Origin: an uncultured Photobacterium sp.
GTDB taxonomy: Bacteria; Pseudomonadota; Gammaproteobacteria; Enterobacterales; Vibrionaceae
NCBI RefSeq assembly: GCF_947039875.1
Contig: NZ_CAMRAN010000019.1
Span: 1 to 64,000 of the forward strand
Direction: 5' to 3'
DNA length: 64,000 nt
The notes under the pieces were generated by a model that was not told the DNA's origin, did no database searches, and saw nothing but the letters and a program-made list of their open reading frames with translations. Shown piece after piece: positions 1 to 64,000 of this stretch; position 1 is the first letter of the stretch, and the number at the start of each line of letters is the position of its first letter. Made by a program: the position numbers and the translations under genes.

Positions 1-254
1 GCTTTTGATTTGATAAATTTGTCAGTCATAATCTTCACTCTAGTTGTATTTATTTCTACTTTGTCAAAAGTAGATGAAAATTGGGTGAAAAGGAAAAATA
101 ATTATTTTATTGCCCCGTTTCGATGTTAGCTATTGTATTTGTTTCTTGAATAATGATAATTACCTAAAAGTGCAAATTACTTTTACATGTGTGTAATAAT
201 AAGCAGCGTAATCGTCATTTTTGCGATCGTTCATGTTAGTAATAGGTATTTAAA
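1..254. other. Upstream region of the LysR-type regulator gene, no gene seen
   Basis: I see no coding sequence in this AT-rich stretch. A LysR-type gene starts at 255, so its promoter should lie here. A stretch at 149-167 contains ATAATGATAAT, the core of the classical Fur box, and matches the 19-bp Fur consensus at about 12 positions. That is weak evidence in DNA this AT-rich. The window starts here, so any divergent neighbour is out of view. Confidence 0.5.
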
Positions 255-1145
255 ATGTTTCTATGGGAAGGGGTGACCGAGTTTGTTGCTGTTGCGGAAA
301 CGGAAAGTTTTACTGCAGCATCAAAACGATTAGGTATTTCGACTGCGCAAGTGAGTCGCCAAGTCAGTGCGTTAGAGAACCGACTTAATACCAAGCTATT
401 CTACCGTACTACACGTAAGGTTTCATTAACGGAAGAGGGCAATGTTTATTATCAACATTGTCGTCAAGTATTAGACGGCCTTGAAGATGCTGAGCGTGCA
501 ATCAGTAATTTACGCGGTAAGCCACAAGGGTTGATTAAATTAACTGCACCTGTGACTTATGGCGAAAAATACATTATGCCGTTGGTTAATGATTTTATGC
601 TGCAATACCCTGAAGTGGAAGTGACGATTGATTTAACTAACCGTCAAGTTGATTTAGTGGAAGGCAGTTTTGATCTCGCAATTCGTTTAGGGCGTTTGAC
701 CAGCTCATCAATGATGGCGAAGCGTTTAACCAGCCGCACCATGTATGTTTGTGCTTCACCCGCTTATTTACAGAAATTTGGTATTCCACATTCATTATCT
801 GAATTACGTCAGCATAATTGCTTGATTGGTAACTACGATCACTGGCGCTTCCAAGAGTCAGGTAAAGAGAAAAGTATTCGTGTTAGCGGTACCCTTAATT
901 GTAATAGTGGTTATGGTTTACGTGATGCGGTGATTAAAGGGATCGGCTTAGCGCAATTACCTGACTATTATATAGATAAGGATTTGGAATCAGGGGCTAT
1001 TGTTCCGATTTTGACAAATTACCAAGAGCCTGATGAAGGTATTTGGGCGCTTTACCCACATAACCGTCATTTATCACCCAAAGTGAGAATGTTGGTGGAT
1101 TACCTTGCAGAGCAATTACCTCACATTAGCCATTATGATTTGTAA
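255..1145 (+). CDS. LysR-family transcriptional regulator
   Basis: The 296-aa product has the LysR layout: an N-terminal winged helix-turn-helix at about residues 5-64, with the typical AAS-RLG-ST-QVSRQVSALE pattern, followed by a periplasmic-binding-protein-like effector domain from about residue 92 to the end. Within the family it resembles the CrgA/DsdC-like branch often annotated as 'LysR substrate-binding domain'. The effector is unknown. The ATG at 255 has only a weak AGG upstream but is the natural start of the HTH domain. The gene lies 12 bp before tadA on the same strand, so the two may be cotranscribed, though no functional link is known. The family call is firm; the target genes cannot be read from the sequence. 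Confidence 0.93.
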   Translation: MFLWEGVTEFVAVAETESFTAASKRLGISTAQVSRQVSALENRLNTKLFYRTTRKVSLTEEGNVYYQHCRQVLDGLEDAERAISNLRGKPQGLIKLTAPVTYGEKYIMPLVNDFMLQYPEVEVTIDLTNRQVDLVEGSFDLAIRLGRLTSSSMMAKRLTSRTMYVCASPAYLQKFGIPHSLSELRQHNCLIGNYDHWRFQESGKEKSIRVSGTLNCNSGYGLRDAVIKGIGLAQLPDYYIDKDLESGAIVPILTNYQEPDEGIWALYPHNRHLSPKVRMLVDYLAEQLPHISHYDL

Positions 1146-1691
<546 letters not shown>

Positions 1692-1705
1692 ATTCAGTTA
1701 AATCG

Positions 1706-1754
1706 AATAAGCTTGGTGGTGATTTATTATTAGATAAATGATCCCAAGCTTATT
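1706..1754. repeat. Inverted repeat downstream of tadA
   Basis: The arms AATAAGCTTGG (1706-1716) and CCAAGCTTATT (1744-1754) are perfect 11-bp complements separated by 27 nt. As RNA this would form a hairpin with a large loop. It has only a short U-rich tail, so it may be a weak terminator for tadA or an mRNA-stabilising structure. Confidence 0.5.
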
Positions 1755-2098
1755 AGCTAATAGCTTGGACTCTATGTTCTGCCGTTGCCGTTAGAATACA
1801 ACTGCGCTGACGCCATAGAATTTTTTTACGGATATTACTGCTTAGGCGTTTGCGACGTGTTGCTGCGGTCGTGAGATGTTTAGCAATGTGCGGTGTTTTT
1901 GATCTTAATCTGATTACTTTCATGATTCCATCCATAACGTCAATATAACGGTCAACGTATTCATCAGCGCATAAAATATCGCTGTCGCCGTTAATAGTGT
2001 CATTGTTTATATATGCTGTTTATTATGCATGGTGGTGCATTTTTTGATAGTAATCTTTATAGGATAATAATCAAACGTTGATCAAACTCTCATTGTGT

Positions 2099-2129
2099 AA
2101 AAAGGCGTCGATTATTCTAAATCTACGCC
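2099..2129 (-). terminator. Probable intrinsic terminator of mltF
   Basis: Read on the reverse strand, GGCGT (2125-2129) and ACGCC (2104-2108) pair and are followed by five U residues (2103-2099). This lies 20 nt after the mltF stop. The stem is short with a long loop, so this is moderate evidence. Confidence 0.5.
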
Positions 2130-2148
2130 AATGAATGCGGTCAAATTA

Positions 2149-3645
2149 CTAGTCTGATACTGATGATTGGATTATCACTTTATCATGGCTGTTGGTGGTG
2201 ATGGCGTTCGGGGTAATGGTTTGTAGGCCATCAACAATTTTTAAATTTTTACTTTCAAATTGACGACTATGAGCACGTTCATAGCCAATAATACTTTGAT
2301 AATAACGACGAATACCTTCAACATAATTAAGGGCTTCACTACCACGTGCGTAGCCATAACGTGATTGAATGTAGTATTTACGTTGCCCTAATAATGGCAA
2401 GCGTTGTTTGACATCGACCCAAGTATCAGGGTTTGCACCTTGTGCTTTGGTGAGTCGGCGAGCATCCATTAAATGTCCAAACCCGACATTATAAGAGGCG
2501 AGGGCAAACCACACTTTTTCATGCTCTTCGACACTGTCTGGTACGCGAGCGATCATCTTACGCAGATATTCACTGCCGCCACGAATGCTTTGCTCTGGAT
2601 CTAAACGGTTGGTGACCCCCACTGATTCAGCCGTCGGTAACGTTAACATCATCATACCTCGAACACCAGTTGGAGAAATAGCTTGTGGATCCCAATGCGA
2701 CTCTTGGTAAGAGAGGGCGGCTAATAAACGCCAATCAAAACCGTTGGCATATTGTTTAAATAAGGCTTCCCATTGCGGTAAGGTGGTGTTGACTGCGCGT
2801 AAAAATGCACGAGTATCGACATAATCAAATTGATCAATATGACCTAAATATTTCTCTTCTAGTCGTGTCATGGTGCCGTTTTGTTTCATTTGACCAAAAA
2901 ACTCAATCATTAACGCATACAAGCTATCGTTACCACTTTGTTTAACAAACCAACTTACAGGTTCGTCTTGCGTCAGTTCAAGTGCGATAGCAATATCAGG
3001 ATGAATGCGTTGCAGTAACGCTACATCTACGGAATCAGCAACGGTATAATCAAGTTCACCTGTAGCAACTTTGATTAACAGATCATTAATGTCTGATTCT
3101 GGAATTGACTGCCATTTCAAGGTTGGATGGGTATCACGAATAAGCTTTAATTTTTGCTCATGACTTGAACCTTTTACAACTGCTAAGCGTTTATTACTTT
3201 TAGCCAATTCATTAAGATTTCTTGGTCGACGTTGGCCTTTTTTATAGACCACGATTTGGCTAGTGTAGTAATAGGCCGGGGCTGGATGATTGCCTTGAAG
3301 ACGAGCGGGCGTTACCGTGAGTCCTGCGGCAATAATATCAATATCGCCACGTTCTAATGCGGGAAATAATTCAGAAAGAGTAAACATAGCGGTGATTTCA
3401 AGTTTAACCCCCAGTTTTTTAGCAAAACCCTGTGCCAATTCATAATCCAATCCTGTTGGACCGTCTGCGCCAATATAATAAGACAGCTGATTATTTAATG
3501 TTCCGACTCGTAATACACCACTATCTCGAATTTTCTCAAGGCTGGTGGGCGTGTTCTCTTGCCATTGACAGCCATTGGTTAACATCGCAAGTAACAGCAG
3601 ACTTATAAAACGACGTAGTAGAGTGAGCAACTGAATATTTATCAA
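2149..3645 (-). CDS. mltF: Membrane-bound lytic murein transglycosylase F
   Basis: MltF cleaves peptidoglycan glycan strands between MurNAc and GlcNAc, forming 1,6-anhydro ends. The 498-aa product has a hydrophobic N-terminus (about residues 10-25, with a lipobox-like LTNGC), a type-3 solute-binding-protein regulatory domain (about 35-270), and a C-terminal SLT domain. The SLT domain starts around LAALSYQESHWDPQA, whose Glu is the catalytic acid, and continues with SPTGVRGMMMLT and ASYNVGFGH. The start must be non-ATG: a TAG codon lies directly before TTG 3645, and the first in-frame ATG (3585) falls inside the signal sequence. No clear Shine-Dalgarno is visible. It is divergent from purL, as in E. 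coli. Confidence 0.94.
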   Translation of the reverse strand: MINIQLLTLLRRFISLLLLAMLTNGCQWQENTPTSLEKIRDSGVLRVGTLNNQLSYYIGADGPTGLDYELAQGFAKKLGVKLEITAMFTLSELFPALERGDIDIIAAGLTVTPARLQGNHPAPAYYYTSQIVVYKKGQRRPRNLNELAKSNKRLAVVKGSSHEQKLKLIRDTHPTLKWQSIPESDINDLLIKVATGELDYTVADSVDVALLQRIHPDIAIALELTQDEPVSWFVKQSGNDSLYALMIEFFGQMKQNGTMTRLEEKYLGHIDQFDYVDTRAFLRAVNTTLPQWEALFKQYANGFDWRLLAALSYQESHWDPQAISPTGVRGMMMLTLPTAESVGVTNRLDPEQSIRGGSEYLRKMIARVPDSVEEHEKVWFALASYNVGFGHLMDARRLTKAQGANPDTWVDVKQRLPLLGQRKYYIQSRYGYARGSEALNYVEGIRRYYQSIIGYERAHSRQFESKNLKIVDGLQTITPNAITTNSHDKVIIQSSVSD

Positions 3646-3846
3646 CTAAGCGAACCGAATCTGAATATTAACGTTCTTTATATCAAACCCTGTTAATTGC
3701 GCAAAGTTGAACTGTTCAGTTTATGATCATAATTTAGAGATCGGAATAGATTAAGTGAGATTATTCTATTTTACGGTTAAAAAATGACCCAAAAATAATA
3801 GCAAAAAGGTTTTTTTTGATATTTTGATTAAGATTGAAAAAAAAAC

Positions 3847-3862
3847 ACGCAAACGGTTGCGT
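3847..3862 (+). promoter_or_regulatory. PurR operator of purL
   Basis: ACGCAAACGGTTGCGT is a 16-bp near-perfect palindrome and an almost exact match to the E. coli PurR box (ACGCAAACGTTTNCGT). It lies just upstream of the likely purL promoter. PurR with bound hypoxanthine or guanine is known to repress purL, so purine end-product repression is expected. Confidence 0.9.
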
Positions 3863-3868
3863 CAGGTG

Positions 3869-3897
3869 TTACGTCACAAATTTTTTTCCCTTATACT
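3869..3897 (+). promoter_or_regulatory. Putative purL promoter
   Basis: TATACT at 3892-3897 is a good -10 hexamer. TTACGT at 3869-3874, 17 bp upstream, is a weak -35. The position directly downstream of the PurR box fits repression by blocking polymerase. Confidence 0.5.
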
Positions 3898-4032
3898 AGG
3901 CACTCGTGAATAACGTTGTGATAGTTAAGCAGTGAATAGTCTTGTACTAGGTGCTATTGAGATAAGTTTCTACGGTTTGAAATTTACCTCAATATCACTT
4001 TTTTTAATCTGCTAATTGAGAGACCTTTGCAC

Positions 4033-7000
4033 ATGGAAATTTTGCGTGGTTCACCCGCTTTGTCTGAGTTTCGCGTTAATAAGTTACTTGAGCGTTGTCA
4101 TGAGTTAGATCTGCCAGTTACTCATATCTATGCTGAGTTTGCCCATTTTGCTGATGTGGTGACAACGCTAACTGCTGATGAACAAGCTAAACTTACCCGT
4201 CTACTCACATACGGTCCAACGATTGCAGAGCACGAGCCTAAAGGTTTATTGCTACTTGTTACTCCTCGTCCTGGCACGATTTCTCCTTGGTCTTCAAAGT
4301 CGACCGATATTGCGCGTAATTGTGGTTTAACCGCAATTAAACGTCTTGAGCGCGGTACGGCATATTATATTGAATCATCATTACCACTTACGGTTGCACA
4401 ATTGGATGACTTAAAAGAGCTGCTTCATGATCGGATGATGGAAGTGGTGACCGATAATGTTGAAGCCGCGAGTGCATTATTTATACAAGCGCAACCGGCA
4501 GCAGTGAAAAGTATTGATATTCTAACGGGTGGCCGTCAAGCATTAGAGCAAGCGAATCTCACCTTAGGCCTTGCATTGGCTGAAGATGAAATTGATTACT
4601 TGGTTGAAAATTTTACCAAGCTTGAGCGTAATCCCAATGACATTGAATTAATGATGTTTGCTCAGGCGAACTCAGAGCATTGCCGTCATAAGATCTTTAA
4701 TGCCGATTGGACGATTGATGGTGTCGATCAACAAAAATCATTATTTAAAATGATCAAAAACACCTACGAGCATAACCATGAATACGTGCTGTCTGCTTAT
4801 AAAGACAATGCTGCGGTTATGAAAGGTTCTCATGTAGGGCGTTTCTTCCCTGAACCACAATCACGTCAATATACTTATCATCAAGAAGATACCCATATTT
4901 TGATGAAAGTTGAAACCCATAACCACCCAACAGCAATTTCACCATGGCCCGGCGCAGCAACAGGCTCTGGCGGTGAAATTCGTGATGAAGGCGCAACCGG
5001 TATTGGTGGCAAACCTAAAGCAGGCTTAGTCGGATTTTCAGTATCGAACTTACGCGTGCCGGGTTTTGAACAGCCATGGGAAACCGATTTTGGTAAGCCA
5101 GATCGTATCGTGACTGCACTTGATATCATGCTAGAAGGCCCACTGGGTGGCGCAGCATTTAATAACGAATTTGGTCGTCCTAATCTACTGGGTTATTTCC
5201 GTACTTACGAAGAAAAAGTCACTTCTCACGCTGGTGAAGAAATCCGTGGTTACCATAAGCCAATTATGATTGCGGGTGGCATGGGTAATATTCGTGCTGA
5301 TCATGTGCAGAAAAAAGAAATACCTGTTGGCGCCAAGTTAATTGTGCTGGGTGGGCCCGCCATGAACATTGGTCTTGGTGGTGGTGCGGCGTCATCAATG
5401 GCATCAGGACAATCAGCAGAAGATTTAGATTTTGCTTCAGTGCAGCGTGAAAACCCAGAAATGGAACGTCGTTGTCAGGAAGTGATCGATGGTTGTTGGC
5501 AGATGGGGGATGATAACCCAATAGCTTTTATTCATGATGTTGGCGCAGGTGGTATTTCTAACGCTTTACCTGAATTAGTTAACGATGGTGAGCGTGGTGG
5601 TAAATTCCAATTACGTGATGTGCCTAATGATGAACTAGGCATGAGCCCACTTGAGATTTGGTGTAATGAATCACAAGAGCGTTATGTATTAGCAATTGCA
5701 CCTGAAAATATGGCTACGTTTGATGCTATTTGTCAGCGTGAGCGTGCCCCTTATGCGGTGGTTGGTGAAGCAACTGCTGAGCGTCATTTAAGCCTTGAAG
5801 ATAGCCATTTTAATAACACCCCCATTGATATGCCAATGGATATTCTGTTGGGTAAAGCACCAAAAATGCACCGTGAGGCCACAACATTAACAGTGGCAGG
5901 GCAGCCGCTTGATCGCAGTGAAATAACTATTGAAGATGCAACCGAGCGAGTTTTACGTTTACCTGCTGTCGCGGAAAAGACATTCTTGATCACCATAGGT
6001 GATCGTAGTGTGACTGGATTGGTTGCTCGTGATCAGATGGTGGGTCCTTGGCAGGTGCCGGTAGCGAACTGTGCGGTAACAGCGGCAAGCTATGATAGCT
6101 ATCACGGTGAAGCGATGTCGATGGGTGAGCGTACGCCAGTGGCATTACTTAACTTTGGCGCATCAGCGCGTTTAGCTGTAGGCGAAGCAATTACCAATAT
6201 TGCAGGTACTTATATCGGTGATATGAAGCGAATTAATTTATCGGCTAATTGGATGTCACCAGCAGGTCATCCGGGTGAAGACGCTGGCTTGTATGAAGCA
6301 GTAAAAGCCATTGGTGAAGAGTTATGTCCCGCATTAGGGTTAACGATCCCTGTCGGTAAAGATTCCATGTCGATGAAGACTAAGTGGCAACAGGATGGTG
6401 AAGAGAAACAAGTGACATCACCATTGTCATTAGTGATCACCGCGTTTGGTCGTGTTGAAGATGTTCGTAAAACAGTGACCCCACAATTACGTACAGATAA
6501 AGGCGAATCAAGTTTATTGCTGGTGGATCTTGGTTGTGGTCAAAACCGCCTTGGTGCGACTGCGTTGGCTCAGGTTTATAAACAACTGGGTGATAAAGCG
6601 GCGGATGTTGATAGCCCTGAATTATTGAAAGGCTTCTTCTATGCGATGCAAACCTTGGTGCGTGATGAGAAGCTATTGGCTTACCATGACCGTGGTGATG
6701 GTGGTTTATATGTCACGTTAGCTGAAATGGCATTTGCAGGTCACACTGGGGTTGAAGTTGATATTAATACTGCTGCAACTGATGCATGTGATGACGTATT
6801 AGCAGCGCTCTTTAGTGAAGAACTCGGTGCTGTGATTCAAGTGCGTAGTGATGATGTTGAAGCCGTACAAGCGGTATTAGCCGTTAATGGTTTAGCTGCT
6901 TGTAGTCATATTATTGGTACTGTGATTGATGAAGATACCGTCCGTATTTGGAATGGTAACGATGTAGTACTTGAGCAAAACCGCACTGAATTACGTGCGA

Positions 7001-7950
7001 TTTGGGCAGAAACAACTTACCAAATGCAAGCGATGCGTGATAATCCAACGGGTGCATTACAAGAATTTGAAGCCAAGAAAGATACGCAAGATCCAGGCTT
7101 ACATACTCAGTTAACATTTGATATTAATGAAGATGTTGCAGCGCCATTTATTGCACCAGCGATTAATTTTGGTGCGAAACCACAGATGGCAATTCTACGT
7201 GAGCAAGGTGTTAACTCTCACGTTGAAATGGCGGCTGCGTTTGATCGTGCAGGCTTTGAAGCGAAAGATGTTCACATGAGTGATATTCTTAGCGGTAAGG
7301 TACAACTTGATGGCTTTAATGGTTTAGTGGCGTGTGGTGGCTTCTCTTACGGTGACGTATTAGGCGCGGGTGAAGGCTGGGCAAAATCAGTGTTATTTAA
7401 CAATATTGCCCGTGACCAATTTGCTGCATTCTTTACTCGTTCAGATACTTTGGCATTAGGGGTGTGTAATGGTTGCCAGATGATGTCTAATCTGCACGAG
7501 CTGATTCCAGGTGCTGATTTATGGCCGCGTTTTGTGCGTAACGAATCAGAACGTTTTGAAGCGCGCTTTAGTTTAGTTGAAGTACAAAAGAGTGATTCAT
7601 TGTTCTTTAATGAAATGGCAGGTTCACGGATGCCAATCGCAGTTTCACATGGCGAAGGTCGAGTTGAAGTACGTAATGGCGAGCATTTGGCGGCGATTGA
7701 GCAGTCAGGCACGATTGCGCTGCGTTATCTTGATAACTACGGCAATGTTACTCAAAATTACCCAGCTAACCCTAATGGTTCGCCAAACGGTATTACAGGT
7801 TTAACTACGCAAGATGGACGAGTCACGATTATGATGCCGCACCCAGAGCGAGTATTCCGCACCGTGGCTAACTCTTGGCACCCAGATGATTGGAGTGAAA
7901 ACAGTCCTTGGATGCGAATGTTCCGTAATGCGCGGGTTAACCTAGGCTAA
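4033..7950 (+). CDS. purL: Phosphoribosylformylglycinamidine synthase (FGAM synthase)
   Basis: This single-chain large PurL (about 1305 aa) uses ATP and glutamine to convert FGAR to FGAM in de novo purine synthesis. The N-terminus [13 protein letters not shown] matches E. coli PurL, so ATG 4033 is preferred over the upstream TTG at 4027. The N-terminal and linker domains are followed by two AIRS-like synthetase halves with Gly-rich ATP loops ([19 protein letters not shown] region). The C-terminal class-I glutaminase has the nucleophile Cys1145 in [10 protein letters not shown] and the His1270/Glu1272 pair in MPHPER. It is full length and appears intact. Expression should be PurR-controlled. 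Confidence 0.98.
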
Positions 7951-7974
7951 TAGATACATTCATTAAACATATAG

Positions 7975-8002
7975 AAGCTGTCATTTATTGGCAGCTTTTT
8001 TT
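7975..8002 (+). terminator. Intrinsic terminator of purL
   Basis: An 8-bp stem (AAGCTGTC 7975-7982 with GGCAGCTT 7990-7997, one G-U pair) with a 7-nt loop is followed by a run of seven T residues. Confidence 0.85.
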
Positions 8003-8134
8003 ATACTGTAACTGTGACACTTATAAATTTAAATATGAAGTTGATATTGATCACATTAACCGGGAAGGAACATTGGGATAATTAACGTAACGAATACGTA
8101 AAAATGACCACGGCGTCGTTACAAGGATGAAACA

Positions 8135-8539
8135 ATGGGATGGGATGTTCCCAGTAGTTACCGTCTAATCGGTGCAACTAAATTACTTGCAGTGTTAGTT
8201 GTTATTGGTCTTATTCAACATTTTGATATGATCATTCAAGCCTTACGCTTTGATTTACTTAGCATGGTACCAATGAGTGTCACTATATTGGTATTGATCT
8301 CAGGAATACTTGCTTGTATTGGATTATTTCGAGGTAAGAAATGGGGATTTATACCACTTTATTTTTACATTCCTGCTGCAACGTTATTTCTTCAGGTGAG
8401 TTTAATTCCTTTTATACCTAATATTTTTCCGGTTAAACATCATGATATTGTTATTATGGTGATCAATGGCTTGGTATTACTGTACTCCGTGTCGCTACTT
8501 TTGCGACGAATGGAGACTAATTACATTAAAGAATATTAA
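8135..8539 (+). CDS. Uncharacterised four-helix inner-membrane protein
   Basis: The 134-aa hydrophobic protein has four likely transmembrane segments, at about residues 13-30, 45-65, 72-92 and 104-122, and a short charged C-terminus (RRMETNYIKEY). I do not recognise the family. AAGGA at 8122-8126 gives a plausible ribosome binding site 8 nt before ATG 8135. The gene stands alone between the purL terminator and glnB, so context suggests no function. The length and codon pattern look like a real gene, but conservation should decide. Confidence 0.65.
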   Translation: MGWDVPSSYRLIGATKLLAVLVVIGLIQHFDMIIQALRFDLLSMVPMSVTILVLISGILACIGLFRGKKWGFIPLYFYIPAATLFLQVSLIPFIPNIFPVKHHDIVIMVINGLVLLYSVSLLLRRMETNYIKEY

Positions 8540-8605
8540 ATGGTATTAAATTACTGCATTGAATCTGTGATAATAGCTTTAATTTAATCAAGTCGGTGTT
8601 CGTAA

Positions 8606-8983
<378 letters not shown>

Positions 8984-9015
8984 TTTGTGATGGTTAATCA
9001 TGATGAAACATCAAG

Positions 9016-9045
9016 AGGAGTTGCCACAGTGCAGCTCCTTTTTTA
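9016..9045 (+). terminator. Intrinsic terminator of glnB
   Basis: A 9-bp stem (AGGAGTTGC 9016-9024 with GCAGCTCCT 9031-9039, one G-U pair) with a 6-nt loop is followed by a T run. Confidence 0.88.
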
Positions 9046-9188
9046 TGGCTGTATTTTATGTCAATAAATAACCATTGAATCATGACGTCAATTTAGTAAC
9101 TGATTACTGTTACAACAAAGAAAACCACATTTAGGACTTTCTGATTTAGATCAATTTATGTAATATAGACTGCAGATAAGAAATGAAA

Positions 9189-9204
9189 ACGGAAACGATT
9201 GCGC
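9189..9204 (+). promoter_or_regulatory. PurR operator of glyA
   Basis: ACGGAAACGATTGCGC matches the PurR box at most positions. It lies about 80 bp before glyA, which is a PurR target in E. coli. SHMT supplies one-carbon units for purines, which fits. Confidence 0.72.
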
Positions 9205-9281
9205 CCGCGTGGCGTCTAGGTTTGTGACTTTTCGTTCATCACTAAAAATAGTATAAAACTTTGCCGAGTCAGGAGATACAG

Positions 9282-10532
9282 ATGCTAAAGCGCGATATGA
9301 ATATTGCTGATTATGATGCGGAACTATTTGCAGCTATTCAGGAAGAAACAGCCCGTCAGGAAGAACACATCGAGTTGATTGCTTCTGAAAACTACACCAG
9401 CCCACGTGTAATGGAAGCACAAGGTTCTCAGCTAACAAATAAATATGCTGAAGGTTATCCTGGTAAGCGTTACTACGGTGGTTGTGAGTTTGTCGATAAA
9501 GCTGAGCAACTTGCGATTGACCGTGCGTGTCAGCTATTTGGTGCAGAATACGCGAACGTTCAGCCACACTCTGGCTCTCAAGCCAATAATGCGGTTTACA
9601 TGGCATTATTGAATGCGGGTGATACGGTATTAGGCATGAGTTTGGCACACGGTGGTCACTTAACGCACGGCTCACCTGTAAACTTCTCGGGTAAGTTATA
9701 TAACATCATTCCTTACGGTATCGATGAAAATGGTCAAATTGACTACCAAGAAATGGAAGCATTGGCGTTAGAGCATAAACCAAAAATGATCATTGGTGGC
9801 TTCTCGGCTTACTCGCAAGTGGTTGATTGGGCAAGAATGCGTGAAATCGCTGATAAAATTGGCGCTTACTTATTCGTTGATATGGCACACGTTGCGGGCT
9901 TAATTGCGGCCGGTGTTTATCCAAACCCTGTGCCTCATGCACATGTTGTTACTACAACAACCCATAAAACATTAGCTGGCCCTCGTGGTGGTTTGATTTT
10001 GTCAAACGAAGGCGAAGATCTTTACAAAAAGCTTAACTCTGCTGTTTTCCCAGGTGGTCAGGGCGGCCCGTTAATGCATGTTATCGCAGCGAAAGCGGTG
10101 GCCTTTAAAGAAGCGATGGAACCTGAGTTTAAAGTTTACCAAGCAAATGTGGTTGTGAACGCTAAAGCAATGGTAGCTGAATTTATTAAGCGCGGTTATA
10201 ACATCGTTTCTGGTAGTACAGAAAACCATTTATTCCTTGTTGATTTAATTGATAAAGGTATCACTGGCAAAGAAGCAGATGCGGCACTAGGTGCAGCAAA
10301 TATCACTGTTAACAAAAACAGTGTACCCAATGATCCACGTAGCCCATTTGTAACTTCAGGCATTCGTGTAGGTACACCATCAATTACTCGTCGTGGTTTT
10401 AATGCAGATGATGCTCGTCAACTTGCAGGCTGGATGTGTGATGTTTTAGATAACATCAATGATGCTGCTGTTATTGAAGCGACGAAAGAGAAAGTACTTG
10501 AAATTTGTAAGCGTCTTCCCGTTTACGCATAA
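9282..10532 (+). CDS. glyA: Serine hydroxymethyltransferase
   Basis: This PLP enzyme interconverts serine and glycine with transfer of a one-carbon unit to tetrahydrofolate. The 416-aa product begins [15 protein letters not shown]. It has the [10 protein letters not shown] motif, the substrate/PLP region SGSQAN, and the Schiff-base Lys229 in [17 protein letters not shown] 9282 is chosen over TTG 9261 because CAGGAG at 9270-9275 is a well-spaced Shine-Dalgarno and homologues start here. A PurR box lies upstream. It is full length with nothing unusual. Confidence 0.98.
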
Positions 10533-10578
10533 GTTAATCACGATGCGATATTAAAGACCCGTTATTGCATATTAAGAT

Positions 10579-10609
10579 AAGGCTTACCTGTTTATAGGTA
10601 AGCCTTTTT
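10579..10609 (+). terminator. Intrinsic terminator of glyA
   Basis: A perfect 11-bp stem (AAGGCTTACCT 10579-10589 with AGGTAAGCCTT 10596-10606), a 6-nt loop and a T run make this a very strong terminator. Confidence 0.93.
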
Positions 10610-10638
10610 GTTTTGTGAATAACATAAAATGTACCATT

Positions 10639-10657
10639 ATTAATGATAATTATTACT
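10639..10657 (+). promoter_or_regulatory. Fur-box-like site before the nrdR-rib operon
   Basis: This 19-bp segment, centred on TTAATGATAATTATTA, matches the Fur consensus at 14 of 19 positions and is palindromic. It lies about 100 bp before nrdR, the first gene of the riboflavin operon. Riboflavin synthesis is iron-responsive in several bacteria. The match is suggestive only, because the region is AT-rich. Confidence 0.35.
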
Positions 10658-10748
10658 TTAAAAGTTATTTATTATAAAAAAGGGAGGGGATAGTCTCATT
10701 AAAGTGATGAAATGAGTTACACTGAGTCGATTAAATGTAGGAGGCTAA

Positions 10749-11198
10749 ATGCATTGTCCTTTTTGCGGTGCAAATGACACCAAAGTAATCGATTCTCGAT
10801 TGGTTGCAGATGGCCACCAAGTGCGCCGACGTCGCCAATGTTTAGCGTGTAATGAACGCTATACTACGTTTGAAACGGCAGAACTTGTAATGCCTCGCGT
10901 AGTAAAAACTAATGGTAACCGTGATCCGTTTAATGAAGAAAAATTACGCGGTGGTATTCAACGTGCGCTAGAAAAACGTCCCGTGAGTACTGACGACATT
11001 GAACGTGCGGTAAATAGTATAAAATCTTGTCTTCGAGCAACCGGTGAACGTGAAGTGCCATCTGAGATGATTGGTAATTTAGTGATGGAAGCTTTAAAAG
11101 AATTGGATAAAGTCGCTTATATCCGCTTTGCTTCTGTTTATCGTAGTTTTGAAGATATTCGTGAGTTTGGTGAAGAAATCGCTAAGCTGGAACGTTAA
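10749..11198 (+). CDS. nrdR: Transcriptional repressor NrdR
   Basis: NrdR represses ribonucleotide reductase operons when dATP is high. The 149-aa protein has an N-terminal zinc ribbon with Cys3/Cys6 (HCPFCG) and Cys31/Cys34 ([12 protein letters not shown]), followed by an ATP-cone domain ([20 protein letters not shown]). AGGAGG directly upstream is an excellent ribosome binding site for ATG 10749. It heads the nrdR-ribD-ribE-ribBX-ribH-nusB block, an arrangement shared with E. coli and other gamma-proteobacteria. Confidence 0.97.
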
Positions 11199-11225
11199 AA
11201 CAAATAATTGTTAAGACCAACAATA

Positions 11226-12350
11226 ATGACACACACTGATCAACAAATGATGTCGCGAGCAATAGTACTGGCTCAGCGCGGTCGTTATACCACAGCACCT
11301 AATCCTAAGGTGGGGTGCGTGATTGTAAATAATGGCGACATTGTTGGTGAAGGGTATCATTATCAAGCAGGACAACCTCATGCTGAAGTGTTTGCATTAC
11401 GGCAGGCACAACAACGTGCTCAAGGGGCGACCGTCTATGTTACCTTAGAACCATGTTCTCATTATGGGCGAACGCCGCCTTGTGCTGAAGCATTAATCAA
11501 TGCCAAAGTGGCACGGGTTGTGTGTGCGATGGTGGATCCTAATCCCGCCGTCGCTGGGCGGGGTATTACCTTATTGCAAGCTGCGGGTATTCAAGTGGAT
11601 GTCGGTATTTTAGCTTCGCAAGCACAAGCATTGAATCCAGGCTTTATTAAACAAATGACCCATCAAATGCCCTATGTTGAGCTCAAACTAGCAGCGAGTT
11701 TAGATGGGCGAACTGCGTTAGCAAATGGGGCCAGTAAATGGATCACCGGCCCTAAAGCGCGATCGGATGTTCAACAATTTCGTGCCTGTGCAGGGGCTAT
11801 TTTATCGACCAGTGCGACGGTTATTGCTGACGATCCTTCACTTAATGTACGCTGGAATGAGCTTGATACATCTGTTCAGCAACAATACCCTCAGTCAGCG
11901 TTACGCCAGCCTATACGGGTTATTATTGATAGTCAGAATAGATTGACGCCTGAATATCAACTCTTCAACTTACCCGGGGAAACCATTCTTGCCCGCACTA
12001 CGCTCGGTACTGAAGCGTGGCCCGACTCTGTGCAGCAATGGCAAATTCCAACCCAACCCAACAGTAACCAACTTGATCTGGTGGCTTTATTGTCGCGGTT
12101 AGCCGACTATGGCATAAATCATATTTGGGTTGAAGCGGGGGCTAGTTTGGCAGGAGCATTATTGCAACAGCAATTGGTTGATAGTTTGATTCTATATCAG
12201 GCCCCTAAACTAATGGGCAGTGATAGCCGTGGCTTGATTGATATCACTGGGTTGACATCAATGGCACAAACTCCACTGTTAACCATTACTGATGTGGGGT
12301 TGGTTGGTGATGATATTCGTATTATAGCAACAGTACAAAATAATAAATAA
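11226..12350 (+). CDS. ribD: Bifunctional pyrimidine deaminase/reductase RibD
   Basis: RibD performs the second and third steps of riboflavin synthesis: deamination, then NADPH-dependent reduction of the ribosylaminopyrimidine. The N-terminal deaminase domain contains the zinc motifs PHAEVFAL and EPCSHYGRTPPC. The C-terminal reductase domain contains LKLAASLDGRTA and ADDPSLNVRW. The product is 374 aa from ATG 11226. The upstream in-frame TTG at 11208 would add six residues absent from homologues. It lies 27 bp after nrdR and is probably cotranscribed. Confidence 0.96.
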   Translation: MTHTDQQMMSRAIVLAQRGRYTTAPNPKVGCVIVNNGDIVGEGYHYQAGQPHAEVFALRQAQQRAQGATVYVTLEPCSHYGRTPPCAEALINAKVARVVCAMVDPNPAVAGRGITLLQAAGIQVDVGILASQAQALNPGFIKQMTHQMPYVELKLAASLDGRTALANGASKWITGPKARSDVQQFRACAGAILSTSATVIADDPSLNVRWNELDTSVQQQYPQSALRQPIRVIIDSQNRLTPEYQLFNLPGETILARTTLGTEAWPDSVQQWQIPTQPNSNQLDLVALLSRLADYGINHIWVEAGASLAGALLQQQLVDSLILYQAPKLMGSDSRGLIDITGLTSMAQTPLLTITDVGLVGDDIRIIATVQNNK

Positions 12351-12373
12351 AATAGTGAAATTAAGGGTTTATC

Positions 12374-13030
12374 ATGTTCACTGGAATTATAGAAGCTGTC
12401 GGTAAAATATCAGCCATGACACCAAAAGGTGCTGATGTTTCTGTTACTGTTGATTCAGGAACGCTGGATTTATCAGATGTTAAATTAGGCGATAGTATTG
12501 CGACTAACGGTGTTTGCCTTACCGTCGTTAAATTAACGGGTAAAGGTTATGTTGCTGATCTTTCATTGGAAACATTAAACCGTACTGTTTTTGTGAATTA
12601 TAAAGCAGGCCAAGTGGTTAATTTAGAAAAAGCGATGTTGGCAACGACGCGTTTTGGTGGCCATATGGTTTCAGGCCACGTTGATGCTGTTGCTGAAGTG
12701 ATTGAGCGTCAACATATTGGTCGTGCGATTGAATTTTGGATTAAAGTGCCACCGCAACTTGCTAAGTATATTTCAGAGAAAGGCTCTGTGGCTGTTGATG
12801 GCATTAGCTTAACGGTGAATGCAGTGCGTGGCGACGAGTTTAAATTAACTATTGTGCCGCATACTGCCGCAGAAACGACCATGGCTGATTTCCATGTTGG
12901 TCGAAAAATTAACCTTGAGGTTGATGTTATCGCGCGCTACCTTGAGCGATTAATGCTCGGTGATAAAGCGGCGGAAAAGCAATCTCAAGTAACGATGGAT
13001 TTATTGGCGAGAACTGGGTTTCTCGGTTAA
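12374..13030 (+). CDS. ribE: Riboflavin synthase alpha chain
   Basis: This enzyme dismutates two molecules of 6,7-dimethyl-8-ribityllumazine to riboflavin and the pyrimidine precursor. The 218-aa protein has the two tandem lumazine-binding repeats, one starting [10 protein letters not shown] and the second at about residue 98 ([12 protein letters not shown]). The operon naming varies: it is ribC in E. coli and ribE in many annotations. It is in line with ribD upstream and ribBX downstream. Confidence 0.96.
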
Positions 13031-13077
13031 GCATTGCTTTATGCTCAATAAAGCAACATAAGATTAAGGGTAGTATT

Positions 13078-14178
13078 ATGATAAGTAGTGCAAAAGAAAT
13101 CATTGATGATATTCGCCAAGGAAAAATGGTTATCCTGATGGATGATGAAGATCGTGAAAATGAAGGCGATCTTATTATTGCATCACAGCATATCACCCCT
13201 GAAGCGATTAACTTTATGGCGACAAATGGCCGCGGCTTAATTTGCTTAACATTAAGTAAAACCCGTTGTCAGAAATTAGGCTTACCATTAATGGTTCAAG
13301 ATAACACTGAACAATTTGGAACGCCTTTTACTATCTCTATTGAAGCTGCAACGGGGGTTACAACGGGTATTTCAGCGGCTGACCGTTCTCGCACAGTACA
13401 AGCTGCTGTGGCTGCTGATGCAACCGCGGCTGATATTGTTATGCCTGGTCATATCTTCCCATTAATGGCGCAAGAAGGCGGTGTACTTACACGAGCTGGA
13501 CACACTGAAGCGGGTTGTGATGTTGCACGTTTAGCTGGTCTTGAAGCATCAAGTGTTATTGTCGAAATTTTAAATGACGATGGCACTATGGCGCGTCGCC
13601 CACAATTAGAAGTGTTTGCTGAAAAGCATGGCTTAAAATTAGGTACAATTGCTGACCTTATTGAATATCGTAATCTGCATGAAACGACGATTGAGCGTGT
13701 TGGCGAGTGTAAGCTTAATACCGAGTTTGGTGAGTTTGATATGATCACGTATCGCGATAAAATTGATGATCAAATTCATTATGCGTTGCGTAAAGGCGAC
13801 GTTGAAGAAAATGCTGCCACATTAGTTCGAGTGCATTTACAAGATATTTTTAAAGATATTCTTCAATCAGGTGCTACTCAGTGGACATTGCCTGCAGCAA
13901 TGCAACGTATTAGTGCTGAGAATGGCGTACTAGTGGTATTGAGTAAACAAGAGTCTACCGATAGTATTGTCAATAAAGTGAAAAATATTGCGGCTGAAAA
14001 TGAAGGGCGCCCACAAGTGAAGGCGAATCCATATAACCCTTCACGCCAAGTAGGTATCGGTTCGCAAATTTTATCTGATTTAGGTATTGGTAAAATGCGT
14101 TTATTGTCATCAAGTACACAACGTTACCATTCACTATCAGGCTTTGGCCTTGAGGTGGTTGAATATATTTGCGAATAA
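13078..14178 (+). CDS. ribB: 3,4-dihydroxy-2-butanone-4-phosphate synthase with degenerate GTP cyclohydrolase II-like domain (RibBX type)
   Basis: The N-terminal half (about residues 1-205) is a complete DHBP synthase, which makes the four-carbon unit of riboflavin from ribulose-5-phosphate. It has [20 protein letters not shown] and the [10 protein letters not shown] motif. The C-terminal half (about 206-366) has the GTP cyclohydrolase II fold outline ([25 protein letters not shown]) but lacks the three zinc-binding cysteines normally found as ECLTGD and CDCG. The matching region reads [11 protein letters not shown]. This domain is therefore unlikely to hydrolyse GTP, and a separate ribA should exist elsewhere in the genome. 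Such RibBX hybrids are known in proteobacterial riboflavin operons. AAGGGTAG upstream supports ATG 13078. Confidence 0.93.
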
Positions 14179-14181
14179 TAG

Positions 14182-14380
14182 CGCATTGTATTTGCTGAGA
14201 TGAATTCACGGAGCATTATTATTATTGATAATGCACACTTATTGGTTGGTTCTACAACGAATAAGCAATAAATATTAACAAATCCACTGAAACCGACGGT
14301 TGTGCGTAGCAGACATATCGCAAAGTGTGTTAGACTCCCGCGGTTTCTCAAACTGGAAAGACATAGTCACAGGAAGGCCC
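14182..14380 (+). promoter_or_regulatory. Long ribBX-ribH spacer, possible internal promoter
   Basis: This 200-bp gap is unusually long inside the rib operon. It contains a short inverted repeat (GCATTAT 14213-14219 with ATAATGC 14228-14234) and a -10-like TAGACT at 14331-14336 without a clear -35. An internal promoter for ribH-nusB is plausible. I found no FMN riboswitch signature here or before nrdR. Confidence 0.35.
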
Positions 14381-14851
14381 ATGAAGGTAATTGAAGGCGC
14401 CATCGCGGCACCAAACGCAAAAATTGCTATCGTAATTGCACGCTTTAATAGCTTTATTAACGAAAGTTTACTTTCAGGTGCATTAGATGCGCTGAAACGT
14501 CAAGGTCAGGTTAGTGAAGATAATATCACTGTTGTTCGTTGCCCTGGTGCTTATGAACTACCGCTTGTTGCCCAGCAAGTCGCGAAGAGTGATCGCTATG
14601 ATGCTATCGTAGCTTTAGGCTCTGTTATTCGTGGTGGAACACCTCATTTTGACTATGTTGCCGGTGAGTGTAATAAAGGTCTAGCACAAGTTGCACTAGA
14701 GTATAATACTCCAGTTGCTTTCGGTGTGTTGACTGTTGATTCTATAGAACAAGCCATTGAGCGTGCCGGTACCAAGGCTGGTAATAAAGGGGCAGAGGCT
14801 GCACTAAGCGCGCTCGAAATGGTAAATGTCCTGTCCCAAATCGAATCCTAA
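14381..14851 (+). CDS. ribH: 6,7-dimethyl-8-ribityllumazine synthase
   Basis: Lumazine synthase joins the products of the RibD and RibB branches and self-assembles into large capsids in many bacteria. The 156-aa product begins [18 protein letters not shown] and contains the active-site His89 in [13 protein letters not shown] 14381 has AGGAAGG at 14371-14377 as a strong ribosome binding site. An upstream in-frame extension to 14300 is not conserved in the family. Its stop codon overlaps the following nusB reading frame (TAATG), which suggests translational coupling. Confidence 0.97.
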
Positions 14852-14862
14852 TGGGGGTTACT

Positions 14863-15324
14863 GTGAAACCAGCCGCGCGTCGTAATGCACGTCAATTTGC
14901 TGTACAAGCAATTTATTCTTGGCAACTTACTAAAGGTAATGTTGCGGATATTGAGCAATATTTCCTTTCAGGCGATAAGTTTGAAGAAGAAGAACATCAA
15001 GCTGATGCACCTATGTGTAAAGCGCCGGAGACTGATGTTAGCTACTTCCGTGATTTATTCGCAGGTGTTGTATTAAGCCATCAAGAACTTGATAGCAAAA
15101 TGCGCCCATACTTGTCTCGTCCACTTCAGGATCTTGACCAGATGGAACTTGCTTTACTTCGTCTTGCAATGTATGAAATGGTTAAGCGTGAAGACGTACC
15201 ATTTAAAGTTGTGATCAATGAAGCCATCGAATTAGCAAAACTTTTCGGTGCTGAAGATAGCCACAAATTCGTCAATGGTGTGTTAGATAAAGCTGCACCA
15301 TCTTTACGTAAAAAAGATAAATAA
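14863..15324 (+). CDS. nusB: Transcription antitermination factor NusB
   Basis: NusB binds boxA RNA together with S10 (NusE) and promotes antitermination of rRNA operons. The 153-aa product starts [20 protein letters not shown] with GTG 14863, which is preceded by GGGGG at a suitable distance. ATG 14851, overlapping the ribH stop, is the alternative start and would add four residues. The C-terminal half ([30 protein letters not shown]) is typical. A middle acidic insert ([10 protein letters not shown]) is somewhat longer than in E. coli. Confidence 0.95.
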
Positions 15325-15351
15325 TTTTTTCACGTTAAGTACGATGAAAGA

Positions 15352-15379
15352 AGTCAGCTTATTAGCTGGCTTTTTTTTT
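15352..15379 (+). terminator. Intrinsic terminator of the rib-nusB operon
   Basis: AGTCAGC (15352-15358) pairs with GCTGGCT (15365-15371), with one G-U pair, followed by nine T residues. Confidence 0.88.
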
Positions 15380-15398
15380 ATTAAAGGAATAGAAAATC

Positions 15399-16382
15399 AT
15401 GGTAAAAAGTGAATTTGATATCATCAAACAGTATTTCGCACACCAACAACAGCAGCGTGATGATGTTGTGTTAGCGATCGGAGATGATTGTGCGCTAGTG
15501 GATGTTCCCACCAATTACCATATTGCAGTGAGTACCGATTCATTAGTTGCAGACACACACTTTTTAGCTGATGCCGATCCTGCGTTAGTGGCTTATAAAG
15601 CATTAGCATCTAATATCAGTGATTTAGCTGCAATGGGAGCCACGCCTGCATGGGTATCCTTAGCGTTAACATTACCGACTATTGATGAAGCGTGGTTAGC
15701 GCCTTTTTGCCATAGTTTTTTTGAACTTGCTAATCGATATAATATTCAATTAATTGGTGGTGATACCACTAAAGGCCCGTTAAGTATTACCTTAACCGTA
15801 CAAGGCTTAGTGCCACGAGGTCAGGCATTAACTCGCAGTGGCGCACAAGTGGGTGATGATATTTATGTAACGGGTGATCTTGGTGATAGTGCCGCAGGGC
15901 TTGCTTTGATATTAAATCAGTCTCAATGTGAACCATCTCTCGCAACGGTATTAGTTGAACGCCATTTTAAAGCACAACCTCGAGTGAATGTGGGTGAGGC
16001 TTTACGAGGCATTGCATCTGCGGCATTAGATATTTCTGATGGCGTGATTGCGGATGTAACCCATATTGGTGACCGCTCTCAAGTTGCGATTGAGATTGAT
16101 GTTGAAAAATTACCATTATCTGCTGATTTACTGACATTCTGTAATGGTGACCGTCAACAAGCACAACAGTTAGCTTTAACCAGTGGTGAAGAATATGAGC
16201 TTTGCTTTACTGTTTCAAAAGCTAATCGAGATGCATTAGTGATGGCTTTAGCGCATACTAATGTTAAATATAGCTGTATTGGTCAAGTGACTACGGGTCG
16301 TGGTTTATCGTTATTACAGTTAGGTAAGCCATTGAGTTGGAAATTATCCGGTTGGGATCATTTTGGTGTAACAAATAATTAG
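15399..16382 (+). CDS. thiL: Thiamine-monophosphate kinase
   Basis: ThiL phosphorylates thiamine monophosphate to thiamine pyrophosphate. The 327-aa product shows the AIR-synthase-related fold: GDDCALV near residue 28, STDSLVADTHF, SNISDLAAMGATP, and the C-terminal DISDGVIAD and TSGEEYELCF. AAAGGA is well placed before ATG 15399. It is nine bases from pgpA, forming the common thiL-pgpA pair downstream of nusB. Confidence 0.96.
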   Translation: MVKSEFDIIKQYFAHQQQQRDDVVLAIGDDCALVDVPTNYHIAVSTDSLVADTHFLADADPALVAYKALASNISDLAAMGATPAWVSLALTLPTIDEAWLAPFCHSFFELANRYNIQLIGGDTTKGPLSITLTVQGLVPRGQALTRSGAQVGDDIYVTGDLGDSAAGLALILNQSQCEPSLATVLVERHFKAQPRVNVGEALRGIASAALDISDGVIADVTHIGDRSQVAIEIDVEKLPLSADLLTFCNGDRQQAQQLALTSGEEYELCFTVSKANRDALVMALAHTNVKYSCIGQVTTGRGLSLLQLGKPLSWKLSGWDHFGVTNN

Positions 16383-16391
16383 GGTATTAAC

Positions 16392-16880
16392 GTGAGTACA
16401 AATCCAAAAGATTTATTAAAAATGAATAATCCTTGGCACTTATTAGCCACAGGATTTGGCAGTGGTTTAGCAAAATATATTCCTGGTACGATGGGAACGC
16501 TGGCCGCCATTCCGTTATACCTTATTCTTGCTCAATTGCCTTTTGGTTGGTATTTAGTGGCGGTTTTGGTTGCTGCTCTGATCGGGATCCGTATTTGTCA
16601 TATTACCTCGACGGACATGAAGGTTCATGATCATGGCAGTATAGTGTGGGATGAGTTCGTTGGTTTTTGGATCACAATGGCAGTAGCACCAACCGTATCA
16701 TGGCAGTGGATATTAGCGGGCTTTATTCTATTCCGCTTTTTTGACATGTTAAAGCCATGGCCGATTAGCTGGTTAGATAAACATGTCGAAGGTGGTTTTG
16801 GGATCATGATTGATGATGTGTTAGCTGGTTTTATGGCAATGATCTCATTGTGGTTTGTTGGTTACTGGTTAGGTTTCTAA
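16392..16880 (+). CDS. pgpA: Phosphatidylglycerophosphatase A
   Basis: PgpA dephosphorylates phosphatidylglycerophosphate to phosphatidylglycerol in the inner membrane. The 162-aa protein has the family hallmarks GFGSGLAKYIPGTMGTLAA, the acidic motif HDHGSIVWDEFVG and a late MIDDVLAG, with several membrane helices. It begins at GTG 16392 close behind thiL. It is the last gene before a strong bidirectional terminator. Confidence 0.95.
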   Translation: MSTNPKDLLKMNNPWHLLATGFGSGLAKYIPGTMGTLAAIPLYLILAQLPFGWYLVAVLVAALIGIRICHITSTDMKVHDHGSIVWDEFVGFWITMAVAPTVSWQWILAGFILFRFFDMLKPWPISWLDKHVEGGFGIMIDDVLAGFMAMISLWFVGYWLGF

Positions 16881-16904
16881 GTTTCAGTTTAATGAGCAAG
16901 CAAT

Positions 16905-16940
16905 AAAAAAGCCATGAAGTGTATGCTTCATGGCTTTTTT
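16905..16940. terminator. Bidirectional terminator between pgpA and dxs
   Basis: A perfect 9-bp stem (GCCATGAAG 16911-16919 with CTTCATGGC 16926-16934) is flanked by six A residues on one side and six T residues on the other, so it serves both convergent operons. Confidence 0.94.
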
Positions 16941-16965
16941 GATTACTGTGAGCGTAAATTAATGC

Positions 16966-18831
16966 TTATTTAGCAAGATATTCAATAATTTGTTTTTCAA
17001 TGCCGACACCATCGATTTTTAACATATGGTGTAATTCAGCTTGCGTCCCTTGTTCGATGAATCGATCGGGCAGACCAATGTTTAATACTGGTTTAATGCA
17101 TTTTTGCTGCATTAGAAACTCAATCACACCGCTACCTGCGCCACCAGAAATCGCATTTTCTTCAACAGTGACTAACACGTCATGATTCGCTGCTAGTTCA
17201 AGAATTAATGCTTCATCAAGCGGTTTAACAAAGCGCATATCGGCAACGGTTGCATTTAAGCTTTCAGCTGCATCTAAGCTATAACCCAGCATTGCACCAA
17301 AGTTTAAAATGGCCACTTTCTCACCTTGACGGCGGATAATGCCTTTACCAATTTCAATTGCTGTCATCGTGGTTTCTACATCAGTGCCAAGACCACAACC
17401 ACGCGGATAGCGTACGGCTGTTGGACCTTGGTGTTGATGGCCAGTATAAAGCATTTGGCGACATTCGTTTTCATCGCTTGGTGCCATGATCACCATGTTC
17501 GGAATACAGCGCATAAAGCTAATATCAAATGCACCTTGATGGGTTTGACCATCGGCACCGACTAAACCTGCACGATCAATCGCAAACATGACAGGTAAGT
17601 TCATAATAGCTACATCATGAATCAGTTGATCATAGCCACGTTGCAAGAAGGTAGAGTAAATTGCTACAACAGGGTGATAACCACCAATTGCCATGCCGCT
17701 TGCGAGTGTAACCGCGTGCTGTTCTGCAATAGCAACATCAAAATATTGCTCTGGGTATTGTTTTGAAAAGCGTACCATGCCAGAACCTTCACGCATGGCA
17801 GGAGTAATCGCCATCAATTTGTCATCAACTGCCGCCATATCGCATAGCCAATCACCAAAAATTTTAGAAAAAGTTGGGCTGGTATTTTTTGCTTTTGGCA
17901 GTGGTTTTTCACTTAAATCAAATTTTGGAACTGCATGGTAATTGATTGGGTCAGCTTCTGCTGGCGCATAGCCTTTGCCTTTTTTAGTCATAATATGCAG
18001 AAATTGCGGCCCTTTAAGGTGACGCATATTCTTGAGCGTTTTCACTAACTCATCAATATCATGGCCATCAATTGGACCAATGTAATTAAAACCAAGCTCT
18101 TCAAACATTGTGCTTGGAACAACCATGCCTTTAATATGTTCTTCTGCACGTTTAACGATTTCTTTAATTGGCGGTGCATTAGAGAGTACTTTTTTACCAC
18201 CTTCACGAATAGAAGCGTAAAAGTTACCTGCCAATAAATGGGCTAAATGATTACTTAAACCGCCTACATTTTCAGAAATCGACATTTCATTATCATTAAG
18301 AATGACTAACATATCACTATGTATATCACCGGCATGGTTCATGGCTTCAAATGCCATGCCTGCGGTAATTGCGCCATCACCAATAATACTGACAACTTTA
18401 CGGTTAAGGCCTTCTTTTTCAGCCGCAATCGCCATGCCTAAACCAGCACTGATTGATGTTGATGAGTGGCCGACAGATAAGACATCGTATTCACTTTCAT
18501 CACGCCAAGGAAAAGGGTGTAATCCACCTTTTTGGCGAATGGTCGACATTCGATCGCGACGACCCGTTAAAATTTTATGTGGGTAAGCCTGATGGCCAAC
18601 ATCCCAGATCACATGATCAAACGGAGTATTATAGACATAGTGAAGCGCAACGGTAAGCTCAACTGTACCGAGTCCGGAGGCAAAGTGACCGCTGGTTTGG
18701 CTAACCGTCTTGAGTAAATAAGTACGTAACTCATCACAGACTTGAGGCAGACTTTCTGCGGGCAATAATCGTAATTCATCTGGCGTGTTAGCTAATGCGA
18801 GATGCGGGTATTTTGATATATCCAAAGTCAT
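16966..18831 (-). CDS. dxs: 1-deoxy-D-xylulose-5-phosphate synthase
   Basis: DXS condenses pyruvate and glyceraldehyde-3-phosphate, the entry step of the MEP isoprenoid pathway, and also feeds thiamine and pyridoxal synthesis. The 621-aa product has the thiamine-diphosphate motif ([18 protein letters not shown]), the [15 protein letters not shown] region, and a transketolase-like C-terminal half ([16 protein letters not shown]). It is downstream of ispA with a 24-bp gap, in the xseB-ispA-dxs operon shared with E. coli. Confidence 0.97.
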
Positions 18832-18855
18832 AACAGTTCGGCGCTTTTACTGATT

Positions 18856-19758
18856 TTAGTTGTTGCGCTCGATAACATATCGGGCAAAAACTTCCAATTG
18901 ATAGGTATTGTAAGGTATTGCTGCTAATGCTTGTAGCGCTTCTAGATAAAGTTGTTGCGCTTTTTGTTGCGCTCCGTCTAACCCAAGTAGTGCTGGGTAG
19001 GTACTTTTATCTAACTCAAGATCTGAACCTTGAGGCTTACCTAGCGTTTCAGTGTCGCTGATTACATCTAAAATGTCATCTTGAACTTGAAATGCAAGGC
19101 CTATGGCATCGGCATATTTGTCGAGCTGTGGCAGAATTTCCCGTCCTTTTTCACCAGCAGCCAGTGCACCTAAGCGAACCGCACAACGGATCAAGGCGCC
19201 TGTTTTGTGTTTATGAATTAATTCTAGTTGCTCTAGTCCAACGTGTTGGCCTTCAGCTTCTAAATCGAGAGCTTGTCCTTGGCACATACCTGCCGCACCA
19301 GAGGCTTGCGCTAATTCGCTAACCATGGCAATACGTTGTTGATGTCCTTCTGGACTTAAGCGGCCTTGAGCTATAATTTCAAAGGCTAACGTTTGTAATC
19401 CATCACCAGCTAAAATAGCGATCGCTTCATTAAAAGCGATATGACAAGTGGGTTGGCCGCGACGCAGTGCATCGTTATCCATTGCGGGCAAATCATCATG
19501 AATTAACGAATATGCATGAATACATTCAACGGCCGCAGCGGCAGTATCAAGATCATCATAATCGACACCCAACATTTCACCAGTGACGTATGTCAGATAA
19601 GGACGAGCACGTTTTCCGCCCAACAGGGTACCATGCTTCATGGCTTTTAGTAGGGTTTGGCCTGAAAAAGGTTGTTTAGTTAACCAATCTATTAGGCATT
19701 GGTTGTTACGTTGTTGCAGCGTTTTAAGCGTCTGCGATAGCGGTACACTATTCGTCAT
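18856..19758 (-). CDS. ispA: Farnesyl diphosphate synthase
   Basis: This prenyltransferase makes geranyl and then farnesyl diphosphate from IPP and DMAPP. The roughly 300-aa product has the first aspartate-rich motif in SLIHDDLPAMDND and the second in FQVQDDILDV, along with GGKRARPYL. I chose ATG 19758 over an in-frame TTG at 19770. With this start the gene overlaps the end of xseB by 11 bp, indicating translational coupling. It sits between xseB and dxs, so its product pathway is supported by the neighbours. Confidence 0.95.
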   Translation of the reverse strand: MTNSVPLSQTLKTLQQRNNQCLIDWLTKQPFSGQTLLKAMKHGTLLGGKRARPYLTYVTGEMLGVDYDDLDTAAAAVECIHAYSLIHDDLPAMDNDALRRGQPTCHIAFNEAIAILAGDGLQTLAFEIIAQGRLSPEGHQQRIAMVSELAQASGAAGMCQGQALDLEAEGQHVGLEQLELIHKHKTGALIRCAVRLGALAAGEKGREILPQLDKYADAIGLAFQVQDDILDVISDTETLGKPQGSDLELDKSTYPALLGLDGAQQKAQQLYLEALQALAAIPYNTYQLEVFARYVIERNN

Positions 19759-19993
19759 GGCTTGGCTCAAAGTCAGTTAATGGTGCATTATCATCAGCGT
19801 GTAATAAAATTTCTACGCGCTGTTCTGCTTGGGTTAACTTTAACTGACTGTTGCGAGCCAATGAAATACCACGCTCAAATTTCTTCAACGCATCTTCCAG
19901 TGGGATATCACCCGATTCTAGTTCATTGACAATGGCATCTAGCTCATCAAGTGCGGCTTCGAATGCCATATTTTCAGGTTTTTTTGCTGCCAT
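19748..19993 (-). CDS. xseB: Exodeoxyribonuclease VII small subunit
   Basis: XseB binds in multiple copies to XseA to form the single-strand-specific exonuclease VII. The 81-aa product starts MAAKKPENMAFEAALDELD and contains the family core ESGDIPLEDALKKFERGISL. ATG 19993 is used because the longer reading begins at an unsupported TTG (20020). It is first in the xseB-ispA-dxs operon. XseA is not in the window. Confidence 0.94.
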   Translation of the reverse strand: MAAKKPENMAFEAALDELDAIVNELESGDIPLEDALKKFERGISLARNSQLKLTQAEQRVEILLHADDNAPLTDFEPSHDE

Positions 19994-20350
19994 ATCATTT
20001 TTACTCTTATCTAAGTGCAAGAAAAATAACGTAGTGACTATCTAAGGTCAAATTATGTCACAGTAATCTGTGCCACAGACAGTAATTTTCATCGTTGGGA
20101 TCAATAAATATTACTCAATGATGGAAATAAAACCCTAAATTAAACGAGATTATGGTCGATAAAGAGTTAGTTTGCGATAGATAGTGCTGTTGACGTTTTA
20201 TCCTATGATCGCAAGGTTTTATTCTATGGGACGATATGGCATTGCTGTTTAATGAACAGCGAACATTGTTCTTATAAATTTTTGTCCTATGTTAATTGGC
20301 TGTCAGATCGTTAAATTAAACATTAAAAACGGCAGTAAAGGAGTTTTTGC
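19994..20350. promoter_or_regulatory. Divergent xseB/pomA promoter region
   Basis: This 357-bp region has no gene. It contains overlapping inverted repeats at 20244-20271 (GCTGTT-5-AACAGC and GAACA-8-TGTTC), which could bind a regulator. I could not identify a confident sigma-70, sigma-54 or sigma-28 promoter by eye. A long poly-purine ribosome binding site (AAAGGAG) precedes pomA. Confidence 0.4.
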
Positions 20351-21112
20351 GTGGATTTAGCGACGCTTATCGGATTGGTTGGATCATTTGCTTTTATTTT
20401 AATGGCAATGTTGGTGGGGGGCGATTTGGTGATGTTTGCCGATACCTCCTCGGTATTGATCGTTTTTGGCGGCAGTTTGTTTATCGTGCTGATGAAATAC
20501 AACATCAGTCAGTTTTTTGGCGCAGCTAAAATTGCGGCTAAAGCGTTTATATTTAAAACCGATAAACCCGATGACCTTATTGCGCAAATTGTAACTATGG
20601 CCGATTCTGCTCGTAAAGGTGGTTTTCTTGCATTGGAAGAGATGGAAGTAGAAAACCCATTTTTGCGTAAAGGCATTGATTTACTGGTTGATGGTCATGA
20701 TGCTGATACAGTAAGGATGATATTAAGAAAAGACATTGCATTGACCAATGAGCGTCATGAACAAGGGGCAAGTATTTTTTCTGCGTTAGGGGATGTTGCA
20801 CCTGCAATGGGAATGATAGGAACACTCATAGGTTTAGTGGCGATGCTATCGAATATGGATGATCCTAAGTCAATTGGGCCAGCAATGGCAGTGGCATTGT
20901 TAACCACATTATACGGTTCTATTTTGGCTAATATGGTGGCATTACCCATCGCGGATAAATTAATGCTGCGTAAAAATGAAGAGCGGCTGAATCGGTTGTT
21001 GATTCTTGATGGTGTGTTAGCGATTCAAGAAGGTCAAAATCCACGTGTGATTGATAGTTATTTGAAAAATTATCTGCATGAGAAAAAACGTCGTATCAAT
21101 TTTGATGAGTAA
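20351..21112 (+). CDS. pomA: Sodium-type flagellar motor stator protein PomA
   Basis: PomA with PomB forms the Na+-driven stator of the polar flagellum. The 253-aa protein, starting at GTG 20351 (MDLATLIGLVG), has four membrane segments and the cytoplasmic loop that contacts FliG (ADSARKGGFLALEEME; DLLVDGHDADTVR). It also has the strongly conserved GDVAPAMGMIGTLIGLVAML helix. The sequence is much closer to Vibrio PomA than to proton-type MotA. It is six bases ahead of pomB. Confidence 0.96.
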   Translation: MDLATLIGLVGSFAFILMAMLVGGDLVMFADTSSVLIVFGGSLFIVLMKYNISQFFGAAKIAAKAFIFKTDKPDDLIAQIVTMADSARKGGFLALEEMEVENPFLRKGIDLLVDGHDADTVRMILRKDIALTNERHEQGASIFSALGDVAPAMGMIGTLIGLVAMLSNMDDPKSIGPAMAVALLTTLYGSILANMVALPIADKLMLRKNEERLNRLLILDGVLAIQEGQNPRVIDSYLKNYLHEKKRRINFDE

Positions 21113-21118
21113 GGGTCA

Positions 21119-22018
21119 ATGATGGATTCTTTACCACCACAACAGAAAAAAGGTGCACCAGCATGGATGGCTACTTTTGCTGATCTTGCGACCTTGTTGA
21201 TGTGCTTTTTCGTATTATTGTTGTCGTTCTCTGAAATGGATGTACTTAAATTTCAGCAAATTGCCGGATCGATGAAAAATGCGTTTGGGGTTCAAAATGT
21301 ATTAAACGTGAATGATATTCCCAAAGGTACCAGTGTTATTGCGCAAGAGTTTCGACCTGGACGACCAGAACCAACCCCAATAGTTGTGATTATGCAGCAG
21401 ACCATTGATATTACTAAACGCTCTTTAGATTTTCATGATGGTATCAATGAACGTGATGGTGGAGTGCGTAAAGAGGATACAACGTCAAATAATGGCCCTA
21501 GTGACCATTCTGAACAACAAGCACAAATGCAAGCGCAGTCGCAAATGGCTCAAGTCTTAACCCAAGCCTTAGCGCGAGAGATCACTGATAATACAGTAGA
21601 GATTGAAGCGTTTGGGCAGCAATTGGTGATTCGAATTAAAGAAAAAGGTGCATTTCCTGAAGGTTCTGCATTTTTACAACCCAAATTTATTCCTCTTATT
21701 AAACAAGTTACAGAGTTAGTCAAAGATGTTCCAGGCATTATTCGTGTTAGTGGCCATACTGATAATCTGCCATTAGATTCTGAGCTTTATCGTTCAAATT
21801 GGGATATTTCATCACAACGAGCGGTATCCGTCGCTCAGGTTATGGAACAAGTGAAAGGATTTGATCGCAAGCGAATGCAAGTTGTGGGGATGGCTGATAC
21901 TGCGCCAATTGCGAATAACAAAACAGCTCAAGGGCGAAGTCGAAATCGACGGGTTGAAATTTCAATTGTACAAGGGCGACCTCATTATTCTGAAGAAATG
22001 AGCGTTGAAGCAAAATAA
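21119..22018 (+). CDS. pomB: Sodium-type flagellar motor stator protein PomB
   Basis: The 299-aa protein has a short cytoplasmic N-terminus and one membrane helix bearing the ion-binding aspartate (Asp22 in TFADLATLLMC). A plug and linker region rich in Gln (about residues 110-150) follows, then a C-terminal OmpA-like peptidoglycan-binding domain (VSGHTDNLPLDSELYRSNWD; NRRVEISI). The start is ATG 21119 or 21122, and both leave the helix intact. With PomA it anchors the Na+ channel to the cell wall. Confidence 0.96.
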   Translation: MMDSLPPQQKKGAPAWMATFADLATLLMCFFVLLLSFSEMDVLKFQQIAGSMKNAFGVQNVLNVNDIPKGTSVIAQEFRPGRPEPTPIVVIMQQTIDITKRSLDFHDGINERDGGVRKEDTTSNNGPSDHSEQQAQMQAQSQMAQVLTQALAREITDNTVEIEAFGQQLVIRIKEKGAFPEGSAFLQPKFIPLIKQVTELVKDVPGIIRVSGHTDNLPLDSELYRSNWDISSQRAVSVAQVMEQVKGFDRKRMQVVGMADTAPIANNKTAQGRSRNRRVEISIVQGRPHYSEEMSVEAK

Positions 22019-22145
22019 GTGAGTGGTCTTTTTTTCATCATGGTATTTGCTGGTTGGTGTGATTGTGACTAAGGTAAAAACAGTATAAACACCAATAATA
22101 AGTGCGTGACTGATTAAGATAAGTTGTGCTGTTCGTATATCCTTG

Positions 22146-22174
22146 TTCCAGTGGCAGACACCTTGCTGTATAAT
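22146..22174 (+). promoter_or_regulatory. Putative thiI promoter
   Basis: TATAAT at 22169-22174 is a perfect -10 hexamer. TTCCAG at 22146-22151, 17 bp upstream, is a poor -35. A start near 22181 gives a leader of about 63 nt that contains the tandem repeat described below. Confidence 0.55.
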
Positions 22175-22185
22175 TCGCGCCTTTA

Positions 22186-22220
22186 ATTCCGTTTGGTACT
22201 TTATTCTGTTTGGTACTTTA
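22186..22220 (+). repeat. Tandem 17-bp direct repeat in the thiI leader
   Basis: Two adjacent copies of ATTCYGTTTGGTACTTTA (22186-22203 and 22203-22220) share one base and differ at a single position. The copies sit between the putative -10 and the thiI start. This looks like a recent small duplication and could also affect translation or regulator binding. Confidence 0.7.
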
Positions 22221-22243
22221 GACCCAGTAAAGCGAAGTGTGTT

Positions 22244-23695
22244 ATGAAATTTATAGTTAAACCACATCCAGAGATTTTTGTTAAAAGTGACTCAGTACGT
22301 AAGCGTTTTATCAAAATTCTTGAGTCTAACCTGCGCATTATTTTAAAGCGTCAGTCTGAGTCTGTTAGTGTTTACAATCGTCGCTTTTCATTAGAAGTGA
22401 ACGAACCTGATGAAACTAAACGTGAGATGGTGCTTGCCGCTTTAACGCAAACACCTGGTATTCACCATTCACTTGAAGTTCAACAGACGGAATTTACTGA
22501 TCTTCATAATATCTTTGAGCAAACACTTGCCCTTGTTGGTGATAGCCTTGAAGGTAAGACATTCTGTGTTCGCGCTAAACGCGTTGGTCAACATGACTTT
22601 ACCTCAATTGAAGCTGAGCGTTATGTTGGTGGTGGTCTTAACCAAGCGATTGAATCTGCAAAAGTTAGACTAAAAAAGCCTGATATTACCGTTAACATTG
22701 AGATTGAGCATAATTTGCTTAACCAAGTGTTATTCCGCCATAAAGGTCTAGGTGGTTTTCCTTTAGGTACTCAAGAAGACGTATTAAGCCTTATTTCTGG
22801 TGGCTTTGACTCAGGTGTTTCAAGTTACCTTCATATTAAGCGTGGTAGTAAAGTACATTACTGCTTCTTTAATCTTGGTGGTCCTGTCCATGAGATTGGT
22901 GTTAAGCAAGTTGCACACTTCTTATGGAAAAAATACGGTTCATCTGCCAAAGTTAAATTTATCGCTGTTGATTTTGATCCTGTTGTTGGTGAGATCTTAG
23001 AAAAAGTCGATGATGGCCAAATGGGTGTGATCCTAAAACGTATGTTTATGCGTGCAGCCGGTCGTGTCGCTGAGAAGTTTGGTATTCAGGCATTAGTAAC
23101 AGGTGAAGCGTTAGGTCAGGTTTCAAGCCAAACGCTAACGAATTTACGTCATATTGATAACGTGACTGATACTTTGATTCTGCGTCCGCTGATCAACTGG
23201 GACAAAGAAGATATTATCGATGTCTCTCGTCAGATTGGTACCGAAGACTTTGCTGCAACCATGCCTGAATTCTGTGGTGTGATTTCAAAGAGCCCAACAG
23301 TCAAAGCGGTAAAATCAAAGCTTGAGATTGAAGAAGCGAAATTTGATTTTACTATTCTTGATCGCGTTATAGATGAGGCACGAGTGATGGATATTCGTGA
23401 AATCGAAAAACAGAGCCAAGAACAAGCCCCTGAAATTGAATTAGTCGAGCATATCTCAGCGGATGCTGTTGTACTTGATATTCGTAGCCCAGATGAAGAA
23501 GATGAAAGCCCGCTAGAACTTGATGGTGTGGAAGTTAAACATATTCCATTCTACAAGTTAGCGACTCAGTTTGGTGATTTACCAAAAGAGAAGACTTACT
23601 TACTTTACTGTGCTCATGGTGTGATGAGCCGTTTACAAGCGCTATACTTGAAAGAGAATGGCTTTGAGAACGTAAAAGTATATCGCCCATTATAA
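22244..23695 (+). CDS. thiI: tRNA uridine 4-sulfurtransferase / thiamine sulfur carrier ThiI
   Basis: ThiI makes 4-thiouridine-8 in tRNA and passes sulfur to the thiamine thiazole pathway. The 483-aa protein has a ferredoxin-like plus THUMP region (about 1-170), a PP-loop ATPase with [12 protein letters not shown] near residue 185, and Cys344 in [14 protein letters not shown]-terminal rhodanese domain has the persulfide Cys456 in [12 protein letters not shown]. The rhodanese extension is retained as in E. coli. ATG 22244 is the family start ([11 protein letters not shown]); the upstream open extension is not conserved. Confidence 0.97.
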
Positions 23696-23737
23696 TTAAT
23701 GCCATGTGCGCGGATCTTATGCCGTGTTTATGACATC

Positions 23738-23776
23738 AAAAAAGCCCTCAATGATCTGATCATTGAGGGCTTTTTT
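23738..23776. terminator. Bidirectional terminator between thiI and yajL
   Basis: A perfect 12-bp stem (GCCCTCAATGAT 23744-23755 with ATCATTGAGGGC 23759-23770) has A6 on the left and T6 on the right and serves both convergent genes. Confidence 0.95.
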
Positions 23777-23791
23777 ATGCCGATGGTACCA

Positions 23792-24400
23792 TTAACGTTC
23801 CGGCATAACATCGTAATGCATGTTTGGCCACACCACCATTGATTCAGCAATAACTGCTGTTTTGGCTTTATTGGTTAACTGAGTAACAATATCAAGCGCA
23901 AACTCTTGTGCTGTACCGGGGCCTTGACTGGTTAATAAGCGAGCATGCTTATCATACACAACACGTTTAGGGCGTAATTGAGGTACTGGAATTTGATCAT
24001 GAAAAGCAGGGTGACAAGTCATTAGTGCTTTAGGAAACATATCATTGGCGGCAAACATGATGGCTGGTGTGGCACAAATTGCGGCAATCAATTTACCATC
24101 ATAATGGTGTTGTTTTACAAATTCGACCACTAACGGGCTATCACGAAAATGCTCTGCTCCTGCAACGCCTCCGGGTAATACCACTGCATCAAATTGTTCA
24201 TCGGCTATTGTAATTAGTGCGGTATCCGCAACCAGTTTAATGCCGCGTGACCCCTCAACAATTAAGGCGCCATCCTCTGCTGCACTGGCAACAATAACCT
24301 CAAATTGAGCCCGTTTTAAAATAGAAATAGTATTAACTGCTTCCATTTCTTCACTGCCTGGGGCAATACAAACAACGACGCGAGGACATAACTCAGGCAT
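23792..24400 (-). CDS. yajL: DJ-1/ThiJ family protein YajL
   Basis: The 202-aa protein belongs to the DJ-1/PfpI superfamily. YajL of E. coli protects against oxidative and carbonyl stress and has been described as a chaperone or deglycase. Visible hallmarks are GSEEMEAV with the conserved Glu18, VLPGGVAGAE, and the reactive Cys109 in LIAAICATPA. It overlaps the upstream panE by 8 bp, so the two are translationally coupled, as in E. coli where thiI, yajL and panE are neighbours. The exact activity of this clade remains debated. Confidence 0.92.
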   Translation of the reverse strand: MPELCPRVVVCIAPGSEEMEAVNTISILKRAQFEVIVASAAEDGALIVEGSRGIKLVADTALITIADEQFDAVVLPGGVAGAEHFRDSPLVVEFVKQHHYDGKLIAAICATPAIMFAANDMFPKALMTCHPAFHDQIPVPQLRPKRVVYDKHARLLTSQGPGTAQEFALDIVTQLTNKAKTAVIAESMVVWPNMHYDVMPER

Positions 24401-25298
24401 GGTCTAATGACTCCATGTGTTTAATAGCCTGCCATAATTGATAATTAATTGGAGTATCAATATTATGGCGTTGGGCCTGTTGAACTAAATACCCATTAAT
24501 ATAATCGATTTCAGTGAGTCGATGATGAAAAATGTCACGATTCATGGATGAATAGTTATTAGCTGTCGCTTTAATTACATTATCAACTTGGTGGCGTAGC
24601 TGTTGTTGAGTCGTCACAAAGCCTTCCGCTGTCATGATCAGTGCTACTTCTAAGCAAATAGAATCTAGCTGTGATTGATAACAAGCTTGTGTTAAATCAC
24701 CATTACAACATTGATGGATAGCTGTCAGAGGGTTAATAGCACAATTGATGGCCAGTTTTTGCCATAGCGGCTGATAGATATTAGCTTGCCATTGGGTTGG
24801 TGCTAAAGCAACATCAAACAGAGTGGCGATATGGGACAGAGATTGCGCATAATCATTGATAGCCCCCAGTGATGTTTGCCCTAAACCAGTGTGTTGAATG
24901 GTTGTCTGGGTGGGTTTAAAGGCTGCTTGAGAGGTAGTGGCATAGATAATTGGATTATGGGGTAATAATTGCTGAACTTGTTGCTGGCTACCAATGCCAT
25001 TATGCATAATTACCACAATACAATCAGGGGTTAAATAAGGTAATAGTGGTGTGAGTGCAGCGGTGACTTGAAAGGCTTTGACAGTAATAATAACCACCTC
25101 ACTGGTAGTTAGATCATGCGAGTCATTGCAACTAAAAATGTAATCAGTCGTGATTGTTGGTGAATTTAATTCACTAAAATGCACTGTTATTTCTGCTGTT
25201 GAATCTCTGGTCCACAATTGTACGTTATGTTGCTGTTGAGTTAATTTTATGGCCCATAATGTACCAATAGCACCAGCTCCGACCAAGGTTATGTTCAC
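24393..25298 (-). CDS. panE: 2-dehydropantoate 2-reductase
   Basis: PanE reduces ketopantoate with NADPH in pantothenate (CoA) synthesis. The 301-aa protein begins with a Rossmann nucleotide loop (MNITLVGAGAIGTLWA) and keeps the dehydrogenase features VKAFQV, HNGIG and the C-terminal KLAINCAINPLTA with the catalytic Lys. Many glutamines replace charged residues in surface loops. It is the first gene of a panE-yajL pair. Confidence 0.92.
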   Translation of the reverse strand: MNITLVGAGAIGTLWAIKLTQQQHNVQLWTRDSTAEITVHFSELNSPTITTDYIFSCNDSHDLTTSEVVIITVKAFQVTAALTPLLPYLTPDCIVVIMHNGIGSQQQVQQLLPHNPIIYATTSQAAFKPTQTTIQHTGLGQTSLGAINDYAQSLSHIATLFDVALAPTQWQANIYQPLWQKLAINCAINPLTAIHQCCNGDLTQACYQSQLDSICLEVALIMTAEGFVTTQQQLRHQVDNVIKATANNYSSMNRDIFHHRLTEIDYINGYLVQQAQRHNIDTPINYQLWQAIKHMESLDHA

Positions 25299-25359
25299 AG
25301 TCCAATCCGTTATTAGCCTAATTTATTGCATGATAACATTGTGGCCAATTGAGACGATC

Positions 25360-25386
25360 AAAAAAGGCGCCATTAGCGCCTTTTTT
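25360..25386 (-). terminator. Intrinsic terminator of ompK
   Basis: Read on the reverse strand, GGCGC (25380-25376) pairs with GCGCC (25370-25366) across a 5-nt loop, with A/T runs on both sides. It lies 20 nt after the ompK stop. The flanking runs extend the stem and would allow it to work in both directions. Confidence 0.85.
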
Positions 25387-25405
25387 ATGGTGTTATACCG
25401 TCAGC

Positions 25406-26212
25406 TTAAAACTTGTAAGACAGGCTGAAGTATTGTGAAACACCGGATGATTTCAGACCGAAAGTACCATCATCAATACCGTATACATTATGGTAAGCCT
25501 TTAGACCGTAACCGACAGCATAGTGATCTGAATGCCATACGATACCGTTGTACATCACGCCACCATTGCTTGCTGATGTGTATTCTTTCTTCATACCAAA
25601 TTGGTAATCAATGTAACCTTGGTAAGAAATGAATGTTCCGTTTTCAAAGGTGTAAACAGGTTTGAACCAGTTAGTTGATACTTGGTAACCATTCCAGTCT
25701 TTAACGTTCATGTCATATAGAGAGTAAATGTTAAAGCCCATTTTACCTAACCATGGCACTTCGATATCAGAACCTAGACCAACGAAGTAGTTATTTACGC
25801 CGCCGTTATTACCGCCCCAGTTAAATAGTGTTGCTACATAAAGTTCTTTTACTGGGCCGAAAGATAGGTCTTTACCTGTTAATGCGTCAAGAGAAATGCG
25901 TGGTGCAAATTTCATGAACATTTTATCGTCTGCTGATGTTTTATCGCTACTATCAGAGTTAGTTAGGTTAAATACATCAACATAGCCATAAAGATCAAAG
26001 ATTCCTGAGCGACCACCAAATTCCATTTCTAGGTAATCGTGACCTGAATGCGCATCTGCTGGGCGAGGTAATTCTTTTAGCGCGTACATTAAGTTGAATT
26101 GCATCCACTTATAATCATTTTTATGGATGTTGTCAGAGTAATCTGCTGCATTAGCTAACGAAGGAAGTGCTGTTGCTGCTAAAATGCTGAATGCTACTAG
26201 TGATTTGCGCAT
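25406..26212 (-). CDS. ompK: Outer-membrane nucleoside-specific channel, Tsx/OmpK family
   Basis: The 268-aa precursor has a signal peptide of about 22 residues (ending SLANA). The mature protein starts ADYSDNIHKNDYKWMQFN, the N-terminal signature of Vibrio OmpK, which is known as a receptor of the broad-host phage KVP40. The rest is a Tsx-type beta-barrel with many aromatic girdle residues, ending in SYKF, a typical outer-membrane insertion signal (terminal Phe). Nucleoside uptake is inferred from the Tsx family. A LacI-family-like operator and CRP half-sites upstream resemble the CytR/CRP control of E. coli tsx. Confidence 0.92.
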   Translation of the reverse strand: MRKSLVAFSILAATALPSLANAADYSDNIHKNDYKWMQFNLMYALKELPRPADAHSGHDYLEMEFGGRSGIFDLYGYVDVFNLTNSDSSDKTSADDKMFMKFAPRISLDALTGKDLSFGPVKELYVATLFNWGGNNGGVNNYFVGLGSDIEVPWLGKMGFNIYSLYDMNVKDWNGYQVSTNWFKPVYTFENGTFISYQGYIDYQFGMKKEYTSASNGGVMYNGIVWHSDHYAVGYGLKAYHNVYGIDDGTFGLKSSGVSQYFSLSYKF

Positions 26213-26301
26213 CTTGTTATCTCGCTCATGTTGATCTAGATGGTGGGATTTGGCCGCCCCGTTTGTTGGCGCTGATTCTAGTGCTTTATTGCACGTTTGG
26301 G

Positions 26302-26317
26302 AATGAAACGTTTGCGC
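26302..26317 (-). promoter_or_regulatory. LacI-family (PurR/CytR-like) operator before ompK
   Basis: On the reverse strand this reads GCGCAAACGTTTCATT, which matches the PurR box at 12 of 16 positions, including the whole CGCAAACGTTT core. It lies about 90 bp upstream of ompK and near CRP half-sites. PurR or CytR are the natural candidates for a nucleoside channel. Confidence 0.5.
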
Positions 26318-26473
26318 AATCCTTTACCATTTGTGATCGCGATCCAGTGTAATCGATTGCATTGACTAGAAATGTGATCTTTATCCATTGAATATCAATA
26401 AGAATGAACTTTAATCAGTCTTGATAGACTAACGGCAACGCGATATAAATTGTTGGTTTTTTAGCGGAGACTA

Positions 26474-26504
26474 TCGAAAGCTAGCAGCAAGGGCTAGCTT
26501 TCGA
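26474..26504. repeat. Perfect 12-bp inverted repeat after the ampG-like gene
   Basis: TCGAAAGCTAGC (26474-26485) and GCTAGCTTTCGA (26493-26504) are separated by 7 nt. The hairpin is very stable but lacks a T tract on either strand. It sits 29 bp after the stop of the ampG-like gene. It may protect mRNA 3' ends or be a protein-binding site. Confidence 0.7.
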
Positions 26505-26532
26505 GATAAGATAAATTAAATTGATAATTTTA

Positions 26533-27921
26533 TTAAGATGAGCGGGTAGGCTCAGCTATAATATTAAGTGCTGAATTCTTGGCTAATATACGGATTAGTA
26601 TTAATACGGGCACTCCCATTAAGGCAGTGGTTAAGAAAAATACGTTGTAACCAAAGTGATCGATATAGACGCCAGAAAAACCTGCAAGGAATTTAGGAAA
26701 TAATACCATTATCGAGCTAAATAACGCATATTGAGTAGCTGAGAATGCGACATTGGTTAGACTTGACATAAAAGTGATAAATGCTGCAGTTGCAATACCT
26801 GCCCCAAGATTATCAACAGAAATAACCAGTGTTAGCATTTCAATGTTATTACCCACATAGCTAAACATAATAAATAATAAATTAGTGGTGGCTGATAATA
26901 GTGCGCCTAATGCCAGTATTTTTAGCGTCCCAAACTTGCTGACTAAAATACCGCCTAATCCTGCACCTGCAATGGTCATCACGACCCCAAATACTTTTGA
27001 TATTGACGCGACTTCACTTTTAGTAAAGCCCATATCGACATAAAACACATTAGCCATTACGCCCATTACAATATCTGAAATACGGTAACAGCTGATTAAT
27101 AACAAGATGAGTAGGGCGTTTTTACCATAACGTTGAAAGAAATCTCGAAATGGCATAATAACGGCGGTATAAAACCATGCACTTAAATTGGCGTGATGCT
27201 TATTATAGCCTTTATTAATAAGTTGTTGTTTGTAATTGGTTTCAATGGTGTTGATGGCGCTATTATCAATGGTTGGTTCTTTGACGATAAGCGTGGTGAT
27301 CACACCAATAAGCATCATTGCTGCCATGATGAAATAGGCACTTTTCCAACCACTAGGATCGTAACCAGAATCAGAACCAAACCAGGCAGCAAAGGCAAGA
27401 GCACCAGCACCTGCCATGATCATAGCTAAACGATAACCAGCTAAATAGGTTGCTGATAATGCTGCTTGCATACGCTCTGTTGCAAGCTCAATACGGAAAG
27501 CATCGATAACAATATCTTGCGTTGCAGAAGCAAAGGCAACCATGATGGCAAAAAGGGCAAATTGAAACAGATCCGTTTGTGGGTTACTTAATGCCATACC
27601 GCACAATGATAAAATAATCACAATTTGTGAAAATAGCATCCAGCCGCGACGACGGCCAAATAAGTGTGAAAAAATGGGTAATGAGAAACGATCGACCAGC
27701 GGTGACCATGCCCATTTAAAGCCATAAGCTAAGGCGACCCAACTGAAAAATCCAATACTTGTTTTACTCACATCAGCTTCACGTAGCCAAAAAGACAGAG
27801 TACCAAATACCAATAAAATCGGTAATCCTGATGAAAATCCAAGAGCTAACATGATTAAGGCTTTAGGGTTGGCGTAAACTCGCCAACCTTGGGTGTTTTC
27901 TTGAGGTGTCGCTTTATCCAT
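26533..27921 (-). CDS. ampG: AmpG-type muropeptide MFS transporter
   Basis: AmpG permeases import GlcNAc-1,6-anhydroMurNAc peptides for cell-wall recycling and link to beta-lactamase induction. The 462-aa protein has about 12-14 membrane helices. Its N-terminus shows LGFSSGLPILLVFGTLSFWLRE, KWAWSPLVDR, and the MFS loop GRRRGWM. ATG 27921 (MDKATPQEN) is preferred because AGAGGAA sits directly upstream, whereas the longer form at 27948 lacks support. It lies close to yajG, cyclophilin and bolA genes, as ampG lies next to yajG and bolA in E. coli. Confidence 0.9.
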   Translation of the reverse strand: MDKATPQENTQGWRVYANPKALIMLALGFSSGLPILLVFGTLSFWLREADVSKTSIGFFSWVALAYGFKWAWSPLVDRFSLPIFSHLFGRRRGWMLFSQIVIILSLCGMALSNPQTDLFQFALFAIMVAFASATQDIVIDAFRIELATERMQAALSATYLAGYRLAMIMAGAGALAFAAWFGSDSGYDPSGWKSAYFIMAAMMLIGVITTLIVKEPTIDNSAINTIETNYKQQLINKGYNKHHANLSAWFYTAVIMPFRDFFQRYGKNALLILLLISCYRISDIVMGVMANVFYVDMGFTKSEVASISKVFGVVMTIAGAGLGGILVSKFGTLKILALGALLSATTNLLFIMFSYVGNNIEMLTLVISVDNLGAGIATAAFITFMSSLTNVAFSATQYALFSSIMVLFPKFLAGFSGVYIDHFGYNVFFLTTALMGVPVLILIRILAKNSALNIIAEPTRSS

Positions 27922-28105
27922 ATATTCCTCTGGAAACCAAGGTAACAATACTCACTTATCGTTAGCGTACTGAATCTTTGAAAAATTTTATTATAAAACG
28001 AAAGCTTAGCAGCTCTAAAATTTTTACGCATCGACTTGATGGTTATCAGACAAATATTTTACAATTTAATTCTATTTTTAGCGTTATTTACGCAAATAAA
28101 TACTA

Positions 28106-28474
28106 TTAAGGGCGATTTATCAATGTAATTTTAGGGCTGGATCCAATATTGAGTAAGTAGCAACTAAGAATAGCAATCTTATGTTGGATAAAACGATCCC
28201 CCATTAATTGATAATCGCTAATACCGCTCAATGTCTGAATTAATGACCAATAACTGGCTTCATATTGGTTAGCCGACTGTGGGTTATCATAAGGAAGTGT
28301 CCACCATTGGGCTAATTGGCGGTTAAATAAATTTTGCAGTTGGATATAAGTAATTTGTCCGTGGCTAGCAGCAATAGCATTGAGCGCTAAGACGGGAGCA
28401 TTATCGATAATAAATTGTTGTAAATAGTGTTCTTGAGCCGGAATAGCGGCGCGATTATAAGCAAGTGTTAACAT
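28106..28474 (-). CDS. Uncharacterised protein with a hairpin over its ribosome binding site
   Basis: The 122-aa product (MLTLAYNRAAIPAQ...) is not recognised. It has no signal peptide, no clear membrane helix, and several Gln/Tyr/Trp residues, so a small cytosolic alpha-helical protein is likely. ATG 28474 has AGGTG 6-10 nt upstream. A GTG at 28483 in the same frame overlaps that Shine-Dalgarno and is less likely. The ribosome binding site lies inside the 3' arm of a 17-bp hairpin (28477-28515). The gene is downstream of the cyclophilin gene with 48 bp between and is probably cotranscribed. Confidence 0.65.
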   Translation of the reverse strand: MLTLAYNRAAIPAQEHYLQQFIIDNAPVLALNAIAASHGQITYIQLQNLFNRQLAQWWTLPYDNPQSANQYEASYWSLIQTLSGISDYQLMGDRFIQHKIAILSCYLLNIGSSPKITLINRP

Positions 28475-28476
28475 AG

Positions 28477-28515
28477 ACGTCACCTGTTACGTGAGTGATC
28501 ACGTACAGGTGACGT
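28477..28515 (-). promoter_or_regulatory. Hairpin sequestering the Shine-Dalgarno of the downstream gene
   Basis: In the reverse-strand transcript, ACGTCACCTGTACGTGA (28515-28499) pairs with TCACGTAACAGGTGACGT (28494-28477), giving 17 bp with one bulged base and a 4-nt loop. The 3' arm contains the AGGTGA Shine-Dalgarno of the gene starting at 28474. This could act as an RNA thermometer, a repressor site or a translational coupling device. Alternatively it is a DNA palindrome for a protein, or a Rho-independent-like structure without a U tract. Confidence 0.7.
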
Positions 28516-28522
28516 AATCACA

Positions 28523-29074
28523 TTATTTAATGACTTTCATGGCTTCAATAATAATCGGTTGTTGTGGTACGTCGCTCATACCTGTTTGTGGGTTTGAGGT
28601 TGTCGGTATCGTTGCCATTTGTTCAACAACAGGGAAGCCTTTTATTACCTTTCCAAATACAGCATAGCCTGTTTGGTTGCCTTGGGTATTTAAGAAATCA
28701 TTATTTGCAAGATTGATATAAAACTGACGTGTGGCTGAGTTTGGATTTTGGGTACGAGCCATTGCGATGGTTGCCATATTATTTGGTAAACCATTGTCTG
28801 CTTCATTTTTGATCGGAGGGTAACTTGGGCGCTGTTTTAATGCTTTATCAAAACCGCCACCTTGAGCCATAAAACCAGGAATAACTCGATGAAAAATAGT
28901 ACCAACATAGCTACCGTCATCAACGTAACGTAAGAAGTTTTTGGTGGTGGTCGGTGCTTTTTCTTCATTTAATTCAACGGTAAAGTTACCTAAGTTGGTG
29001 GTAATCAATACTTTTGTAGCTGCACTAACCGGTAATGCAACCAATAAGCATAAAGCTAATAAAAAACGCGACAT
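28523..29074 (-). CDS. ppiA: Periplasmic peptidyl-prolyl cis-trans isomerase (cyclophilin)
   Basis: This enzyme speeds cis-trans isomerisation of X-Pro bonds in exported proteins. The 183-aa precursor has a signal peptide of about 18 residues (MSRFLLALCLLVALPVSA) and a compact cyclophilin domain with FHRVIPGFMAQGG and the active-site Arg. ARTQNPNSATRQFYINL and GYAVFGKVIKG also fit the E. coli PpiA type. Its start codon overlaps the stop of the upstream lipoprotein gene by one base (ATGA arrangement), indicating coupling. Confidence 0.94.
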   Translation of the reverse strand: MSRFLLALCLLVALPVSAATKVLITTNLGNFTVELNEEKAPTTTKNFLRYVDDGSYVGTIFHRVIPGFMAQGGGFDKALKQRPSYPPIKNEADNGLPNNMATIAMARTQNPNSATRQFYINLANNDFLNTQGNQTGYAVFGKVIKGFPVVEQMATIPTTSNPQTGMSDVPQQPIIIEAMKVIK

Positions 29075-29649
29075 TATACATTCTCCTTAAGGTATTTATT
29101 TAGTTCACTATCATTAGCGATTTCATTAAGTACAGAATTCATGAGTTTATTCATACTTGTTGCAATATCTTTATTTGATGCAGTGAGTGCATCCTCACGA
29201 CTTGAACGGCCAGAATAACGTTTAGTAAATTGACCATCAGGCGTATTTACCATCAGCTGTAATTGCAGTTCACTGCGCATATTATATGTCATCAATCCTT
29301 GTTTTACAGTGATCAATGCTTTTTCAACTTTAACTGCCATAGTGGAAGCTGCATTGTTAGTAATGCTAAATCCTTGCCCTGTTAGTTGTTGTGCTAATGC
29401 TTGACGTAATGTTAATGATAATGGCTGTTGAGGTTGAATAACCTGCACATTTTCAGTACTGCCATTATCAATAACGGCAATGTAACTATTTGGGGCTTGA
29501 TCAACACAAGTTAAATTAAGTGTTTTGTTCTTTGCCCACGGCTGTGACGTAAAGACAGCCGTAGGCATTAATGCAACGGGCGCCGGTGGTGTCGCTGCAC
29601 ATGCACTTAATACTAATGCTGATACTAGAACAACGTATTTTTTTATCAT
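29074..29649 (-). CDS. yajG: YajG-family lipoprotein
   Basis: The 191-aa precursor has a lipoprotein signal peptide ending in the lipobox LSAC (Cys17). The mature part (FTSQPWAKNKTLNLTCVDQ..., SLTLRQALAQQLTGQGF, YSGRSSREDALTAS) resembles E. coli YajG, an outer-membrane lipoprotein of unknown role encoded next to ampG. It is probably the first gene of yajG-ppiA-(28106)-ampG on this strand. Confidence 0.85.
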   Translation of the reverse strand: MIKKYVVLVSALVLSACAATPPAPVALMPTAVFTSQPWAKNKTLNLTCVDQAPNSYIAVIDNGSTENVQVIQPQQPLSLTLRQALAQQLTGQGFSITNNAASTMAVKVEKALITVKQGLMTYNMRSELQLQLMVNTPDGQFTKRYSGRSSREDALTASNKDIATSMNKLMNSVLNEIANDSELNKYLKENV

Positions 29650-29737
29650 AAAGCATTCCCTTTGCTTATGTCGTTAATGTTAATAAAAAGGTCATAGCTG
29701 CCGTTTAAATATTAATTTAGACGACGATAAATTTGGG

Positions 29738-30862
29738 CTATTTTATTGCACGTAATACGACAAATTTATCATTACTACCAATAGTGTCGACTTTTGCGAA
29801 AATACGGTTTAATTTCTCATGGTATTTTAATTGACGATTACCAATGATAATTAGCTCTCCGTGTTGACGTAATATTCGCTTAGCATCACAGAACATTTGC
29901 CAAGCAATATGATCAGTGATGGTGTTGTTTTGATGAAATGGTGGATTGCATAACACTAGATCCGCACTTTGATTGTCAAAGTTATCTAAGCAGTTTGATG
30001 CTATTACGTTAAATTTCTCTGTTGTTGGCAGGTTTAGCTGCGCATTCTCACGACAAGATGCAATTGCCATAAAGCTTTCATCAACACAGGTAACATTGGC
30101 GTGTGGGTTTAATCGAGCTGCTTTAATACCTATCACACCATTACCGCATCCAAGGTCAATAATGTCGTTATATTGTGGCTTTGATGGAATGAAATCTAAT
30201 AAAAAACGACCACCAATATCTAAGCTATCACTTGAGAAGACATTGGCATAATTAGTCATCGTTAGAGCATGTTCTGGTACTGTCCAGCTTGTAGGATGTG
30301 GCATTGGTACAGCTAATGATTTATTTACTGTAGTAAAAATCAAACGTGCTTTTTTTACTGCCAGTGATGTTTTTGTCTCACCTAGATATTTTTCAAATAA
30401 TTTTAAGGTTGAAGAGTGAATTTCTTTTACTTTACCCGTAGTAATAACAATACAGTCTTGGGGTAATAAGTGGCAAAGTTGTTGTAATTGCCAACTCAGT
30501 AGACGGTTGTTTTTGGGCTGCTTAATTAGTACTAATTGTGGATTAGCAGGTAAATCAGCGAGACAATCAATAATAGTGGCAGCAGGCAAATTATTAACAC
30601 TTAGGTTATTAATAATAGCTTGCTGAGTAATAAAAGAATCCGTCACTGTTGTTACTTGTGCTTGATTTGCAAACCAACAACTTAATGCTCCAAAATTATC
30701 ATTGAGGATCAGTACTGGCCGTTGAGGGTCAAGATCTATCGTATGACAATGATTGATCAAATATTCATCTGCGGCATCCCATGCTTGCAGGGTTTCATTT
30801 TTTCGTACAGGGAAACGGGTTAACGTTAATGTACGTTGATGCAAGGTTAGCTCTGGTTTCAT
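29738..30862 (-). CDS. rlmG: 23S rRNA (guanine-1835-N2)-methyltransferase RlmG
   Basis: RlmG methylates G1835 of 23S rRNA using SAM. The 374-aa protein is a two-domain RsmC-like methyltransferase. The N-terminal degenerate copy has QAWDAADEYL and ILNDNFGALSC. The C-terminal active copy has the SAM loop DLGCGNGVIGIKA and the catalytic CNPPFHQ. ATG 30862 (MKPELTLHQRTLTL) matches the homologue start; the 28-residue upstream extension in the same frame is not conserved. It is transcribed divergently from bolA. Confidence 0.95.
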   Translation of the reverse strand: MKPELTLHQRTLTLTRFPVRKNETLQAWDAADEYLINHCHTIDLDPQRPVLILNDNFGALSCWFANQAQVTTVTDSFITQQAIINNLSVNNLPAATIIDCLADLPANPQLVLIKQPKNNRLLSWQLQQLCHLLPQDCIVITTGKVKEIHSSTLKLFEKYLGETKTSLAVKKARLIFTTVNKSLAVPMPHPTSWTVPEHALTMTNYANVFSSDSLDIGGRFLLDFIPSKPQYNDIIDLGCGNGVIGIKAARLNPHANVTCVDESFMAIASCRENAQLNLPTTEKFNVIASNCLDNFDNQSADLVLCNPPFHQNNTITDHIAWQMFCDAKRILRQHGELIIIGNRQLKYHEKLNRIFAKVDTIGSNDKFVVLRAIK

Positions 30863-31015
30863 TAAGAATAACTTTCGAGTATGTTGACGAAGAGATAGTA
30901 GAGCATTTTCGCAGAACAGTGAAAAGCTTGAAAGGAAATCTAGCAAGATAACAGTAGAATAATGAAGAATTGTTATTATTAGCGTTGAAAAGCCGCTTTT
31001 TTAGTTGAGGACATT

Positions 31016-31330
31016 ATGATTCAACCCCAAATCGAAGCAAAGTTAAACCACCATTTTAGTCCAGTGCATCTTGATGTTATTAATGAAAGTTACATGCATA
31101 ACGTCCCTGAAGGTTCAGAAAGCCATTTTAAAGTTATTGTCGTAAGTGCCCAGTTTGAAGGCCAGCGTCTTATTACCCGTCATCGCGCGGTAAATCAGTG
31201 TTTAGCTGATGAATTAGAAAATCATATTCATGCACTTGCGGTTCATACTTATACTGAATCAGAATGGCAGCAGCAACTACATGCACCTGCATCACCACAT
31301 TGTCATGGAGGTTCAACATTAGATAATTGA
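31016..31330 (+). CDS. bolA: BolA-family stress protein
   Basis: BolA is a small stress morphogen that pairs with monothiol glutaredoxins and is linked to iron-sulfur handling and stationary-phase morphology. The 104-aa product has the class-II KH fold features: [20 protein letters not shown], the central [12 protein letters not shown], and the conserved C-terminal helix [16 protein letters not shown]. The C-terminal tail ([11 protein letters not shown]) is rich in His with one Cys, typical of metal or Fe-S binding at the interface. It is divergent from rlmG. Confidence 0.95.
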
Positions 31331-31889
31331 TAATGATGTCTATAACAATAAAAATTGTTAACAAAACGGTTTTTTTACGACGGTTTGAAATGGTTACTGT
31401 TTTGGCTGCCACTTAGCTATGTTGTTACTTTGTTGTTAGTGGTATGGTTGGAATACAACCAACTATCACATGTTTATTGATAAGTTTGTATTTATGTTGA
31501 CATGATGTGTTATTGGGGGGTTTTTTTTATAATAATGTTAAATAAAGGAGTGGATTTGAAATTTAATATTTATGTAAAAAATCCCGTAAATGTGCAGTTG
31601 ATCATGTTTATTAGTTAATAAACCTATTGCGTCTTATTTGTTGCTTGGTTTTCACACTGAATCGCGTGGATTACCATAGAAAAAACGAGTTAATTAATGG
31701 TAGAATCGCGGGCTGAAAAATTACTCGCGCATTAATGTTTGTGGCGCGATAGTTAACTGGATGTTGCGATACGGAGTCGTTCAGTGGTTTCTGCCACTGC
31801 CTGTTCATCGATATCAGGCCAAGGAACGTAGTATCTTAAATTACGCAATATGAAAATTCTTTTTTCCCTTTAATGTAGTGCAAGTGCGT
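31331..31889 (+). promoter_or_regulatory. Long nqr upstream region
   Basis: This roughly 560-bp region has no clear gene. It holds an imperfect hairpin (GGTTG 31446-31450 with CAACC 31456-31460) after bolA and a G6T8 tract (31515-31528). AAAGGAG at 31544-31550 lies 5 nt before a TTG-started 20-codon frame (31556-31618), which is probably chance. The extended -10 promoter (31698-31706) and a leader hairpin CAGTGG/CCACTG (31782-31799) follow. The nqr leader would be about 175 nt. Confidence 0.45.
31698..31706 (+). promoter_or_regulatory. Putative extended -10 promoter of nqrA
   Basis: TGGTAGAAT fits the extended -10 pattern TGnTAnnnT. No good -35 is seen 17 bp upstream, which is acceptable for this class. 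A start near 31713 is predicted. Confidence 0.45.
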
Positions 31890-33230
31890 ATGATTACAAT
31901 AAAAAAGGGTTTGGATATCCCAATTTCAGGGACTCCAGCCCAGGCGATACATGATGGTAATACCATCTCTAAAGTCGCCTTGCTAGGCGAAGAATATGTT
32001 GGTATGCGTCCTACAATGCATACTCGCGTAGGGGATGTAGTGAAAAAAGGTCAGGTTCTTTTTGAAGATAAAAAGAATCCTGGCGTTAAATTCACTGCAC
32101 CAGCTAGCGGCAAGGTAATAGAAGTTAATCGTGGTGCTAAGCGCGTTCTACAATCAGTTGTTATTGATGTAGAAGGTGATGAGCAAATCACATTTAACAA
32201 ATATGATGCAGCGCAATTAGCACAGTTAAGCCGTGCTGTTGTGGTTGATCAATTAGTTGAATCAGGTATGTGGACAGCGCTTCGTACGCGCCCGTTCAGT
32301 AAAGTACCCGCTGTTGGTTCAGAGTCGAAAGCGATTTTTGTTACTGCAATGGATACCAATCCATTAGCGGCTAACCCTGAAGTTATCATCAATGAGCAAA
32401 ATGAAGCGTTCATTGCAGGTTTAACTGTGCTTTCACGTTTAACCAGCGGCAAAGTTTACGTATGTAAATCAGGTGCAAGCCTACCTCGTTCAGCAGAAGC
32501 GAATGTTGAAGAGCATGTATTTAACGGCCCACACCCAGCAGGTCTAGCCGGTACACATATTCATATGTTGTTCGGTGCAGACGTGAATAATATTGCATGG
32601 AATATCAATTACCAAGACGTGATTGCGTTCGGTAAGTTATTCCTGACTGGTGAAATTTTCACTGATCGTATTGTTGCGTTAGCTGGCCCTGTAGTGACGA
32701 ATCCTCGTTTAGTACGTACTCAGATTGGTGCTTCTATTTCTGACTTAACTGATTCAGAAATGATGCCAGGTCAACTACGCGTGCTATCAGGTTCAGTACT
32801 TAACGGTGTTAAAGCTGAAGGTGTTCATGGATACCTTGGTCGTTACCACTTACAAGTTTCTGCTTTACGTGAAGGCTATGAGAAAGAATTCTTAGGCTGG
32901 ATTGTTCCTGGTAAAAACAAGTTTTCGGTTACTCGTGCCTTCATGAGCCAGTTCTTCCCTGGTCAGTTGTTCAACATGACAACAACGACAAATGGTAGTG
33001 AGCGTGCCATGGTGCCAATCGGCAATTACGAAAAAGTAATGCCGCTTGATATTGAACCAACATTATTACTGCGCGATATCTGTGCAGGTGATATTGACAG
33101 TGCACAACAGTTGGGCCTTCTAGAACTAGATGAAGAAGATCTAGCACTATGTACGTTCGTGTGTCCTGGTAAATATGAGTTTGGTCCAATGATGCGTGAG
33201 TGTTTGGACAAAATTGAGAAGGAAGGGTAA
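31890..33230 (+). CDS. nqrA: Na+-translocating NADH:quinone reductase subunit A
   Basis: NqrA is the peripheral, quinone-interacting subunit of Na+-NQR, the respiratory sodium pump. The 446-aa product starts [20 protein letters not shown] and contains [21 protein letters not shown] and the C-terminal [13 protein letters not shown]. Its length equals that of Vibrio cholerae NqrA. ATG 31890 is used; an in-frame GTG at 31878 would add four residues. It opens the nqrABCDEF operon, which builds the sodium gradient that also drives PomAB. Confidence 0.97.
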
Positions 33231-33233
33231 TTC

Positions 33234-34478
33234 ATGGGTTTCAAGAATTTCCTCGAAAGTATTGAGCACCACTTTGAACCAGGTGGTAAGCATGAGCGTT
33301 GGTTTGCGTTATATGAAGCGTTTGCCACTCTTATGTATACGCCAGGACAAGTGACGCGTTCATCTGCGCACGTTCGCGACAGCATCGATCTAAAACGTAT
33401 CATGATCATGGTATGGTTTGCGGTATTCCCAGCAATGTTCTGGGGTATGTATAACGTAGGTGATCAAGCTATTGCTGGTCTTAACCACTTATACACAGCA
33501 GACAAACTAACAGCAGTCATCGCTGCTGACTGGCATTACTGGTTTACCCAGATGTTAGGTGGCACGCTATCAGCAACTGCTGGTTGGGGTAGCAAGATGC
33601 TACTTGGTGCAACTTACTTCTTACCTATCTATGCAGTTGTTTTTGCTGTAGGTGGTTTCTGGGAAGTGTTGTTCTGTATGGTGCGTAAGCATGAAGTTAA
33701 TGAAGGTTTCTTTGTAACTTCTATTCTTTTCGCATTGATCGTTCCGCCAACACTACCACTTTGGCAAGCCGCTTTAGGTATTACTTTTGGTGTCGTTGTC
33801 GCAAAAGAAATTTTTGGTGGTACTGGTCGCAACTTCCTTAACCCTGCACTTGCTGGTCGTGCTTTCCTATTTTTCGCATACCCAGGTCAGATTTCTGGCG
33901 ACCTAGTATGGAATGCGGCGGATGGTTTTTCTGGCGCGACACCACTAAGTCAGTGGTCTCAAGGTGGCCAAGCAGACGTAGTTAACACTATTACTGGTCA
34001 ATCAATCACTTGGATGGACGCATTCGTTGGTCATCTTCCAGGTTCAATTGGTGAAGTATCAACACTCGCTATCCTTATTGGTGGCCTGTTTATTGTTGTT
34101 ATGGGCATTGCTTCATGGCGTATTATCGCTGGTACAATGATTGGTATGATCGTTGCTGCAACGCTATTTAATATCATTGGTTCTGATACTAACCCAATGT
34201 TCAACATGCCTTGGCAGTGGCACCTAGTTCTAGGTGGTTTTGCGTTTGGTATGATGTTTATGGCGACAGACCCAGTGTCGGCTGCGTTCACCAATAAAGC
34301 AAAATGGTGGTATGGCGCACTGATTGGTGCAATGGCTGTAATGGTACGTGTAGTTAACCCTGCATATCCAGAAGGTATGATGCTAGCGATTCTATTTGCT
34401 AACCTATTTGCACCTCTATTTGACAACCTAGTTGTTCAAGGCAACATCAAACGGAGACTGGCTCGTCATGGCAAGTAA
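33234..34478 (+). CDS. nqrB: Na+-translocating NADH:quinone reductase subunit B
   Basis: NqrB is the large membrane subunit carrying covalent FMN and a sodium-path acidic cluster. The 414-aa protein has about ten helices. The covalent FMN site is Thr236 in [10 protein letters not shown], the same residue number as in V. cholerae, and is the substrate of ApbE encoded downstream. [20 protein letters not shown] is another family signature. It starts three bases after nqrA and overlaps nqrC by 11 bp. Confidence 0.97.
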
Positions 34479-35259
34479 TAAGGATAGCTTCTCTAGAACG
34501 CTGATTTTTGTAGTTGTATTGAGCCTTGTGTGTTCAATCATCGTATCTACAGCAGCAGTTGTTCTGCGTCCAAAACAGCAAGAAAATGCAGTACTTGACG
34601 TACAACGCAACATTCTTGCTGTTGCAGGTCTGCTAAATAAAGACACTAACATTAAGCAAACATATAACCAATTTATCGAGCCTAAGCTTGTAAACATTGA
34701 TACTGGTAATTATGTTGCTGAAGTTGATGGTCAAAATGCCGCGCAATATAACCAACGTAGTGCTGCGAAAAATCCAGCTGAATCTATTTCGCTTCCAGCT
34801 AACGAAGATTTAGCAAAGATCATTCGTCGTGCAAACGTGGCGACTGTTTATCTTGTTAAAGATGCAGCGGGTCAGACTACGAAAGTAATTCTACCTATTC
34901 ATGGTAACGGTCTATGGTCAATGATGTACGCATTCGTTGCGGTTGCAACTGATGGTAACACTATTGACGGTATCACTTACTATGATCAGGCGGAAACTCC
35001 GGGACTGGGTGCTGAAGTTGAAAACCCAACATGGCGTGAGCAGTTTGTTGGTAAGAAGTTATATGATATGAACTTCAAGCCTGCAATTAAAATTGTTAAA
35101 GGTGGCGCGCCTGCAGGTAGCGAGCACGGTGTTGATGGTCTTTCTGGTGCAACGTTAACAAGTAATGGCGTACAGCATACCTTCGATTTCTGGTTCGGTG
35201 CACAGGGCTTTGGTCCTTACCTTGCTAAGTTACGTGCAGGAGATCTGAATAATGGCTGA
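34468..35259 (+). CDS. nqrC: Na+-translocating NADH:quinone reductase subunit C
   Basis: NqrC carries a second covalently bound FMN on a periplasmic domain. The 263-aa protein has one N-terminal helix ([22 protein letters not shown]) and the flavinylation motif [12 protein letters not shown] with Thr229. It is slightly longer than V. cholerae NqrC. ATG 34468 lies inside the end of nqrB and is preceded by a GGAG-like site; an upstream in-frame extension to 34432 is within nqrB and not conserved. Confidence 0.96.
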
Positions 35260-35884
35260 TACTAAAGAAATGAAAAAGATCCTATTTGGACCTTTTATCA
35301 GCAATAACCCAATTGCATTACAAATTCTTGGTGTTTGTTCAGCGCTAGCGGTAACTACTAAGTTAGAAACTGCGTTTGTAATGACAATTGCAGTAACATT
35401 GGTAACTGCATTCTCGAACTTTTTCGTATCATTAGTTCGAAATCAAATTCCAAACAGCGTACGTATTATTGCGCAAATGGCGATTATTGCATCATTAGTA
35501 ATCGTGGTTGACGAAGTATTACGTGCATACCTTTACGATGTATCAAAGCAATTATCTGTATTTGTTGGTTTGATCATTACTAACTGTATCGTAATGGGTC
35601 GTGCGGAAGCATACGCAATGAAATCGGCACCAGTACCAGCATTTATTGATGGTATCGGTAACGGTTTAGGTTACGGTTTTGTACTTATTACTGTAGCTTT
35701 CTTCCGTGAGCTTTTAGGCTCTGGTAAGTTATTTGGTATGCAGGTATTGCCACTGGCTTCTGATGGCGGTTGGTATCACCCGAACGGTCTAATGCTGTTG
35801 GCTCCTTCTGCGTTCTTCCTAATTGGTTTCATGATCTGGATTATTCGTACTTTCCGTCCAGAACAAGTAGAAGCGAAGGAGTAA
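35252..35884 (+). CDS. nqrD: Na+-translocating NADH:quinone reductase subunit D
   Basis: NqrD is a six-helix membrane subunit that, with NqrE, holds an intramembrane iron-sulfur centre and forms part of the ion path. The 210-aa product shows the half-helix signature [20 protein letters not shown], including the Cys ligand, and [13 protein letters not shown] with the second Cys. It overlaps nqrC by 8 bp and ends seven bases before nqrE. Confidence 0.96.
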
Positions 35885-35891
35885 GAGGAAT

Positions 35892-36488
35892 ATGGAACAT
35901 TATATTAGCCTATTGATTCGCTCGATCTTTATCGAGAACATGGCATTATCTTTCTTCTTGGGTATGTGTACTTTCCTAGCGGTATCTAAGAAAGTTAAGA
36001 CCTCTTTTGGTCTAGGTGTTGCGGTTATCGTAGTACTGACACTTTCTGTACCGTTAAACAATCTTGTGTACAACTATGTACTTAAAGATGGTGCGATTTT
36101 CCCAGGTGTTGATCTTTCTTTCTTGAACTTTATTACGTTCATTGGTGTGATCGCGGCATTGGTTCAGATCCTTGAAATGGTTCTTGATCGTTTTTTCCCG
36201 CCGCTATACAACGCATTAGGTATTTTCTTACCGTTGATCACAGTTAACTGTGCAATCTTCGGTGGTGTATCTTTCATGGTGCAACGTGATTACAACTTCG
36301 CTGAATCAATCGTCTATGGCTTCGGTTCTGGTGTTGGTTGGATGTTGGCAATTGTTGCGCTTGCGGGTATCCGTGAGAAGATGAAATACTCAGATGTACC
36401 TGCGGGTCTACGTGGTTTAGGTATTACCTTTATCACTGTTGGCCTTATGGCGTTAGGCTTTATGTCTTTCTCTGGCGTACAGCTGTAA
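35892..36488 (+). CDS. nqrE: Na+-translocating NADH:quinone reductase subunit E
   Basis: NqrE is the symmetry partner of NqrD in the membrane. The 198-aa protein has six helices with the paired signatures [20 protein letters not shown] and [15 protein letters not shown], each carrying one Cys for the shared [2Fe-2S] site. Insertion of that cluster is thought to need NqrM, encoded further downstream. Confidence 0.96.
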
Positions 36489-36511
36489 TCAGGATAAGGA
36501 AGGAATAGTCA

Positions 36512-37735
36512 ATGGATATTATTCTTGGCGTAGGCATGTTTACCTTGATTATCCTGGCTCTAGTTTTAGTGATTTTATTCGCTAAATCTAAGCTAGTACC
36601 ATCAGGTGACATTACTATCTCAGTAAACGGCGATCCAGAAAAAGCGATCACCACAGGTGCGGGCGGTAAACTACTGAATGCACTTTCTGCTAACGGTATT
36701 TTCGTATCATCAGCATGTGGTGGCGGTGGCTCTTGTGGTCAGTGTCGTGTAAAAGTTAAATCTGGTGGTGGTGATATTTTACCAACAGAGCTTGATCACA
36801 TTTCTAAAGGTGAAGCACGTGAAGGCGAACGTCTAGCGTGTCAGGTTAACGTTAAATCTGACATGGACATCGAGCTTCCTGAAGAAATTTTTGGTGTGAA
36901 GAAGTGGGAATGTTCTGTTATTTCTAACGATAACAAAGCAACCTTTATTAAAGAGCTTAAGCTTCAAATTCCTGATGGCGAAACAGTACCTTTCCGTGCT
37001 GGTGGTTACATTCAGATTGAAGCACCGGCTCACCACATTAAATACTCAGACTTTGATGTACCAGAAGAGTACCGTGGCGACTGGGATAAGTTTAACTTGT
37101 TCCGCTACGAGTCTAAGGTTGATGAAGATATCATCCGTGCTTACTCAATGGCTAACTACCCAGAAGAGTTCGGTATTATTTTGCTAAACGTACGTATTGC
37201 TACGCCGCCGCCGAATAATCCTGATGTCGCTCCTGGTCAAATGTCATCATTCATCTGGTCACTGAAAGAAGGTGACAAGTGTACTATTTCTGGTCCTTTC
37301 GGTGAGTTCTTCGCGAAAGACACTGAAAATGAAATGGTATTCGTAGGTGGTGGTGCAGGTATGGCGCCAATGCGTTCACATATCTTCGACCAACTTAAGC
37401 GTCTACACTCTAAGCGTAAGATGTCTTACTGGTACGGTGCACGTTCTAAGCGTGAAATGTTCTATGAAGAGGATTTTGATGCACTAGCTGCAGAGAACCC
37501 TAACTTTGTATGGCATTGTGCGCTATCAGATCCACAGCCTGAAGATAATTGGGATGGTTACACTGGCTTTATTCACAACGTTCTTTATGAAAACTACTTA
37601 CGTGATCATGAAGCACCTGAAGATTGTGAGTACTACATGTGTGGTCCACCAATGATGAACGCAGCTGTTATCAGCATGCTGAAAGATCTTGGTGTTGAAG
37701 ATGAAAACATTCTATTGGATGATTTCGGTGGCTAA
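36512..37735 (+). CDS. nqrF: Na+-translocating NADH:quinone reductase subunit F
   Basis: NqrF is the NADH-oxidising entry subunit. The 407-aa protein has an N-terminal helix (about residues 3-25) and a plant-type [2Fe-2S] ferredoxin domain with Cys69, Cys75, Cys78 and Cys110 ([17 protein letters not shown]). FAD- and NADH-binding domains follow ([32 protein letters not shown]). AAGGAAGG precedes ATG 36512. It is the last structural gene before the operon terminator. Confidence 0.97.
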
Positions 37736-37758
37736 TTACTAGCCCTTCGCCTTGAAAG

Positions 37759-37787
37759 AAGGCTGGCCTATTAAGGTCAGCCTTTTT
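37759..37787 (+). terminator. Terminator after nqrF
   Basis: AAGGCTGGCC (37759-37768) pairs with GGTCAGCCTT (37775-37784), with one G-U pair, a 6-nt loop and a T5 tail. It may be partial, since apbE follows on the same strand. Confidence 0.82.
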
Positions 37788-37895
37788 CATTATTAATGAA
37801 TAATAATGTTATTTTTATTGTGGTTATTATCAGTTAGTAATGACTAACTATGGTCCCTAGAGTAAAAATTACCTTTATTTCATTGGAGTAGTTGA

Positions 37896-38921
37896 ATGAA
37901 AATGTTCCTTATTCGGGCTGTATTTGTGATTACAGCATTGTTAGCGCTTGCCGGCTGTAGTGATCAGCGTCAGCAAATCACTATTAATGGCTCGACAATG
38001 GGAACCTATTATTCAATTAAAATAATAAATCAAGATGGTTTGCCAACAGCAAAAGAAATTCAAAAAGAGATCGATCGTCGTTTAGAGTTAGTTAACGATC
38101 AAATGTCGACTTACCGCCCAAATTCAGAATTAAGTTTATTTAATCAAGCGCCAGCTAATAAAGCTTTTCCTGTCTCTGCGGCAACCGCGAAAGTGATCAC
38201 TGAAGCCTTACGTATCTCTAAGGTTAGTAATGGTGCTTATGATGTGACTGTTGGACCTGTGGTTAATTTATGGAGCTTTGGCCCTGAAGCACGCCCTGAA
38301 TCAATTCCAACCGATAAAGAAGTGACGACTCGCTTATCTGAAGTGGGTTATCAGCATGTGAAAGTTTTACCTGATAATAAACTTATTAAAGATGAAGCTA
38401 AGTTATATGTCGATTTATCATCAATCGCTAAAGGCTATGGTGTTGATGTGGTTGCTGATTATCTAAAAGATGATTTACACGTTAAAAACTTCATGGTTGA
38501 TGTCGGTGGTGAGCTTCGCTTGCAAGGTAAAAATCAAGCCAATGTTTTATGGCGTATTGCTGTTGAAAAACCAGTAGAGAATGAACGTGCGGTACAAGAA
38601 ATTCTTCAGGCGGGTGATATGGCGATTGCAACATCAGGTGATTATCGCAATTACTTTGATGAAAATGGCGTACGTTATTCACACTTGATTAACCCTAAAA
38701 CTGGCCGTCCTATTGATAATCATGTAGTGTCGGTAACTGTTATTGCGCCATCATGCATGACGGCAGATGCTTATGCGACAACCTTCTCTGTAATGGGTGA
38801 GGATGAATCAATTGCACTCGCAAACCAAGAAAATATTCCTGTTATGTTGATTGTAAAAACCAAAGATGGCTTTGTTGAATACAAATCAAAGACTTTTGAG
38901 CAATACGTAGATAAAAAATAA
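37896..38921 (+). CDS. apbE: FAD:protein FMN transferase
   Basis: ApbE attaches FMN through a phosphoester bond to threonines in SGAT motifs of NqrB and NqrC. The 341-aa precursor is a lipoprotein with the lipobox LALAGC (Cys21). It contains NGSTMGTYYSI, the FAD-binding SSIAKGYGVD and VDVGGELRLQG regions, and the Mg/FAD site MTADAYATTFSVMG. Location directly after nqrF and before nqrM makes a maturation role in Na+-NQR near certain. Confidence 0.95.
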   Translation: MKMFLIRAVFVITALLALAGCSDQRQQITINGSTMGTYYSIKIINQDGLPTAKEIQKEIDRRLELVNDQMSTYRPNSELSLFNQAPANKAFPVSAATAKVITEALRISKVSNGAYDVTVGPVVNLWSFGPEARPESIPTDKEVTTRLSEVGYQHVKVLPDNKLIKDEAKLYVDLSSIAKGYGVDVVADYLKDDLHVKNFMVDVGGELRLQGKNQANVLWRIAVEKPVENERAVQEILQAGDMAIATSGDYRNYFDENGVRYSHLINPKTGRPIDNHVVSVTVIAPSCMTADAYATTFSVMGEDESIALANQENIPVMLIVKTKDGFVEYKSKTFEQYVDKK

Positions 38922-38932
38922 TAGAGGCTTCC

Positions 38933-39154
38933 ATGGCAATTTATTTAGTAACATTTGCTGTTTTTCTACTGGTTATTATTGCAATGGCAGTAGGGTATAT
39001 TTTTCAGCGTAAGTCTGTTAGTGGTAGTTGTGGCGGTTTAGACGGCATTGGTATCGCAAAAGAATGTGATTGTCCTGAACCGTGTGATGCACGTAAAAAA
39101 CGAGAAGCTCGTGCTGCACGTCAGGCTGAATGGAAGAAAAATCAGATTATATAA
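38933..39154 (+). CDS. nqrM: Na+-NQR maturation protein NqrM
   Basis: The 73-aa protein matches the NqrM (formerly DUF539) family, needed to place the iron centre between NqrD and NqrE. It has one N-terminal membrane helix (about residues 2-22) and a Cys-rich soluble segment (GSCGGLDG, ECDCPEPC). A basic coiled C-terminus follows (KKREARAARQAEWKK). It starts 11 bases after apbE, so the two maturation factors are cotranscribed. Confidence 0.94.
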   Translation: MAIYLVTFAVFLLVIIAMAVGYIFQRKSVSGSCGGLDGIGIAKECDCPEPCDARKKREARAARQAEWKKNQII

Positions 39155-39194
39155 TCGGTTTTAATCACACAATGTAAGTTATTACTTACTTTGA

Positions 39195-39236
39195 AACCTA
39201 GGTACGACAACGAAATTGTCATACCTGGGTTTTTTT
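39195..39236 (+). terminator. Intrinsic terminator of nqrM
   Basis: AACCTAGGTACGACAA (39195-39210) pairs along nearly its whole length with 39216-39231 across a 5-nt loop, followed by a T7 tract. Confidence 0.93.
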
Positions 39237-39363
39237 ATGAGTGTAATTTAAATGAAATCCAAGCCGATAAAAAAGTGCTGTGATGTAGCTTCTGTTACAT
39301 TCTCCATCGCCCCATTTGGAAAAATGGTCATTGCTATATTGGCACTGATTCAGTAAATTGTCG

Positions 39364-39388
39364 TATAATGACTGTATATAAAAACAGT
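39364..39388 (+). promoter_or_regulatory. dinB promoter with LexA (SOS) box
   Basis: TATAAT at 39364-39369 is followed at once by ACTGTATATAAAAACAGT (39371-39388), which fits the LexA consensus CTGT-N8-ACAG exactly. LexA bound here would block the promoter until DNA damage occurs. Confidence 0.9.
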
Positions 39389-39419
39389 TATTTGCTGTGT
39401 TCATTAATGAGTATTTGCT

Positions 39420-40508
39420 GTGACCAATCCATTGTCTATCCAACGTAAAATTATCCATGTTGATATGGATTGCTTTTATGCAGCTGTTGAAATGCGTGAT
39501 AACCCGGCTTTACGTGATATTCCAATCGCTATTGGTGGGCGTTCTGAGCAACGAGGGGTGGTGAGCACATGTAATTATCTCGCCCGTAAATATGGGGTGC
39601 ATTCAGCAATGCCGACTGCACAAGCAATGAAACTGTGCCCGCATTTAACGTTAGTGCATGGACGAATGGAAATATATCGTCAAGTTTCTCAGCAAATACG
39701 GGCTATCTTTGCTCGCTACACCGATAAAATTGAACCGTTATCATTAGATGAAGCTTATTTAGATGTCAGTGATTGTGAGATGTTGCACGGCTCTGCAACC
39801 TTGATTGCACAACATATTCGACAAGCTATAGAACAAGAGTTGCAACTAACGGCATCTGCTGGCATTGCTCCGGTTAAATTTATTGCAAAAGTAGCATCTG
39901 ATCTTAATAAGCCCAATGGTCAATATGTAGTAACCCCCGAACAAGTGGATGACTTTGTCGCCGAGCTAAAACTGGAGAAAATTCCAGGGGTTGGGAAAGT
40001 CACTATTCAAAAACTACATCAACAAGGATTGTATGTCGGCCGTGATGTTCAAAATTATGCACAACAGCAGCTACTGCAACAGTTCGGTAAGTTTGGACAA
40101 TCATTATGGTTACGTGCCCATGGTATCGATGAGCGTGAAGTGATTGTGGAACGTCAGCGAAAATCTGTTGGCGTTGAACGTACGTTTAGTAAAAATATAG
40201 CCAGTTATGACGAATGTTGGCAGGTAATTGAGCACTTACATTTAGAGCTTGAACAGCGGTTGCGAAAAGTACGGCCGCAACTGAATATTGCTAAACAAGG
40301 GGTAAAATTAAAATTTGCCGATTTTCAGCAAACAACAGTAGAGCATAGTTACCCGTTATTGGATAAACAGCAATTTATACCACTGTTAACAGAAGCACTG
40401 ACACGTCAACAAGGACGAGAAATTCGTCTTATTGGATTAAGTGTGGGTTTAGAGCAAGGATTAAAAGCCCAGCAGTTATCATTTAGTTTTGATAATAATA
40501 AAGATTAA
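39420..40508 (+). CDS. dinB: DNA polymerase IV
   Basis: Pol IV is an error-prone Y-family polymerase for translesion synthesis. The 362-aa product has the catalytic motifs HVDMDCFYAAVE and SLDEAYLDV, the helix-hairpin-helix IPGVGKVTIQKLHQ, and a C-terminal little-finger domain (SVGVERTFSKNI). The C-terminal QQLSFSFDN resembles a beta-clamp-binding peptide. The start is GTG 39420; the conserved part begins about ten residues in (KIIHVDMD). SOS control is indicated by the LexA box. Confidence 0.96.
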   Translation: MTNPLSIQRKIIHVDMDCFYAAVEMRDNPALRDIPIAIGGRSEQRGVVSTCNYLARKYGVHSAMPTAQAMKLCPHLTLVHGRMEIYRQVSQQIRAIFARYTDKIEPLSLDEAYLDVSDCEMLHGSATLIAQHIRQAIEQELQLTASAGIAPVKFIAKVASDLNKPNGQYVVTPEQVDDFVAELKLEKIPGVGKVTIQKLHQQGLYVGRDVQNYAQQQLLQQFGKFGQSLWLRAHGIDEREVIVERQRKSVGVERTFSKNIASYDECWQVIEHLHLELEQRLRKVRPQLNIAKQGVKLKFADFQQTTVEHSYPLLDKQQFIPLLTEALTRQQGREIRLIGLSVGLEQGLKAQQLSFSFDNNKD

Positions 40509-40518
40509 TACACCCCAA

Positions 40519-40545
40519 TAAAAAACGGGCACGAGGCCCGTTTTG
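40519..40545. terminator. Bidirectional terminator between dinB and pepD
   Basis: AACGGGC (40524-40530) pairs with GCCCGTT (40536-40542) across GC-rich pairs, with A and T runs on either side, between two convergent genes. Confidence 0.88.
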
Positions 40546-40568
40546 AATTCATACTTCAATTATTCGAG

Positions 40569-42029
40569 TTATTTTTTAACAGGAATATTTTTCAGAATCG
40601 CTAGCATTTGATCCCAGAACATTTGTACGGTATCAATTTTCACTTTCTCATCTGGAGAGTGAGGGAATTTGATTGTTGGGCCAAAAGATAGCATATCCAT
40701 TTCTGGGTATGGTTCTTTAAATAGGCCACACTCAAGACCGGCGTGGATCACCATGATGTTAGGTTTATTTCCATACATCTGCTGATAGGTATCACGGAAT
40801 ACTTGCATGATTTCAGAATCAGCATCAGGTTTCCAACCTGGGTATGCGCCAGATGAAACACACTGTGCGCCAGTAAGTGCCGCTAATGATTGCAACATAC
40901 CTTCAACGTAGCTACGACCAGAATCGATCAATGAACGAATCAGACATAGGATCGTTACTGTGTTTGTTTCAGTCGTGATTACACCCATGTTTAATGATGT
41001 TTCTACTACGCCTTCAATATCATCGCTCATGCGAATAACACCGTTAGGACAAACATTTAGCGTATGCATTAAACGTGTTTGGTCAGCCAGTACCATAACA
41101 TCGCTAGGTTGTGCACATGCTTCAGTAAATAAGGTAATGTCAGTTTCAACATGGCCTAATTCAGCACTAACGATTTGTTGGTAATGAGCAAATAACGTAT
41201 TAAGCTTATCGATATTTGCCGCTGGTAATGTTGCAACAACGCTTGCTTCACGTGGTAGGGCATTACGTAAGCTACCACCAGTGAAATTGTTGATACGTAA
41301 ATCAAGCTCATTAGCATGACCCACTAAGAAACGCGCCATTATTTTATTCGCGTTACCACGACCAGTATGAATATCACAGCCTGAGTGACCGCCTTTTAGG
41401 CCTTTAACAACTAATTTAATTGCTTGATGTTCAGCCGGAACAGCTTCGCGTTGAATATCAACGGTCAACGCAACATCAACACCGCCTGCGCAACCCATGT
41501 AAACTTCGCCTTCTTGCTCAGAGTCAGTATTCAATAGAATATCACCCTCAAGCCAGCCTGCTTCTAAACCAAAAGCACCTGTCATGCCTGTTTCTTCATC
41601 GATGGTTAATAATATTTCTAATGGACCATGTTCGATGTCTTTAGCCGCTAGAATGGCAAGGCAGGTAGCCATACCCATGCCATTGTCTGCACCTAGTGTT
41701 GTGCCTGTCGCCGTTACCCATTCACCATCAATAAATGGCAGAATTGGATCTTGAGTAAAGTCGTGGACAGTGTCTTCATTTTTTTGTGGCACCATATCAA
41801 TGTGTGCTTGAAGTACAACGCCTTTACGGTTTTCCATGCCAACTGTTGCTGGTTTTTTAATAATAACGTTGCCGGTATTATCACGACGAACATCTAATCC
41901 TTCCGCCTGTGCGAACGACACAATGTATTGTGCTAGTTGCTCTTCATATTTAGAAGGGTGAGGGATTGAACAAATCTGATCAAAGAAATGCCAAACAGCT
42001 TTTGGTGATAGTTGAGTAATTTCAGACAC
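40569..42029 (-). CDS. pepD: Aminoacyl-histidine dipeptidase (peptidase D)
   Basis: PepD is a cytosolic M20-family zinc dipeptidase that hydrolyses Xaa-His dipeptides such as carnosine. The 486-aa protein begins SEITQLSPKAVWHFFDQICSIPHPS and has the metal and catalytic motifs LQAHIDMVPQ, LGADNGMGM, IDEETGM and NTDSEQEGE. The start is GTG 42029 with a strong AAGGAAGG upstream. The adjacency pepD-gpt-frsA-crl-proBA, interrupted here by a purine permease, mirrors E. coli. Confidence 0.96.
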   Translation of the reverse strand: MSEITQLSPKAVWHFFDQICSIPHPSKYEEQLAQYIVSFAQAEGLDVRRDNTGNVIIKKPATVGMENRKGVVLQAHIDMVPQKNEDTVHDFTQDPILPFIDGEWVTATGTTLGADNGMGMATCLAILAAKDIEHGPLEILLTIDEETGMTGAFGLEAGWLEGDILLNTDSEQEGEVYMGCAGGVDVALTVDIQREAVPAEHQAIKLVVKGLKGGHSGCDIHTGRGNANKIMARFLVGHANELDLRINNFTGGSLRNALPREASVVATLPAANIDKLNTLFAHYQQIVSAELGHVETDITLFTEACAQPSDVMVLADQTRLMHTLNVCPNGVIRMSDDIEGVVETSLNMGVITTETNTVTILCLIRSLIDSGRSYVEGMLQSLAALTGAQCVSSGAYPGWKPDADSEIMQVFRDTYQQMYGNKPNIMVIHAGLECGLFKEPYPEMDMLSFGPTIKFPHSPDEKVKIDTVQMFWDQMLAILKNIPVKK

Positions 42030-42366
42030 GGTAGCCTTCCTTTTAATATACGAGACTGGGCTAGTGTCATTTTGTAGGGTCTTAGCCGTAAAATGACAAA
42101 ATAGGTAGCGAGTGTTTTTATCGCTTTGGTTTTAGCATATCACTCTGCCTTTAGGGGAGATAGGGCAAATAATAAAATCTTATAGCACTGATTTCTGCGA
42201 TTATTACGGCACTGATGCCGTTATCCTCAATCATAATTGTGGTTATGTCTTTTATATGATCAAATGTGCTGAAAAACATCCAAAAAGAGAGGGATTGAAA
42301 TATAACCAAATAATAATGTAATAAATTTACACGAAAAGCCATATCTCAAGTTAAAAAAGCAGAAAG

Positions 42367-42382
42367 TGTGATCTACTTAAAA
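42367..42382 (+). promoter_or_regulatory. CRP-like site upstream of the small-RNA promoter
   Basis: TGTGATCTACTTAAAA has a perfect left half (TGTGATCT) and a degenerate right half relative to TGTGA-N6-TCACA. Its centre is about 48 bp before the predicted start of the 42.42-kb transcript. CRP control would fit a carbon-regulated sRNA. Confidence 0.45.
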
Positions 42383-42387
42383 AAACG

Positions 42388-42416
42388 TTGTAAATTTATT
42401 TCATTTTGACTATAGT
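42388..42416 (+). promoter_or_regulatory. Promoter of the 42.4-kb structured RNA
   Basis: TTGTAA (42388-42393) and TATAGT (42411-42416) are separated by an ideal 17 bp. Transcription should start at about 42423. Confidence 0.65.
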
Positions 42417-42565
42417 TTAGTCATACCTAATTGATAGGCACAATGATTAACACGACATGTTCAGGATGAACCCGAGATATCGCCTCCAAGGAACCGAGAA
42501 TAAGTGAGCCGCGATGGCAAGCCACTAACGATGACGTTGGTGTACTTATGACTAAGGTGATTTAA

Positions 42566-42655
42566 ATGAAAATTTTTTCTTCAATGACACATTTTTGGAA
42601 TAACCGTACTGTATATACAAGTAACTTCCATTACCCAACGCCGTACCGTTACTAA
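42566..42655 (+). CDS. 29-aa peptide encoded in the structured RNA
   Basis: AAGGTGA (42554-42560) lies 5 nt before ATG 42566, an excellent ribosome binding site. The peptide starts MKIFSSMTHFWNNRTVYTSN and ends YPTPYRY. It has ten aromatic residues of 29 and no membrane-helix character. The same length as VcdP of V. cholerae, which modulates citrate synthase, suggests a homologue. An aromatic-rich leader peptide for attenuation is another reading. Confidence 0.65.
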   Translation: MKIFSSMTHFWNNRTVYTSNFHYPTPYRY

Positions 42656-42762
42656 TTAGATTTTATTGTTTTGTTGCTTTCAACGAAACAAATGCAAGTT
42701 TGTTCATCCCCTTAAATTAAGAATATCTCGATAACACTATCCAGTTATCTGCAACATTCTGC

Positions 42763-42792
42763 CGCCACTTCCCTTTGAAGTGGCGTTTTTTT
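42763..42792 (+). terminator. Intrinsic terminator of the structured RNA
   Basis: CGCCACTTC (42763-42771) pairs perfectly with GAAGTGGCG (42777-42785) across a 5-nt loop, followed by seven T residues. This is the Rho-independent end expected for an Hfq-dependent sRNA. Confidence 0.93.
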
Positions 42793-43051
42793 GCTGCTGT
42801 ATTTTGTTCCTACCTTATTTCCCCCCTTGTTACTTTAGTTATCGGTCTTTATTAACGCTTAATTTTAGGGTTAAAAAAGTAAACGTTCAAAAAATAAACA
42901 AGCCTATAATTATATTAACGTGATGATAATTAAGATTAAAATTTGATTTCATCAAGAATTGTTAATGATGTTAGTTATTGTTTTATGGTTTTCATCGATA
43001 AAATCTGGAAATTGCGTGATCGCATGATTATAATCAGCTCCGAAATGGATT

Positions 43052-43067
43052 GCGCAATCGTTTTCTA
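43052..43067 (+). promoter_or_regulatory. PurR-like operator before the purine permease
   Basis: GCGCAATCGTTTTCTA matches the strong PurR consensus ACGCAAACGTTTTCGT at 12 of 16 positions. It sits 53 bp before the permease start. PurR control of purine permeases is established in E. coli. Confidence 0.6.
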
Positions 43068-43119
43068 TTTCTTGGCGTTGTTTGTTACTTTATTGCGTAT
43101 CTCTAAGGAACCGAGAAGC

Positions 43120-44409
43120 ATGCTAGAAAAGTTATTTAAACTCACTGAAAATGGCACAACTGTGCGCACTGAAATTATGGCAGGTGTTACTACCTTCCTG
43201 ACAATGGCTTATATTATTTTTGTAAACCCCACTATGCTAGCCAGTACAGGAATGGATCAAGGTTCAGTGTTTGTTGCTACTTGTTTAGCGGCAATGATTG
43301 GCTGCTTTGTGATGGGTTTTTATGCTAACTATCCTGTCGCACAAGCACCGGGCATGGGACTTAACGCCTTTTTTACTTATACCGTTGTTTTAGGTATGGG
43401 TCATACATGGCAAGTGGCATTAGCAGCAGTATTTTTATCTGGCTTATGCTTTATTGCATTGAGTGTTATGCGCGTCCGTGAATGGATTATCAACGCGATT
43501 CCTCATTCATTACGTATCGGTATTTCAGCCGGTATTGGTCTGTTTTTAGCGTTCATTGCTTTGCAAACATCAGGCATTGTTGTGGCGAGTCCTGCAACAT
43601 TAGTCACCGCCGGTGATTTAACCAGTTTTCCAGCAATAATGGCTGCACTCGGTTTTTTCCTGACGATTTCTTTAGTACAACGTGGTTTTAAAGCGGCGGT
43701 ATTAATTGCGATTTTAATTGTAACTGCAATCAGCATTATTGTTGGTGAAGTGGATTACAACGGCATTATGTCAATGCCACCAAGCATTGCTCCAACCTTT
43801 ATGCAGCTTGATTTTTCAGGCGCGATGGAAGTGGGGTTAATTTCAATTGTGTTTGCCTTTTTGTTTGTTGATTTGTTTGATACCGCAGGCACATTGGTCG
43901 GTGTGGCAACTAAAGCAAACTTAATTGGTGAAGACGGCAAATTACCGCGTTTAAACCGAGCACTATTAGCCGACAGTACTGCAACCTCGATTGGTGCACT
44001 ATTGGGGACGTCAAATACGACATCTTTTGTTGAGAGTGTGTCGGGGGTCGCAGTTGGAGGCCGCACAGGTCTAACAGCTGTAACAGTTGGCGTGTTATTC
44101 TTATTAGCCTTATTTTTTGCTCCGCTGGCAGGAATGGTTCCTGCCTATGCAACGGCGGGTGCGCTGTTTTATGTTGCTATTTTAATGATGTCAGGTTTGG
44201 TATCGATTGATTGGCGAGATTTAACTGAAGCGGCGCCAGTGGTGGTTGTGTGTTTACTCATGCCTTTGACCTATTCGATTGCGGAAGGTATTGGTCTTGG
44301 TTTTATCACATTTGCGGTCGTAAAAGCATTGAGTGGTAAGGGACGCGAAGTAAACATTAGTGTATGGGTTATTTCAGCGCTATTTTTTGCGAAGATTATT
44401 TTCTTATAA
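43120..44409 (+). CDS. NCS2-type purine (adenine/guanine/hypoxanthine) permease
   Basis: The 429-aa protein belongs to the AzgA-like branch of nucleobase transporters (E. coli AdeP/GhxP). It has the typical start FKLTENGTTVRTEIMAGVTT followed by FLTMAYIIFVNP, then QAPGMGLNAFFTYTVV and the family signature FDTAGTLVGVATKA. GTSNTTSFVESVSGVAVGGRTGL follows in the loop region (broken here to keep motifs short: GTSNTTSF, ESVSGVAVGGRTG). About 12-13 helices are present. ATG 43120 with AAGGA upstream is chosen; the 59-residue extension upstream is low-complexity leader. The PurR-like box upstream and gpt downstream place it in purine salvage. The exact substrate is unresolved. Confidence 0.9.
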   Translation: MLEKLFKLTENGTTVRTEIMAGVTTFLTMAYIIFVNPTMLASTGMDQGSVFVATCLAAMIGCFVMGFYANYPVAQAPGMGLNAFFTYTVVLGMGHTWQVALAAVFLSGLCFIALSVMRVREWIINAIPHSLRIGISAGIGLFLAFIALQTSGIVVASPATLVTAGDLTSFPAIMAALGFFLTISLVQRGFKAAVLIAILIVTAISIIVGEVDYNGIMSMPPSIAPTFMQLDFSGAMEVGLISIVFAFLFVDLFDTAGTLVGVATKANLIGEDGKLPRLNRALLADSTATSIGALLGTSNTTSFVESVSGVAVGGRTGLTAVTVGVLFLLALFFAPLAGMVPAYATAGALFYVAILMMSGLVSIDWRDLTEAAPVVVVCLLMPLTYSIAEGIGLGFITFAVVKALSGKGREVNISVWVISALFFAKIIFL

Positions 44410-44477
44410 GCGTGATGTTATATACGTTTACATAAATTTATGCGGTTTTAAATCGCTGTTTCAGAGGTTGTTTTACT

Positions 44478-44936
44478 ATGAGTAATAAATTCGTCATCAC
44501 TTGGGATAACATGCAAATGTACACGCGCCAGCTAGCAGAAAAATTGCTACCAGCAGAGCAGTGGACAGGTATTATTGCAGTTAGCCGTGGCGGTTTAGTG
44601 CCAACTGCTATTTTGGCGCGCGAATTAGGTATTCGTCATGTTGATACCGTATGTATCGCAAGCTACGATCATGATCACCAGCGTGATATGAAAGTGATCA
44701 AGCAAGCTGATGGTGACGGTGAAGGCTTTATCGTGGTTGATGACTTGGTTGATACTGGGGGTACTGCTGAAAAAATTCGTGAAATGTACCCACGTGCTAA
44801 GTTTGTTACGGTATGTGCTAAGCCTGCGGGTCAGCATTTAGTTGATGACTTTGTTGTTAGTATTCCACAAGATACTTGGATTGAACAACCTTGGGATATG
44901 GCGGTTACTTTCGTTGATCCTATTGCGAAAAAATAA
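44478..44936 (+). CDS. gpt: Xanthine-guanine phosphoribosyltransferase
   Basis: Gpt converts guanine, xanthine and hypoxanthine to their nucleotides using PRPP. The 152-aa product starts [20 protein letters not shown] and has the PRPP-binding motif [15 protein letters not shown] and the base-binding [15 protein letters not shown] end. Position after the purine permease couples uptake with salvage. It is full length compared with E. coli Gpt (152 aa). Confidence 0.97.
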
Positions 44937-45013
44937 TTCGTTTATTTCAGCACTGATTCAGCAACAAGTTATGTTGTGGTAATCATCGAGCTTGAAAACT
45001 AAGTTTTATCAAA

Positions 45014-45040
45014 GACGTCACGTTGTTGACGTCTTTTTTT
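45014..45040 (+). terminator. Intrinsic terminator of gpt
   Basis: GACGTCA (45014-45020) pairs perfectly with TGACGTC (45027-45033), followed by seven T residues. Confidence 0.92.
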
Positions 45041-45120
45041 ATGGATTTTAGTTATTGGCTGCCGTTTAGGTATATTATCTAGGTCTATTAAGATAAGTGA
45101 TATATACGTTGGAGGATGCC

Positions 45121-46380
45121 GTGTCGGAACCATCAAAACAAAATTTATCAGAGAAGCTATTTGCTCCACGTCAAACCAGCAAAGAGACATCGAATATTGT
45201 TAAGATTGCGCATGTCCGTAGTGGGGATGTAAACAATGTTCTTGATGGTGAAAGTCAGCTTGAATGGTATCGTGTCTTACGTCGCCCGCAATGGATATGG
45301 CAAGGTGTTGATCCTGTTGAGCAAGAAGCTGTTTTAGCGCGCATTGCGGGTTCAAATGCCCCTCGTACCAGTGATCATTTACTTGATACCGTTATTGGTT
45401 ATCGTCCGGGTAACTGGATCTATGAATGGTCACAGTTAGCTTCTAATTATCAGCAGTTAGCCCGTACGGCGGCTAATAATGGCGAGAAGCTAGCAGCATC
45501 AGAGCTGTTATTTAAAGCCAGTACCCATTATAGCATTGCTGCATATCCTTATATCAAAGGCGATCAACTGGCTGATCAAGCAGAGTTACAGGCTAATCAA
45601 AGTTACCGAGAGGCAATTGAACTACGGCCGCATGATATGCGTAAGATTGATGTTAAATATGAAAATAAGACCTTTGAGGCATTCATTCATCTTCCTCGCA
45701 CTGACAAGTTATTACCGACAGTTATTGTCAGTGGTGGTTTAGCAACATTACAAAGTGATCTGTGGCGTTTATATACAGATTATTTAGGTCCCGCAGGGTA
45801 TGCGATGGTCACGCTTGATATGCCATCTATAGGCCATAGTGATCGTTGGAATTTAACTGAAGATACTAGTCGCCTGCATCAAGCATTATTACAACAAATT
45901 CGTGATGTGCCATGGGTTGATAATCGAAATGTTGCGATGTTAGGGTTGCGTATGGGCGGAAATGCTGCTATTCGACTTGGATTTATGGAGCCGACACGTT
46001 TAAAAACCTGCGTTAGTATTGGCGGTACAATCAATAGTTTCCTTACTCAGCCAACGTTATTAGATAAAATTCCACGGATGTATTTGGATGTATTGGCATC
46101 ACGCATGGGTAAGAATGGCCAAGCTGAAGCGAGTATTAAATCTCATTTACCTGCATGGTCATTAAAAAGCCAAGGAATACTTGGCCGTCGCCGCGTTGAT
46201 ATTCCTATGCTTGGTATTGGTTTAAAAAATGATCCTGTTTGCCCTGAGATGGATAACCAACTGATTGCGCTATCAAGCTATGGTGGTAAAGCGATCACTT
46301 TACCAGCAAAACCTATTTATGATGGCTATCATCGAGTGATGACTGAAGTGGTCAAATGGCTTGATGAGAAAATGAAATAA
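45121..46380 (+). CDS. frsA: Alpha/beta-hydrolase fold protein FrsA
   Basis: FrsA binds unphosphorylated EIIA-Glc (encoded here by crr) and is reported to influence the balance of fermentation and respiration. The 419-aa product starts at GTG 45121 (MSEPSKQNLSEKLFAPRQ) with GGAGG at 45111-45115. The C-terminal half is an esterase-like domain, but the expected nucleophile elbow GxSxG reads GLRMGG with Arg277 in place of Ser. A loss or change of hydrolase activity is therefore expected. It lies between gpt and crl, as in E. coli. Confidence 0.93.
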   Translation: MSEPSKQNLSEKLFAPRQTSKETSNIVKIAHVRSGDVNNVLDGESQLEWYRVLRRPQWIWQGVDPVEQEAVLARIAGSNAPRTSDHLLDTVIGYRPGNWIYEWSQLASNYQQLARTAANNGEKLAASELLFKASTHYSIAAYPYIKGDQLADQAELQANQSYREAIELRPHDMRKIDVKYENKTFEAFIHLPRTDKLLPTVIVSGGLATLQSDLWRLYTDYLGPAGYAMVTLDMPSIGHSDRWNLTEDTSRLHQALLQQIRDVPWVDNRNVAMLGLRMGGNAAIRLGFMEPTRLKTCVSIGGTINSFLTQPTLLDKIPRMYLDVLASRMGKNGQAEASIKSHLPAWSLKSQGILGRRRVDIPMLGIGLKNDPVCPEMDNQLIALSSYGGKAITLPAKPIYDGYHRVMTEVVKWLDEKMK

Positions 46381-46412
46381 TTATTACAGTGATAATATGA
46401 TATTTAACAATA

Positions 46413-46446
46413 ACAGAATCGTGCCATGGTGTGATTCCGTTTTTTA
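46413..46446 (+). terminator. Probable terminator of frsA
   Basis: GAATC (46416-46420) pairs with GATTC (46433-46437) around a CCATGG-containing loop, followed by a T6 run. Confidence 0.6.
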
Positions 46447-46633
46447 TAACTAAACATATAATCATGATATTGTTAACAAAAGTGGCATGTATGGTTTGTT
46501 ATTTTGTTCAACTCTATTCATACTATAGTAAATTATTATTGTGCAATGCGGGCTTCTAACGCGTTATGGATGATGAACTGGTAGTAAGTATTACTTACGT
46601 ATGAAATACTCTTGACTATGGATGGATAAAATA

Positions 46634-47044
46634 ATGACAATAGTAACAAGCTTTCCGCCGCATGGCCGTTTAATGTCTAAATTGACAGCAATTGGTCCTT
46701 ATCTTCGCGAAAAAAAGTCACAGCCTCAACGGTTCTTTTTCGATTGTTTAGCCAGTTGTATTAATGCTGAAAAAGAACCTGAATTACGTGAGTTTTGGGG
46801 ATGGTGGTTAGTGATGACCGCAACTGATACGGGCTATGAATATGAGTATGATTTTGGTCGCTTTAATGCCGCAGGTGAGTGGGTTGATGGTAAATTACCC
46901 ACGAAACATAAAGAAGCAGTATTAAAAACATTAACGGATTTTTACTCAAAATTAACGCCCTTTATCATTGATGAGTGTCAATTAACATTGTCTCCCGCCG
47001 CAAAATTAATTCAAACTCCGCTGATTGAGTTATCAGCTAGCTAA
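46634..47044 (+). CDS. crl: Sigma factor-binding protein Crl
   Basis: Crl binds RpoS and promotes its holoenzyme formation. The roughly 136-aa product contains the family core LTAIGPYLRE, RFFFDCLA, and EFWGWWLVM and the Tyr-rich YEYEYDFGRFN. ATG 46634 (MTIVTSFPPHGRLM) is preferred over ATG 46622 because homologues start near here and a TGGA stands 7 nt upstream. It lies between frsA and proB, as in E. coli, though no phoE is present. Confidence 0.93.
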   Translation: MTIVTSFPPHGRLMSKLTAIGPYLREKKSQPQRFFFDCLASCINAEKEPELREFWGWWLVMTATDTGYEYEYDFGRFNAAGEWVDGKLPTKHKEAVLKTLTDFYSKLTPFIIDECQLTLSPAAKLIQTPLIELSAS

Positions 47045-47287
47045 GCCAATTGATGGTTTAAGTCGACTCAAATGACCACTGGCGACATGAAATGCTGCCG
47101 TTGTGAAATTCTCATAACGATGCACTGATATTGTCGCTACGTAGTATGATGGATTCATTAAGGATGTTTATGCTTAAACAACCTCCTAAAGCCGATTAAT
47201 ATTGATTTTGTCATTGTTTTTTTCTTGTGCTTTTCGATAGGGATTGATACAACAAAGAACATTTATTATTTCAATCTACTTGATCTC

Positions 47288-48442
47288 ATGGCTGATTCAA
47301 AAAAATCTCATGCTCAACAGCAAGACGTTGCCGCTGGTGCAGCAATACATACAATTGTCGTCAAACTAGGAACTAGCGTGCTAACTGGTGGCACACTAAA
47401 ACTTGATCGTGCCCATATGGTTGAGTTAGTGCGTCAATGCGCGATGTTACGTAGTCAAGGCCATAAAATTATTATTGTTACTTCTGGTGCGATCGCGGCT
47501 GGTCGTGAGCATTTAGGTTACCCCGAACTACCCAAAACGATGGCGAGTAAACAATTGTTGGCTGCTGTTGGACAAGGCCGCTTAATTCAAGAGTGGGAAA
47601 CCTTGTTTGGTATTTATGGCATTAATATTGGTCAGATGTTATTAACGCGCGCTGATTTAAACGATCGTGAACGCTATTTAAATGCGCGCGATATGTTGGT
47701 GGCGTTATTAGATAATGGCATTGTGCCGGTTGTTAATGAAAACGATGCTGTTGCAACGACTGAGATCAAAGTCGGCGATAACGATAATCTATCTGCGCTG
47801 GTAGGAATTTTAGGCGGTGCAGATAAACTATTATTAATGACAGACCAAGCGGGTTTATTTACTGCCGACCCACGTAGTAATCCTGATGCTGAATTGATCC
47901 ATGAAGTACACACCATCGATGATAAGTTACGTAAATTAGCCGGTGGTACTGTTGGTGGATTAGGTACTGGTGGTATGGCGACTAAGTTACAAGCCGCAGA
48001 AGTGGCTTGCCGTGCAGGTATTGAAGTTATTATTGCTGCGGGACGTCGCGTTGATGTGATCGTTGATCTTGCTGCAGGTAAAGCGGTGGGTACGCGTTTT
48101 CTGCCGTTAGAATCTCCCCTTGAAGGCCGTAAACAATGGATCCTTGCCGGTCCACCGCCAGCGGGTGATATTGTGATTGATGATGGTGCTGTAACCGCAG
48201 TGCAGCAAAAAGGCAGTAGTTTACTTGCTAAAGGGATCACTCAGGTAAAAGGCACCTTTGAACGTGGTGAAGTAGTCCGTATTTTTGATAGCAAAAACGT
48301 CTTACTAGCACGGGGTATTAGTCGTTATTCAAGTGATGATATGACTAAAATTGCGGGTAAGCACAGCCATGATATTCATCAGGTTTTAGGTTATGAATAC
48401 GGTCATGCTGCCATTCACCGTGATGATATGGTCGTTATTTAG
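47288..48442 (+). CDS. proB: Glutamate 5-kinase
   Basis: ProB phosphorylates glutamate in the first step of proline synthesis and is feedback-inhibited by proline. The 384-aa protein has an amino-acid-kinase domain ([46 protein letters not shown]) and a C-terminal PUA domain (about residues 290-384). ATG 47288 ([11 protein letters not shown]) lacks a clear Shine-Dalgarno; the kinase core begins about 18 residues later. It is upstream of proA with a 64-bp gap. Confidence 0.95.
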
Positions 48443-48506
48443 TCGTCGTGATAATTCACCCGATAACTTATCAGGCATTGAATTTGAATTTAAGTAAGGA
48501 ATTATT

Positions 48507-49763
48507 GTGAATCTTGAAATAATGGGACAAGCGGCGCAGCAGGCTGCGTTTGAATTAGCGACCACTGCAACCTCGATAAAAAATACTGCACTAGCGATTA
48601 TTGCAGATGAATTAGAAGCAAACCAAGCGGCTATTCTTGCGGCTAATAAGCAAGATACGGACGCTGCTGTAGCGAGTGGTATGTCTGATGCGCTAATCGA
48701 TCGTTTATTACTTAACGATGAGCGTATTTGTGCTATTGCCAACGATGTGCGCAATGTTATTAACTTAAATGATCCTGTTGGTGCAGAACTTGATAGCCGT
48801 GTACTTGAAAATGGTATGCGTTTAAGCCGCCGTCGAGTACCGCTAGGTGTTGTTGGTGTTATTTATGAAGCACGTCCTAATGTAACCATTGATATTGCAG
48901 CTCTGTGCCTTAAAACAGGTAATGCGAGTATTTTGCGTGGTGGCCGTGAGACGTTCCATTCGAATATGGCATTGGTAAAAGTAATTCAATCTGCATTAGC
49001 TAAAGCGGGTTTACCTGCAGCGTCTGTGCAATATATTGAACAGCCTGATCGTGAATATGTTTCGCAATTACTTAAGCTTGATCAATATGTCGATATGATC
49101 ATTCCTCGTGGTGGTGCTGGTTTACATAAGATGTGTAAAGAAAATAGCACTATTCCCGTTATCATCGGCGGCTTTGGTATTAGCCATATGTATGTTGATG
49201 ACAGTGCAGATTTATCCCGTTCATTAGATGTGGTTGAAAATGCGAAAGTACAACGTCCTTCTGCATGTAACTCATTGGATACGTTATTAGTTAACGAACA
49301 GATAGCAGCGACTTTTTTACCACGTTTAGTGGAACGTATGAATAAAGCCCAAGTAACACTGGTCGCTGACGATGCTGCGTTTAATTTACTTGAAGGCAAA
49401 GCAAGTTTATTACGTAAAGCTGAAGCGGGTGACTTTGATACTGAATGGTTAAGTTATACGTTAGGCGTTAAAGTTGTTGCTGATGTTGATGAAGCTATTG
49501 CGCATATGCGTAAACATAATGCTAGTCATTCAGATTCAATCCTAACTAATAATATTCAAGCGGCAGAGCGATTTGTTAATGCGGCAGGTTCCGCTGCAGT
49601 ATATGTGAATGCATCAACCCGTTTTACTGATGGTGCACAATTTGGTTTAGGTGCAGAAGTTGCGGTATCTACGCAAAAACTGCATGCACGAGGTCCGATG
49701 GGCTTAGAAGAATTGACCAGCTATAAATGGGTCGGTATTGCTGATTACCTCAGCCGTCCGTAA
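48507..49763 (+). CDS. proA: Gamma-glutamyl phosphate reductase
   Basis: ProA reduces glutamyl-5-phosphate to glutamate-5-semialdehyde with NADPH. The 418-aa protein starts at GTG 48507 with AAGGA 6 nt upstream. It has [19 protein letters not shown], the active-site Cys254 in [11 protein letters not shown], and the C-terminal [20 protein letters not shown]. It forms the proBA operon and ends at a strong bidirectional terminator. Confidence 0.97.
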
Positions 49764-49786
49764 TTAGTAACAAAGATAATACATAT

Positions 49787-49820
49787 CAAAAAAGCTGCCG
49801 ATAAAATGGCAGCTTTTTTA
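49787..49820. terminator. Bidirectional terminator between proA and the Nudix gene
   Basis: AGCTGCC (49793-49799) pairs with GGCAGCT (49808-49814), with A runs before and T runs after, between convergent genes. Confidence 0.92.
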
Positions 49821-49826
49821 TTGGTG

Positions 49827-50369
49827 TTAGATCGCTTGTTTAAGCTTCGCAAGCCCATATGCGGCAATGGTGACGCTATCTTTTAATTCACAGTTAATGA
49901 TCATTGCTTCAAATTCAGTAATAGAAAAAGATTGGCTGATGAGATCTTCTTCTTCAGCATCTCGGTGTTGCTCTGGTGCTGAGTGGAGTTGGGTCGCGAG
50001 ATAAATGTGACAGGTTTGATTTAAAAAACCATAAGCAATAAATTGGCTGCCAAGGTAGATCATATTATCTGCAATTAATCCTGTTTCTTCTTGCAGTTCA
50101 CCTTTAGCAAGATCAAGATGATCCGCATCAGGGTTTGCTTCCCATGCGCCTTGTGGAATTTCCCAACACCGTTGTTGAATACTATAGCGAAATTGCTGTA
50201 CTAGATGAATGCGTCCATTATCAATCGCTAAAATAGCGGCACAATCGGGCTTTTCAACCACACCATAAATGCCTTCGGCACCGCTTTGACGCTGGATTTT
50301 ATCTTCGCGTACTGTCATCCATTTATTTTGGTACACAATACGGCTATCTAATGTTTTTATATCAGTCAT
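49827..50369 (-). CDS. Nudix hydrolase (probable ADP-sugar/ADP-ribose type)
   Basis: The 180-aa protein has the Nudix fold of the ADP-sugar group: AAILAIDNGRIHLVQQFRYSI followed by WEIPQG and a Nudix box GAWEANPD...LAKGELQEETGL. The box is two residues longer than canonical, and the usual Arg of REL is Gly, as in a common subclass of bacterial Nudix proteins. The catalytic EETG glutamates are intact. ATG 50369 (MTDIKTLDSRIVYQN) has AGGAT upstream; a longer reading to 50441 overlaps the upstream gene. Substrate identity is not deducible. Confidence 0.88.
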   Translation of the reverse strand: MTDIKTLDSRIVYQNKWMTVREDKIQRQSGAEGIYGVVEKPDCAAILAIDNGRIHLVQQFRYSIQQRCWEIPQGAWEANPDADHLDLAKGELQEETGLIADNMIYLGSQFIAYGFLNQTCHIYLATQLHSAPEQHRDAEEEDLISQSFSITEFEAMIINCELKDSVTIAAYGLAKLKQAI

Positions 50370-50574
50370 TTTTATCCTGCGAGTGATTGCTGCCGTGAGT
50401 GTTATGAGTATCCGTGGAGTGTGATGATTGAGACTCGTCAAATGGTGTTTGCGGCGGGTGTCTTTTTTTGAGTCCTGTACGCATATAAGCAGTGTACTTT
50501 AAAGCGGCAATATTGCTGGCGATCACCGCAATAATAATCACACAGATAACCCAAGGATTAAAAAACCATTCCAT
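50362..50574 (-). CDS. Small single-helix membrane protein (DUF2897-like)
   Basis: The 70-aa protein starts MEWFFNPWVICVIIIAVIAS, a single membrane helix, followed by NIAALKYTAYM, which resembles the DUF2897 family of marine gamma-proteobacteria. The C-terminal 30 residues are highly polar and rich in His, Ser, Asn and Asp (HSTDTHNTHGSNHSQ), which may bind metal or be disordered. GAGG sits 5 nt before ATG 50574. It overlaps the Nudix gene start by 8 bp, so the pair is coupled. Function unknown. Confidence 0.8.
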   Translation of the reverse strand: MEWFFNPWVICVIIIAVIASNIAALKYTAYMRTGLKKRHPPQTPFDESQSSHSTDTHNTHGSNHSQDKND

Positions 50575-50794
50575 ATTCACCTCACAACGATAATGTCTAT
50601 ATCAATTCACTGCATCTTATATACGTGATTGAGTATGAGTCTAAATCATTGTTATAGAGTATCAAGAATGTCGATAAGCTTCGATGGTTTCATGATAATA
50701 ACAATGCATAATTATCTATCAAATATCGCATTATTAGCTGTTCAATAGTGTTATCTGAACAGCATTAATGATGAGGAACGTCGGTGGAGCGTAA

Positions 50795-51925
50795 TTATAA
50801 AGTATTGTTTAGAATCTGTTGGTACATGTCAGTTAGCCGTTCAAGATCGGTGACTTTAACGCATTCATTCACTTTATGAATAGTGGCATTAACGGGTCCT
50901 AGTTCCACCACTTGTGCGCCTGTACGAGCAATAAAACGGCCATCTGAAGTACCGCCTGTTGTCAGCAATTGTGGCGGAGTATGGTTAATGTCAGTGATGG
51001 CAGCAACAACCGCATCAACTAATGTACCACTGTCAGTTAAGAAGGGATGACCACTTAAGGTCCATTTTAAATCGTAGTCTAAGCCATGTGCGTCAAGGAT
51101 TGAATGTACGCGACGTTTAATATCAACATCGGTTAATTCTGTGCTGAAACGGAAATTAAACTGTATATCACATTGGCCGGGAATAACATTTGATGCGCCA
51201 GTGCCAGCGGCAATATTGGGGATCTGAAAGCTGGTTGGCGGAAAGAAGTCATTACCACTGTCCCAATGGGTTGCGGCTAATTCAGCTAATGCGGGCAGGG
51301 CTTTATGAATCGGATTATTGGCCAAATGTGGGTAGGCAACATGGCCTTGAATACCCTTAATGAGCAGATCACCTGTAATAGAACCACGACGACCATTTTT
51401 GACAATATCACCAACAGTATCAGTACTTGATGGCTCACCTACAATGCACATGTCTATTTTTTCATTGCGTGCTTCAAGGGTGTCAATTACGCGAGTGGTA
51501 CCATTAATAAATGGGCCTTCTTCATCAGAAGTGATGAGCAGTGCAATCGAACCATTATGATTGGGATTTTGGGCAATAAAACGTTCAATCGCAACCACCA
51601 TACAGGCCAGTGAACCTTTCATATCAGCAGCACCACGTCCGTGTAAATAGCCATCAATAATGGTGGGTTCAAAAGGCGGAGTATGCCATTGCTCGACAGG
51701 ACCTGAAGGCACAACATCGGTATGACCTGCAAACACAAACAATGGTGCTTGAGTGCCACGACGAGCCCACAAATTTACCGTATCTTCAAATACCATGGTT
51801 TCAATATTAAACCCTAATGTTTGTAAGCGCGTGATCATAACTTGTTGGCAACCTGCGTCTTCAGGTGTGACTGAAGGGCGAGACATTAAATCTTTTGCTA
51901 GTGCAATAACGGGACTGTCAGACAT
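50795..51925 (-). CDS. dapE: Succinyl-diaminopimelate desuccinylase
   Basis: DapE, a di-zinc M20 hydrolase, removes succinate from N-succinyl-L,L-DAP in lysine and cell-wall precursor synthesis. The 376-aa product has the metal-binding [20 protein letters not shown] and DEEGPF (catalytic Glu) motifs and the late GGTSDGRF. It is 13 bp after the ArsC-like gene, the conserved yffB-dapE pair of gamma-proteobacteria. Confidence 0.97.
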
Positions 51926-51938
51926 CCTTGTATCCTTG

Positions 51939-52292
51939 TTATTTAGTAAGAAAAATAGCGTTATATTGGTCAGGTTTAAAACCTAAGTAGTAATGATTAT
52001 TATGCTGTAATAACGGACGCTTAATCATTGCGGGTTGTTCTAGCATTAATTGTAATGCTGTCTCTCGATTAAGGTTGGCTTTTTGTTCTGCGGTTAATTG
52101 ACGGAAAGTTGTGCCGCGTTTATTGACCATGGCTTCCCAGCCAAGTGCTGCTTCAAAGGTTTCAAGTAGTGCAAGCTCAAGCCCATCAGTACGGTAGTCA
52201 TGAAATTGATAAGCGATATTTTCAGCAGTAAACCATTGCTTCATTTTTTTGATGGTGTCGCAGTTTTTAATGCCATAAGCGATAGTATTCAT
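51939..52292 (-). CDS. yffB: ArsC/Spx-family protein YffB
   Basis: The 117-aa protein has the thioredoxin-like ArsC fold with a single N-terminal Cys ([13 protein letters not shown]) and the GTTFRQL segment, resembling E. coli YffB. YffB is encoded next to dapE but its role is unproven; arsenate reduction is not expected because key arginines differ. Start ATG 52292 ([11 protein letters not shown]) is typical. It precedes dapE by 13 bp, forming an operon. Confidence 0.88.
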
Positions 52293-52537
52293 ATTTGACT
52301 GACTTTTTTATAATAAGTAGATTATCTTTTATAGCGAGATTATTAGGTTATCGCAACCGTTGTACTTTTATTGGGAGTATTTACGGTAACTTACTTGAAC
52401 GATGATAATCAGAATAATGAGAGCAAGCTCACCTTTATTTGTATCCATAATGATGAAACCGAATGTCTCGTTGATCAAACGCAACATCCTTGTTTGAGAA
52501 CGGGCAATAATAGATACAGTATATTATGGAGGCCCCA

Positions 52538-52819
52538 ATGGAACTGAATCCGGTTTTTGCCCGTAGACTTTATCTGGCTTTACTTGTTGAACACACGGAA
52601 CGTCCTAATGTTCCTCGTTTAATTGAGCAAACAGGTTGGCCCCGACGGACGATTCAAGATGTATTAAAAGCTTTGCCTGGGCTTGGTATTGAATTGACTT
52701 TTATTCAAGATGGGCGACGTCATAATGATGGTTATTATAAATTAAGTGACTGGGGACCTTTTGACCTGCAATGGGTTGAATCGCGAGAACAGGATTTAAT
52801 TACATCTTTAGCGTTGTAA
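52538..52819 (+). CDS. Small winged-helix DNA-binding protein, function unknown
   Basis: The 93-aa product shows a helix-turn-helix-like segment (RPNVPRLIEQTGWPRRTIQDVLKAL) followed by a beta-wing (IELTFIQDGRRHNDGYYKL). This is the layout of a small winged-helix repressor. GGAGG at 52528-52532 lies 5 nt before ATG 52538, which is preferred over ATG 52526. It stands alone, divergent from yffB and convergent with narP. Targets are not evident. Confidence 0.75.
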   Translation: MELNPVFARRLYLALLVEHTERPNVPRLIEQTGWPRRTIQDVLKALPGLGIELTFIQDGRRHNDGYYKLSDWGPFDLQWVESREQDLITSLAL

Positions 52820-52844
52820 GCTATCACTATCATAATGATTAATG

Positions 52845-52874
52845 ACCGCAGTGTGTTTATCACTGCGGTTTTTT
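52845..52874. terminator. Terminator between the winged-helix gene and narP
   Basis: ACCGCAGTG (52845-52853) pairs perfectly with CACTGCGGT (52861-52869) across a 7-nt loop, followed by six T residues. Both convergent genes could use it. Confidence 0.92.
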
Positions 52875-52880
52875 ATGTAC

Positions 52881-53507
52881 TTAATAACCTAAGGTTTGTA
52901 GATAAAGTACTGTCGCTGCCGTACGAGATTTGACTTGCAGTTTGCGTAATAAACTTTTCATATGTACTTTTACAGTAGCTTCTGAAATAAACAGTGAATC
53001 TGCAATAACCTTATTGCTATGGCCTTTGGCTACTTCTTGTAATATTTGATTTTCTCTTTCGGTTAAGCTTGAAAATAATGTGTTTTCAGTGCCATTGTTA
53101 TTAAGAAATGCCGTTACAACTTCACTGTATGCTTTACCTCCCGTTAGTGCGGTTTTTAGTAAAGCGACTAATTCATCAGGCTCGGTATCTTTGAGTAAAT
53201 AGCCATCAGCACCTGCATCGATAAGTGTTTTAATATCAGCATGGTTATCCGACACCGTAAGGATCACAATACAAGCATCGATGCCTTCATTACGAAGCGT
53301 AATCAGAGTATCTAAACCTGAAATACCTTTCATGTTGAGATCTAACAAAATTAGATCTACGGGCAGTTTATGGGCGAGGGCAATGGCTTCATTACCATTA
53401 CTGGCTTCACCAATAACATCAAATTTAGTATCGAAACTTAATAACTGGCCAATACCTCTGCGCATTAATGGATGATCATCGACGATCATTACTTTCCAAG
53501 ATGTCAT
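52881..53507 (-). CDS. narP: Nitrate/nitrite response regulator NarP
   Basis: NarP is phosphorylated by NarQ and activates periplasmic nitrate reductase genes. The 208-aa product has a receiver domain (Asp10, Asp11, phosphoacceptor Asp56 in LILLDLNM, Lys in LLKDTEPDE) and a LuxR-type HTH (LTERENQILQEVAKGHSNKVI). ATG 53507 is used, directly after the narQ stop region. A NarP/NarL-type site lies in the divergent nap promoter, closing the circuit. Confidence 0.95.
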   Translation of the reverse strand: MTSWKVMIVDDHPLMRRGIGQLLSFDTKFDVIGEASNGNEAIALAHKLPVDLILLDLNMKGISGLDTLITLRNEGIDACIVILTVSDNHADIKTLIDAGADGYLLKDTEPDELVALLKTALTGGKAYSEVVTAFLNNNGTENTLFSSLTERENQILQEVAKGHSNKVIADSLFISEATVKVHMKSLLRKLQVKSRTAATVLYLQTLGY

Positions 53508-53511
53508 CTTT

Positions 53512-55203
53512 TTATCCTTCTGATAATGCGAATTGTAACTTAACTTGACTACCAACGCCGATTTGAGAGGAAAGGGTTAATTCGCCCTTTAAGCGAGAAG
53601 CACGCTCTTGCATGATGTTTAAGCCATAGTGATTAAGTTTTGAGTTTGAGGGATCAAACCCAACCCCATCATCAGCAATTTCAACATTAATAATGCCGTG
53701 TTGTTGATGACACGAAATTTTGATTTGATTAGCATCGGCATGCTTAATTGCATTTAATACTGCTTCACGAATAATTTGTAATAAATGGACCTGGTTATGT
53801 GCAATTAACGCCATTGATGGTAAGTGATTTTCAATGTTAAATTGCGCTGGTGTTTGTTCCCGTAAGGGTATTAATAATTGTGTTAATGCTTCACTGAAAT
53901 TGGCTTCTTTGATGGTTAATCTAAAGGTACTCAATAACTCGCGTAATTGGGTATAAGCATTTGATAGCTCTTCATCAATAGTCTGTATGGTTTGCTGCTG
54001 GCGATCATCGGTATTAGTAAGTTGTCGTTTTAATAGCGTTAATTGAATTTTAAGATACGATAATGACTGTGCTAATGAGTCATGTAGCTCACGAGCAATT
54101 GTCGCTCGCTCTTCCATTAATAATAACTGCTCGGTCTGTTTTTGAGTTCGATTGTAATAAATTCCACGACTTAAAATATTGGCGATATTTTCGATCAATG
54201 CCAGATCAGGGCAAGGTAGCTGATATTGCCACCATAGTTGCCCCATTGTTTCACCATCAATTAATAATTGTTGTCGGTGCCAAGTGGTTGATTGTTCTTC
54301 ACCAACGGTAATTTCGGTGGTGGTACCATTTGATTCTTCAATAACTAATTTTACTGCTGTTAAGCCATCAATCGCAATTAGGGTTTTTAACATCTGTTGA
54401 AAATGGTGATGAGTTAAACGGCTAACTGATAGTTGTTGCGAGCAGTTATATAACACTTTCAATGATTCATTAGCATGGCGCAGACGGTGGGTTTTTTCAT
54501 TGACGCTTTGTTCTAAATCATAATAAAAATTATTTAAATCTGCAGTCATTTGAGTAAATGTGCGCGCCAAGATCCCCAATTCGTTTTTACTATTATTATT
54601 GATGGTTAATGAAAATTGATGTTGCTTAATTTGTTTACATCCCGCCATTAATTGATTGAGCGGGGCTACAATTTGGCGCTGTGTAAATTGGATTGTAAAT
54701 AATACGACCATCAAAATAAGTAATAAACCGACCGCACTAATAAGTGCTAAAAGATGTAATTTGTTTTCGGATGATTGTTGTAATTCAAATACAAATTGAT
54801 CGATACGCTCTACAAAAGGGGCGACTTGAATTAAATAGCCATCCTTATCTATTTGATCTAATTCTGAACGTACAGCCTGCCATGTTAAGAGTAATTCTGT
54901 GTAATGGTGCTGTATTGTTTTAGGGATATACCAGCGATGTAATTCCTGCATTGTTGGTGAGGTCAGTGATTGATCAAACTCAATGGTGTGGGTGTTCAGT
55001 AATGGCGATTGAGTTTCGATATCAAATGCCAAGCGATAACTTTGCATTCTTAGTGAGCCTGCTGTGTTGATTGCCGCCGCATCGTTAAGACTCGAAACTA
55101 ACATACATAGCGCTAAGCTCGTCGTTGTCGCAACTAAAAATAGAATAATCACCATTGAACGACCAATGGTGGTGGTAACGGAATTAACTTTTTGCTGTTG
55201 CAT
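53512..55203 (-). CDS. narQ: Nitrate/nitrite sensor histidine kinase NarQ
   Basis: The 563-aa kinase has two membrane helices (about 16-38 and 148-170) flanking a periplasmic sensor that starts with the P-box (AAAINTAGSLRMQSYRLA, about 42-59) which binds nitrate. A HAMP segment, a Cys-containing central module, a HisKA_3 H-box (ARELHDSLAQSLSYLKIQL) and an ATPase domain (AVLNAIKHADAN; DDGVGFDP) follow. Its stop is five bases before the narP start, so the two are coupled. The pair is divergent from nap. Confidence 0.95.
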   Translation of the reverse strand: MQQQKVNSVTTTIGRSMVIILFLVATTTSLALCMLVSSLNDAAAINTAGSLRMQSYRLAFDIETQSPLLNTHTIEFDQSLTSPTMQELHRWYIPKTIQHHYTELLLTWQAVRSELDQIDKDGYLIQVAPFVERIDQFVFELQQSSENKLHLLALISAVGLLLILMVVLFTIQFTQRQIVAPLNQLMAGCKQIKQHQFSLTINNNSKNELGILARTFTQMTADLNNFYYDLEQSVNEKTHRLRHANESLKVLYNCSQQLSVSRLTHHHFQQMLKTLIAIDGLTAVKLVIEESNGTTTEITVGEEQSTTWHRQQLLIDGETMGQLWWQYQLPCPDLALIENIANILSRGIYYNRTQKQTEQLLLMEERATIARELHDSLAQSLSYLKIQLTLLKRQLTNTDDRQQQTIQTIDEELSNAYTQLRELLSTFRLTIKEANFSEALTQLLIPLREQTPAQFNIENHLPSMALIAHNQVHLLQIIREAVLNAIKHADANQIKISCHQQHGIINVEIADDGVGFDPSNSKLNHYGLNIMQERASRLKGELTLSSQIGVGSQVKLQFALSEG

Positions 55204-55351
55204 GAATTGCCGCCAACCTATAAATATGAATTATTATTAATGGAAAGGGATGCTAGGTATTATTTATTAGGATTATATTGAGTCTGCTAATTTTTCACTG
55301 ACTGATTAAACGATAAATTTGCAAATGTTAGATATTATCCACTATGTTTTA

Positions 55352-55365
55352 TTGATCTGGATCAA
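55352..55365 (+). promoter_or_regulatory. FNR box of napF
   Basis: TTGATCTGGATCAA is a perfect TTGAT-N4-ATCAA FNR site, indicating anaerobic activation of napFDABC. Confidence 0.93.
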
Positions 55366-55379
55366 AGTATATCAGCAAT

Positions 55380-55395
55380 TACCCCTAAGGGGGTA
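55380..55395 (+). promoter_or_regulatory. NarP/NarL 7-2-7 site of napF
   Basis: TACCCCT-AA-GGGGGTA is an inverted pair of NarP/NarL heptamers (TACYYMT) with the 2-bp spacing needed by NarP. The NarP-NarQ genes are adjacent. Confidence 0.9.
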
Positions 55396-55511
55396 TGTTC
55401 GCAGTTATGACGATATTTAAAAATAACGTAAAAGAACATTAATAGAAAGTGAATGGTAACAAAGAGAATGATTTGCCATTATTTAATGTTTAAGCATAAA
55501 AGGAGAGGGCT

Positions 55512-55994
55512 GTGATTAATCGTTCCCGTCGAGGATTATTTACTCGTAAACAGCCATCCCAGCAGCAAGTTTTGCCTTGGATAAAGGACGAAAACACTTT
55601 CACTGATCATTGTCTGCGTTGTAATGCTTGTATTGATGCTTGCCAAACAAAGGTGATTATAAAAGGTGATGGTGGTTTTCCTGTGGTGGATTTTCATCAG
55701 GGAGAAGGCGAATGTAGTTTTTGCTATCAATGTGCAGATGTGTGCCCTGAACCTTTATTTGAGGCCCAATCTCAACCTCCATGGACGCAAGTGGCTACGA
55801 TTAATTCATCGTGTATTGCACTCAATAATGTCGAATGCCGTAGCTGTGGTGATCAATGTGAAACACAAGCAATTACCTTTTCTTTACAAGTAGCGAAGGT
55901 TGCTCAGCCTGTTATCAACAAGGCTGATTGCAGTGGATGTGGTGCATGTATAAGTGGCTGTCCGGTGGCTGCGATTGAAATGATAACGCCTTAA
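55512..55994 (+). CDS. napF: Ferredoxin-type protein NapF
   Basis: NapF is a cytoplasmic iron-sulfur protein thought to assist maturation of NapA. The 160-aa product starts at GTG 55512 with AGGAGAGG upstream. It contains 4Fe-4S motifs with Cys34, 37, 40, 44; Cys68, 71, 74, 78; and Cys140, 143, 146, 150, plus a partial set at 109-116. It is the first gene of napFDABC. Confidence 0.93.
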   Translation: MINRSRRGLFTRKQPSQQQVLPWIKDENTFTDHCLRCNACIDACQTKVIIKGDGGFPVVDFHQGEGECSFCYQCADVCPEPLFEAQSQPPWTQVATINSSCIALNNVECRSCGDQCETQAITFSLQVAKVAQPVINKADCSGCGACISGCPVAAIEMITP

Positions 55995-56019
55995 ATGTAA
56001 AGAATTATAGAGAGTAAAC

Positions 56020-56292
56020 ATGACATTACATGAAGTGCATACCTCAAGCCTTATCGTTCACGTTAAGCCACAATATTTAGCAACGATTAGCCAACAGATT
56101 TTAGCAATACCGAACACTGAAATTCCTGCGACAAGTGAAGAAGGTAAAATTATCGTAGTACTTGAGACAGAGAACCAAGGCTACGTAACTGATGCAATTG
56201 ATAAAATTAATAATTTAGACCATGTATTGATCACTTTTTTGGTCTATCACCATATTGAGAATTACGAGCTACAAGCTGAGGGTAAGCTATGA
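56020..56292 (+). CDS. napD: Periplasmic nitrate reductase chaperone NapD
   Basis: NapD binds the twin-arginine signal peptide of NapA and delays export until the cofactor is inserted. The 90-aa protein has the ferredoxin-like fold outline: [37 protein letters not shown]. It ends by overlapping napA by 4 bp (ATGA), so synthesis of chaperone and client is coupled. Confidence 0.92.
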
Positions 56293-58775
56293 AAATGACA
56301 AGACGAGCATTTGTGAAAGCAAATGCTGCAGCATCAGCGGCTGCGGTAGCGGGTATTTCGTTACCAGCATCAGCGACGAATTTAATTGTGAGTTCTGATG
56401 AAACTGAAATTAAATGGGATAAAGCGCCTTGTCGTTTTTGTGGTACGGGTTGTTCAGTGTTAGTCGGGACTAAAAATGGGCGAGTTGTCGCAACCCAAGG
56501 TGATCCACAAGCGCCAGTGAACAAAGGCCTTAATTGTATTAAAGGCTATTTTTTATCGAAAATCATGTACGGTAAAGATCGTTTACAAGCGCCATTATTA
56601 CGCATGAAAGATGGTGAGTACCATAAAGAAGGCGAGTTCACGCCTATTTCATGGGATCACGCTTTTGATGTGATGGCTGAGAAGTGGAAAGCGGCACTGA
56701 AAAAGCAAGGCCCTTCAGGTGTTGGTATGTTTGGTTCAGGCCAATGGACTGTCATGGAAGGCTATGCGGCTTCTAAAATGATGAAAGCAGGCTTTCGTTC
56801 AAACAATATCGATCCCAATGCTCGTCACTGTATGGCATCTGCGGTAGTTGGCTTTATTCGTACCTTTGGTATTGATGAGCCAATGGGATGTTACGATGAT
56901 TTTGAACATGCTGATGTGTTTGTTCTTTGGGGCTCAAACATGGCTGAAATGCACCCAGTGCTATGGACACGAATGACTGATCGTCGTTTGAGTCATCCTC
57001 ATGTCAAAGTGAATGTGTTATCGACCTATGAACACCGCTCGTTTGAGTTAGCTGATAACGGCATGATTTTCCACCCGCAAACTGATTTAGCTATCGCGAA
57101 TTATATTGCGCATTACATTATTGAAAATGATGCGGTTAATTGGGATTTTGTTAATAAACATACCCACTTTAAGCGTGCTCAAACTGATATAGGTTACGGT
57201 TTACGTGATGATAATCCATTACAAAAGCAAGCGACAAACCCTAACTCTGGCGAATTATTCCCAATGACATTTGACGAATATAAAGCGTCAGTTGCGGAAT
57301 ATACCCTTGAAAAAGCGTCACAAATGTCAGGTGTTGAACCTGAAAAGCTGGTTGAGTTAGCTAAATATTATGCCGATCCTAAACTCAAAGTAATGTCTTT
57401 ATGGACCATGGGAATGAACCAACATACTCGTGGTGTATGGATGCAAAGTTTGGTTTATAACTTGCATTTATTAACCGGTAAAATTTCAACACCAGGTAAT
57501 AGTCCGTTTTCATTAACCGGTCAGCCTTCAGCATGTGGTACTGCCCGTGAAGTAGGTACGTTTGCTCACCGTTTACCCGCCGATCTAGTAGTTACTAATC
57601 CTAAGCACCGTGCTATTGCTGAAAATATTTGGAAGTTGCCTGAAGGTACGATTCCACCTAAACCGGGTTATCACGCCGTGCAACAAGATCGAATGCTGAA
57701 TGACGGTAAATTAAACGCGTATTGGGTGATGTGTAATAACAACATGCAAGCGGGTCCTAATATTAATGAAGAGCGTTTACCGGGTTACCGTAATCCAGAT
57801 AACTTTATCGTCTGTTCTGACCCTTACCCAACGGTTACCGCTCAAGCGTCTGATCTGATTCTACCAACGGCGATGTGGGTTGAAAAAGAAGGGGCTTATG
57901 GTAATGCTGAGCGTCGTACTCAAGCTTGGTATCAACAAGTTAAAGCGCCTGGTGATGCTAAGTCTGATTTATGGCAGATCATGGAGTTTTCAAAGCGGTT
58001 TAAGGTTGAAGAGGTGTGGGATGAAGCATTACTTAATAAGATGCCTCAGTACCGCGGTAAAACGATGTACGATATTTTATTCCTTAATGGTCAGGTTGAT
58101 AAATTCCCATTAACCGAAGCGCAACCATTGAATGATGATGCTCAAACGCAAGGTTATTACGTTCAAAAAGGGCTCTTTGAAGAGTACGCAAGTTTTGGTC
58201 GTGGTCATGGGCATGATTTAGCACCTTATGATACTTACCATAAAGTTCGTGGTTTACGTTGGCCTGTTGTGGATGGTAAAGAAACCCAATGGCGCTTTAA
58301 AGAAGGCACTGATCCCTACGCTAAAAAAGGCACTGGCTGGGACTTTTATGGCAAACCTGATGGTAAGGCGTTAATCATTTCAGCACCCTATGAAGCGCCA
58401 CCGGAAGTGCCTGATCAAGATTATGATATGTGGTTGTGTACTGGGCGCGTGCTTGAACATTGGCATACAGGCACCATGACACGTCGTGTTCCTGAATTAT
58501 ATAAAGCTGTACCTGATGCGTGGTGTTATATCAATCCAGAAGATGCAAAAAAAAGAAATCTTCGCCGTGGTGATGAAGTGTTATTGTCTTCGCGCCGTGG
58601 TGAAGTACGCTGTCGAGTAGAAACCCGTGGTCGTAATCGTCCCCCTGTTGGACTCGTTTTTGTACCGTTCTTTGATGCCAATATTTTAGTTAATAAATTG
58701 ATCTTGGATGCAACTGATCCATTGTCGAAACAGACAGATTTTAAGAAATGTCCTATCAAGATCACCAAGATCTAA
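56289..58775 (+). CDS. napA: Periplasmic nitrate reductase catalytic subunit NapA
   Basis: NapA reduces nitrate to nitrite in the periplasm with a bis-MGD molybdenum cofactor. The 828-aa precursor begins with a twin-arginine signal ([12 protein letters not shown]; cleavage near ASA-28). The [4Fe-4S] ligands are Cys48, Cys51, Cys55 and Cys83 ([15 protein letters not shown]), and the Mo ligand is Cys181 in ARHCMASA. The length equals other NapA proteins. It is full length and intact. Confidence 0.97.
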
Positions 58776-58843
58776 TCAATTAATTCAGCGGGCGAGAGGT
58801 GTCGTTCGCTGTAACTAGAATATGTACAAAGGTGGAGAACAGC

Positions 58844-59371
58844 ATGAAAAAATTATTTTTTGCAGTATTAGTGGCAGGGCTAATGCTTACTGGTATTGCA
58901 CATAGTGATGATAACAATGTCACGACAGCTGCTGAAACAGCGAAGACAACGGCAAATATTGCAGCTGCAGCTAAATTAGATAATCTCGGTGGTATTGGTG
59001 GGCTTAAATCATTACGCGGCCTTGCTGAAATAGAAGCAACTCGCCCAGCTGATTTGATGAAGCGTTATCCTCGAGATCAAGGGGTAATCGACAGCGATTA
59101 TGTTTACCAACCACCGTTGATCCCTCATACCATTCGTGGCTATGAAGTGTCACTTAACGCTAATAAATGTCTTGCTTGTCATAGCTGGAAAAATGCTAAA
59201 GAGATGGGGGCAACCAAGATCAGTGTGACCCATTATGTGTCACCACAGCAAGGTCAAGTTTTGTCTGATGTATCGCCAAGCCGTTATTTTTGTTTGCAGT
59301 GCCACGTGCCTCAAGCAGACGCTAAGCCATTAGTTGAAAATGATTTTAAACGTGTAAGTGCATTACGTTAA
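58844..59371 (+). CDS. napB: Periplasmic nitrate reductase diheme cytochrome c subunit NapB
   Basis: NapB passes electrons from NapC to NapA. The 175-aa precursor has a signal peptide (MKKLFFAVLVAGLMLTGIAH) and two haem motifs, CLACH (Cys109-His113) and CLQCH (Cys150-His154). An Ala/Thr-rich linker (about 27-45) follows the signal. ATG 58844 has a GGTGGAG ribosome binding site; a longer reading from 58799 is unsupported. Confidence 0.95.
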   Translation: MKKLFFAVLVAGLMLTGIAHSDDNNVTTAAETAKTTANIAAAAKLDNLGGIGGLKSLRGLAEIEATRPADLMKRYPRDQGVIDSDYVYQPPLIPHTIRGYEVSLNANKCLACHSWKNAKEMGATKISVTHYVSPQQGQVLSDVSPSRYFCLQCHVPQADAKPLVENDFKRVSALR

Positions 59372-59400
59372 TCGTGGCTGAATAGTAAAAAGGTTGATCT

Positions 59401-59976
59401 ATGAAGTTGTTAAAAACATTTTGGTTACGACTAAAAACACCCAGTAAAGTGGCTGTTGGGCTGGTTCTCTTTATGGGATTTATGGGCGGACTATTATTCT
59501 GGGGCGGGTTTAATACCGTAATGGAAAAAACCAACTCAGAAGAGTTTTGTGCTGGTTGTCACGCACCAATCGTTAAAGAGATTCAAGAAACAATACACTT
59601 TTCAAACCGTTCAGGGGTAAGGGCGATTTGTTCAGATTGTCATGTACCTCATAATTGGACCGATAAAATTGTGCGTAAGGTGCAGGCTTCAAAAGAAATC
59701 GTCGCGCATATGATGGGGACGATTGATACGCCAGAAAAGTTTAATGCCCGTCGTAGTCATCTTGCGGAGCGAGAATGGCACCGTATGAAAAATAATGACT
59801 CTCAAGAATGTCGTAATTGTCATCAGTTCAATTATATGGATTTTTCTGAGCAAGCCCCTCGTAGTGCAAAACAGCATTCAACCGCATTGGCATCTGGTGA
59901 TAAAACCTGTGTTGATTGCCATAAAGGGATTGCCCATAAGTTACCAGATATGAAAGATGTAGCTGGATGGCAATAA
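59401..59976 (+). CDS. napC: Membrane-anchored tetraheme cytochrome c NapC
   Basis: NapC (NapC/NirT family) takes electrons from menaquinol and hands them to NapB. The 191-aa protein has one N-terminal helix (about residues 17-37) and four CxxCH motifs (CAGCH from Cys50, CSDCH from Cys77, CRNCH, CVDCH). It is the only quinol-oxidising candidate in this cluster, since napGH are absent. Confidence 0.96.
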   Translation: MKLLKTFWLRLKTPSKVAVGLVLFMGFMGGLLFWGGFNTVMEKTNSEEFCAGCHAPIVKEIQETIHFSNRSGVRAICSDCHVPHNWTDKIVRKVQASKEIVAHMMGTIDTPEKFNARRSHLAEREWHRMKNNDSQECRNCHQFNYMDFSEQAPRSAKQHSTALASGDKTCVDCHKGIAHKLPDMKDVAGWQ

Positions 59977-59990
59977 GCTAAGGAGAAACG

Positions 59991-60128
59991 ATGAGTACGC
60001 TAGAATCGGTAATTTGGCATACACTGGGTTATATCGCGATGCCAATGATTATTTTGTCTGGTTTTGTGGCTGTAGCTGCGGTAAGTGTGTGGCTATTGTC
60101 GTTAGGTAAAGATAAAAAATTGGATTAA
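59991..60128 (+). CDS. 45-aa membrane peptide after napC (TIGR02808-like)
   Basis: AAGGAG (59980-59985) stands 5 nt before ATG 59991. The 45-aa peptide starts MSTLESVIWHTLGYIAMPMI, has one membrane helix (about 18-38) and a charged tail (GKDKKLD). It matches a known family of very small proteins found near nap genes in Vibrio and Photobacterium (TIGR02808). It may stabilise or assist the NapC membrane complex; function is unproven. It sits inside the nap operon before its terminator. Confidence 0.85.
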   Translation: MSTLESVIWHTLGYIAMPMIILSGFVAVAAVSVWLLSLGKDKKLD

Positions 60129-60143
60129 ATAGTCTGATCGTCA

Positions 60144-60187
60144 AGCCATGGTTGCCATAGTTAACACTAAGGCTGCCATGGCTTTTT
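60144..60187 (+). terminator. Terminator of the nap operon
   Basis: AGCCATGG (60144-60151) pairs perfectly with CCATGGCT (60176-60183), followed by five T residues; the 24-nt loop can fold further. Confidence 0.82.
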
Positions 60188-60211
60188 GTTATGCTCATTG
60201 TGGCTAGTGAA

Positions 60212-60667
60212 TCAGTTGCTGGTGGATGTCTCATGTATCAATTGTTGGTCGATTAATAATGTTCTAAATTGTTGTGCCCGTTTCCGATTGACCCCAAAAT
60301 CAGAATAGCCACTGCGAGATATAGATCTTACTTGAAGCTGCTGAGATTGTTGTTTTACTTCAAAATCGTCAATGAATCCAAACACCGCACTGCGAACTTC
60401 AATATGAAAATAGTGGTCATCCTGCTCTATCAGTTTTGCGCCTGGTAATGTTTGAGCAATAGCAATAATATCTGACCACTTTTGTATACCTTTAGCGGTA
60501 AGTGTAAAAGGAGCTAGCTTAAATTTTTCACGTTGTTCGATAGTGGATACACAATGGGATTTATTATCGCATTGCTCGTCTATTTGACGTTGCCATGGTG
60601 TTGATTGTGGATCGGCACAGCCACTAATTAAGCCACCAATAGCAGCTATAAAACCAATAATTTTCAT
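60212..60667 (-). CDS. DUF1499-like lipoprotein
   Basis: The 151-aa precursor has a lipoprotein signal (MKIIGFIAAIGGLISGC) with lipobox Cys17. The mature part resembles DUF1499 proteins: CVSTIEQREKFKLAPF near the start, then LIEQDDHYFHIEVRSAVFGFIDDFEV and SRSGYSDFGVNRKRAQQFR. ATG 60667 has AGAGA upstream; a longer reading to 60754 overlaps the upstream gene and would bury the signal. It follows the DUF2956-like gene by 11 bp. Function is unknown. Confidence 0.82.
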   Translation of the reverse strand: MKIIGFIAAIGGLISGCADPQSTPWQRQIDEQCDNKSHCVSTIEQREKFKLAPFTLTAKGIQKWSDIIAIAQTLPGAKLIEQDDHYFHIEVRSAVFGFIDDFEVKQQSQQLQVRSISRSGYSDFGVNRKRAQQFRTLLIDQQLIHETSTSN

Positions 60668-60678
60668 ATTTTCTCTCA

Positions 60679-61032
60679 TCATAATGTATTGGTATAAGCT
60701 AAGTAAGCCCCAAAACCAACCCAGGAAGCAACAACAAGTCCCCACGGTAGCCAATGTTGTTTATAGATAATTTGTAGCGCAGTTGATGACGTATTAGTGG
60801 TTGCTTCGGGTTGAGTATCTTTGACTTGTTGAGTTTTTTTCTTTAATTTATCGCGCTCTCTGGCTTTGGCTTTTTGTTGCTTTTTATATTGTTCAATCCC
60901 TTTTTGAATTCCTTGTGCGATCAGCTTTGTCTGCTCTTTTGTTTGACCTTGTTTTTGAGTGGCTTTAGCAACACGTAATGCTTCTATCTGTGTTTCTGCA
61001 GAAGGTACTGTATTTTTTTTCATGGTCGTCAT
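60679..61032 (-). CDS. DUF2956-like protein
   Basis: The 117-aa protein is very basic. It has AETQIEALRVAKATQKQGQTKEQTKLIAQGIQKGI, which I recognise as the DUF2956 hallmark (short form: KQGQTKEQTKLIAQGI). A Lys/Gln/Arg-rich coiled stretch and one C-terminal helix (WLPWGLVVASWVGFGAYLAY) follow. ATG 61032 or 61023 could be the start. It forms a two-gene unit with the DUF1499-like lipoprotein. The family is limited to Vibrionales-like bacteria and uncharacterised. Confidence 0.82.
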   Translation of the reverse strand: MTTMKKNTVPSAETQIEALRVAKATQKQGQTKEQTKLIAQGIQKGIEQYKKQQKAKARERDKLKKKTQQVKDTQPEATTNTSSTALQIIYKQHWLPWGLVVASWVGFGAYLAYTNTL

Positions 61033-61475
61033 ACGCACTAGTGACCTTATTGATAAATGGTTATTAAGAGTGATTATATCTGATTACTTTATTTTAGCAG
61101 CAGTGTTGCTGTATGTATGGTTGTTGTTATATATGTTGAAATTTATATATTTACGGTTTTTTGTATGAAAATTCCAGTTTTAGATGAACATGGTGTTAAT
61201 ACTATATTCATATTGTAACTTTATGATTAAAAAGAATTAACCAACCTATTTTGGCCATAGGTGTTGGTTGAGAAATAACCTGCTTTTGTTGGTTTTAGAT
61301 CAAAAAACGTGACTTATACGGCAATATGCATAAATGAAAAGTGCGGTATTCCACAAAAATAGCGCTTAAATAGTACTTAATATGCAGTGATCGATTAGAG
61401 TCGAAATTAAGCCATAGTGTATTGATGTTATCTTAATTGATGCGTATTGAGTTAAACAGGTAAGAGGGAAGTTGT
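61033..61475. other. Divergent intergenic region without a recognisable gene
   Basis: This 443-bp AT-rich region lies between the reverse DUF2956-like gene and the forward DUF2919-like gene. I found no convincing promoter, RNA structure or coding frame. It presumably holds both promoters. Confidence 0.4.
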
Positions 61476-61922
61476 TTGCTTTATCCTATCAATGCTTATG
61501 ATGATCATGGGCAGTTAAAACTAAATAAGATGCTATGGCTAGCGCTGATTTTTAATGCGAAAGCATTGGTGATTTTTATCATGGCAGGGGTGAGTCGAAC
61601 CCAAGGCGGACAATTGCTTGAGTTGATTTATCCTCTTCGAGAGACACTTTATATAGGCATGGTATTGGGAAGTCCTGCCTTATTATTAATGTGGTTATCG
61701 GGTCAGCGTAATAGCAATAATAAAGTTGTACATTATCTGTGGCAGCATGGAAAAAAATTATTAATAGCTGCTTACAGTATCGATTTTGCTTTGCAAATAT
61801 ATCATCTCGTGTTGCGTGAAGGTGCATTCTCTTGGGTTGGTGCATTAACCTTGTTATTAACGGTTTGGCTAGGGTTATATCTAGTTCGAAGCTCACGAGT
61901 CAAAGATGTGTTTGCGTATTAG
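61476..61922 (+). CDS. DUF2919-like inner-membrane protein (YfeZ-type)
   Basis: The 148-aa protein starts LYPINAYDDHGQLKLNKMLWLALIF, the pattern of DUF2919 (E. coli YfeZ). It has about four membrane helices (MLWLALIFNAKALVIFIM; YIGMVLGSPALLLMW; LLIAAYSIDFALQIY; VGALTLLLTVWLGLYLV). The start is TTG 61476, supported by AGAGGGA 6 nt upstream. It is followed after 20 bp by the unknown 138-aa gene. Function unknown. Confidence 0.78.
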   Translation: MLYPINAYDDHGQLKLNKMLWLALIFNAKALVIFIMAGVSRTQGGQLLELIYPLRETLYIGMVLGSPALLLMWLSGQRNSNNKVVHYLWQHGKKLLIAAYSIDFALQIYHLVLREGAFSWVGALTLLLTVWLGLYLVRSSRVKDVFAY

Positions 61923-61942
61923 CTTGTAGAGAGGTAATCGCA

Positions 61943-62359
61943 ATGGAAAAGTTAACAATGGGTAAAGGGCAATTATTTCTTAGTTCATTATTGAGCCCAC
62001 TGGCGATGGCTGATTGGCTGTTGGATGTCAGTTTTGAAATACACAGTGCTTGTCGATTACGACAAATGGTTAATACGTCATTGTCTTTATTGCCAGGCGA
62101 AGAAACCATTTTTTTTGAAGGCTTAAGTGAAAATAATCATCATTCATACCGTGAAGTGGTAGGCAGTGCGCAATTACTCGATGTTTCAGCTGAAAGTGTT
62201 AGCATTGCGTTACAAGTACAAGAACGACTAGATGATGGTGGCTGGCGAACTATTTTGGCACAAACATTATCGACAGGATTAAATATGCCAATGCTGTTTG
62301 AATCTGGCGAACCCAATTGTGAACATGTTAAATTACAAGTTGAGGTGATGACAGCATAA
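61943..62359 (+). CDS. Uncharacterised 138-aa protein
   Basis: The product starts MEKLTMGKGQLFLSSLLSPL and has no clear membrane helix or known motif. It has a predicted beta-rich body (SFEIHSACRLRQMVNTSL; ESVSIALQVQERLDDGGWRT). GAGG lies upstream of ATG 61943. It is probably cotranscribed with the preceding DUF2919-like gene. I do not recognise a family. Confidence 0.65.
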   Translation: MEKLTMGKGQLFLSSLLSPLAMADWLLDVSFEIHSACRLRQMVNTSLSLLPGEETIFFEGLSENNHHSYREVVGSAQLLDVSAESVSIALQVQERLDDGGWRTILAQTLSTGLNMPMLFESGEPNCEHVKLQVEVMTA

Positions 62360-62397
62360 GCCATCAATTAAATATGAATTATGATGATATATAAGAA

Positions 62398-62427
62398 GCG
62401 CGACTATTTTATAGTGGCGTTTTTTTA
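62398..62427 (+). terminator. Terminator after the 138-aa gene
   Basis: CGC-ACTAT (62399-62407) pairs with ATAGT-GCG (62411-62419) with one mismatch, followed by eight T residues. Confidence 0.8.
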
Positions 62428-62650
62428 TGGCTGCTCATAAATAGTCAGTAATAATGTCTATAGTATTATGCCGTTCACAATAAGTTTTTGACCTAATGTT
62501 TTTAAAGGATAATCACTTAATTAATGGGGCTAGTATTACCTATGAGCGGTTTAATAAATTGAGATGTAATATATCAAGATGAATAGAGAAAGTGGCACAG
62601 AGGCGATTTAGTGTGTTTTTATAAGCAAAGATGGATTTATAATAGACAAA

Positions 62651-62680
62651 AAAAAACGCAGCTAGAAAGCTGCGTTTTTT
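62651..62680 (-). terminator. Intrinsic terminator of crr
   Basis: CGCAGCT (62657-62663) and AGCTGCG (62668-62674) form a perfect stem with a tetraloop, with A runs (62651-62656) that become U runs on the reverse strand. Confidence 0.93.
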
Positions 62681-62698
62681 ATTAAGATAATAACTATC

Positions 62699-63208
62699 TT
62701 ATTTCTTGATGCGTAGTACTGGTGTTTCACCAACGTTTACAGCACCAGATAGCTTGATTAGCTCTTTGATCTCGTCCATGTTAGAGATAACTACTGGCGT
62801 CAATGTTGACTTAGCTTTCTCTTCTAGAAGTGCAAGATCGAATTCGATGATAGTGTCGCCAACTTTAACAGATTGGCCTTCTTCAGCGATGCGAGTAAAA
62901 CCTTCGCCTTTAAGTTCAACAGTATCAATACCGAAGTGAACAAAAAGCTCGATGCCATCGTCAGACTCAATAGAGAAAGCGTGGTTAGTTTCAAAAATCT
63001 TACCGATAGTACCGTTTACTGGTGCAACCATTTTGTTGCCAGTTGGTTTGATAGCAATACCATCACCAACAATTTTTTCAGCAAATACTACATCAGGCAC
63101 ATCTTCGATGTTAACGATTTCGCCAGAAAGTGGTGCGATAATTTCAATTACACTAGCTTCACTGCTGTCGTCAGAAACCATTTTCTTTAATTTGTCAAAC
63201 AGGCCCAT
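62699..63208 (-). CDS. crr: PTS glucose-specific enzyme IIA
   Basis: EIIA-Glc relays phosphate to sugar permeases and regulates adenylate cyclase and other partners, including FrsA encoded at 45 kb. The 169-aa protein starts [16 protein letters not shown], an amphipathic membrane-binding helix. It carries the active-site pair His76 (TNHAFSI) and His91 (LFVHFGID). It lies 45 bp after ptsI, as in ptsHI-crr operons. AGGAG lies upstream of the start. Confidence 0.97.
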
Positions 63209-63253
63209 ATCGTTGCTCCTAAGCGTTGTTATTTTATCTGCAGCTATATTTTA

Positions 63254-64000
63254 TTAGCAGATGGTCTTTTCTGCGATGAATTTTTCTACGTGCTCTTCAA
63301 TCTCAGCCGCTGTTGGAAGAGTTAAAGCATACTCTGCCATTGCTTTAACGTCAGCAAAGTTAGCATTACGGATAACTTTCTTAACGCGAGGGATAGAAAT
63401 AGCACTCATGCTGAACTCGTCCAAGCCCATACCTAATAGAAGTAGGGTAGCACGTTCGTCGCCAGCAAGTTCACCACACATACCTGTCCACTTACCTTCA
63501 ACGTGAGAAGCATCAATAACTTGCTTAATCACAGTAAGTACAGCAGGTGATAGTGGATTGTAGAGATGAGAAATAAGCTCATTACCACGGTCAACTGCTA
63601 GAGTATACTGGGTTAAATCGTTGGTACCAATACTAAAGAAAGAAACTTCTTTCGCTAAGTGGTGTGCAATCGCTGCGGCTGCTGGTGTTTCAACCATAAC
63701 ACCGATCTCGATGTTAGTGTCAAACGCTAGACCTTCAGCGGTTAATTCAACCTTAAATTCTTCAATAGCCGCTTTTAGTGTACGTACTTCTTCAACCGAA
63801 ATAATCATCGGGAACATGATACGTACTTTACCGTGTGCCGACGCACGCAGAATAGCACGGAATTGGTCACGAAGGATTTCACGACGATCTAGGCTGATAC
63901 GAATTGCACGCCAACCCAAGAATGGGTTCATTTCCTTAGGAAGATCTAAGTAAGGTAGATCTTTATCACCACCGATATCCATAGTACGGATAATCACTGG
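63254..64000 (-). CDS. ptsI: PTS enzyme I, C-terminal part (continues beyond the window)
   Basis: Only the last roughly 248 residues of Enzyme I lie in the window; the start is off the right edge. The visible part is the PEP-binding TIM barrel: [50 protein letters not shown] and the catalytic Cys in [10 protein letters not shown]. It transfers phosphate from PEP to HPr, and the gene precedes crr on the same strand. Confidence 0.95.

What the first reader, a model, noticed from the sequence alone, without database searches (positions are those of the whole stretch)
42367..42792. Candidate dual-function sRNA encoding a 29-aa peptide between pepD and a purine permease
Seen: TTGTAA-17-TATAGT promoter, a CRP-like site just upstream, a structured leader, AAGGTGA five bases before a 29-codon ORF (MKIFSSMTHFWNNRTVYTSN..., ending YPTPYRY), an 11-bp hairpin, an unpaired UCAUCCCCUUAA stretch complementary to Shine-Dalgarno-type sequence, another hairpin, and a strong terminator 108 nt after the stop codon. 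Established knowledge: V. cholerae VcdRP is a CRP-controlled sRNA that base-pairs with PTS mRNAs and also encodes a 29-aa peptide acting on citrate synthase. Inference: this is its homologue or a related coding sRNA. If it is not VcdRP, it is an undescribed coding RNA.
Basis: partly seen in the sequence, partly recalled or inferred. Interest (0 to 1): 0.85.

Follow-up and report, generated by a model that had tools for sequence, protein, structure and literature searches.

The report
VcdRP-type dual-function RNA in Photobacterium
This is the Photobacterium copy of VcdRP, a known bacterial RNA that both encodes a tiny protein and silences sugar-uptake genes; the unreported part is a strongly conserved folded leader in front of the tiny gene that looks like a switch for making the protein.

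Summary
Window 42367-42792 is an orthologue of vcdRP (Venkat et al. 2021, PMC8672173): same place (pepD / vcdRP / purine permease), a 29-codon ORF under purifying selection, the C4 pairing seed, the terminator. The genome is a Photobacterium close to P. piscicola. The locus is a new member of a known kind.

The unreported part is the leader. A core (42459-42498), without an Rfam match, occurs in 198 of 247 Vibrionaceae genomes searched, in all 11 held genomes of one genus of a second family and in 2 genomes of a third. It has two GGA motifs 25-29 nt apart, the first in the loop of a covarying hairpin, and an anti-Shine-Dalgarno stretch able to pair with vcdP's own ribosome site. RNAalifold drew that hairpin and that pairing unprompted on 40 leaders. 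Leader and peptide behave as one module: duplicated together, kept without the seed in 11 of 114 loci.

Best reading: the leader gates VcdP translation (about 0.7), perhaps through CsrA (about 0.4). This is inferred from sequence. Evidence against: SD pairing is weak in some lineages, the leader alone is not unusually stable, and no protein binding was tested.

The parts
42367..42382 (+). CRP-like site, left half TGTGA good, right half degenerate (TTAAA)
   Evidence: sequence; left half kept in the 14 aligned relatives; full palindrome in L068
42388..42416 (+). sigma-70-type promoter TTGTAA-17-TATAGT; start of RNA inferred near 42423
   Evidence: not above chance alone; aligned in relatives
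42459..42471 (+). leader hairpin HP1, GUUC-AGGAU-GAAC, GGA1 at 42464-42466 in the loop
   Evidence: stem covaries, 98% paired against at most 90% in 2000 arm swaps over 49 leaders; RNAalifold
42473..42482 (+). possible middle hairpin CGA-GAUA-UCG; excludes the anti-SD pairing
   Evidence: weak: 2-4 bp; other letters in L116 (CGUG/CACG), L125-L128; third pair broken in 9 of 30 Vibrio leaders
42479..42485 (+). anti-Shine-Dalgarno AUCGCCU, complementary to 42555-42561
   Evidence: RNAalifold on 40 leaders; own pairs better than 5000 swaps, two matched changes L029 and L127; weak in L125, L126, L128, L132-L134
42484..42498 (+). CUC-CAAGGAACC-GAG with GGA2 at 42490-42492
   Evidence: GGA2 25-29 nt after GGA1 in 67 of 67 distinct cores; lost in L129
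42500..42549 (+). helix P2, arms 42500-42506 and 42543-42549, bringing the SD near the anti-SD
   Evidence: 7 bp or more in 66 of 114 leaders, 4 or fewer in 29; 5 two-sided changes
42554..42561 (+). Shine-Dalgarno AAGGTGAT
   Evidence: sequence, conserved
42566..42655 (+). vcdP ORF, 29 codons and stop
42666..42691 (+). 11-bp hairpin after the ORF
   Evidence: sequence and fold
42703..42715 (+). VcdR pairing seed UUCAUCCCCUUAA
   Evidence: CCCC kept in relatives; predicted pairing with PTS starts
42763..42792 (+). Rho-independent terminator
40569..42029 (-). pepD, upstream neighbour
   Evidence: NCBIfam TIGR01893 over cut-off
43120..44409 (+). purine-type permease, downstream neighbour; its start region repeats AAGGAACCGAG at 43105-43115
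   Evidence: PF00860

Best explanation
The locus is the Photobacterium orthologue of vcdRP. One RNA of about 370 nt starts near 42423 and ends at 42792. Its 3' part (VcdR) pairs through UUCAUCCCC with translation starts of PTS sugar-uptake genes and should silence them with Hfq; its ORF makes VcdP, which in V. cholerae stimulates citrate synthase. Added here: the leader is a conserved RNA element that gates VcdP translation. In one fold AUCGCCU pairs with the Shine-Dalgarno AGGUGAU, helped by helix P2, and closes the ribosome site. In the other, HP1 (GGA1), the middle hairpin and CUC-CAAGGAACC-GAG (GGA2) form and the site is free. A CsrA dimer on GGA1 and GGA2 would favour the open fold and raise VcdP. 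Supported by sequence here: orthology, coding, seed, HP1, P2 in most lineages, the conserved GGA pair, the potential SD pairing. Taken over from the V. cholerae paper: target silencing, GltA stimulation, CRP repression. Inferred by me: that the leader gates VcdP (about 0.7), that CsrA is the ligand (about 0.4), that the effect is activation (about 0.25). The confidence given is for orthology to vcdRP.
For: Conservation in 43 of 52 genomes of the genus and coding signature. Geometry equal to the published one in L068 to within 1 nt; synteny with named V. metoecus. Seed pairing predicted with two TIGR01998 PTS genes and ptsH, with 0, 1 and 1 of 35 background starts as strong. Leader: core in 198 of 247 family genomes and beyond the family; HP1 covariation; RNAalifold consensus of 40 leaders = HP1 plus anti-SD:SD; matched changes in L029 and L127. 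Module behaviour: tandem leader+ORF before one seed in L124, seedless copies in 11 of 114 loci, ORF and GGA2 both broken in L129. The genome has csrA, and CsrA is known to open closed SDs in ymdA and, as proposed, moaA (PMC7652899, passages).
Against: No transcript, binding or translation data. The leader alone is no more stable than shuffles. Anti-SD:SD pairing is weak in L125, L126, L128 and L132-L134, where the window's strand would pair better with their SDs than their own does, as also in L111, L116, L122 and L169. In the 40-leader set this helix has no two-sided change, and slid versions of the structure also show 2 to 5 two-sided pairs against 6. P2 has 4 bp or fewer in 29 of 114 leaders. 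Seed pairing with L177 is no better than shuffled seeds (86 of 300) and four other PTS starts are ordinary. The right CRP half-site is poor. In the paper a vcdP-gfp fusion gave high GFP, so the site is not tightly shut in that construct.
Confidence: 0.96

Rival explanations
1. The leader's GGA pair acts as a CsrA sponge or as a protein anchor that protects the RNA from RNase E; it does not gate VcdP translation.
For: Two GGA motifs conserved at a fixed distance; CsrA protects flhDC mRNA through two 5' sites (PMC7652899, passages).
Against: Only two sites, whereas the V. cholerae Csr RNAs have 23-28 GGA motifs (PMC6550530, passages). The leader stays with the ORF in seedless loci, and the SD region is part of the conserved consensus fold.
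Confidence: 0.2
2. The leader responds to something other than CsrA (a metabolite, temperature, another protein or RNA) and gates VcdP.
For: Same structural evidence. The permease start shares AAGGAACCGAG with the leader, which would fit a purine-linked signal or a shared factor.
Against: No known riboswitch or other Rfam family matches. The most constant letters are GGA loops, the known CsrA preference (PMC7652899).
Confidence: 0.25
3. The leader has no regulatory role: it is a plain 5' UTR kept for RNA stability or start-site reasons, and the locus is simply VcdRP as published.
For: The paper explains VcdR without it: 3' fragments of 256, 156 and 87 nt, the first lacking the 5' 50 nt, still silence targets.
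Against: The 18-nt core CGCCTCC..CCGAG is kept at 96% column identity against 58% for the ORF (loci were chosen by the core and ORF columns were not gap-aligned, so this overstates the gap). HP1 covariation.
Confidence: 0.15
4. The ORF is a chance frame in a non-coding RNA.
For: Only 29 codons; no Pfam match.
Against: pN/pS 0.08, 0.25 and 0.39 against 1.45 and 1.38 in the +1 frame; published VcdP is made.
Confidence: 0.01

Closest known systems
VcdRP (Vcr082) of Vibrio cholerae, PMC8672173
   Same: Place, RNA layout, 29-aa ORF, C4 seed, terminator, promoter with CRP-like site, and the leader core, which Vibrio loci carry too.
   Different: RNA about 370 nt against 306; leader about 143 nt before the ATG against 103; seed UUCAUCCCC with an extra U; weaker right CRP half. 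The leader is not analysed in the paper: 0 occurrences of leader, hairpin and secondary structure and of CsrA.
VvdRP of Vibrio vulnificus, PMC9737408 (passages only)
   Same: Another reported homologue of the same RNA.
   Different: Only its expression was measured; 0 occurrences of CsrA.
SgrS/SgrT of enteric bacteria (as discussed in PMC8672173)
   Same: Dual-function RNA, ORF upstream of the pairing part, acts on sugar uptake.
   Different: Other sequence, regulator and peptide target.
CsrA-activated leaders ymdA and moaA of E. coli (PMC7652899, passages)
   Same: Two GGA-type sites in a leader with an SD-closing fold.
   Different: CsrA binding is reported there and only inferred here; here the closing strand lies about 70 nt upstream of the SD and the RNA is also an sRNA.

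Membership tests
VcdRP | Gene between pepD and the purine permease | tested here: met
   same order in V. metoecus L110. That vc2279 and vc2278 are these two genes is recalled.
VcdRP | 29-aa ORF related to VcdP | tested here: met
   13 of 29 identical to the V. metoecus peptide, coding signature. The V. cholerae letters themselves were not seen.
VcdRP | C4 seed downstream of the ORF | tested here: met
   CCCC 42708-42711
VcdRP | Rho-independent terminator | tested here: met
VcdRP | Seed pairs with PTS mRNA starts | tested here: inconclusive
   strong for L174 and ptsH; L177 not above shuffled seeds; L171, L172, L173, L175 not. Which gene is ptsG or treB was not settled.
VcdRP | CRP site upstream of -35, CRP represses | tested here: inconclusive
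   left half-site only; repression not testable
VcdRP | Hfq binding and RNase E processing | not testable with these tools
   needs experiment
VcdRP | VcdP stimulates hexameric-type GltA | not testable with these tools
   one citrate synthase, cit_synth_I family, is present
CsrA target leader | GGA in the loop of a short hairpin | tested here: met
   HP1
CsrA target leader | Second GGA site at bridging distance | tested here: met
   25-29 nt in 67 of 67 distinct cores; that this is a bridging distance is recalled
CsrA target leader | SELEX consensus RUACARGGAUGU | tested here: inconclusive
   HP1 has CAGGAUG, without the ACAR part; by eye
CsrA target leader | csrA in the genome | tested here: met
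CsrA target leader | CsrA binding and csrA-dependent expression | not testable with these tools
   needs experiment

The most novel reading that the evidence does not exclude
The vcdRP leader is an undescribed RNA switch, older than or independent of the sRNA part. CsrA grips two GGA loops, releases an anti-Shine-Dalgarno helix and turns on a peptide that speeds citrate synthase. VcdRP would then join CRP, CsrA and Hfq control on one RNA, and the base-pairing seed would be a later or losable tail on a leader-peptide gene.
Probability: 0.35. Interest if true: 0.7.

Novelty: new member of a known kind. Interest (0 to 1): 0.5.

Why it matters
The locus shows that VcdRP is not only a Vibrio feature. 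More usefully, it exposes a leader that the published work did not analyse and that is conserved in three families, with natural variants that serve as controls (matched SD changes, seedless copies, a tandem copy, a decayed copy). If CsrA acts there, the carbon storage regulator and the CRP system meet on one small RNA that sets sugar uptake and entry into the TCA cycle, and the origin of a dual-function RNA becomes testable: a leader-peptide gene with and without an sRNA tail.

Tried and rejected
Rfam: no match at gathering score on the window or on L068, L111, L116, L124; three weak matches on the locus, best isrD 20.2 bits against a cut-off of 37, at the terminator. Leader outside the order: a class-wide scan gave 7 weak hits besides the own genome in 369 genomes (E 5.8e-4 to 7.8e-3); not inspected, taken as chance. 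Folding of alignment A1 gave no covariation; MAFFT shifts HP1 in A1, A3 and A4 and P2 in A6, so models R1 and R2 carry sequence only and HP1 was counted by script. I first took the changed leader and SD of L132-L136 for a matched block change; energies do not bear this out. P2 does not stand out in single sequences (27 of 114 at p<0.05, mononucleotide shuffles; start and end were limited by the script).

Literature: no CsrA-VcdRP link in searches. They cover only the held open-licence papers. Of the listed papers I opened PMC8672173, PMC7858070, PMC6550530, PMC7652899 and PMC9737408, by sections or passages; supplements (such as CsrA co-precipitation tables) were not available.

Selections: A5 holds 40 of the 46 leaders listed as Vibrio/Aliivibrio type; L069, L070, L078, L080, L166 and L168 were left out, the first four because they look different, which favours the structure. 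A4 uses 51 of 53 distinct cores. L103 was dropped before the count of 114 (cut at a contig edge); L140 was not counted because the script anchored on the permease. The 49 leaders were picked by hand for diversity. In one search the script chose other arms than HP1 for L087 and L132-L134. In one search I chose the start codons of L174 (GTG) and L177 by eye.

Full report
WHAT IS THERE. The promoter alone is no better than shuffles, so the case rests on comparison. A DNA search with 42380-42795 matches 43 of 52 genomes held for the genus. Of the nine genomes without a DNA match, seven were searched again with a leader model: five (G007, G013, G016, G041, G044) have a diverged copy, G004 and G048 gave none; G015 and G035 were not searched again.

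IT IS vcdRP. PMC8672173 (sections read: only part 1 of sections 10 and 15; [quoted passage not shown] Its alignment is a figure, which is not held; its authors note several highly conserved sequence elements, so the leader's conservation may be visible there. Unnamed locus L068 has that geometry, with the last T at 305. Named V. metoecus L110 has pepD, leader and ORF, permease and gpt in the window's order. The peptide is coding: pN/pS 0.25 over 29 distinct Photobacterium ORFs, 0.08 in the near clade (7 ORFs), 0.39 over 30 Vibrio-type ORFs, against 1.45 and 1.38 in the +1 frame for the first and third set. A homologue was also reported in V. vulnificus (PMC9737408, passages).

SEED. In the window's own genome the seed gives -15.8 and -12.0 kcal/mol with the starts of two TIGR01998 PTS IIBC genes (L174, L177) and -12.2 with an HPr gene (L179). 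Thirty-five ORF starts of the window average -7.0, with 0, 1 and 1 of 35 as low. Against shuffled seeds 7, 86 and 29 of 300 are as low, so L177 is not significant. PTS starts L171, L172, L173 and L175 are ordinary and L176 is middling at -10.3, 3 of 35 as low. The genome has one citrate synthase, of the cit_synth_I family, closest in the PDB to 4e6y_A.

THE LEADER. The strongest conservation is upstream of the ORF. A sequence-only model of the core hits 198 of 247 Vibrionaceae genomes at E<=0.01, in 11 of 13 genera, and 43 of 394 genomes of the order at E<=0.001: 30 of the own family, 11 of family f2, 2 of family f11. Genus g14 of f2 has it in 11 of 11. These two families are unnamed here; Moritella or Shewanella for f2 would be a guess. 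No Rfam family covers it.

ANATOMY. HP1 holds GGA1 in its loop, and its stem covaries: 98% of cells paired over 49 leaders, at most 90% in 2000 swaps. GGA2 lies 25-29 nt further on in 67 of 67 distinct cores. AUCGCCU can pair with the Shine-Dalgarno AGGUGAU; RNAalifold, given only 40 aligned leaders, predicts HP1 and this pairing and nothing else, 12 pairs, 1 with a two-sided change. Between them a helix P2 with changing letters (AUAAGUG/UACUUAU, AUUAAGU/ACUUAAU, AAAUCAA/UUGAUUU, AUCAAUU/AAUUGAU, AACAAGU/ACUUGUU) lies between the GAG and the SD; it reaches 7 bp or more in 66 of 114 leaders, 5-6 in 19 and 4 or fewer in 29. On the 40-leader alignment 6 pairs have two-sided changes, 5 of them in P2, none in the anti-SD helix (0 of 500 shuffles reach 6); slid structures have 2 to 5, but pair 21-43% of cells instead of 86-90%. 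Anti-SD changes are matched in L029 (AUUGCCU with AGGUAAU: -7.0, against -4.3 for the window's strand with that SD) and L127 (-7.7 against -6.7). Own pairs average -8.16 against -7.50 for swapped pairs, reached in 0 of 5000 swaps. Against this, in L125, L126, L128, L132-L134, L111, L116, L122 and L169 the window's strand would pair better with their SD than their own does. Relatedness inflates all these swaps.

MODULES. Among 114 distinct loci the script finds four or more C between ORF and terminator in 98; L124 has them by eye, and L008, L075, L116 and L117 have three C. Eleven have none: L031, L088, L126, L127, L138 and six of f2 (L088 and f2 judged by eye, since the script found no terminator there). 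L031 and L138 are second copies in genomes that also have the normal gene and have no pepD or permease beside them within the stretch held. L088 and L126 sit beside pepD and the permease, so there the seed was lost in place or never gained. L124 carries two leader+ORF units in a row before one seed. L129 has a stop at codon 10 and GGA2 changed to GAA, with C run and terminator kept. This suggests that the leader serves the peptide.

MECHANISM. CsrA prefers GGA in the loop of short hairpins and activates ymdA, and as proposed moaA, by freeing an SD (PMC7652899, passages); V. cholerae CsrA acts positively on varA (PMC6550530, passages). The genome has csrA. Forcing HP2 in silico raises SD openness in four of five leaders (window 0.31 to 0.38, L068 0.24 to 0.39, L071 0.09 to 0.38, L116 0.30 to 0.38) and lowers it in L111 (0.26 to 0.24), at a cost of 1.8 to 4.0 kcal/mol; the anti-SD:SD register has a mean pair probability of 0.26 in the window and 0.01 in L116. 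I propose a leader gate with CsrA as opener as the likeliest but unproven reading. A CsrA effect in the other sense, a sponge, or another ligand stay open.

NEIGHBOUR. The permease start of the window repeats the leader word AAGGAACCGAG. These are the only two exact copies in the 3.96-Mb genome, 617 bp apart on one strand; about two copies are expected by chance in such a genome by my arithmetic, but not so close. The word stands at the permease start in P. piscicola, P. iliopiscarium, P. carnosum and P. phosphoreum and in G055, with one change in P. kishitanii, P. aquimaris and P. malacitanum, and not in the Vibrio-type loci where that start was found (L069, L078, L079, L129).

VERDICT. Known gene, new host genus, and an unreported, testable leader.

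Noticed in passing
window 43105-43115: The permease start region carries AAGGAACCGAG, the same word as the vcdRP leader's GGA2; the only two copies in the genome, 617 bp apart. Possible shared control.
   Followed up: partly
L031 (G022) and L138 (G043): Second, seedless vcdRP-like genes in Photobacterium at another place, with the same promoter type and leader and an ORF closer to the Vibrio type; may be transferred.
   Followed up: partly
L124 (G169), about 1499-2100: Tandem leader+vcdP units before one seed and terminator.
   Followed up: partly
L065 and L169: Two Vibrio-type loci with strongly diverged peptides behind an unchanged leader.
   Followed up: no
L111-L115, L118 (family f2): Leader in front of a 27-codon ORF MKNSVP..KFTYPRH.GY whose end resembles VcdP, without seed.
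   Followed up: partly
window 43053-43066: GCGCAATCGTTTTC upstream of the permease resembles a PurR box (consensus recalled), which would give the permease its own control.
   Followed up: no
window 44478-44936: Xanthine phosphoribosyltransferase that also matches the Tet(34) model below its cut-off (269 against 345 bits); looks like the ordinary gpt gene.
   Followed up: no
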